Positions 1 through 64,000 of a DNA stretch of 64,000 nucleotides are shown here, in pieces. The notes beneath the pieces are model-generated. The model saw only the letters and a list, made by a program, of their open reading frames with translations, was not told the origin of the DNA and ran no database searches. Positions within the stretch are counted from its first letter, which is position 1. Each line of letters starts with the position of its first letter. The stretch comes from Pseudomonadota bacterium (lineage in GTDB: Bacteria; Desulfobacterota; Binatia; UBA9968), in assembly GCA_021324155.1 (NCBI GenBank), contig JAJPJQ010000023.1, positions 124,001-188,000 of the forward strand, written 5' to 3'. The translations under genes and the position numbers were made by a program.

Positions 1-51
1 GACATGCCGGTCGGAGGAAAGCCGGTCGATGTTCTAATTTACGAACCGTAA
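1..51 (+). CDS. 3' end of an unidentified gene
   Basis: Frame 1 is open from the first base to a TAA at 49-51 and gives 16 residues ending VDVLIYEP. The tail is too short to identify a family. It stops 20 bases before the VOC gene on the same strand, so it is probably the preceding gene of the same catabolic operon. The rest lies outside the window. Confidence 0.5.
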   Translation, partial: DMPVGGKPVDVLIYEP

Positions 52-71
52 TATCCCGTTTGAGGTGCGCT

Positions 72-1289
72 ATGTCAGCCTCGGACAAGTTTGATGTCGG
101 TGGAGTTCTTCTGGATCGCCCGTTCAAAATCCGAAGGTTAGGTCATTTCGGCTTCAACCTGACGAACATGGACGAGGGCATCCGCTTCTATCGCGACCTG
201 CTCGGCTTCCGCGTCTCCGACGTGATGGATTACTCCCGGCGCGCGAAGAGCCCCGATCAGCTCGCCGGCCTCGGCGACGCGCACGGCTACTTCACGCGCT
301 ACGGCGGCGACCATCACGCGATGGTGCTTTTCCCCAAGCGCGTGCGCGACGCGCTCGGCCGCGCCGAGAAACCCGGCGTCACGATCAATCAGATCACCTG
401 GCAGGTCGGCAGCCTGGCCGAAGTCGGCGGCGCGATCCGTTGGTTCGAGGAAAAAAAGATCAAAATCCAGCGCTCCGGGCGCGACATGCCGGGATCGAAC
501 TGGCACACATACCTGTTCGATCCCGACGGCCATCAGAACGAGCTGTATTACGGCATCGAGCAGATCGGCTGGAACGGCCACAGCAAGCCGAAGCCGATGT
601 ACGACCGGGGGTTCGACGAGGCGCCGGCGCTGCCGCAGATATCGGAGTTCGACGAAGTTCAGCAGGCGCTCAAGAAGGAAATCGATATCACGTCCGGCTA
701 CCGCCACGTCGATAATTTACCCGCGACGTACGACGTCGACGGCGTCCTGCTGCCGCGACCGTTCAAGATCGTGCGCCTCGGGCCCGTCGAGCTTTTCGCC
801 GCGAACATGGACGCCGCGGAAAAGTTTTATCGCGACACGCTCGGCTTCACGCTCACCGAAGAAGTCGAATGGCGCGGCCAGCGCTGTTTATATCTACGCG
901 CCAACACCGAGCACCATTCGCTCGCGCTCTATCCGCTGGCGCTGCGCGAGGCGCTCGGGCTGAGCTCGCACACGACGTCGATGTCGCTCGGCCTCCAGCT
1001 CGCGAACTATCGGCAGCTGCGCGACGCGGTGAATTTTTTCAAAGAGCGCGGCGCGCGCTTCGCGGAGATTCCCCCGGAGCTTTATCCCGGCATCGACTAC
1101 GCCGCGCACGTGCTCGATCCCGACGGACACTGCATCAAGCTCTATTACTACATGGAGCAGGTCGGCTGGGACGGAAAGCCCCGGCCGAAAGAATTGCGGC
1201 GCAAGATCGATCACGACAAATGGCCTGAGACCGTCGAGCCGCTGCCCGACACCTACGAAGGCGAGCCGTTTTTCGGCCCGTGGGGATGA
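72..1289 (+). CDS. Two-domain VOC (extradiol-dioxygenase-like) protein
   Basis: Vicinal-oxygen-chelate superfamily protein, 405 aa, organised like a type I extradiol ring-cleaving dioxygenase. Two homologous halves (about residues 10-170 and 222-365) each open with a copy of GVLLxRPFKIxRLG and close with DPDGHxxxLYY, so the gene arose by internal duplication. In the first half H25 and E157 sit where metal ligands are expected, but the middle ligand position appears to be Q107. In the second half the aligned positions are P238 and K356. Activity as a dioxygenase is therefore uncertain. The ATG at 72 follows GAGGTG; a TTG at 60 is upstream but less likely. A hydrolase and an Ldh-family dehydrogenase follow directly, as in an aromatic or ring-compound degradation operon. 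Confidence 0.8.
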   Translation: MSASDKFDVGGVLLDRPFKIRRLGHFGFNLTNMDEGIRFYRDLLGFRVSDVMDYSRRAKSPDQLAGLGDAHGYFTRYGGDHHAMVLFPKRVRDALGRAEKPGVTINQITWQVGSLAEVGGAIRWFEEKKIKIQRSGRDMPGSNWHTYLFDPDGHQNELYYGIEQIGWNGHSKPKPMYDRGFDEAPALPQISEFDEVQQALKKEIDITSGYRHVDNLPATYDVDGVLLPRPFKIVRLGPVELFAANMDAAEKFYRDTLGFTLTEEVEWRGQRCLYLRANTEHHSLALYPLALREALGLSSHTTSMSLGLQLANYRQLRDAVNFFKERGARFAEIPPELYPGIDYAAHVLDPDGHCIKLYYYMEQVGWDGKPRPKELRRKIDHDKWPETVEPLPDTYEGEPFFGPWG

Positions 1290-1298
1290 GGTGACGCG

Positions 1299-2174
1299 AT
1301 GATATCCAAGATCACGTTTCCGTCCGACGGACTTCAATTGTCCGGCATCGTGCAAACGCCGGAAGGTATGCGGCCGGGCGAACGCCGCCCGGCGTTTTTG
1401 GTGCTGCACGGCTTCGGCGGCAACAAGGACGGCCGCGGCCAAAGCGTCATTGCCGAGCAGCTGAGTCAATGGGGATACGTCACGATGCGCTTCGATTTCC
1501 GCGGCTGCGGCGAGAGCGGCGGCGAACGCGCGCGCATTCTGTGTCTCGATCAGGTGAAGGATACGTCCAGTGCCATCAGCTACATGGCGACACGACCGGA
1601 AGTCGATCCGCGGCGCATCGCGCTCGTCGGCAGCAGCTTCGGCGCCGCGGTCTCGATCTACACCGCCGGCACCGACGAGCGCGCCGCTGCCGTGATTTCT
1701 TCCGGCGGCTGGGGCGACGGCGAGCGCAAGTTCCGCCGGCAGCACCCGGGGGCGGAGGCGTGGCAGCGTTTTACGAATATGCTCGATGAAGGCCGGCGCC
1801 ACCGCGAGCGCACCGGCAAATCGCTCATGGTGCCGCGTTACGACATCGTGCCGATCCCCGAGAAGCTGCGCGGCAACGTGAGTCCCGGTTCGATTCAGGA
1901 ATTCCCCGCCGAGACGGCGCAGAGCATGTACGACTTCCGCGCCGACGAGATGGTAGACAAAATCTCCCCCCGCCCGCTGCTATTGCTCCACAGCGCGAAC
2001 GACTCCGTCACGCCGACCGAGGAATCGATCGAGCTGTTTCGCCGCGCCAAGCAGCCGGCGGAGTTGCATCTTTTCTCCGAGGTCGATCACTTCATGTTCG
2101 GCGAAGAAAACCCGCGCGTCGGCCGCATCGTCGCCGACTGGCTCGCGCGCTACTTTCCACTCGAGCGAAAATAG
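1299..2174 (+). CDS. Alpha/beta hydrolase (dienelactone-hydrolase/S15-like)
   Basis: Cytosolic alpha/beta-hydrolase, 291 aa, no signal peptide. The oxyanion-hole segment HGFGGNKDG lies near residue 37. The nucleophile elbow is GSSFG with Ser113. An Asp in HSANDSVTP and a His in EVDHFMFG complete a plausible triad. The family cleaves esters, C-C bonds or amides, and the substrate cannot be read from sequence. The gene starts 9 bp after the VOC gene and stops 2 bp before the Ldh gene, so the three are almost certainly cotranscribed. By analogy it would process the product of the VOC enzyme, which is inference. Confidence 0.85.
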   Translation: MISKITFPSDGLQLSGIVQTPEGMRPGERRPAFLVLHGFGGNKDGRGQSVIAEQLSQWGYVTMRFDFRGCGESGGERARILCLDQVKDTSSAISYMATRPEVDPRRIALVGSSFGAAVSIYTAGTDERAAAVISSGGWGDGERKFRRQHPGAEAWQRFTNMLDEGRRHRERTGKSLMVPRYDIVPIPEKLRGNVSPGSIQEFPAETAQSMYDFRADEMVDKISPRPLLLLHSANDSVTPTEESIELFRRAKQPAELHLFSEVDHFMFGEENPRVGRIVADWLARYFPLERK

Positions 2175-2176
2175 TC

Positions 2177-3229
2177 ATGCCGCGCATACCATACGACGCG
2201 CTGCGCGACTTCGCCGGGCGGCTCTTCCGCGCGGGCGGCATGCCCCAGCGCGACAGCGGCCTGCTCGCGGAGCTGCTCGCCAAGGCGGACCTCCGCGGCT
2301 ACACCGGCCACGGCACCTGCCGCGTCGGACCGTACCTCGCGTGGATCAAGGACGGCACGACGCAGATCGCCGAGAAGCCGGCCGTCTTGCGTGAGAGCAA
2401 GACGACGGCGGTGATCGACGCCAAGCATTATATCGGCCAGATCGCCGCGTACGACGCGATGAAGGTCGCAATCGATAAGGCAAAGGAGCACGGCGTCGGC
2501 ATCGTCGCGCTGCGCCGCGCCGGGCACGTCGGCCGGCTCGCGGATTACATGGAGCAGGCCGCGGGCGAAGGCATGATCGGCTTCGGCGCGGTGTGCGTCG
2601 GCTCCGGCAGCGTCACGCTCTACGGCGGCATGGAGCGCATCACCGGCACCAACCCGATGTCCTTCGGCATTCCCGCGCGGGGCGGGGCGCACATCGTTCT
2701 CGACTTCGCGACTTCGTCGATGAGCATGGGCGAGATCCAGAAGCGCGAGGGACGCGGCGAGCCGATTCCCGAGGGGGCGATGCTCGACGGCTACGGCAAG
2801 CCGACGAAAAGCGTTAAAACTTTTCGCGGCCCGCCGCGTGGCGTGCTGCTGCCCTTCGGCGGCTACAAAGGCTCCGGCCTCAATGTCGTGACGGAGATCA
2901 TGGCCGGCATTCTCACCGGCAGCGGCTCCGGACGCGCCTGGTGGGACAAGGGCGGCCACGCCGTCAACGGCGTGATTCTTCAGGCGATCGCCGTTGAGGA
3001 GTTTCAGCCGCTCGACGATTTTTTCGCCGGCGTGGATGAGTTCGCGTCGCGCGCGAGGAAGATCAAAATCGCGCCGGGCTTCGAGGAAGTGCTTCTTCCC
3101 GGCGAGCGCGCGCGCAAGATCGAAGCGAAGCAATTAAAACAAGGCGTGGAGATCGACGAGCCGACGTGGAGCGGTTTGCTGGAAACGGCGAGTGAGCTGC
3201 GCGTCGGCGATATTCCCCGGCCTCTTTGA
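2177..3229 (+). CDS. Ldh family malate/L-lactate-type dehydrogenase
   Basis: NAD(P)-dependent 2-hydroxyacid oxidoreductase of the malate/L-sulfolactate/ureidoglycolate dehydrogenase family (not the Rossmann LDH fold), 350 aa, the usual length. Family signatures are present: GHGTCRV (about 44-50), GHVGRLADY with the likely catalytic His (about 117), TNPMSFGIP, LDFATS, PFGGYKGSGL and the C-terminal LPGE. It begins 2 bp after the hydrolase stop. It probably oxidises or reduces a 2-hydroxy/2-oxo acid made by the two upstream genes. The substrate is not predictable within this family. Confidence 0.9.
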   Translation: MPRIPYDALRDFAGRLFRAGGMPQRDSGLLAELLAKADLRGYTGHGTCRVGPYLAWIKDGTTQIAEKPAVLRESKTTAVIDAKHYIGQIAAYDAMKVAIDKAKEHGVGIVALRRAGHVGRLADYMEQAAGEGMIGFGAVCVGSGSVTLYGGMERITGTNPMSFGIPARGGAHIVLDFATSSMSMGEIQKREGRGEPIPEGAMLDGYGKPTKSVKTFRGPPRGVLLPFGGYKGSGLNVVTEIMAGILTGSGSGRAWWDKGGHAVNGVILQAIAVEEFQPLDDFFAGVDEFASRARKIKIAPGFEEVLLPGERARKIEAKQLKQGVEIDEPTWSGLLETASELRVGDIPRPL

Positions 3230-3238
3230 CGCTCGCCA

Positions 3239-3877
3239 CTACTCTTCGTAAACTTCCAGCCTGATCGCCTGTCCCCTGCCCGACTCCGGGCAGGCGCTGA
3301 CCGCGACGAGACAATCCATTTCGGCGCGGAAATCGATGTGCGCCTCTTCCTTCGGCCGGACCGTCGTGTCGAGCATCGCGCCCGTATCGGGATCGATCTT
3401 CATCGTCTGCCAGATGTTGAACGGGCTCGGGATATCCTCGTCGGCGATGCCGCGGCCCTTGAGCGCGTCGATGAGATTCTCCCAGCAGCCGTGGTCGGGA
3501 ATTTCTTCCGCACGCTTAGGATTCAAATCGACGCCTCCGGCGAACTTCCGTTGCGCGAGACCTTTCGCAACCATCTCGAAGCGCTTTCTGCTGCACATCC
3601 CCTTCTGCAGATCGTGCCTACCTTCCTTGAAGGAGTCTTCGACGATCGTGAGCATCGCGTTGTTGTGCTTCGAGAAGAGCTGGTCGCCGGCGCTGATGAA
3701 GAGCTTCACCTGATTCGTCTTCGTCCGCGCCTGGTCGAAGCGCTCGCGCAGATTATGCTCATTGAACGCGACAAAATCGACGATCGTCCGCCCCGCGACG
3801 CGCAGAATCTGTCCCTGCTTCACCACGACCGACTTGCCTGAATTTTTCGGCACCACGACGCTCTGCAAAACTTTCAT
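3239..3877 (-). CDS. DUF1989 (urea carboxylase-associated type) protein
   Basis: DUF1989-family protein, 212 aa. Conserved elements are seen in order: VDFVAFN, FISAGDQLFS, a HDLQKGMCS box, GCWENL, PSPFNIW and FRAEMDCLVAVSACP, with conserved His/Cys residues resembling a metal site. Relatives are found beside urea carboxylase/allophanate hydrolase or aminomethyltransferase genes; none is present here, so the substrate is unknown. GGAGGTGG precedes the ATG on the minus strand. It converges with the Ldh gene (9-bp spacer) and diverges from the DUF423 gene. Confidence 0.85.
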   Translation of the reverse strand: MKVLQSVVVPKNSGKSVVVKQGQILRVAGRTIVDFVAFNEHNLRERFDQARTKTNQVKLFISAGDQLFSKHNNAMLTIVEDSFKEGRHDLQKGMCSRKRFEMVAKGLAQRKFAGGVDLNPKRAEEIPDHGCWENLIDALKGRGIADEDIPSPFNIWQTMKIDPDTGAMLDTTVRPKEEAHIDFRAEMDCLVAVSACPESGRGQAIRLEVYEE

Positions 3878-3989
3878 TCCACCTCCGGTCTTATCACACG
3901 CCTGCCAAGCGGGGAGATTGTTTCATCGCGAAAACAGACTGTCAACTTCGCGTCTTGCCGCAGACTTTTCCTTTGACTATGATCCGCTC

Positions 3990-4355
3990 ATGGACCGTCT
4001 CTTCTTCTCGCTCGGCGCGCTGGCTGCTTTTGTCGGCGTCGCGCTCGGCGCGTTCGCCGCGCACGGGCTCAAAAACAAGCTGCCGCCGGACATGTTCAAT
4101 ATCTTCGAGGTCGGGGTGCGCTATCACATGTACCACGCGCTGGGCCTCCTCGCGGTCGCCGCGGCGGCGGCGCGCTGGACGGGGCCATGGGTCACGGCGG
4201 CGGGCTGGCTCTTTGTCTTCGGCATAATCGTCTTCTCCGGCAGCCTTTATCTCCTCGCAATGGGCGGCCCGCGCTGGCTGGGCGCGATCACCCCGATCGG
4301 CGGCCTCGCGTTCCTCATCGGGTGGCTGCTGCTTGCCTTGGTCGTGTGGCGCTAG
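3990..4355 (+). CDS. DUF423 small membrane protein
   Basis: Integral inner-membrane protein of 121 aa with about four transmembrane helices, typical of the DUF423/YgdD family. Characteristic features are the N-terminal GALAAFVGVALGAFAAHGLK, a VRYHMYHALGL segment and a C-terminal GGLAFLIGWL helix. The open frame extends upstream to 3762, but that part is antisense to DUF1989; the ATG at 3990 gives the normal family length. Function is unknown. Alanine dehydrogenase follows 29 bp later on the same strand. Confidence 0.88.
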   Translation: MDRLFFSLGALAAFVGVALGAFAAHGLKNKLPPDMFNIFEVGVRYHMYHALGLLAVAAAAARWTGPWVTAAGWLFVFGIIVFSGSLYLLAMGGPRWLGAITPIGGLAFLIGWLLLALVVWR

Positions 4356-4384
4356 CGCTTTCCCTGCGCTAGACTAACTTTCTG

Positions 4385-5503
4385 ATGCTCGTCGGCATTC
4401 CCAAGGAAATCAAAGAGGAAGAGAACCGCGTCGCGATCACGCCGACCGGCGTTGCCGCATTCGTCGCCCACGGCCATCAGGTCGTGATCGAAAAAGAAGC
4501 CGGCGCGGGCAGCGGCATCCTCGACCGCTCGTACGAAGGGGCCGGCGCGGCGCTCGCCGATTCCGCCGCCGAGGTCTGGCGCCGCGCCGATCTCGTAATC
4601 AAAGTGAAGGAGCCGCTCGCAGCGGAATTTCCGCATCTCCGCGAAGGGCTGATCCTGTACACGTATCTGCATCTCGCAGCGAACGAGACGGTCACGCGCG
4701 AGCTGCTGGAGAAAAAAGTAACCGCCGTCGCCTACGAGACGATCCAGCTCGACGACGGCTCGCTGCCGCTGCTCACGCCGATGAGCGAAGTGGCCGGGCG
4801 ACTGTCGCTGCAAGTCGGCGCCTGGTGCCTGCAGGCGGAGAACGGCGGCCGCGGGATTCTGCTCGGCGGCGCTTCCGGCGTACGGCCGGGGAAGGTCGTG
4901 ATCCTCGGCGCGGGCATGTCCGGCACGACCGCGTGCCAAGTCGCCGCCGGGATGGGAGCTTACGTCAGCATTCTCGATATCAATCCATCAAAGCTCCGCT
5001 ACGTGCACGATATCCTGGGCGGTCACGTGACGACGCTCATGTCGAACCGCGCCAACGTAGAGGAAGAGGTCGTCGATGCCGACCTGGTGATCGGCTCGGT
5101 GCTGATTCCCGGCGCGAAGACGCCGAAGCTCATCACGCGCCAAATGGTCAAGATGATGAAGCCGGGGGCGGCGTTCGTCGATATCTCGATCGACCAGGGC
5201 GGCTGCGCCGAGACATCGCGTCCGACGACGCATCATCACCCGATATACGTCGAGGAAGAAGTCGTCCACTACTGCGTCACAAATATGCCGGCGATCGTCC
5301 CGCACACGTCCACCTACGCGCTGACCAACGCGACGCTCTCTTACGGCCTCGCGCTCGCCGATAAAGGCGTGCCGCGCGCGTTCCTCGAAGACCGCGGGCT
5401 CGCGAAGGGACTCAACACGTACAAGGGAAAAATCACCCATCCCGCCGTGGCCGCCGCCTTCGGCCACCACGCGGTGCCCGTCGAGGAGCTCGCCAAGCCA
5501 TGA
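4385..5503 (+). CDS. ald: Alanine dehydrogenase
   Basis: NAD-dependent L-alanine dehydrogenase (L-alanine to pyruvate plus ammonia), cytosolic, 372 aa, a normal length. It has the N-terminal MLVGIPKEIKEEENRVA signature, the substrate-binding segment VIKVKEPL, the catalytic His in YLHLA (about residue 96), the dinucleotide fold GAGMSGTTACQVAAGMGA and the active-site region DISIDQGGCAE. There is no obvious Shine-Dalgarno sequence before the ATG. The stop codon overlaps the start of the DHH gene by 4 bp, so the two are translationally coupled. Confidence 0.96.
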   Translation: MLVGIPKEIKEEENRVAITPTGVAAFVAHGHQVVIEKEAGAGSGILDRSYEGAGAALADSAAEVWRRADLVIKVKEPLAAEFPHLREGLILYTYLHLAANETVTRELLEKKVTAVAYETIQLDDGSLPLLTPMSEVAGRLSLQVGAWCLQAENGGRGILLGGASGVRPGKVVILGAGMSGTTACQVAAGMGAYVSILDINPSKLRYVHDILGGHVTTLMSNRANVEEEVVDADLVIGSVLIPGAKTPKLITRQMVKMMKPGAAFVDISIDQGGCAETSRPTTHHHPIYVEEEVVHYCVTNMPAIVPHTSTYALTNATLSYGLALADKGVPRAFLEDRGLAKGLNTYKGKITHPAVAAAFGHHAVPVEELAKP

Positions 5504-6459
5504 GACTCGTCACGCGCGCGGATTTCGACGGCCTCGTGTGCGGCGCGCTCATCACGCTTATGGAGCAGATCGATTCGTATCTCTTCGTCGAGCCCAAGTT
5601 CATGCAGGACGGGCAGGTCGAGATCCGCCGGGGCGACGTGATCGCCAATCTACCGTATCATCCCAACTGCACGCTGTGGTTCGACCACCACGTCACGAAC
5701 GCGTTCGCGTGGTGCGATCACACTGGGCAGTCCGAAGACGTACCACTCGTGCCCGACAAGGGCGGATTTCGCATCGCGCCGAGCGCGGCGCGTGTCGTCT
5801 ACGAATACTATACGGTCGCGATGCGGGAGCGCCTGCGCGGTGACCGCGGGCGCGGCATGGAGATGCTCGATTCCCCGCGGATGAAATATCTGCTCGACGA
5901 AGCCGACAAGATCGACGCGGCGCTGCTCACGCCTGAAGACGTCTTACATCCCGCGGGCTACGTGCTGATCTCGATGACCATCGACGGCAAGTTCGCCGAA
6001 GACGAGCCCTACTGGCTCAAGCTGATCGATTATCTGCGCGACAAAACCGTCGAGGAGACCCTGCGGGAGCCGGAGATCGCGAGCCGTTGCGAGAAGATTC
6101 TCGCCGATCAGGAGCGACTGAAGGGAATTCTTCTCGCGCGCGCCAAGCTCGACGGCAACGTCATCCTACTGGACCTCCGCGGCATCAAAGACATCCCCGA
6201 AGGCAATCGTTTCCTCCTCTACACGCTGTTTCCCACCGCGAATATCTCCGTGAAAGTCGCCGAGGACAGCCAGCGTCCGAACACGACGGCGATCTCGGTC
6301 GGCTACAACATCTTCAACCCGACCTCGAACGTCAACGTGGGCGAGCTGCTGAAAAATTACGGCGGCGGCGGCCACAAGGTCGTCGGTTCGTCGCGCGTGC
6401 CGGACGACAAGGCGGAGCAGGCGCTGCGCGAAATCATGGCGGCGGTCAAGGAAGTATGA
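5500..6459 (+). CDS. DHH/DHHA1 family phosphoesterase
   Basis: DHH-superfamily phosphoesterase, 319 aa. Motif I is TRADFDG (residues 5-11), the DHH signature is WFDHHVTN (about 64-71), a further acidic motif is LLDEADKID, and the C-terminal DHHA1 domain carries NYGGGGHKVVGSSRV. The family includes exopolyphosphatases, oligoribonucleases (NrnA) and cyclic-dinucleotide phosphodiesterases. No GAF/PAS domain or membrane segment is present, so the substrate is open. It overlaps ald by 4 bp. Confidence 0.88.
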   Translation: MRLVTRADFDGLVCGALITLMEQIDSYLFVEPKFMQDGQVEIRRGDVIANLPYHPNCTLWFDHHVTNAFAWCDHTGQSEDVPLVPDKGGFRIAPSAARVVYEYYTVAMRERLRGDRGRGMEMLDSPRMKYLLDEADKIDAALLTPEDVLHPAGYVLISMTIDGKFAEDEPYWLKLIDYLRDKTVEETLREPEIASRCEKILADQERLKGILLARAKLDGNVILLDLRGIKDIPEGNRFLLYTLFPTANISVKVAEDSQRPNTTAISVGYNIFNPTSNVNVGELLKNYGGGGHKVVGSSRVPDDKAEQALREIMAAVKEV

Positions 6460-6532
6460 TGCCGGCCGGTATAGGGCGGGTTTGAAACCCAACCGCACGC
6501 ATCGCCTGACGTCTCACCCCGCCTGAGCATTC

Positions 6533-6865
6533 ATGACTGTAACGACCATCCAAAAAACCCTTCGCCGGGTCAAGAAAATCAACGACGAGATCGCGTACGC
6601 TTCGTTCGCGGAGGGTACCGGCTTCACCTCAGGCATCATCGTCTTTCGTCCGGGGTCCTCCGCAGACGCGAAGCAGATCCGCCACACCGATAAGGACGTC
6701 GTCTGCCAGGTGCTCCGCGGCAGCGGCCGGCTCCGCGTCAACCGCCGCAGAATCGCGCTTAAGAGCGGGATGCTCTGCCACATCCCGAAGGGCACCCCGC
6801 ACGACTTCGCTGCGAGCAAAAGAAATCGACTCGTGCTATTCTACTCGCTTATCGAAACCGGTTGA
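6533..6865 (+). CDS. Small cupin-domain protein
   Basis: Single-domain cupin of 110 aa. The first cupin motif is represented by RHTDKDVVCQVLRGSGRLRVN and the second by GMLCHIPKGTPHDF, giving His residues typical of a metal-binding beta-barrel. Such proteins are sugar isomerases, dioxygenases or ligand sensors; the substrate cannot be told. A 73-bp spacer separates it from the DHH gene, and the TPR lipoprotein gene begins 13 bp downstream. Confidence 0.8.
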   Translation: MTVTTIQKTLRRVKKINDEIAYASFAEGTGFTSGIIVFRPGSSADAKQIRHTDKDVVCQVLRGSGRLRVNRRRIALKSGMLCHIPKGTPHDFAASKRNRLVLFYSLIETG

Positions 6866-6878
6866 GCGCTAGCAAATC

Positions 6879-7799
6879 TTGAAAGTCGCAATTAGCAACT
6901 CCCGACCGACGATTTTTTCGCTCCTGGCATTCTCCCTTCTTCTCGTCGCCTGCTCCTCCAACCTCGCCACCGAGCGGCAATACGTTCCCGCGCAAAACCT
7001 GATGGACGTGGTGAAGGACTTCCAGCGCTTCGCGCGCGAGGATGTCTACCGCTTTCCGATCGCGAAGGACGTTACCGGCGTGAACGTTATGAAAGCCGCG
7101 CTGGTGCGTCTCGACGATTACGAGCGCAAAAACCCGCGGCAGTTCATCGATATCATCCAGTTCAGCCGCGCGACCGCCTACGAGCGGCTCCGCGACTACG
7201 ATAAGGCCCTCGATTACTACCACCGGGTCGCCGACATCGACGGACCGCTCCGGCCGCAGGCTTTGAAGAATATCGAGGCGCTGGAAGCCTTCAAGGCCGT
7301 CCTCGACAAGCCGCTGCCGACCGAAGATCCTTTCGTATACCTAAAGGCGCTCGACGAACGGGTCGAATCGTGGAACGGCCTGGTCAAGAAGTACCAGGGA
7401 TCGCCGCAGGAATACCTCGCCCGGGTCGAGGAAGAGAAGGTCGACCGGGCGAAAGTGGCGTTTGTGGAGGCGAACCGTTTTCGCTTGACGGACGGCAACC
7501 ATATTACTATCCTGGCCTACAGCCAACTGGTCACCAAGCACCGGCAGAGCAAGAACTATTACCGCTATCTCCTCGACTTTGGCGACTTTTATGTTCGACT
7601 GGCCAAAGATTACATCGCCGAGAACGACCCCGAAGGATTGGCCTTCGACATGAAGATCTATGGGCAGCTGGAAAAGCAGGGTCTGAATCTGTATACGGAA
7701 GTCGCCGGCGTGGACGGGATTGTGGAAAAGATCGAGGCACAGGGAAAAATCGAGGCGCTGCGCGGCCTCTCCGATAAGGTCCGGAGACTCAGCCGATGA
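6879..7799 (+). CDS. Lipoprotein with TPR-like repeats
   Basis: Predicted lipoprotein of 306 aa. The N-terminus is a hydrophobic signal ending in the lipobox LVAC with Cys25. The only in-frame start upstream of that signal is TTG at 6879, because the next ATG codons lie beyond the lipobox. The mature protein is helical with a TPR-like stretch (about residues 85-130: FSRATAYERLRDYDKALDYY). Its family is unknown. The stop overlaps the start of the following exported repeat protein by 4 bp, so the two probably work together at the cell envelope. Confidence 0.75.
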   Translation: MKVAISNSRPTIFSLLAFSLLLVACSSNLATERQYVPAQNLMDVVKDFQRFAREDVYRFPIAKDVTGVNVMKAALVRLDDYERKNPRQFIDIIQFSRATAYERLRDYDKALDYYHRVADIDGPLRPQALKNIEALEAFKAVLDKPLPTEDPFVYLKALDERVESWNGLVKKYQGSPQEYLARVEEEKVDRAKVAFVEANRFRLTDGNHITILAYSQLVTKHRQSKNYYRYLLDFGDFYVRLAKDYIAENDPEGLAFDMKIYGQLEKQGLNLYTEVAGVDGIVEKIEAQGKIEALRGLSDKVRRLSR

Positions 7800-10306
7800 G
7801 GCGCGGCGTCCGTCGATCGCTGCTCGTGCTTTTTTGCCTTTGCGCCGCGATCGCCGTTTCCCCGGCGCGGCCGTCGGCGCAAGTCGCCCAGGAGCTACCC
7901 GACGGCATTCTCAATCCGCTGCCGGAATTCGACCCCTTCGAGAAACCTCTCAGCGCCCCGCTCTACTTTCCCGACGACGTCGACAAGCGTGCGCGCAGCG
8001 CGATGGTCGCGGCGCTCACGGGAGACAGCGAGACGCTCGCCGATGACTTGAAGTTTTTCACCGAGCGCGACGCCCGGCTGAAAAAAGAGCGCGGCACCAC
8101 AACCGGGCTGAGCGACGCGGCGCGCGACCTGTATAACAATACGATCGACGACCGGGCGCGCTACCTCGACGCCCAGCGGCAGGCGCTTTCGTTCACCGCC
8201 ATGCCGAAGCAGAAGCAGCTGATCGAATCGCGGCTCAAAAACGACGACCTCAACCAGGCCGACGAGCAGCTGAGAAAAGCGGCGCAAAACAAATGGGGCG
8301 GCATTTTCAACCGTCTGCTCAGCTCCGTGAATGTCGCGAACGTCATGACGGGCAACTACACCTCGGCGGCCGTCGAGTCCGCTGTGCAGCAGCTGATGGC
8401 CTTCAGCACGAACGACATGTCGATCGAGGAGCGCCGCGCGCTCGCGCTCTTGAACGAGCACCTCCGGCGCTATCCCGACGATCCGCGCAATCCGGAAGTG
8501 CGCAAGCGCATTGCGGAGCTCGAGAAAAAGAAGCGCACCGTCCTCGCGCAAAAGCAGGTAAACAAAGCCGAGGAGGCGCTCGGCAAAAAGGACTTCGAGA
8601 AGGCGGAATTCTATTATCAGGTCGCCGCCGCGCTCGACCCGCTCTCGAAGGCCGCCGAAGCGGGCGTGGACCGGATGAGCCAGCGCGCGAAAACCGAGGA
8701 GCAGGAGACGAAAAAGGCGCTCCAGATCGCCCGCCCGCCCGCCCGCGCGCAGGTACCGGAGAACCGCGAGATCGCCGGGCTGCTGTACGCGCTGACGCTG
8801 CGCGACGACGAGCGAATCCGCGCCGAGGCGGACCAACTCGAGAAAAAATTCCGCAATGCGCCCCAGGCCGAAGTGGCGCGCGACGCGCGCTCGGTCGCCT
8901 TGGAAATCACGGGCAATCACGAGGACGCGAAAAAGCTGCTTCAGCAGGTCGCGCGCTCTTCGAATAATCACGAGCGCGACCGCGCTAAGGCGTTGATCGA
9001 CAATCCCGAATACAATCTCCTCGCGACGTTCCAGGGCGCGCGCACGAAATACCAGATGGATACGGTCAAATACGTGCTCCTCGGCGACGATTTCCTGAAA
9101 AAGAATCTTATGCTCGCCGCGCCGCTGATTCTCAGCGGGCCGACCGGACTGCCGACGGTTGCGGCAGCGAACGGCATCATGATGGCGAGCAACCTCATCC
9201 AAGTCCTAACGGCCAATCCGATTTCCAATCAGGACGTCATCGACACGGGTGTTCAATACGTCCGGGCCCATCCCGATTCGAAAGACGCCGCCGACGTTTA
9301 CACGGTGCTGGCCGACGCCTACGAGCATAACGGCCTGTACGAGCAGGCGATCGCCTATAACGAGATGTCCGGACGCGCGTCCGATAAAAAGCTCGCCAAT
9401 TTGAAGGATAAAGCGGCGAAGAATCTACTGCAGGCGGCAGGGCGCAGTCCGGACCGCGGGGCGCAGGAATACTTCCTAAAACAAATTCTCGACAACTATG
9501 CCGAGACCGATGCCGCGAAGGACGCGACGCAGCGTCTCTCGCGCATGACGAGAGCGGAAAATCAGGGGCTCCGGATGACCAAGAAATTTCTCATCGAGAA
9601 CCCCGAGCTTTACGGCCCGCAAGGGCTCGGCCTGAAAGCTTCGCTGTTCGACGGCAATCTGAGCAACATGGAACTCGCGGACAAGGGCGTCAGCGTGCTG
9701 GACGACAACGAGGTATTGCTAAACCTGCAGACGCCGTGGGGCGTGCGCACGCAGACATATCGCTTAGACGAAGCGGCGAACGCTCGCTTCCAGATGGCCG
9801 TGCGCCAACGCAACTTTGACGTCGCCATGGCCGACGTCGACAGCCGTCCGAAAAACAGCGTCGGCGGCCTGAAAAACGCTCCGCCCACCATCCTCGCCGG
9901 CAATCTCGCGAAAAAGCCCGACGAGGCTTACCCCGAGACCACGTTCACTCTGGTCCGCGAAGGCAACGCGGCTTCGACGGCGCGCGGCACCGGCCCGGAC
10001 GTGCAGATGCAAACCGAGGCCGAAAGAGACCCCACGAAGCGCTACAGTCTGCCGCCGATCTCGGGCAATATTTCCGCGAGCCACTTCGATATCAGCGGCG
10101 GCCTGCCGACGGGTTGGCTGGGCGAAAAACTGATGGTCGGTCACGATTCGGGTACGCCCTTCGCCGGTGTGCAAATGCCGATCCCGTTGCTCCAAGGGTT
10201 CATCCCCGTGGACTTCATGATCCAGAATCGCGCCGGCCGTTTCGCGATGTTCCCGAAAATCCGTATGTCGCAGGACAAAGGCCCCGACCAGGAACTTTAT
10301 CGCTGA
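7796..10306 (+). CDS. Large exported helical/TPR protein of unknown function
   Basis: Protein of 836 aa with a cleavable signal peptide (hydrophobic residues 8-28, likely cleavage after PSA). Charged helical, partly coiled-coil segments fill residues 60-320, including AEEALGKKDFEKAEFYYQVAA, a typical TPR. A hydrophobic glycine/alanine-rich stretch near 440-475 (LILSGPTGLPTVAAANGIMMA) could be a hairpin membrane segment. Another TPR follows (VYTVLADAYEHNGLYEQAI, near 500). The last 150 residues look beta-rich and end QNRAGRFAMFPKIRMSQ. I do not recognise the family. It is coupled by a 4-bp overlap to the upstream lipoprotein. Confidence 0.75.
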   Translation: MRRGVRRSLLVLFCLCAAIAVSPARPSAQVAQELPDGILNPLPEFDPFEKPLSAPLYFPDDVDKRARSAMVAALTGDSETLADDLKFFTERDARLKKERGTTTGLSDAARDLYNNTIDDRARYLDAQRQALSFTAMPKQKQLIESRLKNDDLNQADEQLRKAAQNKWGGIFNRLLSSVNVANVMTGNYTSAAVESAVQQLMAFSTNDMSIEERRALALLNEHLRRYPDDPRNPEVRKRIAELEKKKRTVLAQKQVNKAEEALGKKDFEKAEFYYQVAAALDPLSKAAEAGVDRMSQRAKTEEQETKKALQIARPPARAQVPENREIAGLLYALTLRDDERIRAEADQLEKKFRNAPQAEVARDARSVALEITGNHEDAKKLLQQVARSSNNHERDRAKALIDNPEYNLLATFQGARTKYQMDTVKYVLLGDDFLKKNLMLAAPLILSGPTGLPTVAAANGIMMASNLIQVLTANPISNQDVIDTGVQYVRAHPDSKDAADVYTVLADAYEHNGLYEQAIAYNEMSGRASDKKLANLKDKAAKNLLQAAGRSPDRGAQEYFLKQILDNYAETDAAKDATQRLSRMTRAENQGLRMTKKFLIENPELYGPQGLGLKASLFDGNLSNMELADKGVSVLDDNEVLLNLQTPWGVRTQTYRLDEAANARFQMAVRQRNFDVAMADVDSRPKNSVGGLKNAPPTILAGNLAKKPDEAYPETTFTLVREGNAASTARGTGPDVQMQTEAERDPTKRYSLPPISGNISASHFDISGGLPTGWLGEKLMVGHDSGTPFAGVQMPIPLLQGFIPVDFMIQNRAGRFAMFPKIRMSQDKGPDQELYR

Positions 10307-10324
10307 GGCCGGGCCCCGCTGCCG

Positions 10325-11083
10325 ATGCGCAAGGACGTCGCCCGCGGCATCGTTTCGATCCTCGTGGTGCTCGCCGCGTGGGAAATTCTCGCCCGCCTGT
10401 TTTTAGAAAACGACCTTTTGATGCCCGCGCCGAGCGGAGTCGCGCGGTCGTTTTGGAAACTCGTCGCGAGCGGCGAGTTGGGGCGCCACTTCGCGGCGAC
10501 GCTGCAGGAATTCGCCTACGGCTTTTCCGCCGCCTGCCTGATCGGCATTCCGCTCGGCTATCTCATGGGCATGCACAAGTGGCTCGACGAATGGATGGAG
10601 CCGTGGATCGCCACGCTCTATTCGATTCCGATCATCACCGTCGTGCCGCTGATCATCATCTGGTTCGGCATCGGGACGCTCTCGAAGGTGGTCGTCGTCT
10701 TCAAGATCACGATCGTCGAGCTGATCCTCAACACCGCGGCGGGCGTCAAGACGATCGATCCCCTCTGGCTCGAAATTTCGAAATCGTTTCGCTTGAGCCG
10801 CTGGCAGACGACGTATAAAGTCCGCCTGCCGGCGGCGCTGCCGTTCATCGTCACCGGCATGCGCCTGGGGGTCGGCCGGGCGCTGCTCGGAGTCATCGCC
10901 GCCGAGCTGCTCGCTTCCAACGCCGGGCTCGGCTACATGCTCCGCGACGCCTCGGAGACGTGGGACAGCCCGAAGCTCTTCGTCACCGTCGTGCTGCTGG
11001 CGGCGATGGGCATCGTTAGCTTTACGCTGATCAAAAAAGGCGAGCAGAAAATGGCGCCGTGGCGCCAGACGGCGGAATGGTAA
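10325..11083 (+). CDS. ABC transporter permease (SsuC/TauC type)
   Basis: Inner-membrane permease of a nitrate/sulfonate/taurine-type importer, 252 aa, with about six transmembrane helices. The cytoplasmic EAA loop that docks the ATPase is near residues 160-180 (SKSFRLSRWQTTYKVRLPAA). It is the first of two permeases, so the channel is probably a heterodimer. Spacing to the second permease is essentially zero. The substrate cannot be read from the permease. Confidence 0.92.
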   Translation: MRKDVARGIVSILVVLAAWEILARLFLENDLLMPAPSGVARSFWKLVASGELGRHFAATLQEFAYGFSAACLIGIPLGYLMGMHKWLDEWMEPWIATLYSIPIITVVPLIIIWFGIGTLSKVVVVFKITIVELILNTAAGVKTIDPLWLEISKSFRLSRWQTTYKVRLPAALPFIVTGMRLGVGRALLGVIAAELLASNAGLGYMLRDASETWDSPKLFVTVVLLAAMGIVSFTLIKKGEQKMAPWRQTAEW

Positions 11084-11085
11084 CG

Positions 11086-11865
11086 ATGGTGAAATTTTAT
11101 TGCGGCAACTCGCGCGCGATCAATAAAGTCCTGTCGATCCTCTGCGGCCTCGTCTTGTGGCATTATCTCGCGACGGTGATCGTCGCCGACACGGCTTTCC
11201 TGGTCTCGCCGCTCGCCGTCGTGTCGAAAGCTTACGAAATGCTGTTCCTCACCGGCGAACTTTACCCGCACCTCTTCGCGAGCTCGTGGGTATTTCTCTA
11301 CGGCTACCTGCTCTCCATCGTCGTCGGCGTGCCGCTGGGATTTTTAATGGCGTTCTCGCCCGCCGTGCGCGACTACGTGCATCCGTGGATGACGACGCTC
11401 TACACGACGCCGCGCATCGCCTTCGCGCCCGTGCTGTTGCTGTGGCTCGGCATCGGCGCGGGCTCCAAGGTGGCGATCGTTTTTCTCGGCTGCGTCTTTC
11501 CGATTCTTATCAATTCCTACTACGGCATGCGCGTGGTCGACCGCGAATTCGTCGAGCTGGCGCGCTCGCTGAGACTCACGCGGCTCGCGCTGTTTCGCAA
11601 GATTCTTCTCCCGGCTTCGCTGCCGTTCATTCTCTCGGGCCTGCGCCTCGCGCTCGGCCGCGGCCTCACCGGCGTCGCCATCGCGGAATGGTTCGGCGCG
11701 ACGGCCGGCCTCGGCTATCTCGTCTACTTCGCCGGTCAGACGCTCAACGTTCCGGTGCTGTTCGTCGGCGTCACCGCTTTCGGACTGATGGGCATTATCG
11801 GTTTCGAGATTCTACGCAAGATCGAGGACCTCGCAACCCCGTGGAAAACCTCGCATCCCCGCTGA
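11086..11865 (+). CDS. ABC transporter permease, second subunit
   Basis: Second permease of the same importer, 259 aa from the ATG at 11086, 2 bp after the first permease stop. In-frame ATGs at 11077 and 11059 would overlap that gene. It has the same six-helix topology and an EAA loop (ARSLRLTRLALFRKILLPAS). It is clearly related to, but diverged from, the upstream permease, which is consistent with a heterodimeric transporter. The ATPase gene starts 1 bp after its stop. Confidence 0.9.
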   Translation: MVKFYCGNSRAINKVLSILCGLVLWHYLATVIVADTAFLVSPLAVVSKAYEMLFLTGELYPHLFASSWVFLYGYLLSIVVGVPLGFLMAFSPAVRDYVHPWMTTLYTTPRIAFAPVLLLWLGIGAGSKVAIVFLGCVFPILINSYYGMRVVDREFVELARSLRLTRLALFRKILLPASLPFILSGLRLALGRGLTGVAIAEWFGATAGLGYLVYFAGQTLNVPVLFVGVTAFGLMGIIGFEILRKIEDLATPWKTSHPR

Positions 11866-11866
11866 C

Positions 11867-12667
11867 ATGGCGCCTTCGATCCTCGAACTCAAAAACCTGA
11901 GCCGCGAGGTTAAGGGACGCAACGGCGAGCCCTTCGTCATTTTTCGCGACATCAATCTCAGCGTCCGCGATGGCGAGTTCGTCAGCATCGTCGGACCGTC
12001 CGGCTGCGGTAAGACGACGATGCTCCGCGTCATCAACGGCCTGATCCCGCCCTCGACTGGACAAATCGTGGTCGATGGGCGCGAGCAGAGCGGCACCGGC
12101 GGCGACCTGCTGATGGGCTTCGTCTTCCAGGGCGCCGCGCTGCTTCCCTGGCGCACGAGCCTCAACAACGTGCTGCTCGGTCTCGAAGGACGCGGCAAGA
12201 ACCCGTCGGAGGCCCGCGACCTCGCGCGAAAATACCTCGACCTCGTGGGCCTCGCCGGCTTCGAGCAGCATTACCCGCACGAGCTCTCCGGGGGTATGCA
12301 GCAGCGTGTCAATCTCGCGCGCGCGCTCGCGATCGAGCCCAAGATTCTCCTGATGGACGAGCCATTCGCCGCACTCGACGCTCAGACGCGGAGCTTCATG
12401 CAGCTCGAATTGCTGCGCATCTGGTCACAGACGAAGAAGACGGTGATCTTCGTCACGCACATGATCGCCGAGGCGATTCTGCTCTCGGACCGCGTGGTAG
12501 TCTTCAGCCATCGTCCCGGCACGATCCGCGAGGAGTTTCGCGTGCCGCTGCCGCGCCCGCGCGACATGGAGGTCAAGTCCGACCGCCGCTTCGTGGATCT
12601 GGAAAATACCTTGTGGAAATTGATAGAAGAAGAAGTGAAAGCCGCGGGCGGCTTCGCCAGGCTATAA
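11867..12667 (+). CDS. ABC transporter ATP-binding protein (SsuB/TauB type)
   Basis: Cytoplasmic ATPase of the importer, 266 aa. Walker A is GPSGCGKTT (about 44-52), the signature is LSGGMQQR, Walker B is ILLMDEPFAALD, and the H-loop His is in FVTHMI. The overall pattern, including FRVPLPRPRD near the C-terminus, matches the nitrate/sulfonate/taurine subfamily. A homodimer would energise the two permeases encoded upstream. Confidence 0.94.
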   Translation: MAPSILELKNLSREVKGRNGEPFVIFRDINLSVRDGEFVSIVGPSGCGKTTMLRVINGLIPPSTGQIVVDGREQSGTGGDLLMGFVFQGAALLPWRTSLNNVLLGLEGRGKNPSEARDLARKYLDLVGLAGFEQHYPHELSGGMQQRVNLARALAIEPKILLMDEPFAALDAQTRSFMQLELLRIWSQTKKTVIFVTHMIAEAILLSDRVVVFSHRPGTIREEFRVPLPRPRDMEVKSDRRFVDLENTLWKLIEEEVKAAGGFARL

Positions 12668-12682
12668 AGCGACGGAGGGACC

Positions 12683-13681
12683 ATGCGCCACCACCAATTC
12701 ATTCTTTGCGCATTACTCGCGCTTGCTCTGGCGCACGCGTGCTACGCCGGTGAGGCGAATCTGCCGATAGTGCGCTTCGTCCAGAGCGGCCGCACCGCGT
12801 CAAGCTGGCCGCTGTTCGTCGCCGAGGAGAAGAAATTCTTTCAAAAGAACGGGATCTACGTCGAGGAGATCATCATCAACGGCGGCCCGAACACGACGCG
12901 CGCCGTGCTCAGCAATACGATCCCGATCGGCCGCATCAACCCCGACTACATCATTGAGGCGATAGAAAAAGGCGCCAAGGTTAAAATCATCTCCGGCGCG
13001 CTGGAGAAAATTCCGTACGATGTCGTCGCGCGGCCGGAGATCAAGACCGGCAACGATGTCAAAGGCAAGACGATCGGCGTCGATTCGCTGACGGGCGGAA
13101 CCACGCTCATGCTCGCCGAGGTGTTCGAGAAGGCGTACAAAATCAGCCCGAAGGACTACAAGCTGCTCGTCGTCGGCACCTCACCGCAGCGCTACGCGGC
13201 GCTGAAGGGCGGCTCGGTTCAGGTGACGTTCATGGGGCCGCCGTTCAATCTGCGCGCGCGGCAGGAAGGCTTCACCAAACTCACCACCTTCCACGAGCAT
13301 CTAGGTCCCATTCAATTCGTCGTTCAGTTCGCCAACGACGACTACCTCAAATCCAATCGCGCCGATGTGATCAAATTCATCAAAGGCATGGCCGAGGCGA
13401 CGAAGTGGCTGTACGATCCGAAAAACAAGGAAGAGGCGCTCGCGGTCTACAACAAAGTTCTCAAGAGCACGCGCGAGGCCGCCGAGGCCGACTACCGGTA
13501 TCTGATCGAGGAGTTCAAGCCGTTCCCGATCGACGGCGCGATCAGCAAGCAGTCGATCGAGAAAACCTTCGATCTCCGAGAGAAGGCCGGCAAATACGAA
13601 GGAAAGAAAGCACCGCCCTATACCAACTACGTCGATGCCAGCCTCGTTGAAGAGGCGAAAAAACAATTGGGATGGAAATAA
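12683..13681 (+). CDS. NMT1/SsuA-like substrate-binding protein 1
   Basis: Periplasmic solute receptor, 332 aa, with a signal peptide (hydrophobic residues 6-20, cleavage near CYA). The fold is the type 2 periplasmic-binding-protein/NMT1-like class: FVAEEKKFFQKNGIYVEE near the N-terminus and the KGKTIGVDS hinge segment. Relatives bind sulfonates, nitrate, thiamine pyrimidine precursors or aromatic acids. GGAGG precedes the ATG. It directly follows the ATPase gene and is followed by a second, divergent receptor. Confidence 0.88.
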   Translation: MRHHQFILCALLALALAHACYAGEANLPIVRFVQSGRTASSWPLFVAEEKKFFQKNGIYVEEIIINGGPNTTRAVLSNTIPIGRINPDYIIEAIEKGAKVKIISGALEKIPYDVVARPEIKTGNDVKGKTIGVDSLTGGTTLMLAEVFEKAYKISPKDYKLLVVGTSPQRYAALKGGSVQVTFMGPPFNLRARQEGFTKLTTFHEHLGPIQFVVQFANDDYLKSNRADVIKFIKGMAEATKWLYDPKNKEEALAVYNKVLKSTREAAEADYRYLIEEFKPFPIDGAISKQSIEKTFDLREKAGKYEGKKAPPYTNYVDASLVEEAKKQLGWK

Positions 13682-13692
13682 AAGGAGCCTAG

Positions 13693-14694
13693 ATGCCGCG
13701 AAGCAAACTCTTATTCATCGTCTTGGGGTTTCTGATCTTCACCGCCGGAGCCGCGGACGCGCAGGAGCTCAAGCGCATTCGCATCGGCTACCCGTCCCTC
13801 AGTTACCGCCAAAGCAACGTCTGGGTGGCGAAGGAAGAGGGCCTGTTCAAAAAGTACGGGCTGGACGTCGAGCCTATCTTTCTCCGCGGCGGCCAGGTCG
13901 CGACCCAGGCGCTCGCCGGCGGCGACCCGCCGATCGTCAACATCGGCACCGTCGTGCAGGCGAATCTCACCGGCTTCAATCTCGTCCTCGTCGCAGCGGT
14001 CGAGACCTCGTACGATCAAATCCTCTTCACGCGGCCGGGGATTACCAAAGTCGAGCAGCTGAAGGGCAAGCGCTTCGGCGTCAGCGGTTTCGGCTCGGCG
14101 ACCTACTACGCCGCCGGCATCCTTTTTCGCCACTACGGCATGGACGCGACGAAAGACGTGAACCTCGTCCCCACCGGGCCGGACGCCGAACGTCTCGCGG
14201 CCCTCGCCGCCGGAAAAATCGACGCTACGCTATTCACTTCATCCACCGCCGCGCCGGCGCGTAAGGCGGGCATGGTCGAGGGCGTCCAGGTCGGCGACTT
14301 GGGCGTCGAGGTCCAGGGCAACGGCTTCGCGACTTCGCGCGATTACATCAAAACCAACCGCGATACGGTTATGAACGCGCTCAAGGGCTTCGTCGAGGCG
14401 ATCTACTTTATCTACTCCAACAAAAAAGAGGCACAGCGCGTTTTCGCCAAGTACATGCGCACCAGCGACTCGGAAGTGCTCGAAGATTCCTACAACGGCT
14501 ATATAAAGACGATCCCCAAAAAGCCTTACCCCACGCTCAAGGGCATCCAGTTTATGCTCGACGTGCTCGCGCCGCAGATGCCGCAGGCGAAGAACGCGAA
14601 GCCCGAGCAATTCGTCGATTTATCGTTTCTGCAGCAGCTGGAGAAAGAGGGCTTCTTTAACGAGATGGCGAAGCGCTACCCGACAAAGAATTGA
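13693..14694 (+). CDS. NMT1/SsuA-like substrate-binding protein 2
   Basis: Second periplasmic receptor, 333 aa, with its own signal peptide (cleavage near ADAQ). It has the family pattern WVAKEEGLFKKYGLDVEP and LKGKRFGVSGFGSATYY. It is only distantly similar to the preceding receptor, so this is not a recent tandem duplication; the two may offer different ligands to one transporter. AAAAGGAG precedes the ATG. RidA follows after 9 bp. Confidence 0.88.
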   Translation: MPRSKLLFIVLGFLIFTAGAADAQELKRIRIGYPSLSYRQSNVWVAKEEGLFKKYGLDVEPIFLRGGQVATQALAGGDPPIVNIGTVVQANLTGFNLVLVAAVETSYDQILFTRPGITKVEQLKGKRFGVSGFGSATYYAAGILFRHYGMDATKDVNLVPTGPDAERLAALAAGKIDATLFTSSTAAPARKAGMVEGVQVGDLGVEVQGNGFATSRDYIKTNRDTVMNALKGFVEAIYFIYSNKKEAQRVFAKYMRTSDSEVLEDSYNGYIKTIPKKPYPTLKGIQFMLDVLAPQMPQAKNAKPEQFVDLSFLQQLEKEGFFNEMAKRYPTKN

Positions 14695-14703
14695 GGAGGA
14701 ATC

Positions 14704-15093
14704 ATGGCGACGAAAGTCATTCAACCGAAGCGTTTGAACGATCCGCGGCCGCGCTACAGCCACGGAATCATCGCCGACGGCGGCAAGCTGCTTTTCATCG
14801 CGGGCCAAACCGCCGTGGACAAAGACGGCAACGTCGTTGGCAAAGGCGACATCGAGGCGCAGACGCGTCAGGTGTATGAAAATCTCACCGCCGTTCTCGA
14901 AGAGGCCGGCGGCTCGCTCAAGAATCTCGTCATGACGACGACCTATATCGTCGACCGGAAGTACCGCGAGGGCTACAACAAAGTGCGCATGCAGTACTAC
15001 AAAGAAACGCCGCCCACGAGCACGCTCGTGATTATCACCGGGCTCGCGCATCCCGATTATCTGATCGAGATCAACGGCATCGCGGTCTTGTAG
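14704..15093 (+). CDS. RidA family (YjgF/YER057c/UK114) protein
   Basis: RidA-family protein, 129 aa, from an ATG behind a perfect AGGAGG. Members form trimers that deaminate reactive enamine/imine intermediates or act as hydrolases in catabolic operons. Family features are LFIAGQTAVDKDG, TRQVYENLTAVLEEAG, VMTTTYIVD and the C-terminal LIEINGIAVL. The conserved substrate Arg is expected in the KVRMQYY segment, near Arg98. Its place after the two receptors suggests a role in breaking down the imported compound. Confidence 0.9.
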   Translation: MATKVIQPKRLNDPRPRYSHGIIADGGKLLFIAGQTAVDKDGNVVGKGDIEAQTRQVYENLTAVLEEAGGSLKNLVMTTTYIVDRKYREGYNKVRMQYYKETPPTSTLVIITGLAHPDYLIEINGIAVL

Positions 15094-15337
15094 CGAGGCG
15101 CTCGCCGCCAACGCTCTCCGAGCGCGCGCAATGGTTCTCTACTTAACCCAACCGACCGTTACCGGATGCGCGCGCTTTTCGACCGGCGACAGCTTCGCAC
15201 GGGACAAGCGGCGCGAGGTAGAGGGACGCGGACGTTCCGATAAGCGGCGCGCGACTCAAGGCGTCATCCCATCGTCCGCGACCGGAGACTCGCGCCGGGA
15301 GGACCGCGCCATCTCGCATCATTTTTAGGAGATATCC
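15094..15337. other. Spacer between RidA and hydroxyacid dehydrogenase genes
   Basis: A GC-rich 244-bp spacer. The only sizeable plus-strand frame (15131-15328) encodes an arginine-rich, low-complexity peptide with no recognisable motif or ribosome binding site, so I do not call it. No tRNA, terminator or strong promoter was seen. It may be a decayed gene or contain a promoter for the dehydrogenase. Confidence 0.3.
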
Positions 15338-16318
15338 ATGAACGTCGCCGTCCTCGACGATTATCAGCACGCGATCGAGCGCGCACCGGCAATTGCGCGC
15401 CTACAAGCCAAGCACCGCGTCACGATCTTTACGGAAAAATTCGCTTCGGAACAGGATGCGGCGCGCGCGCTCAAAGGCATGCAGGCGGTGATTCCGATCC
15501 GCGAGCGCACGCGTTTCACGGCGGCGCTCATCGGGTCGCTGCCGGACCTCGAGCTGATCGCGCAGACCGGCAACCATGCCTACCACATCGACATGGCGGC
15601 AGCGACCGAAGCCGGCATCGTCGTCTCGCTCGCTCCCGGCGGCAACAGCGTCACCGAGCTAACCTTCGGCCTCATGATCGACGTCATGCGCCGCGTGTCC
15701 GCGAGCGATGCCGCGATGCGCCACGGCGAGTGGCCGCTTGTCTTAGGCTACGTGCTGCGTGGCAAGACGCTCGGCATTCTAGGCATGGGCAAGATCGGCG
15801 TCGAGGTCGCGGCGATCGCGCGCGCCTTCGGCATGAAGGTCATCGCCTGGGGTCCCACGCTGACCGCCGAGCGCGCGCAAAAATCCGGCGCGGAATATTT
15901 GCCGCTCGACGACGTCATGCGCGCGGCCGACGTCGTCTCGATCCATTTGAAGTTGTCCGACCAAAGCAAAGACCTCTTGGACGAGAAACGCCTCCGACTG
16001 ATGAAGCCGACGGCGTATCTCGTTAACACCGCGCGCGGCGCGATCGTCGACGAAGCGGCGTTGGCGAAGCTGCTCGCCGAGCGTGTTATCGCCGGAGCGG
16101 CGCTCGACGTCTTCGTCGAAGAGCCTCTGTCCAAGTCGAGCCCGCTGCTCAAGCTCGACAACGTCGTGCTGGCGCCGCATCTGGGCTGGCCAACGGACGT
16201 CAGCTTCAACGCCTTCGCGGAGAACGCCGTCGAGGATATTTTGAGCTATGTCGAAGGCAAGCTGCTGCGCGCGATTAATCCCGAAGCAATCGACCGCCGC
16301 CGGAAAAAACCCGCCTAA
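15338..16318 (+). CDS. D-2-hydroxyacid dehydrogenase
   Basis: NAD(P)-dependent D-isomer 2-hydroxyacid dehydrogenase, 326 aa, close to phosphoglycerate dehydrogenase-like enzymes without an ACT domain. The Rossmann motif is GILGMGKIGVEVA (about 147). The catalytic Arg lies in NTARG, Glu in FVEEPL, and His in APHLGW. AGGAG precedes the ATG. It lies 244 bp after RidA and may belong to the same catabolic unit. Its stop codon overlaps the stop of the convergent phoD gene by 4 bp. Confidence 0.92.
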   Translation: MNVAVLDDYQHAIERAPAIARLQAKHRVTIFTEKFASEQDAARALKGMQAVIPIRERTRFTAALIGSLPDLELIAQTGNHAYHIDMAAATEAGIVVSLAPGGNSVTELTFGLMIDVMRRVSASDAAMRHGEWPLVLGYVLRGKTLGILGMGKIGVEVAAIARAFGMKVIAWGPTLTAERAQKSGAEYLPLDDVMRAADVVSIHLKLSDQSKDLLDEKRLRLMKPTAYLVNTARGAIVDEAALAKLLAERVIAGAALDVFVEEPLSKSSPLLKLDNVVLAPHLGWPTDVSFNAFAENAVEDILSYVEGKLLRAINPEAIDRRRKKPA

Positions 16319-17607
16319 TAAGCAGCGGCAATCTCGGTCTTATAAAGAAGTCCGTTCGCGTCGTCGCGAAGCTCGACGAGCATCCGCGCCGGCGTCGACT
16401 TGGGATCGACTGTAATCATTCCGTAGTTGAACGCCTTGTTGCTGAAAAAATCCATGCCAGTGGAATAGCCGATACCTAGAGAGTTCAGCGGCGCGGCCAT
16501 CGGCCCGACGACAATTTCCTTTGTCGGCGGATGCTTGGAGACTTGAGCGGCCGAGGCGAAATGAAGATCCGCCGCGATAAAAGTCACTCCCGTAATATTG
16601 TGCGTGCGGATCCAGCGAAAGATTTCCTTTCGCTCGCTCGGAAAGCCGTCCCAGCGGTCGTCGCCGCCGCCGTACATCGGAACGGACGTCGCAATAACTT
16701 TAAACGTCGCGGTCGACGACGCGATGGAGTCGAGCAGCCAATCTTTCTGCTTCGCGCCGAGCATGCTGCCGTGCTTGCGGTCGCGGTACTGGCGGTTGTC
16801 GAGTAGAAATAGCTCGAGCGCCTTACCCCAGCGGAAGGAGCGGTAGATGCGGGTCGCATCCGCGGAATCGCGCCGCACCGGCCAGTAGTCGAGAAACGCC
16901 CGCTGCCCCACGGGCGCGAGAGGACTTTTCGGATCGTAATTATCCCTCACCTCGTGATCGTCCCACATGACATAGAAGGTCGTCTGCGAGCACAGCCTAC
17001 GGCTCGCCGCATCGTCGCGGTTGGCGCGATACTTGGCCCAAAACTCTTCAAGGCGCGACGCGGTTCCGCCGCGGTCGGCGTAAATGGTGTCGCCCAGATG
17101 CACGAAAAAATCCGGTTGCATCGAGCCGATCGCGTCCATAATTGTAAATGGCTTATAGCTCTCGCGCGTGTCGCCGCTGAAGCAGAATTTGACGAGTGCG
17201 GCATCGTCGGGACGCGGCGCGGTCTTGAAGCGCGCAATCGGCCCGTGCTTCTTCCCAGCGACGACGGCGCGGTAGTAATAAACGGTCCCGGGTTCCAGAC
17301 CCCGCAGTGTAATGTGGGCGGTGTAATCGGACTCGGCGGAGACGGACGCGGGCGGCGTCGATGCGGACGCGGCGAGCGCCGGATCTTTGGCGTATTCGAT
17401 CCATACCGCGCTGCCCGGCTGCGCGCGCAGCCATACGACGGCGCCGTGGGACGTCGTATCGCCGGTCACGTAGCCGAGCGACAGAGCGGTTTCATCGTCG
17501 AAAGTGTCGTGTCTTAAGACCGCGCAGCCGGAAGCCTGGAGAACGAACGGCGCCGCGATGCCCGCTTGGGCTGCAAGCTTGAGAAATTCCCGCCGGGAGA
17601 ACCGCAT
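16315..17607 (-). CDS. phoD: PhoD-like alkaline phosphatase
   Basis: Exported phosphodiesterase/alkaline phosphatase of the PhoD family, 430 aa. The ATG at 17607 starts a twin-arginine signal (SRREFLKLAAQAG), as expected for this Tat-exported Fe/Ca enzyme; an upstream in-frame start at 17709 would bury it. Metallophosphatase motifs follow: FSGDTRES, HLGDTIYAD, WDDHEVRDNY and AADLHFAS. An N-terminal PhoD_N beta domain (VWLRAQPGSAVWIEY) comes before the catalytic domain. It releases phosphate from phosphoesters outside the membrane. There is no visible Pho box. Confidence 0.9.
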   Translation of the reverse strand: MRFSRREFLKLAAQAGIAAPFVLQASGCAVLRHDTFDDETALSLGYVTGDTTSHGAVVWLRAQPGSAVWIEYAKDPALAASASTPPASVSAESDYTAHITLRGLEPGTVYYYRAVVAGKKHGPIARFKTAPRPDDAALVKFCFSGDTRESYKPFTIMDAIGSMQPDFFVHLGDTIYADRGGTASRLEEFWAKYRANRDDAASRRLCSQTTFYVMWDDHEVRDNYDPKSPLAPVGQRAFLDYWPVRRDSADATRIYRSFRWGKALELFLLDNRQYRDRKHGSMLGAKQKDWLLDSIASSTATFKVIATSVPMYGGGDDRWDGFPSERKEIFRWIRTHNITGVTFIAADLHFASAAQVSKHPPTKEIVVGPMAAPLNSLGIGYSTGMDFFSNKAFNYGMITVDPKSTPARMLVELRDDANGLLYKTEIAAAY

Positions 17608-17917
17608 GAACGCCGTATGATAACCCGCCCAGAGGACAAAAGCGACTGTTCCCGGACCATCGAGCGCAGCGCTGTACTCGCTGCGCTCTCCTTCCATCGT
17701 CAGCGGCACACAGTGAGTTTACGCATCCGTCGCGTTCGTGACTAGTTCGTGATCGTGACGGGCTCTCGTCGTCGGGTTTCCGTTAGTCTAATACATGCAG
17801 TATCCGCGTAATATCTGCTTGGCAGCTTAGGCGACCGCGACGGATCGGATTGACCCTAGTTGTCAAACCCAGAAAAAACATGTAAAAGGATTCGATTTTT
17901 GAGAGAAAGGTTTTGCA
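17608..17917. other. Divergent spacer phoD-dapL
   Basis: A 310-bp region between two divergent genes with no open frame that resembles a protein. It carries the presumed promoters of both genes. A sigma70-like candidate lies near dapL (listed separately). I see no clear operator, riboswitch or RNA gene. Confidence 0.5.
17860..17888 (+). promoter_or_regulatory. Candidate sigma70-type promoter for dapL
   Basis: TTGTCA at 17860-17865 and TAAAAG at 17883-17888 are separated by 17 bp, about 30 bp before the GTG start of dapL. Each box matches the consensus in four or five positions. This is the best candidate in the divergent spacer, but it was judged by eye only. Confidence 0.35.
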
Positions 17918-19090
17918 GTGCCCATCCAGATCAAAAAGGCTAAAAGAATCAATGAGTTACCACCCTACCTGTTTGCCGAGATCGACCGCAAAAAACGCGC
18001 CGCGCTCGCCCGCGGCGTCGATCTGATCGACCTCGGCATCGGCGACCCCGACATCCCGACGCCGGCGCCGATCGTCGAGAAGCTGGTCGAGGGCGCCAGC
18101 AAGCCCGTCAACCACCGCTATCCCAACAGCGCCGGCATGATGGAATACCGCCAGGCGGTCGCCGGCTGGTATCAAAAGCGTTTCGGCGTCAAGCTCGACC
18201 CGGAAAAAGAAGTCGTGTCGCTGATCGGCTCCAAGGAAGGCATCGCCAACATGGCGACGGCCTTCGTCGATCCGGGCGACACCGTGCTCGTCTCGACGCC
18301 GTGCTATCCGGTCTACCATATCGGCACGGCGTTCAGCGGCGGCAAAAATTTTTTCCTGCCGCTGACTAAGGAAAATCATTTTCTGCCGGAGCTCGACGCA
18401 ATCCCGGCCGACGTCGCGCGCGCGGCAAAACTTTTATGGATCAATTATCCGAATAATCCCACGGCGGCCGTCGCCGAAAAGGATTTTTTCAAGCGCGTCG
18501 TCGACTTCGCGCACAAAAACAACGTGATCGTCTGTCACGACGCGGCGTACACCGAGATGGGATTCGACGGCTACCGCCCGATGAGCTTTCTCGAAGTGGA
18601 CGGCGCGCGCGAGGTCGGCATCGAGTTTCACTCGCTGTCGAAGAGCTTCAACATGACCGGCTGGCGCGTCGGCATGGCCGTCGGCAATCCGGAGATCGTC
18701 GGCGGCCTCGCGCAGGTGAAATCCAACGTCGACTCCGGCATTTTTCAGGCGGTGCAGGAAGCGGCGATCGAGGCGCTGAATCAGGGCGACAAGCTGATCG
18801 AGCCGTCGCGCCGCGTCTTTCAGGAGCGGCGCGACATTCTCGTCGACGGTCTCCATAAGGCGGGCTTCGAGTGCGAGAAGCCAAAGGCGACTTTTTACGT
18901 TTGGGTTTCGGTGCCGAAGGGATTCCACTCGGCGGATTTCACCGCGCGGCTTTTGGACGAGGCCGGCGTCGTGACGACGCCCGGCAACGGCTTCGGCGCA
19001 CCGGGCGAAGGCTACGTGCGCTTCACGCTATGCGTCGACAAACAACGGTTGAGGGAGGTAACGGAGAGAATCCGGCAGGTCAAGATTTAA
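17918..19090 (+). CDS. dapL: LL-diaminopimelate aminotransferase
   Basis: PLP-dependent class I/II aminotransferase, 390 aa, most like DapL, which converts tetrahydrodipicolinate directly to LL-2,6-diaminopimelate in lysine and murein synthesis. Family features are PPYLFAEIDRKK, LGIGDPDIPTP, WINYPNNPTA, and the PLP-lysine motif SLSKSFNMTGWRVG (about 250). The start is GTG behind GAGAAAGG. Other subgroup Iγ aminotransferases are possible, but the N-terminus fits DapL best. It is followed by folK. Confidence 0.85.
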   Translation: MPIQIKKAKRINELPPYLFAEIDRKKRAALARGVDLIDLGIGDPDIPTPAPIVEKLVEGASKPVNHRYPNSAGMMEYRQAVAGWYQKRFGVKLDPEKEVVSLIGSKEGIANMATAFVDPGDTVLVSTPCYPVYHIGTAFSGGKNFFLPLTKENHFLPELDAIPADVARAAKLLWINYPNNPTAAVAEKDFFKRVVDFAHKNNVIVCHDAAYTEMGFDGYRPMSFLEVDGAREVGIEFHSLSKSFNMTGWRVGMAVGNPEIVGGLAQVKSNVDSGIFQAVQEAAIEALNQGDKLIEPSRRVFQERRDILVDGLHKAGFECEKPKATFYVWVSVPKGFHSADFTARLLDEAGVVTTPGNGFGAPGEGYVRFTLCVDKQRLREVTERIRQVKI

Positions 19091-19125
19091 CGCACCACGA
19101 CCTGGAGGACGCTCCTGGATCGATC

Positions 19126-19617
19126 GTGCCCCATCAGGTATATATAGGGATCGGCTCCAATCTTGGCAATAAAAAGGAGAATTATCTCGAAGCGCTGGAG
19201 CGGATCGCGAAACTGCCGAAGACCCGGATCCTCAAGGAATCTTCGCTGTACGAAAGCGAGCCGCACGGCGACTCCAAGGAATGGTACGTCAACGGCGCGA
19301 TTCAGATCGAGACGGAGTTCAAACCCGAAGCGCTGCTGGAAAAATTCAAGAACATCGAGCGCGCCATGGGCCGGAAGAAAGTGCGCAAGAAATGGGGCGC
19401 GCGCATCATCGATCTCGACATCCTTCTCTATGATTCTCTCATGATGAACAAGAAGAACTTGAAGATCCCCCATCCGGAGATGCAAAGTCGGAAATTCGTC
19501 CTCATTCCGCTCAGCGAGCTCGCCCCGCAAGTGATTCATCCCGTCCTCGGCGCCTCGATCTCCGAGCTTCTCATCGGCGTCAAAGACAACAAGCGGGTAA
19601 GCCTGGCGCGCCTGTAG
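19126..19617 (+). CDS. folK: HPPK, folate biosynthesis
   Basis: 2-amino-4-hydroxy-6-hydroxymethyldihydropteridine pyrophosphokinase, which transfers pyrophosphate from ATP to the pterin in folate synthesis. From the GTG at 19126 it is 163 aa and begins VPHQVYIGIGSNLG, the usual HPPK N-terminus. Later motifs are SSLYESEP, the catalytic loop RKKVRKKWGARIIDLDILL, and PHPEMQSRKFVLIPL. The open frame continues upstream into dapL, but that part is not HPPK-like. GGAGGA at 19104-19109 is rather far (16 bp) from the GTG, so the exact start is uncertain. Confidence 0.9.
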   Translation: MPHQVYIGIGSNLGNKKENYLEALERIAKLPKTRILKESSLYESEPHGDSKEWYVNGAIQIETEFKPEALLEKFKNIERAMGRKKVRKKWGARIIDLDILLYDSLMMNKKNLKIPHPEMQSRKFVLIPLSELAPQVIHPVLGASISELLIGVKDNKRVSLARL

Positions 19618-19631
19618 CAGTCCCAAGCGTT

Positions 19632-19871
19632 ATGCTGCTCAGACTTTTCGTTTTTTTCCTGCTCTTCTATCTTTTCTACAGAATCTATTTCTCTGGACGA
19701 CGCACGGCCCGCCCGGCGGCTAAGCGCGCTAGCGCTGACGCAGCAGAAGAGATGGTGCTCGACCCGCAGTGCAAGAGTTATCTCCCTAAGAGCGACGCGA
19801 TGCGACGCGGCGATCAATATTTCTGCAGCGAGCGCTGCGCCTCGCTCTACCTCGTCGGCCGGTCTTCCTAG
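19632..19871 (+). CDS. Small membrane-anchored TRASH-like (PP0621-type) protein
   Basis: Protein of 79 aa: one N-terminal transmembrane helix (residues 2-20, very Phe/Leu rich) and a C-terminal metal-binding-like module with three cysteines spaced as in TRASH domains (DPQCKSY, then FCSERC). Small proteins of this plan (PP0621 type) are common in proteobacteria and lack a known function. It lies 14 bp after folK and 1 bp before the CoxG-like gene. Confidence 0.7.
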   Translation: MLLRLFVFFLLFYLFYRIYFSGRRTARPAAKRASADAAEEMVLDPQCKSYLPKSDAMRRGDQYFCSERCASLYLVGRSS

Positions 19872-19872
19872 G

Positions 19873-20319
19873 ATGATCCTCGAAGGCAAGATCGAGATTC
19901 GCGCTCCGGCCGCCGAGGTCTGGGCTTTTCTGATCGACATGGACCGTTTCACGTCATGCATGCCGGGTCTCGAGCGCGTGACGCAGATCGACGACCGCAC
20001 GTTCGAGGGCGTCGTCGGCGCCACCGTCGGCCCGATCTCCGGCAAGTTCAACTTTCGCTCGACGATCGTCGACAGCACGCCGCCGGAAGCGATGACGGTG
20101 CAGACCGACGGCACGGATTCGGTGACGAAAAGCGCCATGGGCGCCAAGCTCGACGTCAAGCTCGCTGAAACGGCGGAGAAAACGACCGAGCTCGACTACC
20201 GGGCCGACATCGCGATCAAAGGACGGCTCGCCATTTTGGGCGACATGGTGCTGCGCGCGACCGGCGCCCTGCTCTTGGAAGAGTTCGCGCGCCGGCTCAA
20301 AGAAAAACTAGAAACATGA
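19873..20319 (+). CDS. CoxG-like SRPBCC protein
   Basis: SRPBCC-fold protein of 148 aa resembling carbon monoxide dehydrogenase subunit G. It begins with the family pattern LEGKIEIRAPAAEVWAFLID and MPGLERVTQID, and ends in a helix typical of the family (GALLLEEFARRLKEKL). CoxG homologues attach CO dehydrogenase to the membrane, but many stand alone. The molybdenum hydroxylase genes in this window are 15 kb away, so a partnership is not evident. Confidence 0.8.
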   Translation: MILEGKIEIRAPAAEVWAFLIDMDRFTSCMPGLERVTQIDDRTFEGVVGATVGPISGKFNFRSTIVDSTPPEAMTVQTDGTDSVTKSAMGAKLDVKLAETAEKTTELDYRADIAIKGRLAILGDMVLRATGALLLEEFARRLKEKLET

Positions 20320-20419
20320 GTTTCGGGTTTCTAGTTTCGAGTTTCGATTCAGAAGCCTGAGGGTATTCTTCTTCTCGCGCATATTCTCCGCATAACCCGA
20401 AACCCGGAAGTCGAAACTC
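20308..20419. repeat. Interleaved GTTTCG-type inverted repeats
   Basis: Three perfect inverted pairs occupy the spacer after coxG: CTAGAAAC/GTTTCTAG (20308-20315, 20327-20334) spanning the stop codon, GTTTCGGGTT/AACCCGAAAC (20320-20329, 20394-20403) and GAGTTTCGA/TCGAAACTC (20339-20347, 20411-20419). The units repeat the same core sequence. This looks like an intergenic repeat element rather than a simple terminator, because no T-run follows. Confidence 0.65.
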
Positions 20420-20440
20420 AAGACCTTTTTAGGAGCGTTT

Positions 20441-21946
20441 ATGGCTGACAAATACGACGTCATTATTGTGGGCGGCGGCTCCGCCGGTTGTGTCGCCGCT
20501 TCGCGCCTGTCGGAAAACGCCGACCTGAAAGTCTTGCTGCTCGAGGCCGGTCCCGACCCGATGCCGATTCCGGACGTCGTCGCCGACGCCGCGAAGCAGA
20601 TAAAGCTCCTGCTCGAATCGCCCTACGTCGCGATGTATCCGACGCAGCGCGGCGACAAGAGCACGTTCTATTCGCTGGCGGGAAGGATCATGGGCGGCGG
20701 CTCCTCCGTCAACGTCATGTCGATCCTGCGGCCGACGCGCCACGATCTGGATACGTGGGCTACGCTCGGCAACCCGTCCTGGTCGTACGACAAGATGTTG
20801 CCGATCATGAAGCGCATCGAATCCGACCAGGATTATCCGAACAGCCCCATCCACAACGATGGCGGGCCGCTTTACGTGCAGCGCCCGTTCAAGTTCGGCG
20901 ATCCGGTCTCCGGCCCCGCGAAGGCTTTCATCGACAGCGCGTTCGCCATGGGGCTGCCTCGCTGCGACGACATCAACGAACCGAACTCTTACGGCGTCTC
21001 GCTTGCGCCGTATAACATCAAAAACGGCAAGCGGCAGTCGATGACTGTCGCGTATTTAAATCCGGCGCGCAATCGGCGCAGCTTGAAGATCATCGCCGAC
21101 GCGCCGGTTGTTTCGCTGAAGCTTTCCGGACGCAAGGCCGAAGGCGTCGTTTATCAGAAGGATGGCAAGACCGAGACTGCGCTTGCCGACAAAATCGTGC
21201 TTACGGCCGGCGTGTATCATTCGCCGCACATCCTGGCGCTCTCGGGCATCGGCCCCGCCGCGGAGCTCAAGCGCCTCGGCATCCCCGTCGCGCACGATCT
21301 CCCCGGCGTCGGCGAGAACTACCAGGACCACGCGGTCGTCTACATGACATTCGAATCCCTGCAGGCGTTTCAAGAGGATTGGGTCGTGCCGCGCTTTCGC
21401 CTCGTCGTCAAAAGCAAAGACAGCGGCGGCTGCGGCAATTTACACATCGTCATGCGCCCGCCGACGGTCGTCGAAGGCATCAAGCGCATGCTGCCGGTCT
21501 CGGCGGCGCTCCTGGAGCAAACGAACCGCGGCCGGTTGATCTTCAGCGCCGACGCGGCGGAGCTTCCCACAGTCGAAGCGCGCATGCTCGAACATCCGGC
21601 GGATATCGAGTCAATGCTCTGGGCGATGAATTTCATGGAGCGGCTCGTCCACAACGGTCCGGCGAAGGAATACTACGGCCCGCTGCTTCAGCCCGCGCCG
21701 GGCGCGGACTGGGCCGCGTTCGCACGCTCGACTTACGACAGCTATCACCACGGCGTCGGCACCTGCATGATGGGGCCGGCGTCGAACAAAATGGCCGTGG
21801 TCGACGAGCGGCTGCGCGTGCACGGCCTCGAAAATCTCTGGGTCGGCGACGCGTCGATCATGCCGACGGTCTCGCACGCGAATACCAACCTGACCTCGAT
21901 TATGATCGGCGAGCGCCTCGCCGATCTGATCAAGGAAGCGGCCTAG
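20441..21946 (+). CDS. GMC family FAD-dependent oxidoreductase
   Basis: Glucose-methanol-choline oxidoreductase, 501 aa, most like choline/alcohol dehydrogenases. The FAD-binding motif is VGGGSAGCVAASRLSE (residues 10-25). The GMC signature region is GRIMGGGSSVNVM, and the C-terminal catalytic region contains SYHHGVGTCMMGP and VGDASIMPTVSHANTN with the active-site His/Asn pair. AGGAG precedes the ATG. It oxidises an alcohol to an aldehyde using FAD; the substrate is unknown. It carries no signal peptide. Confidence 0.92.
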   Translation: MADKYDVIIVGGGSAGCVAASRLSENADLKVLLLEAGPDPMPIPDVVADAAKQIKLLLESPYVAMYPTQRGDKSTFYSLAGRIMGGGSSVNVMSILRPTRHDLDTWATLGNPSWSYDKMLPIMKRIESDQDYPNSPIHNDGGPLYVQRPFKFGDPVSGPAKAFIDSAFAMGLPRCDDINEPNSYGVSLAPYNIKNGKRQSMTVAYLNPARNRRSLKIIADAPVVSLKLSGRKAEGVVYQKDGKTETALADKIVLTAGVYHSPHILALSGIGPAAELKRLGIPVAHDLPGVGENYQDHAVVYMTFESLQAFQEDWVVPRFRLVVKSKDSGGCGNLHIVMRPPTVVEGIKRMLPVSAALLEQTNRGRLIFSADAAELPTVEARMLEHPADIESMLWAMNFMERLVHNGPAKEYYGPLLQPAPGADWAAFARSTYDSYHHGVGTCMMGPASNKMAVVDERLRVHGLENLWVGDASIMPTVSHANTNLTSIMIGERLADLIKEAA

Positions 21947-21964
21947 CTCCGAGATTCTATTTTC

Positions 21965-22831
21965 ATGCGGGCGCAAACCCTCGCGCTCCTCACGTCGATC
22001 TTCTACGCGACGACGCTCGTCTCGGCGCGCCGCGGCCTGAAATATTCCACGCCGCTCACCGTGACCTCGGTCTCGGTGCTGGTGCAAAACGTGCTTCTCT
22101 GGACCGGCGTGTTTTTGACGGGCGGGATTCCGCGAGTCGCGCCCACGGCCCTGTGGCTCTTTGCGCTCGTCGGCGTCACGCAGTTTTGCGTGCGCATGTT
22201 CTCGTACACCGGGGTGGACAAGATCGGCGCGTCGCGCTCGAGCGCGCTTCAGTCCGTCAGCCCCATCGTGAGCACTATCATCGCTATGATATTTCTTCAC
22301 GAACGGCCGCACGCCGGCGTGCTCGTCGGCACGGCGCTCGTCGTCGGCGGCATCGCGCTGCTATCGGGCAGAGCAAAAAGGCATATCGTCGGCTTTCGCT
22401 GGTGGCATCTCCTCCTGCCGCTTGCGGCGGCGTGCCTCACCGGCACGAACCAGCCTATCCGCCGCTACGCGCTCTCGCTATCTTCCGAGCCGCTGTTCTT
22501 CGCCGCCGTGATGGGCGGCGTGTCTCTGCTCTGTCTGCTGCTCTTTTTGGCTTTCTTTCCGTCAAAGCGGCGGCGGCTCGTCTGGACCGACGGTGCGCTC
22601 GGGCCCTTTGTTCTGACGGGATTAGCGGAAACGCTGTCGATTATTTTCATCATTACGGCTCTGTCGGTCGGGACCGTGTCGGTGATTGCGCCGATAGCGA
22701 CGACCTACCCGCTGTGGGCGATGATCGGCGCGGCGATTTTCTTGCGCGACACGGAAAAAATCACGCTCATGACCGTGGTCGGAACGCTCAGCGTCGTCGC
22801 CGGAACGGGCGCCGTCATCTTGTTTTCATGA
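21965..22831 (+). CDS. EamA/DMT-family transporter
   Basis: Ten-helix drug/metabolite transporter of 288 aa with two EamA repeats (about residues 1-140 and 150-288). The second-half signature VSVIAPIATTYPLWAMIGAAIFLRD is partly shared with the EamA protein at 46.3-47.2 kb, which is a paralogue. It probably exports a metabolite. The 3' end overlaps the convergent MFS gene by 6 bp. Confidence 0.85.
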   Translation: MRAQTLALLTSIFYATTLVSARRGLKYSTPLTVTSVSVLVQNVLLWTGVFLTGGIPRVAPTALWLFALVGVTQFCVRMFSYTGVDKIGASRSSALQSVSPIVSTIIAMIFLHERPHAGVLVGTALVVGGIALLSGRAKRHIVGFRWWHLLLPLAAACLTGTNQPIRRYALSLSSEPLFFAAVMGGVSLLCLLLFLAFFPSKRRRLVWTDGALGPFVLTGLAETLSIIFIITALSVGTVSVIAPIATTYPLWAMIGAAIFLRDTEKITLMTVVGTLSVVAGTGAVILFS

Positions 22832-24220
22832 TAGGCGCACGAGCCGCCGGCCGACGAGCGCGCTCACGAGCGCGACGGCAGCGAGCGGAACCATCATCGC
22901 AAAGGCGAAGCCCTGCGCTTCGGCAAACGCCTGCGGCGAGAAATCGCCGTGCGCCGCCATGCCGGTCTCGATCAACGCCACCGCGACCGTCGTGCCGAGC
23001 GTGCTCGCCGCGGTGCCGATGGCGCTCAGCATCGCCGAGAGCACGCCGTAGTCTTCGCTCGGCGCGGCGGCGAACGCCGCTTTCTGATTCGCGGGGATGA
23101 AAAAACCCGTTCCCCCGCCGATCAGCAGGAGCGCGACCGCCACCGATAACCCCGTCGCGTCGACGCCGAGAAAAGCGTAGACGACGATGCCGGCGAGGAT
23201 CAGCGCGACTCCGGCTGCGGCGAGCGCGCGCGGCTCGAATCGGTCGGCGAGCGCGCCGGATAGCGGCGAGGCCACCGCCGTGCAGACTGGCAGCGCCGCC
23301 ATGACAAAGCCGATCGCGAGCGGCGCGAGCCCGAGCGCCTTCTGCATGAACATGGGCGCCGAAAGATTGATCGGCGCATAGGAGGCGCTCGCGGCCGCGA
23401 GCGACATCAGCGCCGCGGCGAGCGGGCGGCTTTTGAACAGCGCCCGCTCGATCAGCGGATCGGCGGTGCGACGCTCGATAAAAAAGAAAGAGACGAGACC
23501 GGCGCAGGCGAGCGCGAGCCATGCGAGCGTCCGCGGCGCGCTCCAGCCTGCGCCGGCGCCGATGCTGAGAGCAATGAGGAGCGAAGGATAGCCGATCATC
23601 AAAGCGACGGCGCCGGGATAATCGAATGCCCCGCGCTTGCGCTCATTGCGCCCGGTAAAGACGGAAAAGACCGCGGCGCAGACGGCAATGCCGATGACGC
23701 AGTTGATGAGAAAGACCGCACGCCAGCTGAACAGATGGAGCAGAAAGCCGCCGACCGTCGGGCCCGTCGCGCGCCCGACCGCGACTGCCGAGGCGAAGAG
23801 CCCGAGCGCGCGCCCGCGCCGCTCCTGCGGATAGATCGTCGCGAGGATGGCGGCGGACATCGGCAGCGCCATCGCGAGGCCGATACTCATGACGGCGCGG
23901 AACAGCAGCAGCTGCCAGAACGCGCCGGCGAGCGCGGCGAGCCCGGCGCCGCCCGCGTAGAGAACGACACCGGCTCGATACAGCGTCCGCTGGCCCAGCA
24001 AATCACCCGCGCGGCCGAAGCAAAACGACAGGCTCGAGAGCATCACGAGCCCCATCATCGATACCCATTGGATCGCCGCGAGGCTGCTGCCGAACTCGGC
24101 CTGGATGTTCGGCAGCGCCACGTTCAAGCTGCCGAAGCTGTTGAAAAAGAGGAACGCGCCGAGGCAGATCACCAGAAGCTGCGGCCATTCTTTTTTTCGC
24201 GCGACGTTGGATGCGGCCAA
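22826..24220 (-). CDS. MFS transporter, DHA2 (14-TMS) type
   Basis: Major facilitator protein of 464 aa with about 14 hydrophobic helices, like EmrB/QacA multidrug exporters. It has NVALPNIQAEF in helix 1, QWVSMMGLVMLSSL in helix 2, the loop motif GRAGDLLGQR, and MALPMSAAILATIYP near the antiporter motif position. It is probably a proton-driven drug or metabolite exporter in the inner membrane. It stands alone between convergent EamA and divergent RidA genes. Confidence 0.88.
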   Translation of the reverse strand: MAASNVARKKEWPQLLVICLGAFLFFNSFGSLNVALPNIQAEFGSSLAAIQWVSMMGLVMLSSLSFCFGRAGDLLGQRTLYRAGVVLYAGGAGLAALAGAFWQLLLFRAVMSIGLAMALPMSAAILATIYPQERRGRALGLFASAVAVGRATGPTVGGFLLHLFSWRAVFLINCVIGIAVCAAVFSVFTGRNERKRGAFDYPGAVALMIGYPSLLIALSIGAGAGWSAPRTLAWLALACAGLVSFFFIERRTADPLIERALFKSRPLAAALMSLAAASASYAPINLSAPMFMQKALGLAPLAIGFVMAALPVCTAVASPLSGALADRFEPRALAAAGVALILAGIVVYAFLGVDATGLSVAVALLLIGGGTGFFIPANQKAAFAAAPSEDYGVLSAMLSAIGTAASTLGTTVAVALIETGMAAHGDFSPQAFAEAQGFAFAMMVPLAAVALVSALVGRRLVRLS

Positions 24221-24309
24221 TCGTTGTTCCCGTCCTCTTTTTACTTTTCCGGCACTTCCCCATATGATCCGCTGCGGCGGAGATTTGCAACTGCAAGGAG
24301 GAGTTGGTT

Positions 24310-24801
24310 ATGCCCGCAAAGAAAAAAACCAAAACGAGCCGCGTCGAGGCGCGCCTCAAGGAGCTGGGGCTGGAGCTGCCGCGCCCGCCGACGCCGGCAG
24401 CCACCTACATCGGCAGCGTGCGTGTCGGCAATCTGCTTTTTGTCGGCGGCAACATCGGCCGACTGAACGGCGAGCCGCCGAAATATCTCGGCAAAGTCGG
24501 CGAGGCGGTAACCGTCGACCAGGCCTACGAGATGGCGCGTAACTGCGCCCTCAATCATCTCGCGATCATGAAGGCCGCGCTCGGGAGCCTCGACCGCGTG
24601 AAAAGGATCGTCAAAGTGCTGGGTTTCGTCAACGGCGCGCCGGGATTCACCGACATGCCGAAGGTCGTGAACGGCGAGTCCGACCTCTACGTCAAGCTCT
24701 GGGGCAGCCGCGGCGAGCACGCGCGCGCCGCCGTCGGCGTATCGTCGCTCAGCAGAAACGCGCCCGTCGAGACCGAAGTGATCGTCGAAGTCAGCAAGTA
24801 G
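24310..24801 (+). CDS. RidA-like protein (YjgF/chorismate-mutase-like)
   Basis: RidA-superfamily protein of 163 aa, longer than canonical RidA because of an N-terminal lysine-rich segment and an internal insert (RLNGEPPKYLGKVGEAV). The core is VGNLLFVGGNIG, MARNCALNHLAIMKAALGSL and VLGFVNGAPGF. The C-terminal part RAAVGVSSLSRNAPVETEVI carries the conserved Arg. A strong AAGGAGGAG lies 7 bp before the ATG at 24310. It is a different subgroup from the RidA at 14.7 kb. Confidence 0.88.
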   Translation: MPAKKKTKTSRVEARLKELGLELPRPPTPAATYIGSVRVGNLLFVGGNIGRLNGEPPKYLGKVGEAVTVDQAYEMARNCALNHLAIMKAALGSLDRVKRIVKVLGFVNGAPGFTDMPKVVNGESDLYVKLWGSRGEHARAAVGVSSLSRNAPVETEVIVEVSK

Positions 24802-24889
24802 CACTTGGCATCGGAATCATGATCGTATAAAGACGAAGCGTACGCGTGGGCTTCATATCAATAGCGGCGCAATCACAGGAGGAGATAAA

Positions 24890-25495
24890 ATGTCGGAAAT
24901 TAGATTAGGCGCGAAGGTTCCCGACTTCGAGCTGGAGACCTACGAGCCGACGAAAGGCGATTTCGGCACGTTCAGCCTGAAAGATCAGATCCAGAAGAAG
25001 CGCTGGACGATTCTTTTCTTCTACCCGGCCGATTTCACCTTCGTCTGAGCGACGGAATTCGCTGCTCTGGCAGAGCAGCACGACCGTTTCATAAAGATGG
25101 GCTGCGACATCGTGACCGTGAGCACGGACACGAAGTTCGTGCACAAGGCGTGGCAGGAAAGCGAGAAAGAGCTGGCGAAGGTGAAATATCCGATGGGCGC
25201 CGACCGCTCGGGCAAAGTCTCGCGCATGTTCGGCGTCTTTGACGAGGACAGCGGCCTCGATCTGCGGGGCACTTTCATCATCAATCCGCAGGGCGTTTTG
25301 ATGAATGCGGAGGTCAACTTCTACAACCTCGGCCGCAACATCGACGAGATGATGCGGAAATTTAAAGCGAACATGTACTTGGCAAAGAAGACAAACGAGG
25401 CCTGTCCTTCGAAGTGGAAGGACGAGGGCGATCAGACGCTCACGCCGTCGGCCAAAATGGTCGGCAAAGTACACGAAGCGTTGCAGGGGAAGTAA
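24890..25495 (+). CDS. Selenocysteine-containing peroxiredoxin (AhpC/Prx1-like)
   Basis: Two open segments in one frame are separated only by TGA at 25046-25048, in the context FTFV-TGA-ATEF. This is exactly the peroxidatic cysteine position of 2-Cys peroxiredoxins (PxxxTxxC). Read as selenocysteine (U53) the product is 201 aa, a full AhpC/Prx1-type enzyme reducing H2O2 and organic peroxides. The resolving cysteine is C172 in EACPSKW. A perfect AGGAGG precedes the ATG at 24890. A hairpin 12 nt after the UGA (25061-25079) fits a bacterial SECIS. Related proteins such as PrxU are known selenoproteins. The alternative, a nonsense mutation, is unlikely because homology continues intact on both sides. 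Confidence 0.9.
25061..25079 (+). other. Bacterial SECIS-like hairpin
   Basis: GCTGCTCT (25061-25068), loop GGC, and AGAGCAGC (25072-25079) form a perfect 8-bp stem starting 12 nt after the in-frame UGA, with the loop about 20 nt downstream. Guanines in a small apical loop at this distance match what SelB-binding bacterial SECIS elements look like. The stem lies within the coding sequence. The structure was judged by eye. Confidence 0.7.
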
Positions 25496-25514
25496 AAAAG
25501 CAGCCACATGCGAC

Positions 25515-25534
25515 GGGGCCGCAGCAGCGGCCCC
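25515..25534. terminator. GC-rich hairpin after the selenoprotein gene
   Basis: GGGGCCGC-AGCA-GCGGCCCC is a perfect 8-bp stem with a 4-nt loop, 20 bp after the peroxiredoxin stop and about 40 bp before the 3' end of the convergent zinc-ribbon gene. No clear T-run follows on either strand, so it may act as a weak or bidirectional terminator or a transcript-stabilising hairpin. Confidence 0.5.
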
Positions 25535-25576
25535 GGTCCGCGCTTTCATTCGGGAGGATCGCGAGAAGAGCGACCG

Positions 25577-25855
25577 TCAGATCGTCTCGGCCGATACCGC
25601 CGTGAACTTGAACACGGCGCGGTCGCCCGCGAAATAGAGGACCTCGAGCGAATCGCTGTAATCGACCTGCTTTTCGAAAGCGAATTTGTCGAAACAGCCG
25701 AGACAGACGACTTTATTACGATAGCGCGGCGGCACGACCTTCTCCCAAATAGCGTCCGGGACGTGAAAATCGAACTTGTCCGAGCAGCCGCAGACTTTGC
25801 ATTTTTGCTGCCGCGCGCGCGCAATATTCTGAGTTTCCTTGATGCGAGTCATCAT
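25577..25855 (-). CDS. Small zinc-ribbon protein
   Basis: Hypothetical protein of 92 aa from the ATG at 25855 (a TTG at 25885 would add ten residues). Two cysteine knuckles, CKVCGCS and CLGCFDKF, 33 residues apart (about residues 19 and 52), make a single zinc ribbon likely, followed by a short beta-rich tail. I cannot assign a family. Its upstream region is unusually rich in palindromes and DnaA-box-like sites, so it may be a regulated DNA- or RNA-binding protein. It converges with the selenoprotein gene. Confidence 0.65.
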   Translation of the reverse strand: MMTRIKETQNIARARQQKCKVCGCSDKFDFHVPDAIWEKVVPPRYRNKVVCLGCFDKFAFEKQVDYSDSLEVLYFAGDRAVFKFTAVSAETI

Positions 25856-25857
25856 GT

Positions 25858-25874
25858 CTTGCCATACTGGCAAG
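25858..25874. promoter_or_regulatory. Inverted repeat abutting the zinc-ribbon start codon
   Basis: CTTGCCA-TAC-TGGCAAG is a perfect 7-bp inverted repeat ending 3 bp before the ATG of the zinc-ribbon gene, where a ribosome binding site would be. It could be an operator or an RNA hairpin that masks initiation. Confidence 0.45.
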
Positions 25875-25936
25875 TGGCATGCCAACCCGGAAACATCGGG
25901 AATTCACGTACTTGGCTTTTACGGTGAAGTCGCGCG

Positions 25937-25979
25937 CGGTAAAAAACTTAAGGGCGAGAGACAGTTTTACCGTGGTAAA
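25937..25979. promoter_or_regulatory. Operator-like palindrome cluster (GGTAAA half-sites)
   Basis: TTTACC-GT-GGTAAA at 25966-25979 is a perfect 14-bp palindrome. A further half-site pair, CGGTAAAA (25937-25944) with TTTTACCG (25965-25972), forms an 8-bp inverted repeat with 20 bp between the arms. A fourth related sequence, TTTTACGG, lies at about 25918. The spacing and symmetry suggest binding of a dimeric repressor upstream of the zinc-ribbon gene. Confidence 0.45.
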
Positions 25980-25991
25980 TCTTTGCCGGCT

Positions 25992-26022
25992 TGTGGATAA
26001 AGTTCTTGTTGTCTGTGGATAG
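25992..26022 (-). other. Two DnaA-box-like sites
   Basis: On the minus strand TTATCCACA (25992-26000) is a perfect DnaA box, and CTATCCACA (26014-26022) matches 8 of 9 positions. They have the same orientation and are spaced 22 bp apart, about two helical turns. They lie between two minus-strand genes and could be DnaA-responsive regulatory sites. Confidence 0.4.
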
Positions 26023-26289
26023 TTAGAGCCCGGGCTCTTCGCGATCGTGTGCGTGCTTCACCGCGCTGAGCAAGCGCTGATCGATGCGGCCGCGGTCGAG
26101 CACGACCTTGCCGTCGTGCGCGCTGCGGATCGCATCCAAAGCAATTGTAAAGTCGCCGCCGTTTTCGACGTATACCGTGATCTCGTTGCGGCCGCCGGGC
26201 GCGACCTCGCGCACGGCGCCGCATTCCTCGCCGCCCTCTTTCAAATAGACCTGATCTCCGACTCTGATCGTGCTTAGCTTTGCATCCAT
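26023..26289 (-). CDS. Small beta-barrel-like hypothetical protein
   Basis: Protein of 88 aa without cysteines at conserved positions. The first 60 residues have alternating hydrophobic beta strands (IRVGDQVYL, EITVYVENGGDFTIAL) resembling DUF2171/PRC-barrel-like small domains, followed by a charged helix. GGAG precedes the ATG at suitable spacing on the minus strand. Function is unknown, and family membership is only a suggestion. Confidence 0.55.
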   Translation of the reverse strand: MDAKLSTIRVGDQVYLKEGGEECGAVREVAPGGRNEITVYVENGGDFTIALDAIRSAHDGKVVLDRGRIDQRLLSAVKHAHDREEPGL

Positions 26290-26357
26290 GATCGCCGCTC
26301 CACGCAGCGGGCGCCGCCGCGCGTGGAAAAGCGCGACGGCGTGCTACGGAGATTATC

Positions 26358-27545
26358 TCAATGGTACGTCGTCATGCCGGGCTTCAGCACTACCTTGATG
26401 CATTCGTCTTGCTTATTGAGGAACATCTCGTAGCCTTCCGGCGCGGCTTCGAGAGCGAGCCGATGCGTGACGACGAAGCTCGGGTCGATGTCGCCTTTCT
26501 GAATTCTTTCCAGCAACGGTCTAAAGTAGCGCTGCACGTGCGTTTGCCCCGTCTTGATCGTCAGCGCCTTGTTCATGAGCGCGCCGAGCGGAATCTTATC
26601 GTCGAACCCGCCGTACACGCCGGGGATCGATACGGTGCCACCTTTGCGGCAGGCGAGGATCACCTGTCGCAGCACCGCCGGGCGGTCGGTTTCGATCATG
26701 ATCGCCTGCTTGACGCGATCGTAAGCGCCGAGGAGTCCCGGCATATGCGCCTCCATCCCGACCGCGTCGATGCACGCATCGGGACCTAATCCGCCGGTCA
26801 TATCCATCAGCGTCTCGTAAACGTCCGCTTCTTCGTAGTTGATTGTCTCCGCTCCGCTCTTCGAGCGCGCCATGCGCAGCCGCTCGGGAAAGCGATCGAT
26901 CGCGATCACCCGCTCGGCTCCCAGCAAGCGCGCGCTGGCGATAGCGAATTGACCGACAGGCCCGCAGCCCCATACGGCGATGGTATCGCCGGGCTGAATG
27001 TTGCAACTCTCCGCCGCCATGTAGCCCGTGGGAAAGATATCCGAGAGAAACAAGACCTTTTCATCGTCAATGCCGTCGGGAATTTTAATCGTACCGACGT
27101 CCGCGAAGGGAACCCGGACGTATTCGGCTTGGCCGCCGGCGAAGCCGCCGAGCATGTGCGTGTAGCCGAAAAGGCCCGCGGGAGAATGCCCCATCAACTT
27201 TTGCGCAATCCACGCGTTTGGATTCGAATTTTCGCACAGCGAGAACATCTGCTTCTGGCAAAAGAAACAGTTGCCGCAGGAGATCGGAAAGCCGACCACG
27301 ACGCGATCCCCCGAGCGGAGATTTTTCACCTCCGGGCCGACTTCAACGACCTCGCCCATGAACTCGTGGCCGAGAATATCACCCTTCTCCATCGTCGGGA
27401 TGAAGCCGTTGTACAGATGGAGGTCGGAGCCGCAGATCGCCGTTGAGGTAACCTTCACCACGGCGTCGCGCCGGTTGATGATTTTCGCATCCGGCACCTG
27501 GGTCACTTGCACATCGTGTTTGCCGTACCAGCAGTTCGCTTTCAT
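26358..27545 (-). CDS. Zinc-dependent alcohol/formaldehyde dehydrogenase
   Basis: Medium-chain dehydrogenase of 395 aa. The catalytic zinc region is ICGSDLHLY with [12 protein letters not shown]. The structural zinc loop carries four cysteines ([15 protein letters not shown]). The cofactor fold is [11 protein letters not shown] and AIDRFPERL. The length and the insert near [10 protein letters not shown] fit the glutathione-independent formaldehyde dehydrogenase/FdhA-like branch rather than simple alcohol dehydrogenases. It is the last gene of an SDR-SRPBCC-ADH operon and overlaps the preceding gene by 4 bp. AGGAGG lies before its ATG. Confidence 0.9.
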
Positions 27546-28597
27546 AGCCGCTCCTCCTTCTGGAATGCCTCGCTTCTCTCGAACGCGCCTTTGGCGTGTG
27601 CGCTCCGGCGGGATGACGCGTCGAATTTAAGCGACGTGCTACGCGCGCGACCGGCCGGCTGGCCCTCGGTCGTGAGGATTTCGCCCGCTTCCATCAACTG
27701 CTTGAAACGGCGCAAATCCTGCTTAATCTGCTGCCCGGGTTCGCGTCCGAAGAGCTTCGCCACGGCGGCGCCGATCGGCCCCGCCGGCGTGCGATATTCC
27801 ACGGCGACCCTGACAATCGTGCCGCGTCCGCTTGGACCGCGCTCGAAACGCACCTCGCCGGAATTGGACACTGTCGATCCTTCCAGCGAACGCCATGCAA
27901 TGCGCTCATTCGGAATATCCTGCGTAGTTTCCGCATCCCACTCGACCTTCATACCGGCCGGCGCTTTCGCGACCCAATGCGAGCGTTTGTCCCCGGCCAT
28001 CCTTACAGATTCCAGGTGATACATGAAGCGCGGAAAGTTCTCGCAATTTTTCCAAAAATTATACACTTCTTCCGGCGAACGGTTTACGTGGATGCTCCTG
28101 CCGGTCCGGATCGCTCCACCGCGCCCCACCCCGTCGGTCAGCTGCTCGCTGCAAAGGAGATCGAGCGCCGTAACGCCGGCAACGGCGGCTGTCACTGCCC
28201 CGACCCTGCCGCGCGTGCCGCGGGCGAATGCCAGGGCGAGTCCCAGTAGCGCAAGATCCATCATATCGCCGCCGACGCGCGACCAGAGCCAAATACCGGG
28301 CCGGCGCACGGTCAGGATGCCGATTCCGGCTGTGATCTCGCGAATGCCGAGAAAGCCGAAGAGCGCCGGACGTTTTTTCACACCCAAAAGCCGCGCAAGA
28401 GCGCCAGGAGCGAAGACTTCCGTGATGCCGAGGCCGATGCTGAACCAGCCGAGAAAGCGTGCGAGGTCTTCTCCATTGATGTCCTGCAAAAACGCCTGTG
28501 GGCTCAAGCCGTTGCCGCGGTCCTGCCGCCATCGCTGCACGGATAAGCTGCTCTCGCTCAAGCGTCGGCTGCTCTCGCCCGTCGGATACGTCGTCAT
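27542..28597 (-). CDS. SRPBCC family protein with N-terminal membrane domain
   Basis: Protein of 351 aa in two parts. Residues about 45-155 form several hydrophobic helices ([46 protein letters not shown]). Residues about 170-310 are a SRPBCC/polyketide-cyclase-like lipid-binding domain ([24 protein letters not shown]). The C-terminus is charged and probably disordered. Such proteins occur beside stress-response SDR and ADH genes, as here. A clear AGGAGG precedes the ATG, and it is coupled by 4 bp to the dehydrogenase. Confidence 0.85.
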
Positions 28598-28617
28598 AGT
28601 TCCTCCTTTTGCGAATT

Positions 28618-29652
28618 CTAATGCTTGGGTATTTCCCTATCCCGCTCTTCGGGCTGCGGCCCGCGCATCAACGCCGCCGCAGCGATGCCGGCACCAATGA
28701 TCGCGGCACCCGTCAGCACAGGCCGGAGCGAGGCCTGGGTGTACAGGCTTGTCTCGGCGACATGGCCTTCGTTCCCGCCGCGCTCTTCCAAGCGTTCGGA
28801 CGGCCGATCGAAGGCTTCGTTTTCGCGCCTGGGCCGGCGGCCGCTCTTTTGCCGTTGGAAAGCGAACTTTTCCATAATCTTGTCGGTGAGCCGGGGCGCG
28901 TACTGCCCCATCGCCGATATCGCCTTGCCGCCTGCGCCGACGAAGACATCGCGCTCGGGCGTTTCGGCGCAGTGGAGGATCACGCGCGCGACCGTCTCCG
29001 GCGCGTAGACCGGCGGAGCGTGCTGCGCCTCGGAGTCCATGTAGTTGCGCGCGTGCTGCGTGTAAGGCGTGTCGATGGCGCCAGGCTTGATGAGCGTGAC
29101 GGAAATCCTGGCGCCCTCTTCTTCGAGCTCCATGCGCAGCGCGTCGGTGAACCCTTTGACGGCATGCTTCGACGCGCTGTAGATCCCCTGCAAGGGAATT
29201 GCGCGGTCGGAGGCGGTGCTGCCGATGTTGATAAGCGCGCCGCCGCGGCGTCTGAGATAGCGCGCCGCTTCCAGCGAGCCGTAGACCATGCCCCAAAAGT
29301 TCGTTTCAAAGAGCCGCCGCATGTCCTCGATAGGAATCTCGAAAAGCTTGCCGTACGTCGCGATTGCGGCATTGTTGACCCACGTATCGAAGCCGCCGAA
29401 GCGGTCTTCCGCTGCGCGCGCGATTTCCCGGACCTCTTCGAGCTTGCCGACATCGGCGGCGACGTGGATCGCCTCGCCGCCGCGCCGCGTGATTTCGTCC
29501 GCCAGCTCGCGAAGCGAATTCGAGCTCCGCGCTGCGAGCACGAGCCGGGCGCCTTTTTCTGCGGCCATCCGCGCTGTCGCGAGGCCGATGCCCGACGACG
29601 CGCCGGTGATTACGATGACTTGATCGCGTATTCTTTTCAGTTTGATCGCCAT
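28618..29652 (-). CDS. SDR family oxidoreductase
   Basis: Short-chain dehydrogenase of 344 aa from the ATG at 29652, which has GGAGAAAG before it; an in-frame start at 29757 adds an unconserved leader. The cofactor motif is TGASSGIG (about residues 15-22), NNAAI follows, and the active-site motif is YSASK. A C-terminal extension of about 90 residues ends with a hydrophobic segment (LTGAAIIGAGIAAAALM) that may anchor it to the membrane. It is the first gene of the three-gene minus-strand operon. Confidence 0.88.
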   Translation of the reverse strand: MAIKLKRIRDQVIVITGASSGIGLATARMAAEKGARLVLAARSSNSLRELADEITRRGGEAIHVAADVGKLEEVREIARAAEDRFGGFDTWVNNAAIATYGKLFEIPIEDMRRLFETNFWGMVYGSLEAARYLRRRGGALINIGSTASDRAIPLQGIYSASKHAVKGFTDALRMELEEEGARISVTLIKPGAIDTPYTQHARNYMDSEAQHAPPVYAPETVARVILHCAETPERDVFVGAGGKAISAMGQYAPRLTDKIMEKFAFQRQKSGRRPRRENEAFDRPSERLEERGGNEGHVAETSLYTQASLRPVLTGAAIIGAGIAAAALMRGPQPEERDREIPKH

Positions 29653-29874
29653 GTGCTTTCTCCTGCAAGGCAAATTTGATTTCTTGTTCGCGGAACCATC
29701 ACAAACGAGGAGCAACCCGAAATTGCGAAATGCGGCTGCGAAGCCACTGAGTTTCACCTCTATTCAAGTTCTAAACCCATCATAACGAGATCACCTGAGC
29801 GCCACATTGAGGTAAACGCCTCAAATGCCGCGCGGTGAAACTCCGACCGGCGTTAAAGAAGTAAACAGAAAGGA
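29653..29874. other. Spacer upstream of the SDR operon
   Basis: A 222-bp region holding the presumed promoter of the SDR-SRPBCC-ADH operon and the 3' flank of the MscS gene. A small hairpin TTGAGG-TAAACG-CCTCAA (29807-29824) has no T-run. No gene was seen. Confidence 0.4.
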
Positions 29875-32238
29875 TCAGCGGAGCGCGATCTTCTCCGCCG
29901 CCAGCGTGGCGCTCACGTTGATGGCGAGCTCGCTGCGGATTTGCATCCAGCGCTCGATCTCGGCCGTCCACGCGCGCAGCTCGAAGCCGACCCCGTCGGG
30001 GCTGAGCTTGACGACCAGCGCCTGCGGCGGCGGCTCGCGCGTGACGAGCGGATGCTCGGCCGCGACGCGCTCGAGCAGCGCGATCACGCGGCCGGGGTCG
30101 GCGCCCTGCGCGACCGCGATCGGCAGCTCGATCGTGCGCCGGTGGTTCGAGAGTGTCCAATTCGTCAGCCGCTCGGAGATGAGCTTGCCGTTGGGCACGA
30201 TGATTTCCGAGCCGTTCGGCGTGCGGATAATGCTGGCGCGTATGCCGATGTGCTCGACGACGCCGGACGCGTCCTCGATCTGCACCACGTCGCCGATCTT
30301 CACAGGCCGCTCGAAGAGCAGGATCAAGCCAGACACGAAATTGTTGAAGATATTCTGCAAACCGAAGCCGACACCGACACTGAACGCGCCAGCGAGAATC
30401 GTCACCTTCGTCATATCGAAGCCGAGCGCGGCGACGGCGGCGAAAAAGCCGGCGAGCAGAATGGCATAGTGAAGCACGGTCGAGATCGCGTACGGGAGGC
30501 CGCGGCCGAGCCGGACGCGCGGGTAAACTTCCTCGTCGAGGAGAAAGCGCACGAAGCGCGACACGATAAAAGCCGCCCAGACCGTGAACGCGAATGCGAG
30601 CACATCGCCGCTCGAGATACGCAGCGAGCCGAAGCTGAAGTCGGCGGTGAGAATGCGTCGAACGGCCTCGAAAAGCCGGTCGCGCAGCAAAAGACGGTTG
30701 AGCGTGCCGAGAACCCATAGCACGCATGCGGCGGCCTGCAGGCCGAGGCGGACGCGGCGGCGGATGAGCCCGCCATGCCGTTTCACGGCGCCGAGCAAGG
30801 AGAGCGGCCGGACGCTGAGCGCAAGCGCGAGGAGACCGTCGAGGACGGCGACCAGCGCGTAAAGGATTACCGCGAGATAGGCGCTTCCGAGAACGGCGTT
30901 TCCGAGTAGATTCGCAAGCGTCACGTAACCCGCCGCATTCGCCACGCAGGCGATCGACGACAGGACAAATGCGGCGCCCGCGGCGATCCGGATCGTTTTA
31001 CGCGAGAGCTCCGTGCCCGCGCTCAGCGGCCGCGCTGGGCGCAGCGTGTAAAGCAGCCAGCCAAGAAACCCGACGAGCGCAAGCATTTGGATCAGGAATA
31101 AAAGACGCGGCAGCACCTCGACCGCGGCGGTGAGCGTTCGCACCTGATCGATGATAAAGAAAACGACGAGGGCGTAGAAAATCGGCCGCAGATTGCCGTC
31201 GATGAGGCGGCGGAGCATCACGATGCCCGGAATCAGCGCGAGGAGAAGAAGACCGGACCAAAGCAGCCGGGGCGGGTCGGGATAGATCACACGTCCGAAG
31301 AGAACCGACAAAAGCAGCGCCGTCGCAAGCGGCATCTCGACCATCATCGCAGCGGCCGGCTCATGGGTCAGCTGTTTTACCGAAGCGCGCGCGCGGTAAA
31401 ACAGCGCGGTGAGCAGCAGCACGAGCACGGCGTGAATCAGGAAGCGCAGCGGCTCGCGGCGCGCATAGTTCGCCAGCCCGTTCAACTGTGCATTGAGTGA
31501 GTTTCGGCTGTCGGCCAGTAAATCCTGCGGCGCGCGGGCGCGTGCCTCATTCGTCCACAGGGCCGGGCTGTCTTTGACGAACAGCCGGTCGAAAACGTCG
31601 TCACGCGCCCGACCGATCGCGCCCACAACCTCGGTAATGCGCGCGTCTTGCAGCGCGACCCGGGTTTGCACGGTGAGCGCCGCGGCGCGCTCACGGTCGA
31701 GGCGCTGGCGCGCGCTGCCGATAGCGCCGATCACGCCGGCGATCCGCCGAAGGACTTCCGGCGGCGCGTGCGCGTCGTCGGCAGCTTGCAGCGTCAACTG
31801 CCATGTTGCGCTGAGCTCGTCGAGCCGCGCGATGTCCGATTCGTTGCGCTCGATGCGTCCGCCGAGCGCGCGCGACCAGTCGGATAGCGTTCCCTTCTGC
31901 CGGCGCCACTCGGCTTCGAGCCGCGTAAGCATTTCCAATGAAGGACGCTGCGCGGTGATCTTGCGCGTCTCGCGCAGCCGAACGTCGATTTCGCGCGTGA
32001 GCGCGGGCAAGTCCGCGGCGACATTTTCCGTCGTCCGGTAGGAAGTGAGTCCGGCATCGAGATCCTTCAAGCGCGCCGCGACGGCTTCCGCCTGCGCTGA
32101 AACATCTGCAAGCGGAATCGCCGCCGGCGCCTTTTCGGATGTGTCCGCTGCCCATGTGTCAGAAGGCATCAGCGTGAAAAAAACGCAGAAATAAAGAAAA
32201 ATCGGCCGAAACAGGCCGCCGCGTCCCGAATTTTGCAT
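29875..32238 (-). CDS. Mechanosensitive channel, DUF3772-MscS
   Basis: Inner-membrane protein of 787 aa with a signal peptide (hydrophobic residues 11-28, cleavage after TWA). A periplasmic coiled domain (about 35-250) with DUF3772 follows, then roughly eleven transmembrane helices, then an MscS pore and vestibule in the last 280 residues. The MscS pattern is GVGFGLQNIFNNFVSGLILLF (about 610-630), then RPVKIGDVVQIED and GIRASIIRTPNGSEIIVPN. It would release solutes under osmotic downshock. ATG 32238 is preferred over TTG 32244. Confidence 0.9.
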   Translation of the reverse strand: MQNSGRGGLFRPIFLYFCVFFTLMPSDTWAADTSEKAPAAIPLADVSAQAEAVAARLKDLDAGLTSYRTTENVAADLPALTREIDVRLRETRKITAQRPSLEMLTRLEAEWRRQKGTLSDWSRALGGRIERNESDIARLDELSATWQLTLQAADDAHAPPEVLRRIAGVIGAIGSARQRLDRERAAALTVQTRVALQDARITEVVGAIGRARDDVFDRLFVKDSPALWTNEARARAPQDLLADSRNSLNAQLNGLANYARREPLRFLIHAVLVLLLTALFYRARASVKQLTHEPAAAMMVEMPLATALLLSVLFGRVIYPDPPRLLWSGLLLLALIPGIVMLRRLIDGNLRPIFYALVVFFIIDQVRTLTAAVEVLPRLLFLIQMLALVGFLGWLLYTLRPARPLSAGTELSRKTIRIAAGAAFVLSSIACVANAAGYVTLANLLGNAVLGSAYLAVILYALVAVLDGLLALALSVRPLSLLGAVKRHGGLIRRRVRLGLQAAACVLWVLGTLNRLLLRDRLFEAVRRILTADFSFGSLRISSGDVLAFAFTVWAAFIVSRFVRFLLDEEVYPRVRLGRGLPYAISTVLHYAILLAGFFAAVAALGFDMTKVTILAGAFSVGVGFGLQNIFNNFVSGLILLFERPVKIGDVVQIEDASGVVEHIGIRASIIRTPNGSEIIVPNGKLISERLTNWTLSNHRRTIELPIAVAQGADPGRVIALLERVAAEHPLVTREPPPQALVVKLSPDGVGFELRAWTAEIERWMQIRSELAINVSATLAAEKIALR

Positions 32239-32350
32239 TGCCAATATTTTTTCACCCGAGCCATTGGAGTCAAGACAGCGGTTTACCGGAAGCCTTTGTG
32301 GACTTTTGTCGATCGATTGGAGTACCTTTCGTTATTTGCGCGAGGATGCG

Positions 32351-32755
32351 ATGAGAAACCCTTTAATCTATCTGGCCGCCGTGCTCGCGATCTTCATCGC
32401 GGCGTGCAGCGAGCGGATCACGCACAATGAGGAGCTGGCGGCGAAGCGGGCGGAGGAATTCGCCGAAATCGCGCTCGTCAAACAGAATTTCGACCGCGCG
32501 TACGAGCAGATGTCGAGCAAAGCGCGCGGCTATTTGCCGCTAGAGAATTTCAAAGAAGCGATGATCGGCTCGCACCGGGACGGGTTTCCCAAAACCATCA
32601 AGGCGACCGGCGTTCGTCAGATAAAGGACGCCAGCACGATATTTGTCATCCTGCGGGGTCAGGACGGCGCGGGAAAGGTGTTCGAATATCAGATCATGCT
32701 GAACGGATCGGAAAAATCCGACTATCAAGTCTCGACAGTAAGGCGGTTATCGTAA
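32351..32755 (+). CDS. Small lipoprotein (paralogue A)
   Basis: Lipoprotein of 134 aa from the ATG at 32351, with a signal ending in FIAACSE (lipobox Cys near residue 19). The mature domain has conserved blocks THNEELAAKRAEEFAE, AYEQMSSKARGYLPLENFK, YQIMLNGSEKSDYQVSTV. It is clearly paralogous to the gene at 34228-34668, which keeps the same domain but replaces the lipobox with a membrane helix. The pattern resembles small DUF4864-like or NTF2-like folds, but I do not assign it. Confidence 0.75.
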   Translation: MRNPLIYLAAVLAIFIAACSERITHNEELAAKRAEEFAEIALVKQNFDRAYEQMSSKARGYLPLENFKEAMIGSHRDGFPKTIKATGVRQIKDASTIFVILRGQDGAGKVFEYQIMLNGSEKSDYQVSTVRRLS

Positions 32756-32798
32756 AGGCGGCGATGATAAAAGGAACCTTTAATAGAAACCTTCCAGG

Positions 32799-34058
32799 TC
32801 ACGGCGCCATGTAAACATCCGGTCCGAGGGGCGCTTTGTTTTTCGTGATGATATTGCCCGTACTAGAAAAAAGCAGATAGTCGCCGCCGTTATACACGCC
32901 GCCCCCTCTCGATGTAGCCGTATTACCGGTGATGACGCTGTTGGTAATGGTGAAAGAACGGTTATTCAAAACACCGCCGCCGCTGCCGGCGGAATTTTTG
33001 GAGATTGTGCTGTTGTCGATAACGAGCGTGCCGCCGCCGATCGAGTTATAAATGCCGCCGCTATGCGTACCCGCGTGGTTGCCGGTGATGATGCTGTCCG
33101 TGATGCGAATGTAGCTACTGCTTCTTATCCCTCCGCCACTCGTCGCGGCTGAGTTCTTCGAGATCGTGCTTTGGTCGATAATGACTGTAGCTCCAGCATA
33201 ACTACCGATGGCCCCGCCGTATGTGGCGGTGTTACGCGTAATGATACAGTTGTTGATGCCCAGGTAATCCCCCAGGTTTATTATCGCGCCGCCCTGCGAG
33301 CTGCTGTTTCCCGAGATCGTGCTCTCGTTGACGACGAGGATTCCGTCGCTGCGTATGGCGCCGCCCTGGCCTCCGTTGCCGCCGCTTAGAGTGACACCGT
33401 TGAGTGTCAGATCGCCGGTAGCAGCAACGGTAAATAGACGAAACTGAGGCGATCCCTTTTTGCGAATAATTTTGGTGTTATTGCCTTGAATGGTGATCTC
33501 GCTCGTAATCAGCAGCACGCCGGTCGTACCGTAAGCTGTATTGTAGGCGCGGGTAAGCGTTTGTGTTCCCTTCGGCAGTACAATGGTGTCGGCGCCGGCA
33601 GGGTTGCCGGCGGCGCAGTCGATGTGAACCATTCCGTTAACGGTGTCGTTGGCGTTTCGAATCGCCTCGAAGAACGAACACTTGCCGTCGCCATTGTTGA
33701 TCTCGGGAGCAGTTTTCGCAGAGACCGTAATCGTGCTCGCCTGCACGGAACCTAGTCCGAGCGCCAGCAAAAGCGCGGCCCCGGCCAAAGAATAGGCTAG
33801 CTTGCGCCGCCATTCGGGCGGAACGGTCGCCGAGTCGGGCGAGCGCGCGAGGCTGCGCTGTAACACGCGCCGCGCGCTGCGTGGCAAGACGCGAAGCTCG
33901 TCGTAACGCTGCGCGAAGACCGTAAAAAGTTCGCTGCCGCGCTCGGCCAAGAGACGCTCCAGCCAGGGAGTATCGGCCGCGCTCTTTATCTGTGTATCCC
34001 AAGCGGACAAAATCGCTTCTTCGGCAGAATCTGCAGACGCCGGAACGTAGTAGTTCAT
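32799..34058 (-). CDS. Membrane-anchored right-handed beta-helix protein
   Basis: Protein of 419 aa in three parts. Residues 1-85 are polar and helical with no export signal. Residues about 88-106 are a transmembrane/signal segment ending VQAS. The rest is exported and begins with a CSFFEAI motif (CSLREA-like), followed by about seven 22-24 residue beta-helix turns (STISGNSSSQGGA, IITRNTATYGGA, STISKNSAGSGGG). The family is typical of surface or secreted proteins of unclear role. The cytosolic leader is unusual. Local GC is lower than in the flanks. The two paralogous small envelope genes lie on either side. Confidence 0.8.
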   Translation of the reverse strand: MNYYVPASADSAEEAILSAWDTQIKSAADTPWLERLLAERGSELFTVFAQRYDELRVLPRSARRVLQRSLARSPDSATVPPEWRRKLAYSLAGAALLLALGLGSVQASTITVSAKTAPEINNGDGKCSFFEAIRNANDTVNGMVHIDCAAGNPAGADTIVLPKGTQTLTRAYNTAYGTTGVLLITSEITIQGNNTKIIRKKGSPQFRLFTVAATGDLTLNGVTLSGGNGGQGGAIRSDGILVVNESTISGNSSSQGGAIINLGDYLGINNCIITRNTATYGGAIGSYAGATVIIDQSTISKNSAATSGGGIRSSSYIRITDSIITGNHAGTHSGGIYNSIGGGTLVIDNSTISKNSAGSGGGVLNNRSFTITNSVITGNTATSRGGGVYNGGDYLLFSSTGNIITKNKAPLGPDVYMAP

Positions 34059-34188
34059 AGCCCCTCCCTATTAGTCGAAGGCGGATTCGCGCACTCGGGC
34101 GAAGCGCTTTTATCGCCTACGTAGAGAAAGAAGTAAAGTAGGAATTGAGCGAATGGCTGAATTTAACCACGATTTAAATGCACGCGGC

Positions 34189-34217
34189 TTGACAGTTCCT
34201 AATCATTTCGACTAGCT
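34189..34217 (+). promoter_or_regulatory. Candidate promoter for the TM-anchored paralogue
   Basis: A perfect TTGACA at 34189-34194 is followed after 18 bp by TAGCTT. The -10 match is weak (3 of 6). It lies just upstream of the ATG at 34228 in the divergent spacer after the beta-helix gene. Confidence 0.3.
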
Positions 34218-34227
34218 TTCGTCAATT

Positions 34228-34668
34228 ATGCCCAAGAAAGCCTTAACGCCTGCACAGAAATATACTCGGTACGCACTCCTTTCGCTTGTAGCCATAGCCA
34301 TGCCGTGGGGCCTCTGGTCCAGCCTGCAATCGGTCACACACAACGAGGAACTCGCAGCAAAACGCGCGCAGGAATTCGCCGTGATCTTGCTAATCAAACA
34401 GGATTTAGCTCGCGCCTATCAGATGATGTCGAGCAAGGCTCGAAGCTATGTTCCGCTGGAACAATTTAAGGATATCATCGGCGGCTATCACCCCGACGGC
34501 TACCCTCAAACAATCAAAGTTGTCGAGACCCGGCCGGAGAAAGAAATGGCTACCGTTTATGTGCTGCTGCGCGGCGAGGACGGGTCGGGAAAGGTTTTCA
34601 ACTATCAGTTCATGCTGAACGGAACCGCCAAAGCCGACTATAAAGTCACTACGGTCAAGCCGTTTTAA
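34228..34668 (+). CDS. Small membrane-anchored protein (paralogue B)
   Basis: Protein of 146 aa, the paralogue of the lipoprotein at 32351-32755. Shared blocks include THNEELAAKRAQEFA, AYQMMSSKARSYVPLEQF and YQFMLNGTAKADYKVTTV. The N-terminus has no lipobox cysteine; instead it has a single hydrophobic helix (YALLSLVAIAMPWGLW), so it should stay in the inner membrane. Its DNA is AT-richer than paralogue A. TAATG overlap couples it to the TPM gene. Confidence 0.75.
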   Translation: MPKKALTPAQKYTRYALLSLVAIAMPWGLWSSLQSVTHNEELAAKRAQEFAVILLIKQDLARAYQMMSSKARSYVPLEQFKDIIGGYHPDGYPQTIKVVETRPEKEMATVYVLLRGEDGSGKVFNYQFMLNGTAKADYKVTTVKPF

Positions 34669-35549
34669 TGCGAACGAGACTGATTACGGCTATTTCAACG
34701 GGCTGGTTGCTTCTTGCACAGCCTTGCACAATGCCGCTGGCGAACGCTGATCCCTTCGATCAGCATGTCAACGATGACGCCTGGATTCTTTCGCGAGCGT
34801 ACGCCGAAGACTTAAACGGCAGGTTACGCCGCTACGCCGAGAAAACCGGCTACGGCATATACATTGTCATGCTTCGGGATAAACGTGAGGTCAGAGACCT
34901 CATGCCACGTCTATTCGTAGCGGAAAAGCTCGACACCATATGGCCGGCTGGCGCCATTGTCCTAGTGGTCGCATACGAAAACAGAGAAGCGAGAATAGCT
35001 ACGAGCGAAAATCTCAACCGTAAGTTCGCCCAGGCTCAAACCATAACCGAAATCGAAGCGGATCTGCGGCGGGTAGCTAGCGGCAATAACTGGGATCGCG
35101 ATTATAACATCGAGTCCGCGGTGGAAGAGTCAGTCATTAGACTCAATGAGGCGTTAGATCCGTGGTTTTATGTCTTGGAGCCAACGTCAACGAAAGGCGT
35201 TTGGAGCCACTATCGTATCTTGCCAGAAATAATTCTTTTTCTTTTTGTGCCCTTCGCATCATTTATGACGGCAATGATTCTCATGGCACTGACGACCGCG
35301 GGGTCATACGATTGGTTTGGGCGTGTCATCGTCTCGAGCTTTGCAGGATGTGCCGTCGCCATTGCCGCCGCTTTTTTCTTTCGCCTGCGCGGAGGCATTC
35401 TGCCGGGCGCTGTAGTTTATAGTGTACTTGCGGGATGCATCGTCGGCACCGTGGTAGGCGCGCTGAAGCCGTTCTGGTTTAACGACAAATTTACCGGGAA
35501 AAAATCCGACGCATGGTGGAGCGGCCCGGTGCATTTTTACCGGGGCTGA
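34668..35549 (+). CDS. TPM-domain membrane protein
   Basis: Protein of 293 aa with a signal peptide (residues 5-27, cleavage near ANA). A TPM (TLP18.3/Psb32/MOLO-1-like) domain at about 28-165 is recognised by VNDDAWILSRAYAEDLNGRLRRYAEKTGYGIYIVML and the later IESAVEESVIRL. About three C-terminal transmembrane helices follow (185-260). Family members are implicated in envelope assembly or phosphatase-like activity. Overlap with paralogue B suggests they function together. Confidence 0.75.
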   Translation: MRTRLITAISTGWLLLAQPCTMPLANADPFDQHVNDDAWILSRAYAEDLNGRLRRYAEKTGYGIYIVMLRDKREVRDLMPRLFVAEKLDTIWPAGAIVLVVAYENREARIATSENLNRKFAQAQTITEIEADLRRVASGNNWDRDYNIESAVEESVIRLNEALDPWFYVLEPTSTKGVWSHYRILPEIILFLFVPFASFMTAMILMALTTAGSYDWFGRVIVSSFAGCAVAIAAAFFFRLRGGILPGAVVYSVLAGCIVGTVVGALKPFWFNDKFTGKKSDAWWSGPVHFYRG

Positions 35550-35606
35550 TTCGCTTCAACTCAGCCGTTCCATCCTCCTCCACGTACCGCCACGCAACCG
35601 CACCGC

Positions 35607-37721
35607 TCATGCTTCCGCGAGCGGCAAGCCGGGCAGCACCTTGTCGAGGGTAATGGGAAAATCGCGCACGCGCACGCCGGTGGCGTTGAATACCGCGTTG
35701 GCGACGGCCGCGCCGGCGCCGCAGATGCCCAACTCGCCGAGACCCTTGGCGCCGAGCACGTTCGCCTTGTCATCGAAGCCGTCGAGCACGATCGCATCGA
35801 GATCGGGAATGTCGGCGTTAACCGGCACGAGATATTCGGCCAGGTCGCGATTGACGAACGCGCCGGTCCGCGTGTCGACGACGGCCTCTTCATGCAGCGC
35901 CGCGCTCACGCCCCAGGTCATGCCGCCGATCAACTGCGAGCGCGTTGTCTTGGCGTTGAGCGCGCGCCCTACGGCGAAAACGCCCAGCATCCGCCGCAGG
36001 CGGATCTCCGCCGTATCGGCGTCGACGCCGACCTCGGCGAAATGGGCGCCGTAGGTGTGTATCGAGTATGCTTGATAGGCCGGCTCTTTCCACATGCCGG
36101 CGACCTCGCCTTCGGCTTCCAAGTCGCCGGGCTCACCGGCCGAATGCTCAATCTTCTCGCGCAGGGCTTTGCATGCGCGATGAAGTGCGATGCTCGAATT
36201 CGCGGCGCCCCACGAGCCGCCGGAGCCGGAGCTCTCGGGAAAATCCGACTTTCCTATCTCGATCCGCACGCGCTCGATCGGCAGCCCGAGCGCGTCGGCC
36301 GCGACCTGCGTCAGAATCGTATAGGTTCCGGTGCCGAGGTCCGTCATGTCGGATTGGACGACGGCGATCCCGTCGCGGCCGATGCGAACCCGCACCTTCG
36401 CAGTCCCTTGGAAGTGCATGCGGATCGCCGCCGCCATACCGTAGCCGACGAGCCATCGCCCGTCGCGCCGGCTCGCGGGGCTGACCGGGCGTTCCTCCCA
36501 ACCGAACCGGCGCGCACCCTCGCGCAGGCACTCGACCAGGCGGCGATCGCTGAAGGGCACATCGCGTTCGGGATCGCGGGCGGGCTCGTTGCGGATCCGG
36601 AGCTCGACCGGGTCGATGCCGAGAGCGTACGCCAGCTCGTCCATCGCCGACTCGACCGCCAGGAGGCCGGGCGCCTCGCCCGGTGCGCGGACGTCTTCGC
36701 CGCGCTGTCTGTCGAGAGGCGTAAGCCGGTGGCGCGTTAATCGGTTCGGGGCGGCGTAGAGGCTGCGCGTCGTCGCAGCGGTCTGCTCGGCGTACTCCCA
36801 CTCGGGATTCGTATACATGGTGACGTCATGGCCGATCGCAACCAGCCGGCCGTCCTTCCCGGCGCCGAGACGAACCCGCTGGCTCGTCGTCGGGCGCGGG
36901 CCGACGAGATGAAAAATCTGCTGCCGCGTCATCGCTACCTTCACCGGCTGCTTCACCTCGCGTGCCGCGAGGGCGGCGAGGATCGCCTCATGGTGGAGGC
37001 CGAGCTTCGAGCCGAAACCCCCGCCGATATAGGGCGAGATGAGGTGGACGCGCTGCAGGTCGATGCGCAGCGTGCTGGCGACGCACGTCCGGCCTTCGGC
37101 GAGGATCTGGTCGGTGACGTAGATGGTGAGATCATCCCCATTCCAGACCGCCATCGCCGCATGAGGCTCCATCGCCTGCGAGAAGTAATAGGGCGTCGAA
37201 TACCGCTGATCGACTTTGACGGCGGCGCCGGCGAATCCGGCGTCGAAATCGCCCACCGCGCTGTCGGTCGGCAATCCGGCGTTGACTTTTTTCGGCGCGT
37301 ACGCATTGTTCTGCCGCGCGGCGAAATCGTAATGCCCGGCCTCGGCGGCGTATTCGACGTCGACGAGACGCGCCGCCGCCCGCGCCTGCTCGAAGGTCTC
37401 GGCGACGACTAGCGCCACCGGCTCGCCGTAATAATGAATCTCTGGGCCATTCAACACCGGGAACGCGCGCGAGTATTGCGACGTGATCGAGAAGTCGGGG
37501 GCGTTTTGCTCGGGCGCGTTCCGATGCGTCAACACCAGACGCACGCCGGGCGAGCGCTCGGCGCGGGCGATATCGATCTTCGTAATGCGGCCTTTGCCGA
37601 TCGTGGCGCCCGCGATGAAGCCATACAGCGGCTGGCCCGCCTCCCAGTGCTCGTAGGCATACGCCGCTCGGCCTCCGACCTTCAAAGGTCCATCGACGCG
37701 GTTAAGGGCCTGTCCGATCAT
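35607..37721 (-). CDS. paoC: Molybdenum-cofactor subunit of aldehyde oxidoreductase
   Basis: Large molybdopterin-binding subunit of the xanthine dehydrogenase superfamily, 704 aa from the ATG at 37721 (GAGGAG upstream). It has the N-terminal [18 protein letters not shown], the Moco segments [25 protein letters not shown] and [11 protein letters not shown], and the C-terminal [19 protein letters not shown] with the catalytic Glu. The pattern is that of the PaoC/YagR subgroup, which oxidises aldehydes to acids. It overlaps the FAD subunit gene by 4 bp. Confidence 0.9.
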
Positions 37722-38710
37722 AACTGTCTCCTCAACTCGCCTGCGAGCTGAGCCAAACTGCGGCACAGCGTCCGCTTGGCGAGCTCGATCTTAAAGTCGT
37801 TGTGGCCCCGTCCCACGGCTTGCGCCATGGCGGCCTCGGCGGCGGCGCGAAAATTGGCCATCGTGGCAGGCTGGCCCGTGAGAATTCTCTCGGCCTCGAC
37901 CGAGCGCCACGGCTTGTGGGCGACGCCGCCGAACGCCACCCGGGCAGCGGTGATCGTTCCCCTTTCCGCCGCGACGACGGCGGCGACGGAGACGAGCGCG
38001 AATGCGTAGGACGCCCGGTCGCGCACCTTGCGGTATCCTTGCCTGCCGGGTGGCGGCGCCGGCAGGATCACTCCTGTTATCATCTCGCCCGGCTGCAGAA
38101 CGGTCTCGATGTGCGGCGTGTCGCCGGGTAGACGGTAGAAGTCGTCGATCGCGACGCGCCGGGCGCCCTGATCGCCGAGCAACTCGATCTCGGCCTCGAG
38201 CGCCGTCATCGCAACCGCCATGTCCGAAGGATGGACGGCGATGCAGGCGTCGCTCGCGCCCAGGATCGCGTGCACGCGGTTGAAGCCGTCGAGCGCCGCA
38301 CAGCCCGAGCCGGGCACGCGCTTGTTACACGCCGCAGCCGTATCGTAGAAGTACGGGCAGCGGGTGCGCTGCAACAGATTGCCGCCGATGGACGCCATGT
38401 TGCGCAGCTGCCCCGAGGCGCCGGCGACCAGGGCCTCCGAGAGGACGGGATAACGGGTGCGCACGCGCCGGTCGGCGGCCACGTCGGAGTTTGCCGCCTG
38501 GGCGCCGATCCTGATGCCGCCCTCCGGCAGCTCTTCAATATTCTTCAAAGGCAGACGACTGATGTCGACCAAGTGGCTCGGCTGCTCGATGTCGAGCTTC
38601 ATGAGGTCGAGTAGGTTCGTGCCGCCGCTGATGAACTTGGCGCCGGTTCTGGAGACCGCGGCGACCGCGGCCCGCGGGTCGGTCGCGCGCTCGTACGTGA
38701 ACGGCCTCAT
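37718..38710 (-). CDS. paoB: FAD subunit of aldehyde oxidoreductase
   Basis: FAD-binding subunit, 330 aa from the ATG at 38710, where the reading is [12 protein letters not shown]; the open frame extends upstream only as an antisense artefact of paoA. FAD-contacting motifs are [12 protein letters not shown] and [19 protein letters not shown]. The cysteines in [21 protein letters not shown] correspond to the extra [4Fe-4S] cluster known in PaoB. It takes electrons from PaoC via PaoA. It overlaps both neighbours by 4 bp. Confidence 0.9.
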
Positions 38711-39261
38711 CGGTGAACTCCTTCCACGATGTCGCGAATGGCGGCGACGATGTTCGGGTAGGCGGCGCACCGGCAGATATTGCCGCTCATTCGCTCGCGA
38801 ATCTCCGCTCCGGTCAATGTAGTCCCCTCCGCCGCCACGTCGACAGTGGCGTGGCTCGGCCAGCCGGCTCTCGCTTCGGCCAGCATGCCGATCGCGGAGC
38901 ATATCTGTCCTGGCGTGCAGTAGCCGCACTGGAACGCATCGCGCTCGACGAACGCGGCTTGCAGGGGATGGAGCGCCTCAGGCTTGCCCAGACCTTCGAT
39001 CGTTACGATGTCGTCGTCCTCGTGCATAACCGCCAGCGTCAGGCACGAGTTGATGCGCCGGCCGTTGACGAGCACCGTACAGGCGCCGCACTGCCCGTGG
39101 TCGCAGCCCTTCTTCGCGCCCGTCAGATGCAGAAGCTCGCGCAGCGCATCGAGCAGCGATGTGCGCGGGTCCAGCTCGAGGCGGTGCGCGCGGCCGTTGA
39201 CGGTCAGCGCGATCCCGATCCCGGCGCTTTTCATCTTGACGTCGTTAGAAGATACAGCCAT
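38707..39261 (-). CDS. paoA: [2Fe-2S] subunit of aldehyde oxidoreductase
   Basis: Iron-sulfur subunit, 184 aa from the ATG at 39261 (MAVSSNDVK). The N-terminal plant-type cluster motif is [12 protein letters not shown] with the fourth Cys in INSC. The C-terminal cluster uses CGYCTPG and NICRC. Unlike E. coli PaoA, there is no twin-arginine signal, so this enzyme is probably cytosolic. Gene order A-B-C is the same as in paoABC. No PaoD/XdhC-type insertion chaperone is adjacent. Confidence 0.9.
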
Positions 39262-39293
39262 GGCGTGCTCACTTTCTTTTCTCGATAAAGCTT

Positions 39294-39304
39294 CCAATAA
39301 TTGG
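39294..39304. promoter_or_regulatory. Palindrome upstream of paoA
   Basis: CCAATAATTGG is an 11-bp palindrome about 30 bp before the paoA start and could be an operator. No regulator gene is adjacent, and no convincing -35/-10 pair was found in the 170-bp spacer. Confidence 0.25.
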
Positions 39305-39428
39305 ATACTCAGCCGCCGGCTCTGAACCGTCAATACCGCGATGCCCCGGTCGCAGGCGAAAAATCACCCGAAGCGGATAACGTCGCAGCGAAGTTTTTGT
39401 CGGCGGAATTTTTCGAGATAGTGCAGAA

Positions 39429-39710
39429 TTAGTTCGCAGGTAATTGTCCCATCGCCTCGTGCACGTAGCACCAGGTCCATACAGCAGGCGGGACAGCGCG
39501 CATGACGGCGTGGTGCGTCTCGTGAAAGTGACGTGTCGCGTGCTTCCCCGGCGATGAGTCGCAGCAGCCGACGTGACCGCAGGCGCGGCATTCGCGCAGC
39601 TCGATCCACTGCGTCCCCTCCCTCAGACATTCTTCGCAGGCGTCTGGCGTCCGCGGGAGCGGAAAGTCGGCCGGTTTAAGTCCGTTCAGATCTTCGCATG
39701 GCGGCTTCAT
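39429..39710 (-). CDS. UBP-type zinc finger protein
   Basis: Protein of 93 aa consisting of one ZnF-UBP domain. Zinc ligands are visible in CEECLREG, LRECRACGHVGCCD, HATRHFHETHH and YVHE. In eukaryotes the fold binds the ubiquitin C-terminus; in bacteria these small proteins occur alone or fused to other domains with unknown role. There is no clear ribosome binding site. It is monocistronic on the minus strand. Confidence 0.85.
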   Translation of the reverse strand: MKPPCEDLNGLKPADFPLPRTPDACEECLREGTQWIELRECRACGHVGCCDSSPGKHATRHFHETHHAVMRAVPPAVWTWCYVHEAMGQLPAN

Positions 39711-39815
39711 AATAATTTAGCCTCAAGATATGTGGTGACGATCACAGAGAGGCGGGCGCGAAATCGGCGCGCCCGCCTTCTCTGCGCTAAGCGACAGCCC
39801 GTGACGGCGGCAAGC

Positions 39816-40283
39816 TCACCGCGACGAGATCTTCGCTTCGCCTCGATTTTCCTCTTGGTGTTTCTTTTCGTGCTGCACCGCCGCTTTGGGATGCACGTTC
39901 ATACCGGTATGACCGATCCGCTCGCCGTGCGTCGCATCGACGGGATGAAGTCTGAAGCTGACGTGCGAGTCGGGCTGCGTATGCTTGGATTTCGGCATCG
40001 ACAAGACGAGAATCCCGTTGCCGTAGCTCGCGTTCGTCAGTTGCGCGTCCACAAATTCCGGCAGTTTCACTTCGCGGAAATATGGTCCGATCGCCCATTC
40101 TTCGATGAGCATTTCGCGGTCGCGCTGTCCCGGGCCGCGTTCGTCGCCCTGAATGCGGACCGTGTCGCCGGCAATCTCCACCGAGATATTCTCGGGCTCC
40201 AGGCCGGGAAGAGGCGCGGCCAGCATAATGTGCTCCTCGCCGCGATATACGCGGACCGGAATTTTCTGTGCTTGACTTGCCAT
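39816..40283 (-). CDS. Hsp20/alpha-crystallin small heat-shock protein
   Basis: Small heat-shock protein of 155 aa. The alpha-crystallin domain spans about residues 8-98 with VRVYRGEEHIMLAAPLPG, VEIAGDTVRIQGDE and YGNGILVLSMPKSK. The tail is long, His/Lys-rich and probably disordered. It would hold unfolding proteins for refolding by ATP-dependent chaperones. GAGGAGGG precedes the ATG. No ROSE-like thermometer was identified. Confidence 0.85.
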   Translation of the reverse strand: MASQAQKIPVRVYRGEEHIMLAAPLPGLEPENISVEIAGDTVRIQGDERGPGQRDREMLIEEWAIGPYFREVKLPEFVDAQLTNASYGNGILVLSMPKSKHTQPDSHVSFRLHPVDATHGERIGHTGMNVHPKAAVQHEKKHQEENRGEAKISSR

Positions 40284-40353
40284 GGGTGCCCTCCTCTACC
40301 CTAGGATAAGACTTCCGGGGAGCGCGCCAACCCGGGCAAATTCCCGCTGTTCG

Positions 40354-40770
40354 TTAAATCTCTTTCCACACTTTCGCGAGGCTGTCCCCGTAGACGCTCA
40401 AATCCCATTCGCAGAAATAACCAAATGGCGTCAGCCGAACCGAATATCCCGTCGCGCGCAGCCGTTCGGCGATCTCCTCGACCAATTTTTCCGTAAAATC
40501 CGTCGTCGCGCCGGCGCCGCCGAGATGCGCAAAGGAATGAAGCACGATGTTCTTCAGCGCGCGCTTGTTGGCAAGCCATTTGACATGCTTCAGCGTCTGG
40601 CGCAGCACGGAGGCGCGCCGCTCCCCTGCTTCGTCCGAAGCTTCGGCGTGGAAAAACACCACGACGGCTTCCTCCACCGACTCGTCGACCTCGCGGTCAG
40701 GAACCTCCGGCAGCGTCTTCGAATGCGTCTTCCAGCGAAAGCGTTTCGCCTGAAAGCAGAGAAGCTTCAT
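40354..40770 (-). CDS. Free-standing threonyl-tRNA synthetase editing domain (archaeal type)
   Basis: Protein of 138 aa that looks like the D-aminoacyl-tRNA-deacylase-like N-terminal editing domain of archaeal ThrRS, with no synthetase domain. Matches include MKLLCFQAKRFRW at the N-terminus, AVVVFFHAE, NIVLHSFAHLGG and TPFGYFCEWDLSVYGDSL near the C-terminus. In archaea this domain removes serine mischarged on tRNA-Thr. A stand-alone bacterial copy could act in trans. No ribosome binding site is clear. The assignment is by eye and depends on motif order. Confidence 0.75.
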   Translation of the reverse strand: MKLLCFQAKRFRWKTHSKTLPEVPDREVDESVEEAVVVFFHAEASDEAGERRASVLRQTLKHVKWLANKRALKNIVLHSFAHLGGAGATTDFTEKLVEEIAERLRATGYSVRLTPFGYFCEWDLSVYGDSLAKVWKEI

Positions 40771-40874
40771 CGATCGACGAGGCTAACAGCGCGCGCGTGT
40801 CTTTGCAAAACGCGCGGGCTGCATCTTGAACCGCCGAACGAAACGCTGATATGTTTGCCATCGAGAGCGCAGAC

Positions 40875-41813
40875 ATGGCTACGGACAAAGTCGAATTCGG
40901 CATCGCCGCGCCGCAGATTCACACCCGGCTTCCTCTCGATCTCGAATCCATTCAGCGCTACATCAAGCGCGCGGAGGAACTCGGCTTCCATAGTATATGG
41001 GTGCAGGAGCAGGCCGTGCTCCGGCAGGCGGCGAGCGCGATGGAAGGCATTACCATGCTGAGCTACGCCGCGGCGCTCACGCAGCGAATCAAGCTTGGGA
41101 TGGCGGTGTTCCTGATCAACCTTCGCAGTCCGCTCTGGCTAGCGAAAAGCATCGCGAGTCTCGACCAGCTGAGCCGCGGGCGTGTGATCGCCGGCGTCGG
41201 GCTCGGCGCGGTCACGCGCCTCTACCAGGCGTACGGCCTCTCGGCCGACAAACGCGTCGCTCGCTTCAACGAGGCGCTGACGCTCATGCAAAAACTCTGG
41301 ACCGAGGACAGTGTCACGTTCGAGGGGCAGTTTTGGCAGCTCAAAAACGCGACGGTCGTACCGAAGCCGTTTCAAAAACCGCATCCGCCGGTGTGGATCG
41401 GCGGCAGCGCGCCGCCGGCGGTCAGGCGCGCGGCGTTTCGCGCAGGCGGATTTATGGGCGCGGGCTCGTCTTCCAGCGATGCGTTCGCCGATCAGGTGAA
41501 GGTCTTAAAGGAATCGCTCGCCGAGGCGAAGAAAAGTCCGGCCGAATTCGCCATCGGCAAGCGCGTCTACATCGCCGTCGACCGCGACCGCGAGCGCGCC
41601 GCGAAGCGGCTGACAGAATGGTTCGCCGCCTATTACGGCGCGCCGGACCTCGCCGAAAAAGTTTCGGTTTGGGGAGCGCCGGAGGAGTGCGCGGAGAAGC
41701 TCGGCAGAATCATCGCCGCCGGCACGCGCGTGATCAATTTGAATCCCGTTTATGATTTGCCGGAGCAGATGGAGACGCTCGCGGGCGAGGTAGTCCCCCG
41801 CCTCGGCAAATAA
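40875..41813 (+). CDS. LLM class (luciferase-like) oxidoreductase
   Basis: Flavin/F420-dependent monooxygenase-like protein with a TIM-barrel fold, 312 aa from the ATG at 40875 (an ATG at 40851 adds eight residues). Family features are KVEFGIAAPQ, RAEELGFHSIWVQE, LDQLSRGRVIAGVGLG and PPVWIGGSAPPAVRRAA, typical of the F420-dependent methylene-H4MPT reductase/LLM group. The cofactor could be FMN or F420. It diverges from the ThrRS editing-domain gene. Confidence 0.88.
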   Translation: MATDKVEFGIAAPQIHTRLPLDLESIQRYIKRAEELGFHSIWVQEQAVLRQAASAMEGITMLSYAAALTQRIKLGMAVFLINLRSPLWLAKSIASLDQLSRGRVIAGVGLGAVTRLYQAYGLSADKRVARFNEALTLMQKLWTEDSVTFEGQFWQLKNATVVPKPFQKPHPPVWIGGSAPPAVRRAAFRAGGFMGAGSSSSDAFADQVKVLKESLAEAKKSPAEFAIGKRVYIAVDRDRERAAKRLTEWFAAYYGAPDLAEKVSVWGAPEECAEKLGRIIAAGTRVINLNPVYDLPEQMETLAGEVVPRLGK

Positions 41814-41860
41814 ATTTTCGATTTTACATTTTGGATTTTAGATTTAATCAAGATTTCAAA

Positions 41861-41888
41861 TTGCATGTGATCGTTCGACGGCTAAATT
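41861..41888 (+). promoter_or_regulatory. Possible promoter for the GST gene cluster
   Basis: TTGCAT at 41861-41866 and TAAATT at 41883-41888 are 16 bp apart in an AT-rich spacer that also carries a low-complexity run of GATTTT-like words (41815-41850). The boxes are weak matches to the consensus. Confidence 0.25.
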
Positions 41889-41916
41889 AAAGACGACCAG
41901 GCGCAGGGAGGCAACT

Positions 41917-42501
41917 ATGGCCATAACACTCTACCAGAGCGCGACCTCGATGTTTTGCGAGAAAGTGCGCATTGTCATGCGCATGAAGAACGTACCGTTC
42001 GAGATTTTCGACGTCCGGCCCAACCGTCAGCCGCTGATCGATTTCTCCGGTCAGCGCAAAGTGCCGGTGATGGACTACAACGGCAAGTGCATTATCGACT
42101 CGACGTTCATTTCCGCTTTTCTCGAGGAGCAGTATCCGCAAAACAGCATCTACCCCGATAAGCCGTCCGACAAAGGACTCGCGCTGATGCTCGAAGACTG
42201 GGCCGACGAAGTATTGAACCTCGCGATCCGCACGCTGCGGCGCGCGGAGACGCCGGAGGCGAAAAAGGAGGCCGAGGCCGGTCTCGGCATCCACTTCCGC
42301 ACGCTCGACCAGTTCTTCACCGGGAAGGAGTTTATCTTCGGACGCATGACGATCGCCGACATCGCGATCTTCACGCAGCTCCATTATCTCTACACCGCCG
42401 CGAATTACGAGATTCCCGCGACGCACAAGGCGCTGCACGCCTGGATCGATTTCATGCGGCGCTATTTGAAGCTCGAATCGCTCAAGGCGAGCGCGACGTA
42501 A
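41917..42501 (+). CDS. Glutathione S-transferase family protein
   Basis: GST-fold protein of 194 aa. The N-terminal thioredoxin-like domain (residues 1-78) contains LYQSATSMFCEKVRIVM, the cis-Pro segment KVPVMDYN and the glutathione-binding DST. The C-terminal helical domain contains FGRMTIADIAIFTQL, the usual N-capping motif. GGGAGG lies before the ATG. A ferredoxin and a gamma-glutamylcyclotransferase gene follow within 190 bp, so a thiol-detoxification role is plausible. Confidence 0.88.
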   Translation: MAITLYQSATSMFCEKVRIVMRMKNVPFEIFDVRPNRQPLIDFSGQRKVPVMDYNGKCIIDSTFISAFLEEQYPQNSIYPDKPSDKGLALMLEDWADEVLNLAIRTLRRAETPEAKKEAEAGLGIHFRTLDQFFTGKEFIFGRMTIADIAIFTQLHYLYTAANYEIPATHKALHAWIDFMRRYLKLESLKASAT

Positions 42502-42506
42502 CAGCC

Positions 42507-42719
42507 ATGAAAATCACGATCGACCGCGTGAAGTGCAAGGGCGTGCGGAACTGCGCCTCGATCGCGCCCAACGTCTTCGACATCGACGAGGAGTTCAAGG
42601 CCGTCGTGCTCGATCCCGCGGGCGACAGCGACGAAGATATCCTGAAGGCGGCGAAGTTCTGTCCCGTGCAGGCGATTCTTCTCGCCGATGAAACGTCGGG
42701 AAAGAAAATCTTCCCGTAA
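42507..42719 (+). CDS. Ferredoxin, probably [3Fe-4S]
   Basis: Protein of 70 aa with the start MKITIDRVKCKG. Cluster residues are C-x5-C (CKGVRNC) and the distant CPV, so only three cysteines are available, with Val in place of the fourth. This is the pattern of P450-type [3Fe-4S] ferredoxins. It is an electron carrier for an oxygenase that is not evident nearby; partners may be the GST-side or LLM gene, but that is inference. The 3' end overlaps the next gene by 32 bp. Confidence 0.85.
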   Translation: MKITIDRVKCKGVRNCASIAPNVFDIDEEFKAVVLDPAGDSDEDILKAAKFCPVQAILLADETSGKKIFP

Positions 42720-43107
42720 GCCGCGCGCGGCCGGCGCGCTGCTGTTCGTGTACGGGACGCTGCGGTCGACGAGCGGCCATCCGATGCACCGCAAACTCCG
42801 CGCCGAAGCCGATTTCGTCGGCGGCGGCACGTTCCGCGGCCGGCTCTACGATCTCGGCGCTTATCCCGGCGCGATCCTCTCGCGCAGCAACGGCGACCGC
42901 GTGCGCGGCGAGATCTACCGCCTGCGCGAACCAGCGCGTACGCTCGGCGCGCTGGACGCGTACGAAGACCGGTCGTTTCACCGCCTGAAAGCCACGATCC
43001 GGCGCGAGAACGGCGATAAGACGCGCTGCTGGATTTATCTTTACGCGCTGCCGGTGACGCGCTTTCGCCGGATAGTCGGCGGCGAATACGTCAACCGCAA
43101 TGCCTGA
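42688..43107 (+). CDS. Gamma-glutamylcyclotransferase family protein
   Basis: AIG2/GGCT-fold protein of 139 aa. The substrate loop is FVYGTLRST (about residues 20-28), GGGTFRGRLYDLGAYPGAI follows, and the acidic catalytic residue is in LDAYED. Members break gamma-glutamyl peptides to 5-oxoproline, including glutathione-derived compounds, or act as GGACTs. The start at 42688 overlaps the ferredoxin gene, so coupling is likely. Together with the GST it suggests glutathione turnover. Confidence 0.85.
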   Translation: MKRRERKSSRKPRAAGALLFVYGTLRSTSGHPMHRKLRAEADFVGGGTFRGRLYDLGAYPGAILSRSNGDRVRGEIYRLREPARTLGALDAYEDRSFHRLKATIRRENGDKTRCWIYLYALPVTRFRRIVGGEYVNRNA

Positions 43108-44086
43108 GAAGAAACCGAAAAAGACCCGGCGCCGCCGCAAGCCCGGCGGAAAGGCGTCCGGCCTCAGCGCCGCCGAGCTGCAGGCGGGCGCCGCGCCGGC
43201 CGAGGTCGCGCAGCTCGGGCGCGAGGTCGAGCGCGACGGCGGCAAAGTGCTCGGCGCGTATGCCGAGCCCTATGGCGGCAAATGGGTCATTTTCGCCGCG
43301 CTGCCGATCGATCAGGTCGAGCCCACGCCTTATCAGCGCAATCTGTCCGACGCGCACGCGCGCCGATTGGAAAATGTCATCGGCAAGCTCGGGCGCTTTC
43401 TCGATCCAATCATCGCCGTGCGCGCGCAGAAATCCGAAGACGGCGCGCGGTACTGGACGCCGAACGGCCATCACCGGCTCTCGGCGATGCGCACGCTCGG
43501 CGCCAAGTGCATCACGGCAATTCTCGTGCCGGAAGAATCCGCCGCCTATCAGATCCTCGCACTCAACACCGAGAAGGCGCACAACCTGCGCGAAAAGTCG
43601 CTCGAGGTGATCCGCATGGCGCGCGAGCTCGCTCGCCTCGACGACGCCGACGAGGCGAGCTATGCGCTCGAGTTCGAGGAGCCGGGCTACATCACGCTCG
43701 GCATCTGCTACGAGGAGCGGCCTCGCTTCAGCGGCGGCGCATACCATCCGCTCCTCAAGCGCGTCGATCAATTTCTCAAGGAGCCGCTCAAGGCGGCGCT
43801 CAAGATCCGCGTCGCGCGCGCGAAGAGGCTGATGGCGCTCGACGACCTCGTCATGGAAAAAGTCGAGGCGCTCAAGGCGCGCGGCATGACGAGCCCGTAT
43901 TTAAGGAGCTTCGTCGTCGCGCGCCTGAATCCGCTGCGCTTCCGCCCGAAGGATGCGCGGCCGCTCGATTTCGACGAGACGATCGAGCGCATGGAAAAAG
44001 CGGCGACGAAATTCAATACGGAAAAGATCAAGGCGGAAGATCTCGCGCGCTCGGGCGGCGCGCCCGAGGAAGCCGCCGTTGAATAG
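43100..44086 (+). CDS. ParB N-terminal-domain-like protein
   Basis: Protein of 328 aa. A basic leader (KKPKKTRRRRKPGGK) precedes a ParB/Srx-fold domain at about 65-170 with PIDQVEPTPYQRNLSD and NGHHRLSAMRTLG in place of the usual GERRxxA nucleotide-binding box. The remainder is helical and charged. No ParA gene and no parS-like palindrome is near, so this is not the chromosome-segregation ParB; stand-alone members may be regulators or nucleases. The ends overlap both neighbours (8 bp each). Confidence 0.75.
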   Translation: MPEKKPKKTRRRRKPGGKASGLSAAELQAGAAPAEVAQLGREVERDGGKVLGAYAEPYGGKWVIFAALPIDQVEPTPYQRNLSDAHARRLENVIGKLGRFLDPIIAVRAQKSEDGARYWTPNGHHRLSAMRTLGAKCITAILVPEESAAYQILALNTEKAHNLREKSLEVIRMARELARLDDADEASYALEFEEPGYITLGICYEERPRFSGGAYHPLLKRVDQFLKEPLKAALKIRVARAKRLMALDDLVMEKVEALKARGMTSPYLRSFVVARLNPLRFRPKDARPLDFDETIERMEKAATKFNTEKIKAEDLARSGGAPEEAAVE

Positions 44087-45314
44087 CGCGGCGATCGCCG
44101 GCGCGGTGCGCGCCATCGGCCCCGAGCGCGTCAAATTTCTCTCCGTCATTACCGGCGGCCATTTTTTCATCCATTGGTTCCAGCAGCTCTTTCCCGTGGT
44201 GATACCGTCGATCAAGGCCGGCCTCGGCCTCGACGACGTGCAGGTCGGCGCGCTCAATTCCGCGCGCCAGTTCACGCAGGGAACGCTCGACCTTCCCGTC
44301 GGCATGCTCTCCGACGCGCAGGTGCGGCGGCGCGCCTTGATTCTCGGGTCGGCGCTCGCCGCGATGGCGGCGGCGTATTTTTTGATCGGCGCCGCGCCGT
44401 CGCTCTTCTGGGCGCTCGTCGGCGCGGGCCTGGTCGGGCTCGGGACATCGCTCTGGCACCCGACGGCCGCGGCGTCGCTGTCGAATAAGTTTCCCGACCG
44501 GCGCGCGACTGCGCTCTCCATTCACGGCATCGGCGCGACCGTGAGCGATACACTCACACCGCTCGCGGTCGGGCTACTCCTCGTGACGCTGCCCTGGCAG
44601 ACGGTGCTACGGCTTCAGCTCGTGCCGGGATTGCTGCTCGCGTTCTTCGTGTGGCGCGCACTGGCGGCCTTCTTCTCGGACGCGCCGCGCCGGAGCTGGC
44701 GCGCGGCGGCGGAATTCCGCGACGTCTACGCGCTCGGCAAGAACGGCGCGTTTCTCGGCGTCTGCGCCGCGACCGCGCTGCTGCAGATGGGCCGGCTTTC
44801 GGTGATCACTTTCATCCCGATTTACATCCAGGAGCATCTCGGCTATTCCCCGTTCGCGCTCGGCGTTTACATCGGGCTCATGCACGCGATGGGCACGGTG
44901 TCGCAGCCGGTGCTCGGGCACCTTTCCGACCGTTACGGCAGAAAAGCCGTTATGCTGCCATCCTACGTGGCGCTCGCGTTCCTGTTTTTTCTCCTCGCCT
45001 TCGCGGCTCCGGGCGTCCAGCTCGGGCTCGTCGTGTCGGCGATCGGACTATTTTTCTACACGCTGATCAATATCGCGAACGCGGCGACGATGGACGTCGC
45101 GGGCTCCCACATTCAAGGCTCCTCGTTCGGCTTGACCTCGCTGATCAATCAGGTCGTCGTCTTTCCCACACCGATCGTCGCGGGCTACTTCGTCGAGCGC
45201 GCCGGCATCCTATCGGCGTTCTGGCTCGCGGGAATATTCATGCTGCTCGGCGCGGTGGTGCTGATTCCGCTGAAGCTGTATAAAGGAACGCGCAAATCAT
45301 CACCCTCTCCCTAA
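44079..45314 (+). CDS. MFS transporter (12 TMS)
   Basis: Major facilitator protein of 411 aa from a TTG at 44079, just inside the preceding gene (GAGGA about 9 bp upstream); no ATG exists close to the first helix. Twelve hydrophobic helices are visible. The motif GMLSDAQVRRRALILG is the loop 2-3 signature, and GHLSDRYGRKAV is the second-half equivalent. Its last codons (SSPSP) come from the palindromic repeat at 45303-45351. Substrate unknown. Confidence 0.82.
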   Translation: MNSAAIAGAVRAIGPERVKFLSVITGGHFFIHWFQQLFPVVIPSIKAGLGLDDVQVGALNSARQFTQGTLDLPVGMLSDAQVRRRALILGSALAAMAAAYFLIGAAPSLFWALVGAGLVGLGTSLWHPTAAASLSNKFPDRRATALSIHGIGATVSDTLTPLAVGLLLVTLPWQTVLRLQLVPGLLLAFFVWRALAAFFSDAPRRSWRAAAEFRDVYALGKNGAFLGVCAATALLQMGRLSVITFIPIYIQEHLGYSPFALGVYIGLMHAMGTVSQPVLGHLSDRYGRKAVMLPSYVALAFLFFLLAFAAPGVQLGLVVSAIGLFFYTLINIANAATMDVAGSHIQGSSFGLTSLINQVVVFPTPIVAGYFVERAGILSAFWLAGIFMLLGAVVLIPLKLYKGTRKSSPSP

Positions 45315-45351
45315 TCCTCTCCCGCATGCGGGACAGGTAGTTGTGAGGGAA
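45303..45351. repeat. REP-like palindromic element at the end of the MFS gene
   Basis: CCCTCTCCC...TCCCGCATGCGGGA...GAGGG forms an imperfect nested palindrome. The inner TCCCGCATGCGGGA is perfect and the outer CCCTC/GAGGG arms close it. It overlaps the last four sense codons and the stop codon of the MFS gene and ends before the ribosome binding site of the next gene. Similar CCCTCTCCC elements are scattered in many proteobacterial genomes. Confidence 0.6.
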
Positions 45352-45362
45352 AAGGAGACGTT

Positions 45363-46313
45363 ATGGCCGTAACCGTCGGCAGCGGACAATTTACTTACGA
45401 AGTCGCGGAGGGCTGGGGCAAGCTGCCCGACGGCTGGACTTTAAAGGAAGTGGCCGCCGTCGGCGTCGACCGGCGCGATCAGGTCTATCTCTTCACGCGC
45501 GGCGAGCATCCCGTCATCGTCTTCGACCGCGAGGGAAACTTTCTCCGCTCATGGGGCGAAGGAGTCTTCAAGCGCGCGCACGGCGTGACGATGGGGCCGG
45601 ACGATACGATTTATTTGACCGACGACGGCGACCATACGGTGAGAAAGTGCACGCTCGACGGCAAGATAGTGTTCACGCTCGGCATCCCCGGCAAGCCCGC
45701 GCCCTATCAGGGCGGCGAGCCGTTCAACCGCTGCACCCATGTCGCGCTGTCGCCGAAAAACGAGATCTACGTCTCGGACGGCTACGGCAATTCGCGCGTG
45801 CATAAATATTCGCCCGACGGGAAGCTGCTGTTCTCCTGGGGCGAGCCGGGCACCGATCCAGGCCAGTTCAACATCGTCCACAACATCGTCTCCGACCGCG
45901 ACGGTTACCTCTACGTCGCCGACCGCGAGAACCACCGCATCCAGGTCTTCGACGGCAACGGCAAGTTCATCGACCAGTGGCACAACATGCACCGGCCGTG
46001 CGCGCTATATATGGATTCCGGGCGCGAGCCGCTCTGCTACCTCGGAGAGCTCGGGCCAAGCATGGCGGTCAACAAGGACTGCCCGAATCTCGGGCCGCGC
46101 CTCAGCATTCTCTCGAAGCAAGGAAAAATTCTCGCGCGCCTGGGCGACATCCGCCCAGGCGAGGCGCCGGGGCAGTTCATCGCGCCGCACGGCCTCGCGC
46201 TCGACTCGCGCGGCGATCTTTACGTCGGCGAAGTATCGTGGACGATCGCCGGGCAGCATCTTAAGCCGCCGCGCGAGATGCGGAGTTTGCAGAAATTGAT
46301 CAAGCGGAGCTGA
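45363..46313 (+). CDS. NHL-repeat beta-propeller protein
   Basis: Protein of 316 aa made of about six NHL repeats (each ending in patterns such as NHRIQVFDGNGKFI, DHTVRKCTLDGKIV and YGNSRVHKYSPDGKLL). It lacks a signal peptide and resembles peptidyl-alpha-hydroxyglycine lyase-like propellers and 6-bladed lactonase/binding proteins. AAGGAG precedes the ATG. Its partner is unknown. Confidence 0.85.
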   Translation: MAVTVGSGQFTYEVAEGWGKLPDGWTLKEVAAVGVDRRDQVYLFTRGEHPVIVFDREGNFLRSWGEGVFKRAHGVTMGPDDTIYLTDDGDHTVRKCTLDGKIVFTLGIPGKPAPYQGGEPFNRCTHVALSPKNEIYVSDGYGNSRVHKYSPDGKLLFSWGEPGTDPGQFNIVHNIVSDRDGYLYVADRENHRIQVFDGNGKFIDQWHNMHRPCALYMDSGREPLCYLGELGPSMAVNKDCPNLGPRLSILSKQGKILARLGDIRPGEAPGQFIAPHGLALDSRGDLYVGEVSWTIAGQHLKPPREMRSLQKLIKRS

Positions 46314-46319
46314 CCACGC

Positions 46320-47171
46320 TCAGCGCCCGAGCGCGATGATGATCGTGCCGGCGACGACGCCGAGCGTTCCGAGCGTGATCTTCCAGGTGATGCGCTCGAC
46401 GTGGCGCAGGAAGATCGACGATATTATCAGCACCCACACCGGGCTCGTCGACAGCAGCGGCGTCACGACCACGACGGTTCCTTGGCTCAGCGCGGCGATG
46501 CTGAGCCAAATCCCCAGCGTCTCGAAGAGGCCCGCGGAGACGAACGGCACGAGCGATTTGCGGTTCCACACCGGCTTCTCCGTTCCCGGCAGCGCGAGAT
46601 AGAGCACGTACCAGACAAGCGAGATCGCTCCGACGATCGCCGCGAAAAAAAGCGGCTCGTTCGCTAAGCTGAGCGCCTGGCGGCGGATCGGCTGCGCGAT
46701 GCCCGCAAGTAGCGCGGCAAATACCGGCAGGGCGAGATCGAGCCAGAGCACCGGCTTCCCGCCGCTTTCCCACGACGTAAGAAATATTCCCGCGACGATC
46801 GCGAGCGTTCCAGCCACGATCGGCAGCGTCGTCTGCTCGCCCAAAAAAATAATCGCGAGCACCGCGCTGAAGAGCGGCGCCGAGGCGCGCAGCGCGTAGC
46901 TCCGAGCCGCGCCGATTTTGGCGATGCCGGTATAGGTGAATAAGCGGATCGCCGGCTGCAGGCTGCCGGCGGTGAGAAACAATGCGAGCGCCGCAAGCGG
47001 CACGCTAGGAACGCCGCGGAAAAACACGATCGGCCAGAGCACAGACGTGTGCACCAGAAGCGAGACGTACGTAACCGTCGTGCTGTTGGAGTAGCGCAGC
47101 CCGAGGCGGGCCGAGATGATGCAGAAGGCGTAGGAGAAGGCCGATGCCAGCGCGATGAGCTGCGGCGACAT
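46320..47171 (-). CDS. EamA/DMT-family transporter
   Basis: Ten-helix EamA-type exporter of 283 aa and a paralogue of the protein at 22.0-22.8 kb: both start with ALxSAFSYAFCIISARLGLRYS-like sequences and share the second-repeat pattern TVVVVTPLLSTSPVWVLIISSIFLR. It starts 10 bp after the MFS stop on the minus strand, so it is the last gene of a Prx-MFS-EamA run. Confidence 0.85.
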   Translation of the reverse strand: MSPQLIALASAFSYAFCIISARLGLRYSNSTTVTYVSLLVHTSVLWPIVFFRGVPSVPLAALALFLTAGSLQPAIRLFTYTGIAKIGAARSYALRASAPLFSAVLAIIFLGEQTTLPIVAGTLAIVAGIFLTSWESGGKPVLWLDLALPVFAALLAGIAQPIRRQALSLANEPLFFAAIVGAISLVWYVLYLALPGTEKPVWNRKSLVPFVSAGLFETLGIWLSIAALSQGTVVVVTPLLSTSPVWVLIISSIFLRHVERITWKITLGTLGVVAGTIIIALGR

Positions 47172-47180
47172 GCGCGCGAA

Positions 47181-48512
47181 TCAGCGCGCGTCCGCCGCGG
47201 TGCGCATGGCGAAAGCGAGCAGGCCGAGCGTGACGGCGGCGAGCGCCAGCGAGCTCAGCGCGAGCGACCAGTGGACGCCGACGATGCTGCCGAGAACGCC
47301 GACGGTGACGCCGCTGAACGCGCGCAGGCCGAAGTTCGACATGTTGAACAGGCCGATCAGCTTGCCCCGGAGATTGGCGGGCGCGAGCAACTGCACGAGG
47401 GTCTGCGCCATCGACAGGTACGCGAGATTGACGACGCCTGCAGCGAAGAGCAGCACGAGCGCCGTCAGATAGCTATTCGTCGCGGCGAAGCCGGCGATCA
47501 GCAGGCACCAGATAATGGCGCAGATCGTCGCGGTGCGAACGCTCGGCCGCAGCAGCGCCTTGCCTTCGAGCAAAAATCCGCCGAGTACCGCGCCGCCGGC
47601 GTTCGCCGCGAGCAGCGCGCTGTACGCGAAGCCCTGCTTATCCGTGCCGAGATCGTGCGCGAACTCCGGCATCTGCGCCTGAAAGGCGTTGCCGACGAGC
47701 AGCGACGTCGCGCCGCCGAGGAGAATCATCGAGAGAATCGTCGGATTGGTGGATGCCTCACGCATAACGTTGACAGCGTCGCGCAGGCTCAGCGCCGGCC
47801 GCGCCACCGCGATTTTGCGGTCGCGGTGGCCGGTGTACGGCACGAGCAGCAGCCAGATACTGAGCGGCAGATAGAGCGCGGCGTTGACGAGCAGCCCCGC
47901 CGAAGGACCGAGCGCGAGCATCAAGCCGCCGCCGACCGCCGGGCCGAGCAGCACGCCGAGTTGACGCGAAGTCGCGTTCAAGCGCACGGCGCTCTGCAGA
48001 TGCTCGGGCCCGACGATGTCGTGGATCAGCAACTGGCTGCCCGGACTCCAGAGCACACCCGCCATGCCGTGAATCACGAGCAGCACGCACGCATGCCAGA
48101 GCTGAATCGCGCCGGTGAAAAAAAGAATCGCCCAAGCAATCGACACCGCCATGTACATGACCTGCGCCGTCTGAATGACTCGGCGGCAGTCGTAGCGGTC
48201 CGCCATCGCGCCGAAGTAAACTGAGAAGAGCAGAAACGGCGTCCAATGGCTGATCACCGCGAAGCCGCCGAGCAGCGGCGACTTAAACGTCTGGTATAGC
48301 AGCCAGTAGCTGATGACATGCTCGATGTTGTCGGCCATCATCGACGCCAGGTTGAAAACAAAGTAACGGCGGAAATCGCGATGGCGCAGCGCCGCGAACG
48401 AGACATGTTCGGCCCGCGCCGCCGCAGGTTGCATGGCGGGCGAAAGATTTTCAGCGGTGTCGGAAGACAAATCGAATCTCCGTCTCGAAAGTAGCGAAAT
48501 GCGGCCGCGCAT
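47181..48512 (-). CDS. MFS transporter (EntS-like)
   Basis: Major facilitator of 443 aa with 12 helices, of the enterobactin-exporter-like group (DFRRYFVFNLASMMADNIEHV near the N-terminus, GAMADRYDCRRVIQTAQ as loop 2-3). Start choices are the ATG at 48512 or 48434, neither with a good ribosome binding site; the shorter one fits the family N-terminus better. It follows the peroxiredoxin gene and precedes the EamA gene. Confidence 0.85.
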   Translation of the reverse strand: MRGRISLLSRRRFDLSSDTAENLSPAMQPAAARAEHVSFAALRHRDFRRYFVFNLASMMADNIEHVISYWLLYQTFKSPLLGGFAVISHWTPFLLFSVYFGAMADRYDCRRVIQTAQVMYMAVSIAWAILFFTGAIQLWHACVLLVIHGMAGVLWSPGSQLLIHDIVGPEHLQSAVRLNATSRQLGVLLGPAVGGGLMLALGPSAGLLVNAALYLPLSIWLLLVPYTGHRDRKIAVARPALSLRDAVNVMREASTNPTILSMILLGGATSLLVGNAFQAQMPEFAHDLGTDKQGFAYSALLAANAGGAVLGGFLLEGKALLRPSVRTATICAIIWCLLIAGFAATNSYLTALVLLFAAGVVNLAYLSMAQTLVQLLAPANLRGKLIGLFNMSNFGLRAFSGVTVGVLGSIVGVHWSLALSSLALAAVTLGLLAFAMRTAADAR

Positions 48513-48527
48513 GCAAACGCGCGGGCG

Positions 48528-49097
48528 TCAGCGCGGGTTAACCGTGAGCCAGGCGGCGACTTCTTCGGCGTGCTTGTCGGGCGGAAAGACGGGATAAAAA
48601 ACTTTTTCGATTCGGCCGCCGCGGAGAACGAGCGTGAGACGCTTGATCAGCGTCATGCCGTCGACGTGAAATGTCGGCAGGCGGAGCACCCGCGCGAAGC
48701 CGAGCTCGGCGTCGCTCAGCAATTCGAACGGCAAATGGAGCCGCTTTGCCGCTTCGCGCTGGTAGTCGCTCTCCTGCGTGCTGAGACCGAAGACATCCGC
48801 GCCGAGCGATTGCAACTCCTGGAAGTGATCGCGAAAACCGCACGACTCGGGTGTGCAGCCGCGCGCGCCGGGAATCGCGTTCCATCCTGTCGGCAGCTCG
48901 ACATCCGGCCGGCCGGTTCGCGGATAACAGTAGACGACCGTCCGGCCGGAAAGCGCAGAGAGGTCGATCATCCGCCCCGCAGTGGATTCGAGCCGGACCG
49001 AGGGAACAGCCGCGCCCGCGAGATGATCGCAGGCGCCGTCGTCGACCGGAACCGGTAAGTCGGCGGGAAGCTCGTGGATATTGTCGCCGCGGGCCAT
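48528..49097 (-). CDS. Peroxiredoxin (redoxin/AhpC-TSA type)
   Basis: Thioredoxin-fold peroxidase of 189 aa from the ATG at 49097 (another at 49109). The peroxidatic site is GARGCTPESCGFRDH with two cysteines six residues apart, resembling PrxQ/BCP-type active sites but with an insert after YCYPRTGRP. Here the catalytic cysteine is encoded normally, unlike the selenoprotein at 24.9 kb. The gene starts 19 bp after mpl. Confidence 0.85.
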   Translation of the reverse strand: MARGDNIHELPADLPVPVDDGACDHLAGAAVPSVRLESTAGRMIDLSALSGRTVVYCYPRTGRPDVELPTGWNAIPGARGCTPESCGFRDHFQELQSLGADVFGLSTQESDYQREAAKRLHLPFELLSDAELGFARVLRLPTFHVDGMTLIKRLTLVLRGGRIEKVFYPVFPPDKHAEEVAAWLTVNPR

Positions 49098-49115
49098 TGG
49101 GACTGCCACTACTTT

Positions 49116-50543
49116 TTAGGCGCTCTTCGCTTTCAGCAATTGTAAAATTTTCTCCTGCACGCCGCCGAAGCCGCCGTTGGACATGACGAGGACGACGTCG
49201 CCCCGCGCGGCGTTGTCCGCCACATGGTGCGCGATCGCGTCGGGCTGCTCGATGAGCGCGGCCTTCGTGCCGCCGGAGAGACGATTGATCTCCGCGACGA
49301 CCTCTTCCGCCGGCAGGCGGTCCTCGATCGGAATTTTATCCGGCAGGTAGACTCCCGCGACCACGACGCGGTCGGCGCGCGCGAGCGCGCGCGGAAACTC
49401 GTGCGCAAAGAAGCGCCGCCGGCTCGTGTTGCTGCGCGGCTCGAAAATGCCCCAGACGCGCCTTCCCGGATACGCCCGCTTGACGGCTTCGATCGTCTCC
49501 TCGATCGCCGTGGGATGATGCGCGAAGTCGTCGATCACGGCGACACCGCCGGCCTCGCCCTTGAGCTCCTGCCGGCGGCACACGCCGGCGAACGTCGCCA
49601 TGCCCTCGCGGATCGTCGCGGGCGCGAGGCCCAATTCCTTCGCGGTCGCGTAGACCGCGAGCGCATTCATCACATTGTGCCGCCCGATCATCGCGACCTT
49701 CACGGGCTCGTCCGCGCGGCCGTTGTGGACCGGCTCGAACCAGGTCGCAGCGCCGTCGGCGCGGATGTTGCGCGCGCTCCAGCCTTGCGGCTTATCGTCG
49801 CCGTAATAGACGACCGGGCAGCGCGCGGCCGCGGCGACTTCGCGCGCCGATTCGTATTCGTTGCACACGAGCAGACCGCCTTTAGGCGGAAGCGATTCGG
49901 TCAGGCGGCGGAACGAGCTCTTGAGATGCTCGAGGTCGCGATAGATATCCGCGTGGTCGAACTCGACGCTCGTGAGAATCACCTTCTCAGCTTTGTAGTG
50001 GAGGAACTTCGGCCCTTTGTCGAAGAAGGCGGTGTCGTATTCGTCGCCTTCGAGCACGACCCAATCGCCGCTCCCCTGCTGAAATCCGCCGGAGAAATTC
50101 CGCGGCATGCCGCCGATGAAAAAGCTCGGCTCGCGTCCGGCGCTGGCGAGCACCCACGACATCAGCGCCGAAGTCGTCGTCTTGCCGTGTGTGCCGGCGA
50201 TGACGAGCGAGCGCTTTGCGCCGATGAGAAATTCTCCGAGCGCTTGGGGGAAAGAAATGTACGGAACGTTAAGCCGCAGCATCTCTTCCACTTCGGGATT
50301 GTTGCGCGACACCGCGTTGCCGACGACGACGAGGTCCGGTTTGTCGCGGAGATGCTCGGCCGCGTAGCCGCTCATCACTTCGATGCGAAGCTCCGCCAGA
50401 TACGTACTCATCGGCGGATAGACGTTCTGGTCCGAGCCGGTGACGCGGTAACCCTGCGCCTGTAGCAGCCCGGCGAGCGGCGCCATGCCGACGCCGCAGA
50501 CCGCGATCAGATGGATGTGTGCGCCCCGCTGTAAAGTTTTCAT
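49116..50543 (-). CDS. mpl: UDP-MurNAc:L-Ala-gamma-D-Glu-meso-DAP ligase
   Basis: Cytosolic Mur ligase of the murein-recycling pathway, 475 aa. The N-terminal dinucleotide-like segment is IHLIAVCGVGMAPLAGLLQ, typical of Mpl/MurC. The P-loop is AGTHGKTTT (residues 126-134). FFIGGMPRNFSGG and FAHHPTAIEETI are family markers, and EPRSNTSRRRFF is specific to Mpl. It reattaches recycled tripeptide to UDP-MurNAc. It follows the serine hydrolase (10 bp) and LdcA genes in an operon with a coherent function. Confidence 0.92.
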   Translation of the reverse strand: MKTLQRGAHIHLIAVCGVGMAPLAGLLQAQGYRVTGSDQNVYPPMSTYLAELRIEVMSGYAAEHLRDKPDLVVVGNAVSRNNPEVEEMLRLNVPYISFPQALGEFLIGAKRSLVIAGTHGKTTTSALMSWVLASAGREPSFFIGGMPRNFSGGFQQGSGDWVVLEGDEYDTAFFDKGPKFLHYKAEKVILTSVEFDHADIYRDLEHLKSSFRRLTESLPPKGGLLVCNEYESAREVAAAARCPVVYYGDDKPQGWSARNIRADGAATWFEPVHNGRADEPVKVAMIGRHNVMNALAVYATAKELGLAPATIREGMATFAGVCRRQELKGEAGGVAVIDDFAHHPTAIEETIEAVKRAYPGRRVWGIFEPRSNTSRRRFFAHEFPRALARADRVVVAGVYLPDKIPIEDRLPAEEVVAEINRLSGGTKAALIEQPDAIAHHVADNAARGDVVLVMSNGGFGGVQEKILQLLKAKSA

Positions 50544-50553
50544 AGTAAAGCTT

Positions 50554-51681
50554 TCACTGCAGCACGTGTCTCATGATGATATTGTGGATATGCGGGCGAA
50601 AGCCCTTGATCTTGTCGTTCGTGCGCGACGGATGCACGCGGTTCGTAAGCAAAATAATGTGGCAATCTTTCTCCAAATCCCACCAGATCGACGTACCTGT
50701 GAAGCCGAGATGACCCACTGAATGCGGCGAGAAAAAACTTCCGCTGCTGGAATTCTCGGGCGACGGCGTGTCCCAGCCGAGCGCAAAGGTCGAACCCGGA
50801 ACGGACTGATCGCGGGCGAAGAACTCCTCGACGACCGGCGCGGGAAAAAGCGGGTCGCCGCCGGCGAGACATTTCCTGAGCCGGAGCAAAAAACGATGGA
50901 TGTCCTCGGCATTGGAGAAAAGCCCGGCGTGTCCAGCGACGCCGCCCATCGCGTACGCGTTGTCGTCGTGCACTTCGCCGCAGACGACGCGCTTGCGCCA
51001 CGGACAGTCCTCGGTGGGCGCGATCATTTCCTAAATCGGCTCGAGGCGCCGCGCCCGCAACTGCGTAAGATCGATGAACGAGGTCGAGCGCAGCCCGACG
51101 GCTCTGTAAATTTTATCGAAACAATAGCGGTCGAGCGTCCAGCCGGTGATTTCCTCGACCGTCTCGCCGAGCAGCATGTAGCCCAAGTCGCTGTAAAGCG
51201 CCTGCGTGCCGGGCGTGCTCGCCACCTTTTCGCGGTGAATCTGCTCGAAGACATAATGCTTGGCGGCGCGGCTCGCGACGAAATTTACCTTGCCCGCCCT
51301 CTGGTCGCGGATGATGTCCTCATAGTAGGCTTTCCACGCCGGCAGGCCCGAGGCATGCGAGAGCAGCTGGCGGAACGTGACGTAGGTCTTCCCGAAAACG
51401 CCGAAGTTGGGAAAGAAGCGCGTCACGCGCTCGTCGAGGCGGATTTTCTTGTCCCGCACGAGCAGCATGACCGCCGGCGCGGTCGCGAGCGGCTTGGTGA
51501 GCGAGGCGAGATCGAAGATCGTATCCGGCCGCATCGGCGTTTTCTCCGGCACGAGTGAGCGCGCGCCGAACGCGGCGTGGCAGAGAATCTCTTCGCCTTT
51601 GGCCGCGAGCACGACGGCGCCGGGAAAGACGCCTTCCGCCAGAGCCTCCTTGAACGCGTCTTCGACGGCGTGCAGCGGCAT
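50554..51681 (-). pseudogene. Beta-lactamase-fold serine hydrolase split by an in-frame amber codon
   Basis: One open frame from the ATG at 51681 to 50554 is interrupted only by TAG at 51031-51033. On the N-terminal side the catalytic motifs SLTK and YSDLGY are present. After the stop the frame resumes with IAPTEDCPWRKR and GEVHDDNAYAMGG, conserved in this family, so the 375-codon gene was intact recently. TAG is used as a normal stop elsewhere in the window. It is a nonsense mutation, a sequencing error, or readthrough. The upstream part alone would lack the C-terminal half of the fold. It sits between ldcA and mpl. Confidence 0.8.
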
Positions 51682-51683
51682 CG

Positions 51684-52622
51684 TCAACAACCAGGCGCGT
51701 GCACCGGCGGCTCGATCAGGCTCAGCCGTCGCGCCGCGCCGTCTAGCTTCATCTTCACGCCGAGCGGCAGGATGATGTTATCGTCGCCGTGGCCGGCAGG
51801 AACGCCGGTCGCGACGGGATACGGCGCATCGCGGAACATCTCGCGGATGATCTCGGCGACTTCGCGCTCGCCGTCGCCTTCGCAGTAGCTGAAACTGCCG
51901 AAAACAATGCCGGCGACGCGGTCGAGCTTTCCGGCCATTCTCATGTGCGTCAGCATGCGTTCGATGCGATATGGCTTCTCGGCGACATCCTCGAGAAACA
52001 GCATCTTGCCGGCGGTGTCGATCTCGTACGGCGTGCCGATCGTCGTCACGATCGTGGAGAGACAGCCGCCCGCGGCTTCCCCTTCGGCTACGCCGGAGCG
52101 GACGGTTTCGCCCAGGTCGATATCCCAGCGCGTTTTTTTGCCCGTGAGCGTACCCCAGAAAAAGTCGGCGTTGCGGCCGTCGAGGCCGCGCGCAAGCTCC
52201 ATGGCGACCATCGGACCGTGAAACGCGACCATGCCGCACCGCTGTACGAGCCAGTTGATCACGATGCTCAAATCGCTGTAGCCGACAAAAATTTTCGGAT
52301 GGCGTCGAATCGCGTCGGCGTCGAGGTAAGGCAGCATCTGGATCGAGCCGAAGCCGCCGCGCGCCGCCAGGATTGCAGCGACGTCTGAACGCTCGAAAAA
52401 TTTGCGCAGCGCGGCTGCGCGTCCGACGGCCTCGCCGGCGAGATAACCCTTGCGGGCGAGGATGTTGTCGGCGGTCTCGACTGCGAAGCCGGCGCGCTCT
52501 AATGCTGCGATGCCGGTTTTGAGCTTTTCGTCGTCGACTTTGCCCGACGGCGCGACAACGGCGATCTTATCTCCGGGTCTGAGAGCAGCGGGTTTTTGCA
52601 ATGTGGTCAAACTTCTCCACAT
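51684..52622 (-). CDS. ldcA: LD-carboxypeptidase
   Basis: S66-family serine peptidase of 312 aa that removes the terminal D-Ala from recycled muropeptide tetrapeptides. Family signatures are ALRPGDKIAVVAPSG (about 13-27), AARGGFGSIQML and the nucleophile region FVGYSDLSI. Glu and His of the triad are expected in the C-terminal half (for example PAGHGDDN near residue 275). First gene of the minus-strand murein-recycling operon with the serine hydrolase and mpl. Confidence 0.88.
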   Translation of the reverse strand: MWRSLTTLQKPAALRPGDKIAVVAPSGKVDDEKLKTGIAALERAGFAVETADNILARKGYLAGEAVGRAAALRKFFERSDVAAILAARGGFGSIQMLPYLDADAIRRHPKIFVGYSDLSIVINWLVQRCGMVAFHGPMVAMELARGLDGRNADFFWGTLTGKKTRWDIDLGETVRSGVAEGEAAGGCLSTIVTTIGTPYEIDTAGKMLFLEDVAEKPYRIERMLTHMRMAGKLDRVAGIVFGSFSYCEGDGEREVAEIIREMFRDAPYPVATGVPAGHGDDNIILPLGVKMKLDGAARRLSLIEPPVHAPGC

Positions 52623-52660
52623 GCGGCTGGCTTTACGGGACTACCCACCGGCACGAAGGC

Positions 52661-52669
52661 TGTGGATAA
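52661..52669 (-). other. Perfect DnaA-box sequence
   Basis: TTATCCACA on the minus strand, in the divergent spacer between ldcA and the DUF507 gene. Two further box-like sites lie at the other end of the same spacer. Confidence 0.4.
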
Positions 52670-52762
52670 GTCCGTTGGATTTGATAGCGAGCGGCCGTCA
52701 AATCGCATGTTTTCGCATATTGACAAAAATCTCCCGTCGGCACAAGGTAATTCTTGGCCGAC

Positions 52763-52785
52763 GCCAGTAAAATACTGGCTTTTTT
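52763..52785 (+). terminator. Orphan intrinsic terminator
   Basis: GCCAGTA-AAA-TACTGGC (52763-52779) is a perfect 7-bp stem followed by six T residues. Read on the plus strand it terminates nothing annotated, because ldcA runs the other way. It lies 118 bp before the DUF507 start and could end a short RNA or act as a leader attenuator. Confidence 0.65.
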
Positions 52786-52879
52786 CGCCGCCAGGTTGAC
52801 TTCGACACCCGCCGACAGTAAGTAGAAAACGAGCCTGAAATTTGTCTTATTACCGGCCCGGTCACAAGGTGCTCGCAGG

Positions 52880-52900
52880 CTGTCCACAGGGTTTTCCACA
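52880..52900 (+). other. Two DnaA-box-like sites
   Basis: CTGTCCACA (52880-52888) and TTTTCCACA (52892-52900) match the DnaA box at 7 and 8 of 9 positions, immediately before the ATG of the first DUF507 gene. They may be regulatory. Confidence 0.35.
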
Positions 52901-52903
52901 AGC

Positions 52904-53188
52904 ATGAAAATCAAGCCCGAACAGGCCGACCGTCTGGTCGACGAGATCGTGAAGGCGTACCGCGCCAAGGAATTGATCAAGCTCAAAGCCGGCGAGCCGG
53001 AAGTGCGCGCCAAGATCAGGGACACGATCATCAGGAATTTTCATGAAGAAGATGTCATCGAGGAAGAGGCGCGCGAGATGCTCGCGAGTCACGCGGGCGA
53101 TATGCGCCGAGCAGGCGAAATGGACCAGCATAAGATGTTCCTTTTAATAAAGCAGAGGATCGCACAGAAAAAGGGTTTCGTGCTATGA
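52904..53188 (+). CDS. DUF507 protein 1
   Basis: DUF507-family protein, 94 aa, fully helical (KIKPEQADRLVDEIVKAYR, IRDTIIRNFHEEDVIEEEAREML, LLIKQRIAQKKGFVL). The family is found in Deltaproteobacteria-type lineages, usually as two adjacent genes as here, and its role is unknown. Its upstream spacer carries DnaA-box-like sites and an orphan terminator. The second family member follows 43 bp later. Confidence 0.82.
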   Translation: MKIKPEQADRLVDEIVKAYRAKELIKLKAGEPEVRAKIRDTIIRNFHEEDVIEEEAREMLASHAGDMRRAGEMDQHKMFLLIKQRIAQKKGFVL

Positions 53189-53231
53189 CCCATTCGAATT
53201 GCACAGGGGTTATCGTGAGGAAGATTGAACG

Positions 53232-53504
53232 ATGACGCGCCTGACCGAAAGCCGTATATCCCATCTCGCGCACTTGATCATCGATGGGGTATGGAAGAAC
53301 GACCTCGCCGACTTTACCAATGAAGCCTGCGCGCTCGCCGAGACCAAGCGCGTCCTGGAGGAGTTTTTCGGCGGCGAAGACCGTCTCGACGACATCGTGC
53401 GCCAGAAGATTCAGTCGCTCTCCCGTCGGGTCGCGCCCGGCAGCCGGGAATGGGATGTTTTGTACCGAAAATATTATGAGGAGGAGCTGAGAAAACATCG
53501 GTAG
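53232..53504 (+). CDS. DUF507 protein 2
   Basis: Second DUF507 protein of 90 aa, related to the preceding gene but shorter in the N-terminus (TRLTESRISHLAHLIIDGVW, RVLEEFFGGEDRLDDIVRQKI, EWDVLYRKYYEEEL). Possible partner of the first protein in a heterodimer. The groESL promoter region follows. Confidence 0.82.
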   Translation: MTRLTESRISHLAHLIIDGVWKNDLADFTNEACALAETKRVLEEFFGGEDRLDDIVRQKIQSLSRRVAPGSREWDVLYRKYYEEELRKHR

Positions 53505-53583
53505 TACGCGGGCTTGCTTTTGCCGACCGCGTGATATAAGAGCTTGGAATCCGGCCCCGTCACAGAGCGCCTATTCAGCTCTC

Positions 53584-53610
53584 TTGACATTATAAAACGA
53601 GTGCTTAAAT
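53584..53610 (+). promoter_or_regulatory. Candidate groESL promoter
   Basis: A perfect TTGACA (53584-53589) with TTAAAT (53605-53610) after 15 bp lies 80 bp before groES. GAGTGCTTAA overlaps it and resembles the right half of CIRCE, but no left half is present. Confidence 0.4.
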
Positions 53611-53689
53611 AAAGGCCGCTGCGCAACAGCCGCTCGGCCCGTTTGTTTTTTGAATTTATTTTACGCTGACTTTTAAAAGGAGGAGTCAA

Positions 53690-55652
<1,963 letters not shown>

Positions 55653-55667
55653 CTCGCACATCTAATT

Positions 55668-55703
55668 CCCCGGCCCGCCTCCCGGCGGGCCGGGGTTCTT
55701 TTT
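55668..55703 (+). terminator. Intrinsic terminator after groEL
   Basis: CCCCGGCCCGCC (55668-55679), loop TCCC, GGCGGGCCGGGG (55684-55695) form a perfect 12-bp stem followed by a T-rich stretch (TTCTTTTT). It ends the groES-groEL unit and isolates it from ffh. Confidence 0.92.
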
Positions 55704-55790
55704 CCCGCCTTGACAACGCATCCAACTCTCTTTAATCCTTAATCCTTAAGGGACCTCCACGAAGTAATACCGCAAGCCGAAAACCCCTAC

Positions 55791-57134
<1,344 letters not shown>

Positions 57135-57146
57135 AAGGAAGGATAC

Positions 57147-57392
57147 ATGAGCGTCACGATCCGTCTGAGCCGCCACGGCGGCAAAAAGAAGCCGTACTAC
57201 CGCGTCGTCGTGAGCGATTCGCGCTCGCCGCGCGACGGCAAATTCATCGAGCAGGTCGGCAGCTACGATCCGAAGGCCGCGGCCGGCATCAAGCTTAACC
57301 GCGAGAAGCTCGATTCCTGGATCAAGAAAGGCGCGAAGCCCTCGCAAACCGTTTCCGAGCTCATGAAAAAGTCCCGGAGCAATCAAACTTGA
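57147..57392 (+). CDS. rpsP: Ribosomal protein S16
   Basis: Small-subunit protein bS16 of 81 aa, starting MSVTIRLSRHGGKKKPYYR and containing VVSDSRSPRDGKFIEQVGSYDP. It belongs to the early 30S assembly set. It is 12 bp after ffh with AAGGAAGG before the ATG. It is adjacent to khpA and the 16S-rRNA maturation gene rimM, the usual gene order. Confidence 0.97.
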   Translation: MSVTIRLSRHGGKKKPYYRVVVSDSRSPRDGKFIEQVGSYDPKAAAGIKLNREKLDSWIKKGAKPSQTVSELMKKSRSNQT

Positions 57393-57407
57393 AAGGGGTA
57401 ATTTCCC

Positions 57408-57644
57408 GTGAAAGACCTGGTGCAGTATCTGGCGAAAGCCCTGGTCAGCAACCCTGAAGCTGTGGAAGTGAAAGAAACGCAAGGCGATACCGCCTCGGTT
57501 GTGGAATTGAGAGTTGCTAAAGAAGATCTCGGTCGCATCATCGGCAAGCAAGGCAGAACCGCGAAATCCATTCGCACGATCCTGAACGCCGCCGCCTCCA
57601 AGGCGAACCGCAAGGTTGTCCTGGAGATCGTCGAAGAGAAATAA
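57408..57644 (+). CDS. khpA: KH-domain RNA-binding protein
   Basis: KhpA-type KH protein of 78 aa, with a GTG start and GGGG-type ribosome binding site. The RNA-binding loop is RIIGKQGRTAKSIRTIL (about 45-61). Family members partner with KhpB to bind small RNAs and affect cell size or rRNA processing. It is located in its typical place between rpsP and rimM. Its stop TAA immediately opens the rimM frame. Confidence 0.94.
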   Translation: MKDLVQYLAKALVSNPEAVEVKETQGDTASVVELRVAKEDLGRIIGKQGRTAKSIRTILNAAASKANRKVVLEIVEEK

Positions 57645-57677
57645 GCCACGCCTTCACTCCCTCAAGCGCCGGAGCGG

Positions 57678-58178
57678 CTGGTTTCCCTGGGCGAGATCGT
57701 CGCCACGCACGGCATCGAGGGCTGGCTCAAGCTATCGCCCTACAATCCCGACAGCTCTACCCTTTTGTCCGTCAAAGAAGTTTTCCTGGAAAAAGATGGC
57801 GCGCGCGCGCCGATGCGCCTTGCAGCCGTCAAGCCGCACAAGCGACAGCTGCTGATTCATCTCGACGGCGTCGAGGACATTAATGACGCAAAGAAATGGA
57901 TCGGCGCTGCCGTGTGCGTCGCCGAAGGCGATCTGCCGCCGCTCGCGGATAACGAATACTATTATTATCAAGTCGTCGGCATGGATGTCTTCGACACCAA
58001 GGGCGCGCGCATCGGCACGATCGCGCGCCTCTGGCCCACGCCCGGCGGCGATCTCTACGTCGTCGAAGACGGCGAGAAAGAATATCTCATCCCGGTCGTA
58101 AAAGAGATCATCGCGAAGATCGACTTCGACGCCGGCCGCGTCATCGTCGACCCGCCGGAAGGGTTGCTGGAATTGTAG
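57678..58178 (+). CDS. rimM: Ribosome maturation factor RimM
   Basis: 16S-rRNA processing protein for 30S head assembly, binding S19. From a CTG at 57678 it is 166 aa and begins LVSLGEIVATHGIEGWLKL, the RimM N-terminal signature; GGDLYVVEDGEKEYLIPVV and VDPPEGLLEL are typical of the PRC-barrel end. No ATG, GTG or TTG occurs in frame between the khpA stop (57642-57644) and 57765, which would cut off the conserved N-terminus. The real start is probably CTG 57678 or 57687; GGAG at 57671-57674 is nearby but poorly spaced for 57678. Confidence 0.9.
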   Translation: MVSLGEIVATHGIEGWLKLSPYNPDSSTLLSVKEVFLEKDGARAPMRLAAVKPHKRQLLIHLDGVEDINDAKKWIGAAVCVAEGDLPPLADNEYYYYQVVGMDVFDTKGARIGTIARLWPTPGGDLYVVEDGEKEYLIPVVKEIIAKIDFDAGRVIVDPPEGLLEL

Positions 58179-58460
58179 ATGAAAGCAACCGTTCTCCTAC
58201 GGCGAGCGGACGGGCGGTACTCAGCGCGAGCAGAAAACAACTTCCTCATCGCTTTCACCATTGAAGGACACGAAAAACGCGCTCTCAGCGAAGAACTAGA
58301 AGTCGATCTTCCTTCGCTTCTGAAATCGGAGTGTGTCACACGGCTGAAAGACGGAAGCACGTTGCGCATCAAGCTCGCGGAGCACGATCTTCATGACCTC
58401 GATTTACCGCCCAATCACGCCACATGGCGAACACCTTCGCCAGAACGGCTGAAAAAATAA
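58179..58460 (+). CDS. Small hypothetical protein after rimM
   Basis: Protein of 93 aa starting directly at the rimM stop (TAG-ATG). It has no signal peptide or cysteines and looks like a single small alpha/beta domain (TVLLRRADGRYSARA, FLIAFTIEGHEKR, STLRIKLAEHDLHDLDLP). Base composition is more AT-rich than in rimM. No family is recognised. It is the first of five genes inserted between rimM and trmD. Confidence 0.55.
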   Translation: MKATVLLRRADGRYSARAENNFLIAFTIEGHEKRALSEELEVDLPSLLKSECVTRLKDGSTLRIKLAEHDLHDLDLPPNHATWRTPSPERLKK

Positions 58461-58471
58461 AATAGCGCCGT
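58459..58471. repeat. 13-bp direct repeat, left copy (AAAATAGCGCCGT)
   Basis: AAAATAGCGCCGT begins within the stop codon of the small hypothetical gene and recurs exactly at 58941-58953. The two copies bracket the cupin gene. Confidence 0.6.
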
Positions 58472-58531
58472 CTACTTGCTTGCGATCGCAAAAATTCGTG
58501 CTAGGCGTTTTGCGAAATACAGGAGGCGTTT

Positions 58532-58891
58532 ATGGCTACTAGCGAGCATAAAACCTTCGGCAAGCCCGACGAGGTCCGCGAGTTTCCCAAGGGTCGCGTC
58601 GAGATCATGAAGATCGGCGGATCGACGGTCGGCCGGGCGATCTTCGAGCCCGGCTGGCGCTGGTCGACGTCGGTGCAGCCGATCGCCAAGACCAAAAGCT
58701 GCGAGGCCCCGCATTTTCAGTACCACGTCTCGGGCGTCATTCGGGTCAAGATGGATGACGGCCAGGAATTCGACTGCCGCGCGGGTGACGTGTCCCTGCT
58801 GTCGCCCGGCCACGACGCTTGGGTTGTCGGCAGTGAGCCCGCTGTGATAGTCGATTTTCAGGGCATGCTCGACTACGCGAAAAACAAATAA
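58532..58891 (+). CDS. Cupin-domain protein (bracketed by direct repeats)
   Basis: Single-domain cupin of 119 aa. HFQYHVSGVIRVKMDDG and the later GDVSLLSPGHDAWVVG correspond to the two cupin motifs, with a His/Glu-type metal site in the first motif region (EAPHFQYH). A strong AGGAGG precedes the ATG. It lies between the 13-bp direct repeats. The substrate is unknown. Confidence 0.8.
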   Translation: MATSEHKTFGKPDEVREFPKGRVEIMKIGGSTVGRAIFEPGWRWSTSVQPIAKTKSCEAPHFQYHVSGVIRVKMDDGQEFDCRAGDVSLLSPGHDAWVVGSEPAVIVDFQGMLDYAKNK

Positions 58892-58940
58892 ACTAAGCAA
58901 ATCGAGCCCTTACTTCCGCCTCGCCGGTCGGCTGCGTAGC

Positions 58941-58953
58941 AAAATAGCGCCGT
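58941..58953. repeat. 13-bp direct repeat, right copy
   Basis: Second exact copy of AAAATAGCGCCGT, 482 bp from the first. Longer flanking identity is absent, so this is a short target-like duplication or recombination scar rather than a gene duplication. Confidence 0.6.
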
Positions 58954-59052
58954 TTGGAGCGCTTCTGTCGGCTGCTGCAAACACCGACAACCTTTAACGG
59001 ATTCTTCATCTTTCCTCTTCACCTGCGAATCCCGCTGCGCTAGAATGCGCCG

Positions 59053-59820
59053 ATGTCTTTCGCAGCCATCGGTGCGGTGAAAGGGTATTCGAGGCGGTGG
59101 CGGCTTCGCGACCGCGGCATTTTCGTCGGTTATTTCATCGTCGCGCTCGGCTTCTTTTTCCTCGTCAATTGGGTCTATCAGGTATCCCGCAAGCCCGCCG
59201 AGCTGCTCGCGCCGGCAAGCGAGTCGTTCTACAAGTCTCCCGAACAGACATGGAAGACTTACGGCGAGCTGTTCGTGAAATACTCCACCGCCGATATCTC
59301 GCCCGAGCTGCTGGCGGCGATCGCCCAGGTCGAAGCGGAAGGCAACCCGATCGCGCGCACGTACTGGCGCTGGCAGTGGTCTTGGAACCCGTTCGAGATC
59401 TATAGGCCGGCATCGAGCTCGGTCGGCATGTATCAAATGACCGACGGGACATTCGCCGAGGCGCGGAACTATTGCGTCAAAGAACATAAAGTCTTTAGCG
59501 GCGCCGCCTGCCGTTTCACGAGGCTTTACAACCGCGCGATGCCGAGCCACGCGATCGAGCTCACCGCCGCCTACCTGCAGCAGATCGTTCAGAAGGCCAT
59601 GACCGCCAAAGCCGCCGTCGCGAAGACGACCGCCAACCAGCGGCAAAAGCTCGCGGCCGCCGTGCATCTCTGCGGCGCCGGCAAGGCCGAATCGTTCATC
59701 CGCCGCGCCTTCCACCCCGGGGCCGGCGAAAAATGCGGCGAGCAAAGCCTTCGGAACTACCTGAAGCGCGTCGAGCAGGCGCGCGTCCGATTCGCCAAGC
59801 TGCGAGCGAAGCTGGGCTAA
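59053..59820 (+). CDS. Membrane-anchored lytic transglycosylase
   Basis: SLT-domain protein of 255 aa. A transmembrane helix (GYFIVALGFFFLVNWVY, about residues 24-42) anchors the enzyme, and the periplasmic domain contains the catalytic Glu in LLAAIAQVEAEGNP. The usual SVGMYQMTDGTF motif is present. It cleaves murein glycan strands, fitting the murein-recycling genes elsewhere in the window. It has no clear ribosome binding site. Confidence 0.82.
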   Translation: MSFAAIGAVKGYSRRWRLRDRGIFVGYFIVALGFFFLVNWVYQVSRKPAELLAPASESFYKSPEQTWKTYGELFVKYSTADISPELLAAIAQVEAEGNPIARTYWRWQWSWNPFEIYRPASSSVGMYQMTDGTFAEARNYCVKEHKVFSGAACRFTRLYNRAMPSHAIELTAAYLQQIVQKAMTAKAAVAKTTANQRQKLAAAVHLCGAGKAESFIRRAFHPGAGEKCGEQSLRNYLKRVEQARVRFAKLRAKLG

Positions 59821-59918
59821 GACCTAGAACGAAAACTTTTGCCGTTCCGTGTCAGCTAAATCCATTTTCCGTCGTCTAAGGGTTAATTACCAACCCCTAA
59901 AGCTCGCAAGGAGGGCTC

Positions 59919-61556
59919 ATGCTGTATACCGGTCGCCTTCTCTCGCTCGCTCTCGTCCTTTTATTTTTCGGCTCCTGTACGCCGGAGTCGAAGATCCGTC
60001 AGACCCAATCCACAGCGCCCCCCGCAGACCTCAAGGGGCAGGCGGAGTTGCACCGCGGCACAACAGACGGTCTGGGAATGGCAGCGCCTCGGGCCGAACG
60101 CGGCCTCAGCGCAAATCAAGGCTACGCGCCGATGAGCCGCGTTGGTGGGCAGATTTTCCCAACATATCCCGGCACCGACCGCTTCCCCGACAATGAGCCC
60201 AACGGCGTCGTCAGCGTCGCCGAGCATCCGGTCTCGACTTTCAGCATCGACGTCGATACCGCGTCCTATGGTCTGGTGCGGCGAATTCTGACGAACGGCC
60301 GCCTCCCCGTGCGCGATGCCGTTCGCGTCGAAGAGATGGTTAATTACTTTCCTTATAACTATCCGGCGCCCGAGAACCGCGCGCAGCCCTTCCGACTGAC
60401 GACGACGATCATGCCGAGCCCGTGGAGCGCGGACAAACGACTGCTCCACATCGCGCTCCGCGGCTACGACATCCAGCGCGCCGAGCGCCCGCGCGCCAAC
60501 GTTGTTCTGCTGATCGACACGTCGGGTTCCATGGAGCCGGACGACCGCCTTCCGCTCCTTCAGCAGGGCTTTCGGCTCTTCGCGCAGCAGCTCCGCGACG
60601 ATGACCGCGTGGCAATTGTCACCTATGCCGGAGAGGCGCGAACCGCTCTGGAGCCGACAACAGGCCGCGACAAGCACAAGATCATTGAGACAATCGACGG
60701 CCTGCGCGCGGCCGGATCGACGGCCGGCGGCGAAGGGCTGCAGCGCGCCTACGGGCTCGCCGAGCGGAATTTCGACAAGCAGGGGGTCAACCGCGTCATT
60801 CTCGGGACCGACGGCGACTTCAACGTCGGCATCACCGATCCCAAAGAGCTCGAGCGCTTCATCAAGGACAAGCGCAAAAGTGGCATCTATCTTTCCATCT
60901 TCGGCGTCGGCCTCGGCAACCTGAACGACGCGCTCATGCAACGGCTGGCGCAGGCCGGCAACGGCAACGCCGCCTATATCGATTCATTGCTGGAAGCGCG
61001 CAAAACGCTGTCGGAAGAATTGGCGTCCACGCTCTTCCCGATCGCCGACGATGTCAAGATTCAGATCGAGTTCAATCCGGCCAAAGTGGCCGAGTACCGC
61101 CTCATCGGCTACGACATCGGCGCCGGCCACACAGTCACCGCGATATACGAGATCACTCCGGTAGGCGCGAAGGGCCGCAGCATCGAGCCGCTCCGCTATC
61201 AGACTGAGCGCGCTGCTCAGACGCCGCCCGCGAACAAGCCGAACGACGAGGTTGCGTTCGTCAAGCTGCGCTACAAACTACCAGGCCAGACGGCGAGCCG
61301 CCTGATCGAGCAGCCGGTGCGCGCCGCCGACGCGCTCGCGCAATTCGACTCAGCGCCGATGGAACAGCGCTTCGCCGTCGCCGTTGCGGCATTCGGCCAG
61401 TGGCTCCGCGGCGAGAGCGCGCTGGAGGACTTCAAACCGGCGAAAATCGCGGCGCTCGCCAACGCGGCGCGCGGCGCGGACCCGGAAGGCTACCGCGCCG
61501 AGTTCGTGCGGCTGGTGAAAATGGCCGAGTCGCTGGAGAAGGTCGCGCAGAACTAA
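59919..61556 (+). CDS. VWA-domain lipoprotein (YfbK-like)
   Basis: Lipoprotein of 545 aa. The signal ends in the lipobox FFGSC (Cys near residue 19). A YfbK N-terminal segment is recognised by EHPVSTFSIDVDTASYGLVRR. The VWA domain (about 190-360) carries the MIDAS motif DTSGSM and the later TDGDFNVG. The rest matches the C-terminal DUF3520 region. AAGGAGGG precedes the ATG. Partners unknown; it may bind another membrane protein through the metal site. Confidence 0.88.
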   Translation: MLYTGRLLSLALVLLFFGSCTPESKIRQTQSTAPPADLKGQAELHRGTTDGLGMAAPRAERGLSANQGYAPMSRVGGQIFPTYPGTDRFPDNEPNGVVSVAEHPVSTFSIDVDTASYGLVRRILTNGRLPVRDAVRVEEMVNYFPYNYPAPENRAQPFRLTTTIMPSPWSADKRLLHIALRGYDIQRAERPRANVVLLIDTSGSMEPDDRLPLLQQGFRLFAQQLRDDDRVAIVTYAGEARTALEPTTGRDKHKIIETIDGLRAAGSTAGGEGLQRAYGLAERNFDKQGVNRVILGTDGDFNVGITDPKELERFIKDKRKSGIYLSIFGVGLGNLNDALMQRLAQAGNGNAAYIDSLLEARKTLSEELASTLFPIADDVKIQIEFNPAKVAEYRLIGYDIGAGHTVTAIYEITPVGAKGRSIEPLRYQTERAAQTPPANKPNDEVAFVKLRYKLPGQTASRLIEQPVRAADALAQFDSAPMEQRFAVAVAAFGQWLRGESALEDFKPAKIAALANAARGADPEGYRAEFVRLVKMAESLEKVAQN

Positions 61557-61569
61557 TTTTTCATTAAGA

Positions 61570-61848
61570 ATGATTCGCCTAACGAAACAACGGTTCGCTG
61601 TCGGCTCCAGGGCGATCGTTCACGCCCACATTGTTCAACTCGAAGGCGCGATTGGCGACGTTACTTTTGAAGATCCGTTAGCCGTGATTCGCTTCGGCTA
61701 CGCTGAAGAGCCATTGCGCGATCCAAATAAAATTCACAGGCGCACGGGCCAGGTCTCCTGGAAAGATGGGCTTACCGTCGATAATCCAAACGACATTTGG
61801 TCCTTTAAGCCAATCGAGTGGACGGATGATATAAATCGGTCTACCTGA
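61570..61848 (+). CDS. Small hypothetical protein
   Basis: Protein of 92 aa, no signal peptide or cysteines, with alternating beta segments (SRAIVHAHIVQLEGAIGDVTF, AVIRFGYAEEP). More AT-rich than its neighbours. Not recognised. It is the last of the genes inserted before trmD. Confidence 0.5.
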   Translation: MIRLTKQRFAVGSRAIVHAHIVQLEGAIGDVTFEDPLAVIRFGYAEEPLRDPNKIHRRTGQVSWKDGLTVDNPNDIWSFKPIEWTDDINRST

Positions 61849-61942
61849 GCGACCATAGGACTACTATCGTGCTACCGTTCTAACCTTTTTCTCCCCGTTA
61901 GACTTCCCTTCCCCTTCCGTCTAGACTGTTTCCCACAATTTT

Positions 61943-63220
61943 ATGCCGGGCTTTACCGTCATCACGCTCTTTCCGGGCATGTTCGACTCGCCGCTCGCGC
62001 ACAGCATCTTGAAGCGTGCGAGAGAGAAAAAGCTCCTCGACGTGCGCTTCGTCGACCCGCGCGATTTCACGGGCGACAAGCACCGCACCGTCGACGATAC
62101 GCCCTACGGCGGCGGCCAGGGAATGGTGATGAAGCCCGAGCCGCTGGTCGCGGCGATCGAGTCGGCGAAAAAAAATCTCAAGCAGCCGAGAGTCATCCTG
62201 TTGAGCCCGCGGGGCAAGCTCTTCGAACAAGCCGAGGCGGCGCGGCTCGCGCGCGAGGAAGAGATCGTGCTCGTGTGCGGGCGCTACGAGGGCGTCGACG
62301 AGCGCGTGAAAGCCTTCGTCGACGAGGAATTGTCCGTCGGCGACTACACGCTCTCCGGCGGCGAACTGCCGGCGCTCGTCGTGATCGACGCGGTCGCGCG
62401 CCTCGTCCCCGGCGTCCTCGGCAATGCGCAGTCGCCGGAGGAGGACTCGTTCAGCGACGGCCTGCTCGAGTTCCCCCAGTACACGCGGCCGGAGGAATTC
62501 CGCGGCATGAGAGTGCCGGAGGTGCTGATCTCCGGCGATCACGAAAAAATCCGCCGCTGGCGCGCCGAGGCAAGCGCGAATTTAACGCGCGAGCGCAGGC
62601 CGGATCTATTCGCGAAGACGCAATCGGCCACAGCGAAGCCGCGCGCGAAAATTTACATTGCCCTGCTGCACCATCCGGTCTACGACAAGAACCGCGAGAT
62701 CGTCACGACCGCGGTCACCAACATGGACATTCACGATATCGCGCGCGCCGCGCGAACCTACGGACTCAAGGGTTTCTATGTCGTCACGCCGGTGAAGGCG
62801 CTGCAAAAGCTCTCGCTCAAGATCATTGCCCATTGGGAGACTGGCTACGGCGCCGAATACAACGAGACGCGCAAAGACGCGCTCGCGCTCGCGCGCGTGA
62901 CCGACACCCTCGACGACGCGATCATCGACATCGAGCGCGAGACGGGCGAGAAACCCCGCCTGGTCGTCACCTCGGCCCGCAAAGGCGAGGGCCGGAGCCC
63001 TTTCACCAGCCTCAAGAACATGCTAGTAATAGACCCTTCGCCTTTCCTGATACTCCTGGGTACGGGATGGGGCCTCACCGAAGAAGTCCTGGCCCGCTCC
63101 GACATCATCCTAGAGCCGATCGAAGGCGATAGCGATTACAACCACCTCTCGGTTCGCTCGGCGGCGGCGATCATTCTCGACCGTCTGTTGGGAACGAATT
63201 CGATCAAGGAGAAGCCATGA
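61943..63220 (+). CDS. trmD: TrmD fused to a second SPOUT RNA methyltransferase
   Basis: 425-aa protein in two parts. Residues 1-225 are TrmD, which methylates N1 of G37 in t[53 protein letters not shown] and a catalytic Asp near 168. Residues about 233-418 are a separate Methyltrn_RNA_4 (SPOUT) domain, [18 protein letters not shown] to the knot region [18 protein letters not shown] and [14 protein letters not shown]. In Deltaproteobacteria the second protein is usually the next gene; here it is fused. No Shine-Dalgarno sequence precedes the ATG. The stop overlaps rplS by 4 bp. Confidence 0.93.
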
Positions 63221-63564
63221 ATACGCTGGATCAGCTCGAAGCCGAGCAGAGCAAGAAAGAAATCCCCGAATTGCGCCCGGGCGAGACCGTCCGGGTGCAC
63301 GTCAAAGTCGTTGAGGGCGAAAAGGAGCGGACGCAGGTCTTCGAAGGCATCGTGATCCGCATCTCGGGTAAAGGCAACCGCGCCAACTTCACCGTGCGGA
63401 AAATCTCGTACGGCATCGGCGTCGAGCGCATCTTTCCGTTCCATTCGCCGCGCGTCGACAAGGTCGAAGTCGTCTCGCGCGGCAAAGTCCGTCGCGCCAA
63501 ATTGTATTATTTGAGAGAGAGATCAGGCAAAGGCGCGCGCCTCACCGAGGAAGAAGCGGGCTAA
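63217..63564 (+). CDS. rplS: Ribosomal protein L19
   Basis: Large-subunit protein bL19 of 115 aa: N-terminal [46 protein letters not shown] pattern and the conserved [20 protein letters not shown]. The start overlaps the trmD fusion by 4 bp, and the 3' end overlaps the convergent bactofilin gene by 4 bp. Confidence 0.97.
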
Positions 63565-63914
63565 AGCCCGCCGAGCTGCGCGTTGCCGTCGAAGACCCCG
63601 CCGGCATAGATTTTCAGTCTGCCGCCTTCGATATTTCCCTGAAAGCGCCCGCCGGGCAGAATCTCGATCCAGTCCTTCACGTGGACCGTTCCCTGTAGAG
63701 CGCCTTCAATCCGGAGGTGGCCGGCGGCTATGGTGGCCGAAACCTCCGCCTGCGGCCCCAAGACCAGCAGCGAGGTCGCTTTGATCTCGCCTTTGAACTT
63801 GCCGTCGATCTTGACCGGTCCGTCGTAGACGAGCTTGCCGGTGACTGACGCGCCGGGCTCCAGCACGGTGCGCGGCTCGTGTAGATAAGCGGGGTCTTTG
63901 CGATCGGGCTCCAT
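63561..63914 (-). CDS. Bactofilin
   Basis: Polymer-forming cytoskeletal protein of 117 aa. It consists of one right-handed beta-helix DUF583 domain with six-residue hydrophobic repeats ([41 protein letters not shown]). The short N- and C-termini are typical. It polymerises without nucleotides and scaffolds cell-wall enzymes; the lytic transglycosylase and murein genes in the window are possible clients. Monocistronic on the minus strand. Confidence 0.9.
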
Positions 63915-64000
63915 CGGCTTCGGCAGATGCTATATCTCAAGCGGAGTTGGAATACAAAATATTTATTGCTTGTCGAAAACCAGACGCCCTCGCCCTGATC
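63915..64000. other. Window end, upstream of bactofilin
   Basis: AT-richer 86 bp probably containing the bactofilin promoter. No gene or clear boxes were recognised. Confidence 0.3.

Follow-up and report, generated by a model that had tools for sequence, protein, structure and literature searches.

The substrates reduced by the peroxiredoxin AhpC are hydrogen peroxide and organic hydroperoxides. Peroxiredoxins carrying selenocysteine (Sec) form an established family, as the preliminary description of this locus had rightly stated. The available portions of the survey papers report a 'Prx, TxxU' selenoprotein family with 12 members (PMC1794560), 253 Prx selenoproteins in marine reads (PMC2398784) and 91 in 78 organisms (PMC5029168), and the available part of PMC5330540 describes a Sec-containing AhpC of Blastococcus saxobsidens decoded at UAG. 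As far as these sources go, the kind of protein described here is therefore already known. The gene that we report from the window, the 64,000-nt stretch of DNA that was analyzed, adds to it; the published Prx and AhpC selenoproteins were compared with it by description. For bacterial Sec insertion, the accessible sections of PMC9312934 and PMC13188914 describe SelB bound to an mRNA hairpin bringing Sec-tRNA-Sec to the UGA. A literature search covered titles and the beginnings of abstracts, with most subscription journals outside its reach; among the papers listed, none named the clade described below or dealt with Sec peroxiredoxins from its lineages. The main text of PMC8262859, which presents Binatota genomes, contains no 'selen', 'peroxiredoxin' or 'UGA'.

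Compared with these systems, the window protein shares with PrxU of Eubacterium acidaminophilum and the 'Prx, TxxU' family the typical peroxiredoxin architecture with predicted Sec at the peroxidatic position of T-x-x-U. As in the Sec AhpC of B. saxobsidens, at least in the available part of PMC5330540, an AhpC with Sec is combined with a predicted bacterial SECIS (bSECIS), but that gene uses UAG and a CUA tRNA-Sec, whereas the window gene uses UGA and a UCA tRNA-Sec. With the Cys-containing AhpC proteins (TIGR03137; Salmonella AhpC, PDB 4xra and 1yf1) it has the fold and the residues Pro46, Thr50, Arg126 and Cys172 in common, and it differs from them in Sec for Cys, in Ala, Phe and Ala at positions +1, +4 and +6 after Sec, and in an extra residue shortly after Trp176. 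We put the probability that the gene encodes a Sec form of AhpC, with Sec inserted at the UGA, at about 94%. The features of the locus, all on the plus strand, are as follows.

24877..24882, plus strand: Shine-Dalgarno-like AGGAGG, 7 nt 5' of the start codon, read from the sequence
24890..25495, plus strand: Sec-AhpC gene, from ATG 24890 to TAA 25493-25495, 201 residues when the TGA is read through
25046..25048, plus strand: TGA, predicted Sec codon 53 at the peroxidatic position, from the sequence and the codons of homologues
25061..25079, plus strand: predicted bacterial SECIS hairpin, arms 25061-25068 and 25072-25079, loop GGC 25069-25071
25061-25078, plus strand: 18-nt core of the predicted SECIS, the same in all 13 TGA loci
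25265..25267, plus strand: Arg126 codon, invariant in 30/30 alignment rows and aligned with the conserved AhpC Arg
25403..25405, plus strand: Cys172 codon, predicted resolving cysteine in EACPSKW, invariant in 30/30 rows
25515..25534, plus strand: inverted repeat GGGGCCGC-AGCA-GCGGCCCC 3' of the stop codon, possibly a terminator, without a T run

The inverted repeat was absent from the output of the terminator scan. A single in-frame TGA interrupts the reading frame, in the active-site context FYPADFTFV-U-ATEFAALAEQ. The preliminary description had placed this TGA exactly at the peroxidatic Cys of a 2-Cys peroxiredoxin (FTFV-U-ATEF), with frame and family similarity continuing across it and the resolving Cys in EACPSKW intact, and had expected ordinary gene calling to truncate the protein or shift its start. 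All of this was borne out: the TGA is codon 53, the rest of the gene is intact, the read-through protein matches Pfam and PDB entries, and among ORFs of at least 60 aa this strand and frame yields only a 132-aa fragment starting at ATG 25097. That ATG, in frame and 48 nt 3' of the TGA, would also allow the UGA to be a true stop separating two products, a 52-residue peptide and a 132-residue protein. We regard this as extremely unlikely, since the peroxidatic site would be incomplete in both pieces and the stretch from the TGA to ATG 25097 is the most conserved part of the gene, with residues +1 to +10 invariant in 13/13 TGA forms.

The read-through protein matched Pfam AhpC-TSA over residues 7-137 (2.3e-36), and its closest PDB chains by sequence were bacterial AhpC (4.2e-49). 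An AlphaFold2 model, built from 30 input sequences (12 TGA forms read as Cys and 18 Cys forms), reached a mean pLDDT of 90.3, and its best PDB match was Salmonella AhpC (4xra) with TM-scores of 0.84/0.90. In protein alignment A3, consisting of 12 TGA rows and 18 of the 22 Cys rows, Pro46, Thr50, Arg126 and Cys172 are conserved; we take these to be the catalytic AhpC residues, Arg126 being the active-site Arg. The protein thus displays the AhpC-TSA fold, the P-x-x-x-T-x-x-C(U) motif, the active-site Arg and the C-terminal resolving Cys that characterize AhpC/Prx1-type 2-Cys peroxiredoxins. Against the narrower NCBIfam models it scored below the curated cut-offs, with 195.5 bits against 272 for the AhpC equivalog TIGR03137 and 190.8 bits against 270 for PrxU (NF040737). 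The minus strand also carries an open frame over the whole gene (24905-25549, 214 aa), and coding could in principle lie there; however, the plus-strand protein, the one searched, has Pfam and PDB matches and codon-level selection as a peroxiredoxin, and mirror frames are common in G+C-rich genes, which leaves minus-strand coding a negligible probability.

We then compared the gene with its relatives. A scan of 84,980 species, one genome each, gave 20 relatives, and further ones were found by searching 58 relatives together with 297 genomes from the phylum and 148 from the class. Two loci, L018 and L019, duplicate L040 and L039 (590 nt identical) and entered the counts only once; L037, whose sequence ends before the site, was dropped; and L026, which starts just upstream of the TGA, is included in the 13-row counts and left out of the 12-row codon count and the tree. 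The Cys relatives comprise 10 from the species scan, 11 from the phylum genomes and L042. More distant Cys peroxiredoxins (about 40% identity or less) and the site codons of matches without a locus are excluded from the counts. On this basis, codon 53 is TGA in 13/13 loci of one clade, the window copy (L038) included, whose other 12 proteins are 71-84% identical to the window protein, and a Cys codon occupies the site in 22/22 chosen relatives, which are 44-64% identical to it. The in-frame UGA therefore aligns with the Cys of homologues, as is characteristic of bacterial selenoproteins (13 TGA loci, 22 Cys relatives). The preliminary description had held that a non-Cys codon at the site in homologues would count against it; the homologues inspected at the codon, with a recount covering the 22 Cys relatives and the 13 clade loci, have TGA, TGC or TGT there, and a sense codon for any residue other than Cys did not occur.

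When the Sec/Cys site was masked before tree building, all 12 full-length TGA forms fell into a single clade with support 100/99; the tree holds 12 TGA, 22 Cys and 9 chosen outgroup rows, with some long branches among the rows outside the TGA clade. Such a clade fits a single Cys-to-Sec change, with either transfer or old descent thereafter. Amino-acid identity to 11 homologues was 64-89% in the 44 codons before the TGA and 71-87% in the 126 after it, and dN was lower than dS on both flanks wherever dS could be computed (Nei-Gojobori method, experimental Biopython module; dS not computable in 2/11 comparisons upstream and 3/11 downstream). These data bear on the possibility that a Cys codon was mutated or misread to give the TGA, in a pseudogene or a faulty sequence, so that the protein is not made. 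TGC becomes TGA by one substitution, and a draft assembly read from a single genome would permit such an error, but 13 loci share this TGA and differ synonymously in the codons around it, the hairpin described below is frozen in the TGA forms only, and Sec genes are present in the genome. With selection acting on both flanks of the TGA, a pseudogene or error is excluded for practical purposes.

Besides the multi-phylum clade, two results are new relative to the preliminary description, a SECIS hairpin and a displaced Asp. The hairpin has an 8-bp stem beginning 12 nt 3' of the TGA. The Fig. 2 legend of PMC13188914, the portion used here, gives four bSECIS constraints: a loop of 3-9 nt and a stem of 4-16 bp, a G in the first two loop positions, a distance of 16-37 nt from the UGA, and an MFE of at most -7.5. 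The window hairpin lies within these limits as stated there, with a 3-nt loop (GGC), a stem of 8 bp, a UGA-loop distance of 20 nt and -18.4 kcal/mol, which is the energy of the 57 nt following the TGA. Synonymous recodings of the flank with the codon usage of window genes formed an 8-bp stem in 0/5000 cases and were as stable over 42 nt in 3, and among the TGA trinucleotides of the window only 12/1578 are followed by an 8-bp stem within 42 nt. In the 22 Cys relatives, no consensus structure was found at the hairpin region. A lower stem appears in single folds; its partners differ between sequences and it is absent from the consensus, so that we do not claim it. Rfam gave no match to the hairpin, its one hit being a chance microRNA match on the opposite strand (14.2 bits against 100).

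The same 18-nt core recurs in 13/13 TGA loci, down to the third codon positions. Of 76 invariant, codon-degenerate columns in the 12 full-length forms, 11 use one codon only, and six of these 11 are the consecutive hairpin codons +5 to +10. Columns with at least four synonymous codons are frozen in 4/4 cases inside the hairpin versus 0/39 outside, and those with two or three synonymous codons in 2/2 versus 5/31. The Ala codons used in the hairpin, GCT and GCA, account for 69/516 Ala codons in eight window genes. Across the TGA loci, the seven inner stem pairs never vary and the outermost pair is GC in 9, GU in 3 and GA in 1; the core stem, its sequence being fixed, shows no covariation, and the invariance of the inner pairs explains why support of that type is absent. 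Further, the exact 18-mer occurs at three sites in 395 genomes of the phylum, all in the Sec-AhpC gene (the window's own genome, G150 and G177). Sites with one mismatch number ten in the same genomes, one of them the opposite strand of the window's own site, and a TGA 15 nt ahead on the matching strand is missing from all ten. The reversed pattern gave 8 sites in the 395 genomes, indicating that the one-mismatch sites are at chance level. Judged from these alignments, the hairpin looks fixed as a sequence and not by shape alone, and it imposes Ala-Ala-Leu-Ala-Glu-Gln on the protein.

Correspondingly, the residues directly after Sec are A-T-E-F-A-A-L-A-E-Q in 13/13 TGA forms. The preliminary description had pointed to an Ala after Sec where Pro is usual, and the counts agree: Ala in 13/13 TGA forms versus Pro in 15 and Ser in 7 of the 22 Cys relatives. 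At +4, 13/13 TGA forms have Phe versus Leu in 22/22 Cys relatives, and at +6, 13/13 have Ala versus Asp in 22/22. These counts at +1 and +6 indicate that the Ala after Sec is real and that the hairpin region displaced an Asp kept by all 22 Cys relatives. The Ala at +1 together with the loss of Asp at +6 is a departure from all 22 Cys relatives, and we counted it against the Sec reading. Moreover, 12/12 TGA rows of alignment A3 carry the extra residue shortly after Trp176, where 0/18 Cys rows have one and the alignment has a gap.

A search of the genome for the Sec-insertion genes had been recommended as a check, and all of those sought (selA, selB, selD and tRNA-Sec) were found. In the window's genome (4.8 Mb, 98.13% complete), selD, selB and selA lie adjacent on contig C16 and scored 391.6, 412.3 and 602.9 bits, respectively, each above its curated cut-off; the tRNA-Sec scored 74.8 bits, above the Rfam cut-off, and has the anticodon tca (ARAGORN). 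The genome thus holds the Sec machinery expected alongside a bacterial selenoprotein. Close to its start, the selD gene (G000:C16:68287-69216, L085, outside the window) also contains an in-frame TGA (AAAG-U-AAKL), which makes SelD a predicted selenoprotein too; what follows this TGA differs in sequence from the peroxiredoxin hairpin. Among the other carriers of the TGA form, selA was above the cut-off in 12/12, versus 3/10 Cys-form genomes, the search for selA and tRNA-Sec having covered 10 of the 22 Cys rows. At E 1e-10, tRNA-Sec was found in 9/12 other carriers and in the same 3/10 Cys-form genomes as selA; it was missed at this cut in G433, G434 and G439, where 105 of 660 to 917 candidates were scored. 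The three Cys-form genomes with both selA and tRNA-Sec are those of L029, L034 and L035 (G442, G447 and G448), and G448 has three tRNA-Sec matches above the Rfam cut-off.

We also considered genome-wide reassignment of UGA and rejected it, since UGA is the stop codon of 26/48 long ORFs picked mechanically from the window, a set that includes shadow ORFs. The UGA of this gene might still be read as another amino acid, by Cys, Trp or a near-cognate tRNA, with the hairpin acting as a read-through stimulator: the inserted residue is not visible from sequence, and 3/12 other carriers gave no tRNA-Sec match at the cut used. Against this stand the UCA tRNA-Sec, selA, selB and selD of the genome, a hairpin conforming to the bSECIS model, Cys or TGA at the site in all homologues inspected, and selA in 12/12 other carriers; we consider insertion of another amino acid very unlikely. 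The selenoprotein reading put forward earlier is thus supported by the shared TGA, the hairpin and the Sec genes of the genome, from which we infer Sec insertion itself. In the mechanism that these genes suggest, SelD would form selenophosphate and SelA would turn Ser-tRNA-Sec into Sec-tRNA-Sec, which SelB, on the hairpin just 3' of the UGA, would deliver there in place of termination. In the protein, Sec53 would attack the peroxide and become a selenenic acid, Cys172 of the partner subunit would resolve this to a selenenyl sulfide, and a thioredoxin-like or AhpF-like partner may then reduce the selenenyl sulfide.

The records carrying the TGA form are labelled Candidatus Binatia, Deltaproteobacteria, Acidobacteria, Vicinamibacterales, Candidatus Methylomirabilota, Candidatus Rokuibacteriota / Rokubacteria, Nitrospiraceae and Planctomycetota. 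In the window's class, 4/148 genomes have it, all of one family; two members of this family, G017 and G021, share their gene with the records titled Candidatus Binatia and Deltaproteobacteria, which points to the class Binatia. Two further TGA loci (G150 and G177) come from another family of the phylum. The carriers besides the window's genome are metagenome bins where titles are known, and some of the contigs are 3-6 kb. Apart from the Binatia and Deltaproteobacteria ones there are eight named records, of which six are on contigs of 28-132 kb or are 39 kb in length and one (L020) is on 5.9 kb; with these lengths, single taxon labels may be wrong, but hardly all of them. All matching records in the plasmid collection (92) and the phage collection (11) were below 60% identity, and the clade pattern gave 0 matches in viral contigs.

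The neighbourhoods of the 13 loci, compared through ORFs of at least 80 aa, have no neighbour common to the whole clade, and only pairs of loci share any, so that no operon argument can be made. In the window, the upstream neighbour of the Sec-AhpC gene is a RidA-like gene. In L068 (941-1438), a rubrerythrin gene ends 32 nt before the start codon of the Sec-AhpC gene, and an Rrf2 regulator is encoded downstream. In L024 (2350-7216), the Sec-AhpC gene has cbb3-oxidase genes on one side and a FixG-like gene on the other. For these two relatives only, the context gives mild support to the peroxidase mechanism. The window's bacterial family also contains a second peroxiredoxin clade (L043-L047, in G022, G013, G003, G018 and G005), in which the peroxidatic codon is again TGA and the next residue is Pro (UPTEINEF). 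The tree, in which L046 is not represented, sets this second clade apart from the window's, and 4/5 of its members have a GGT-loop hairpin; L044 has a mismatch and folds otherwise. G005, listed as 100% complete, carries the second UGA peroxiredoxin (L047), yet selA and selB above the cut-off and tRNA-Sec at E 1e-10 were absent from it. One missing contig could explain this absence, because selB and tRNA-Sec share one contig in G013 and G022; in the other reading, Sec decoding was lost and the gene left behind.

Taken together, we think it plausible, with the chances evenly balanced, that one Cys-to-Sec event occurred in one AhpC lineage and that the gene then spread over at least five named phyla with its own 18-nt SECIS unchanged, while the proteins diverged down to about 71% identity. 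Distant SelB proteins would then read sequence as well as shape, and the SECIS would have overwritten the protein, displacing the Asp of every Cys relative examined. Such an element would dictate the active-site helix and be an obvious candidate where a portable Sec-insertion signal is sought. The gene places Sec decoding and a predicted Sec peroxidase in Binatota-type and other uncultured lineages, where gene callers would split the Sec-AhpC at the UGA. For specialists, it offers an 18-nt SECIS kept letter-perfect across phyla, together with the protein changes that accompany it.
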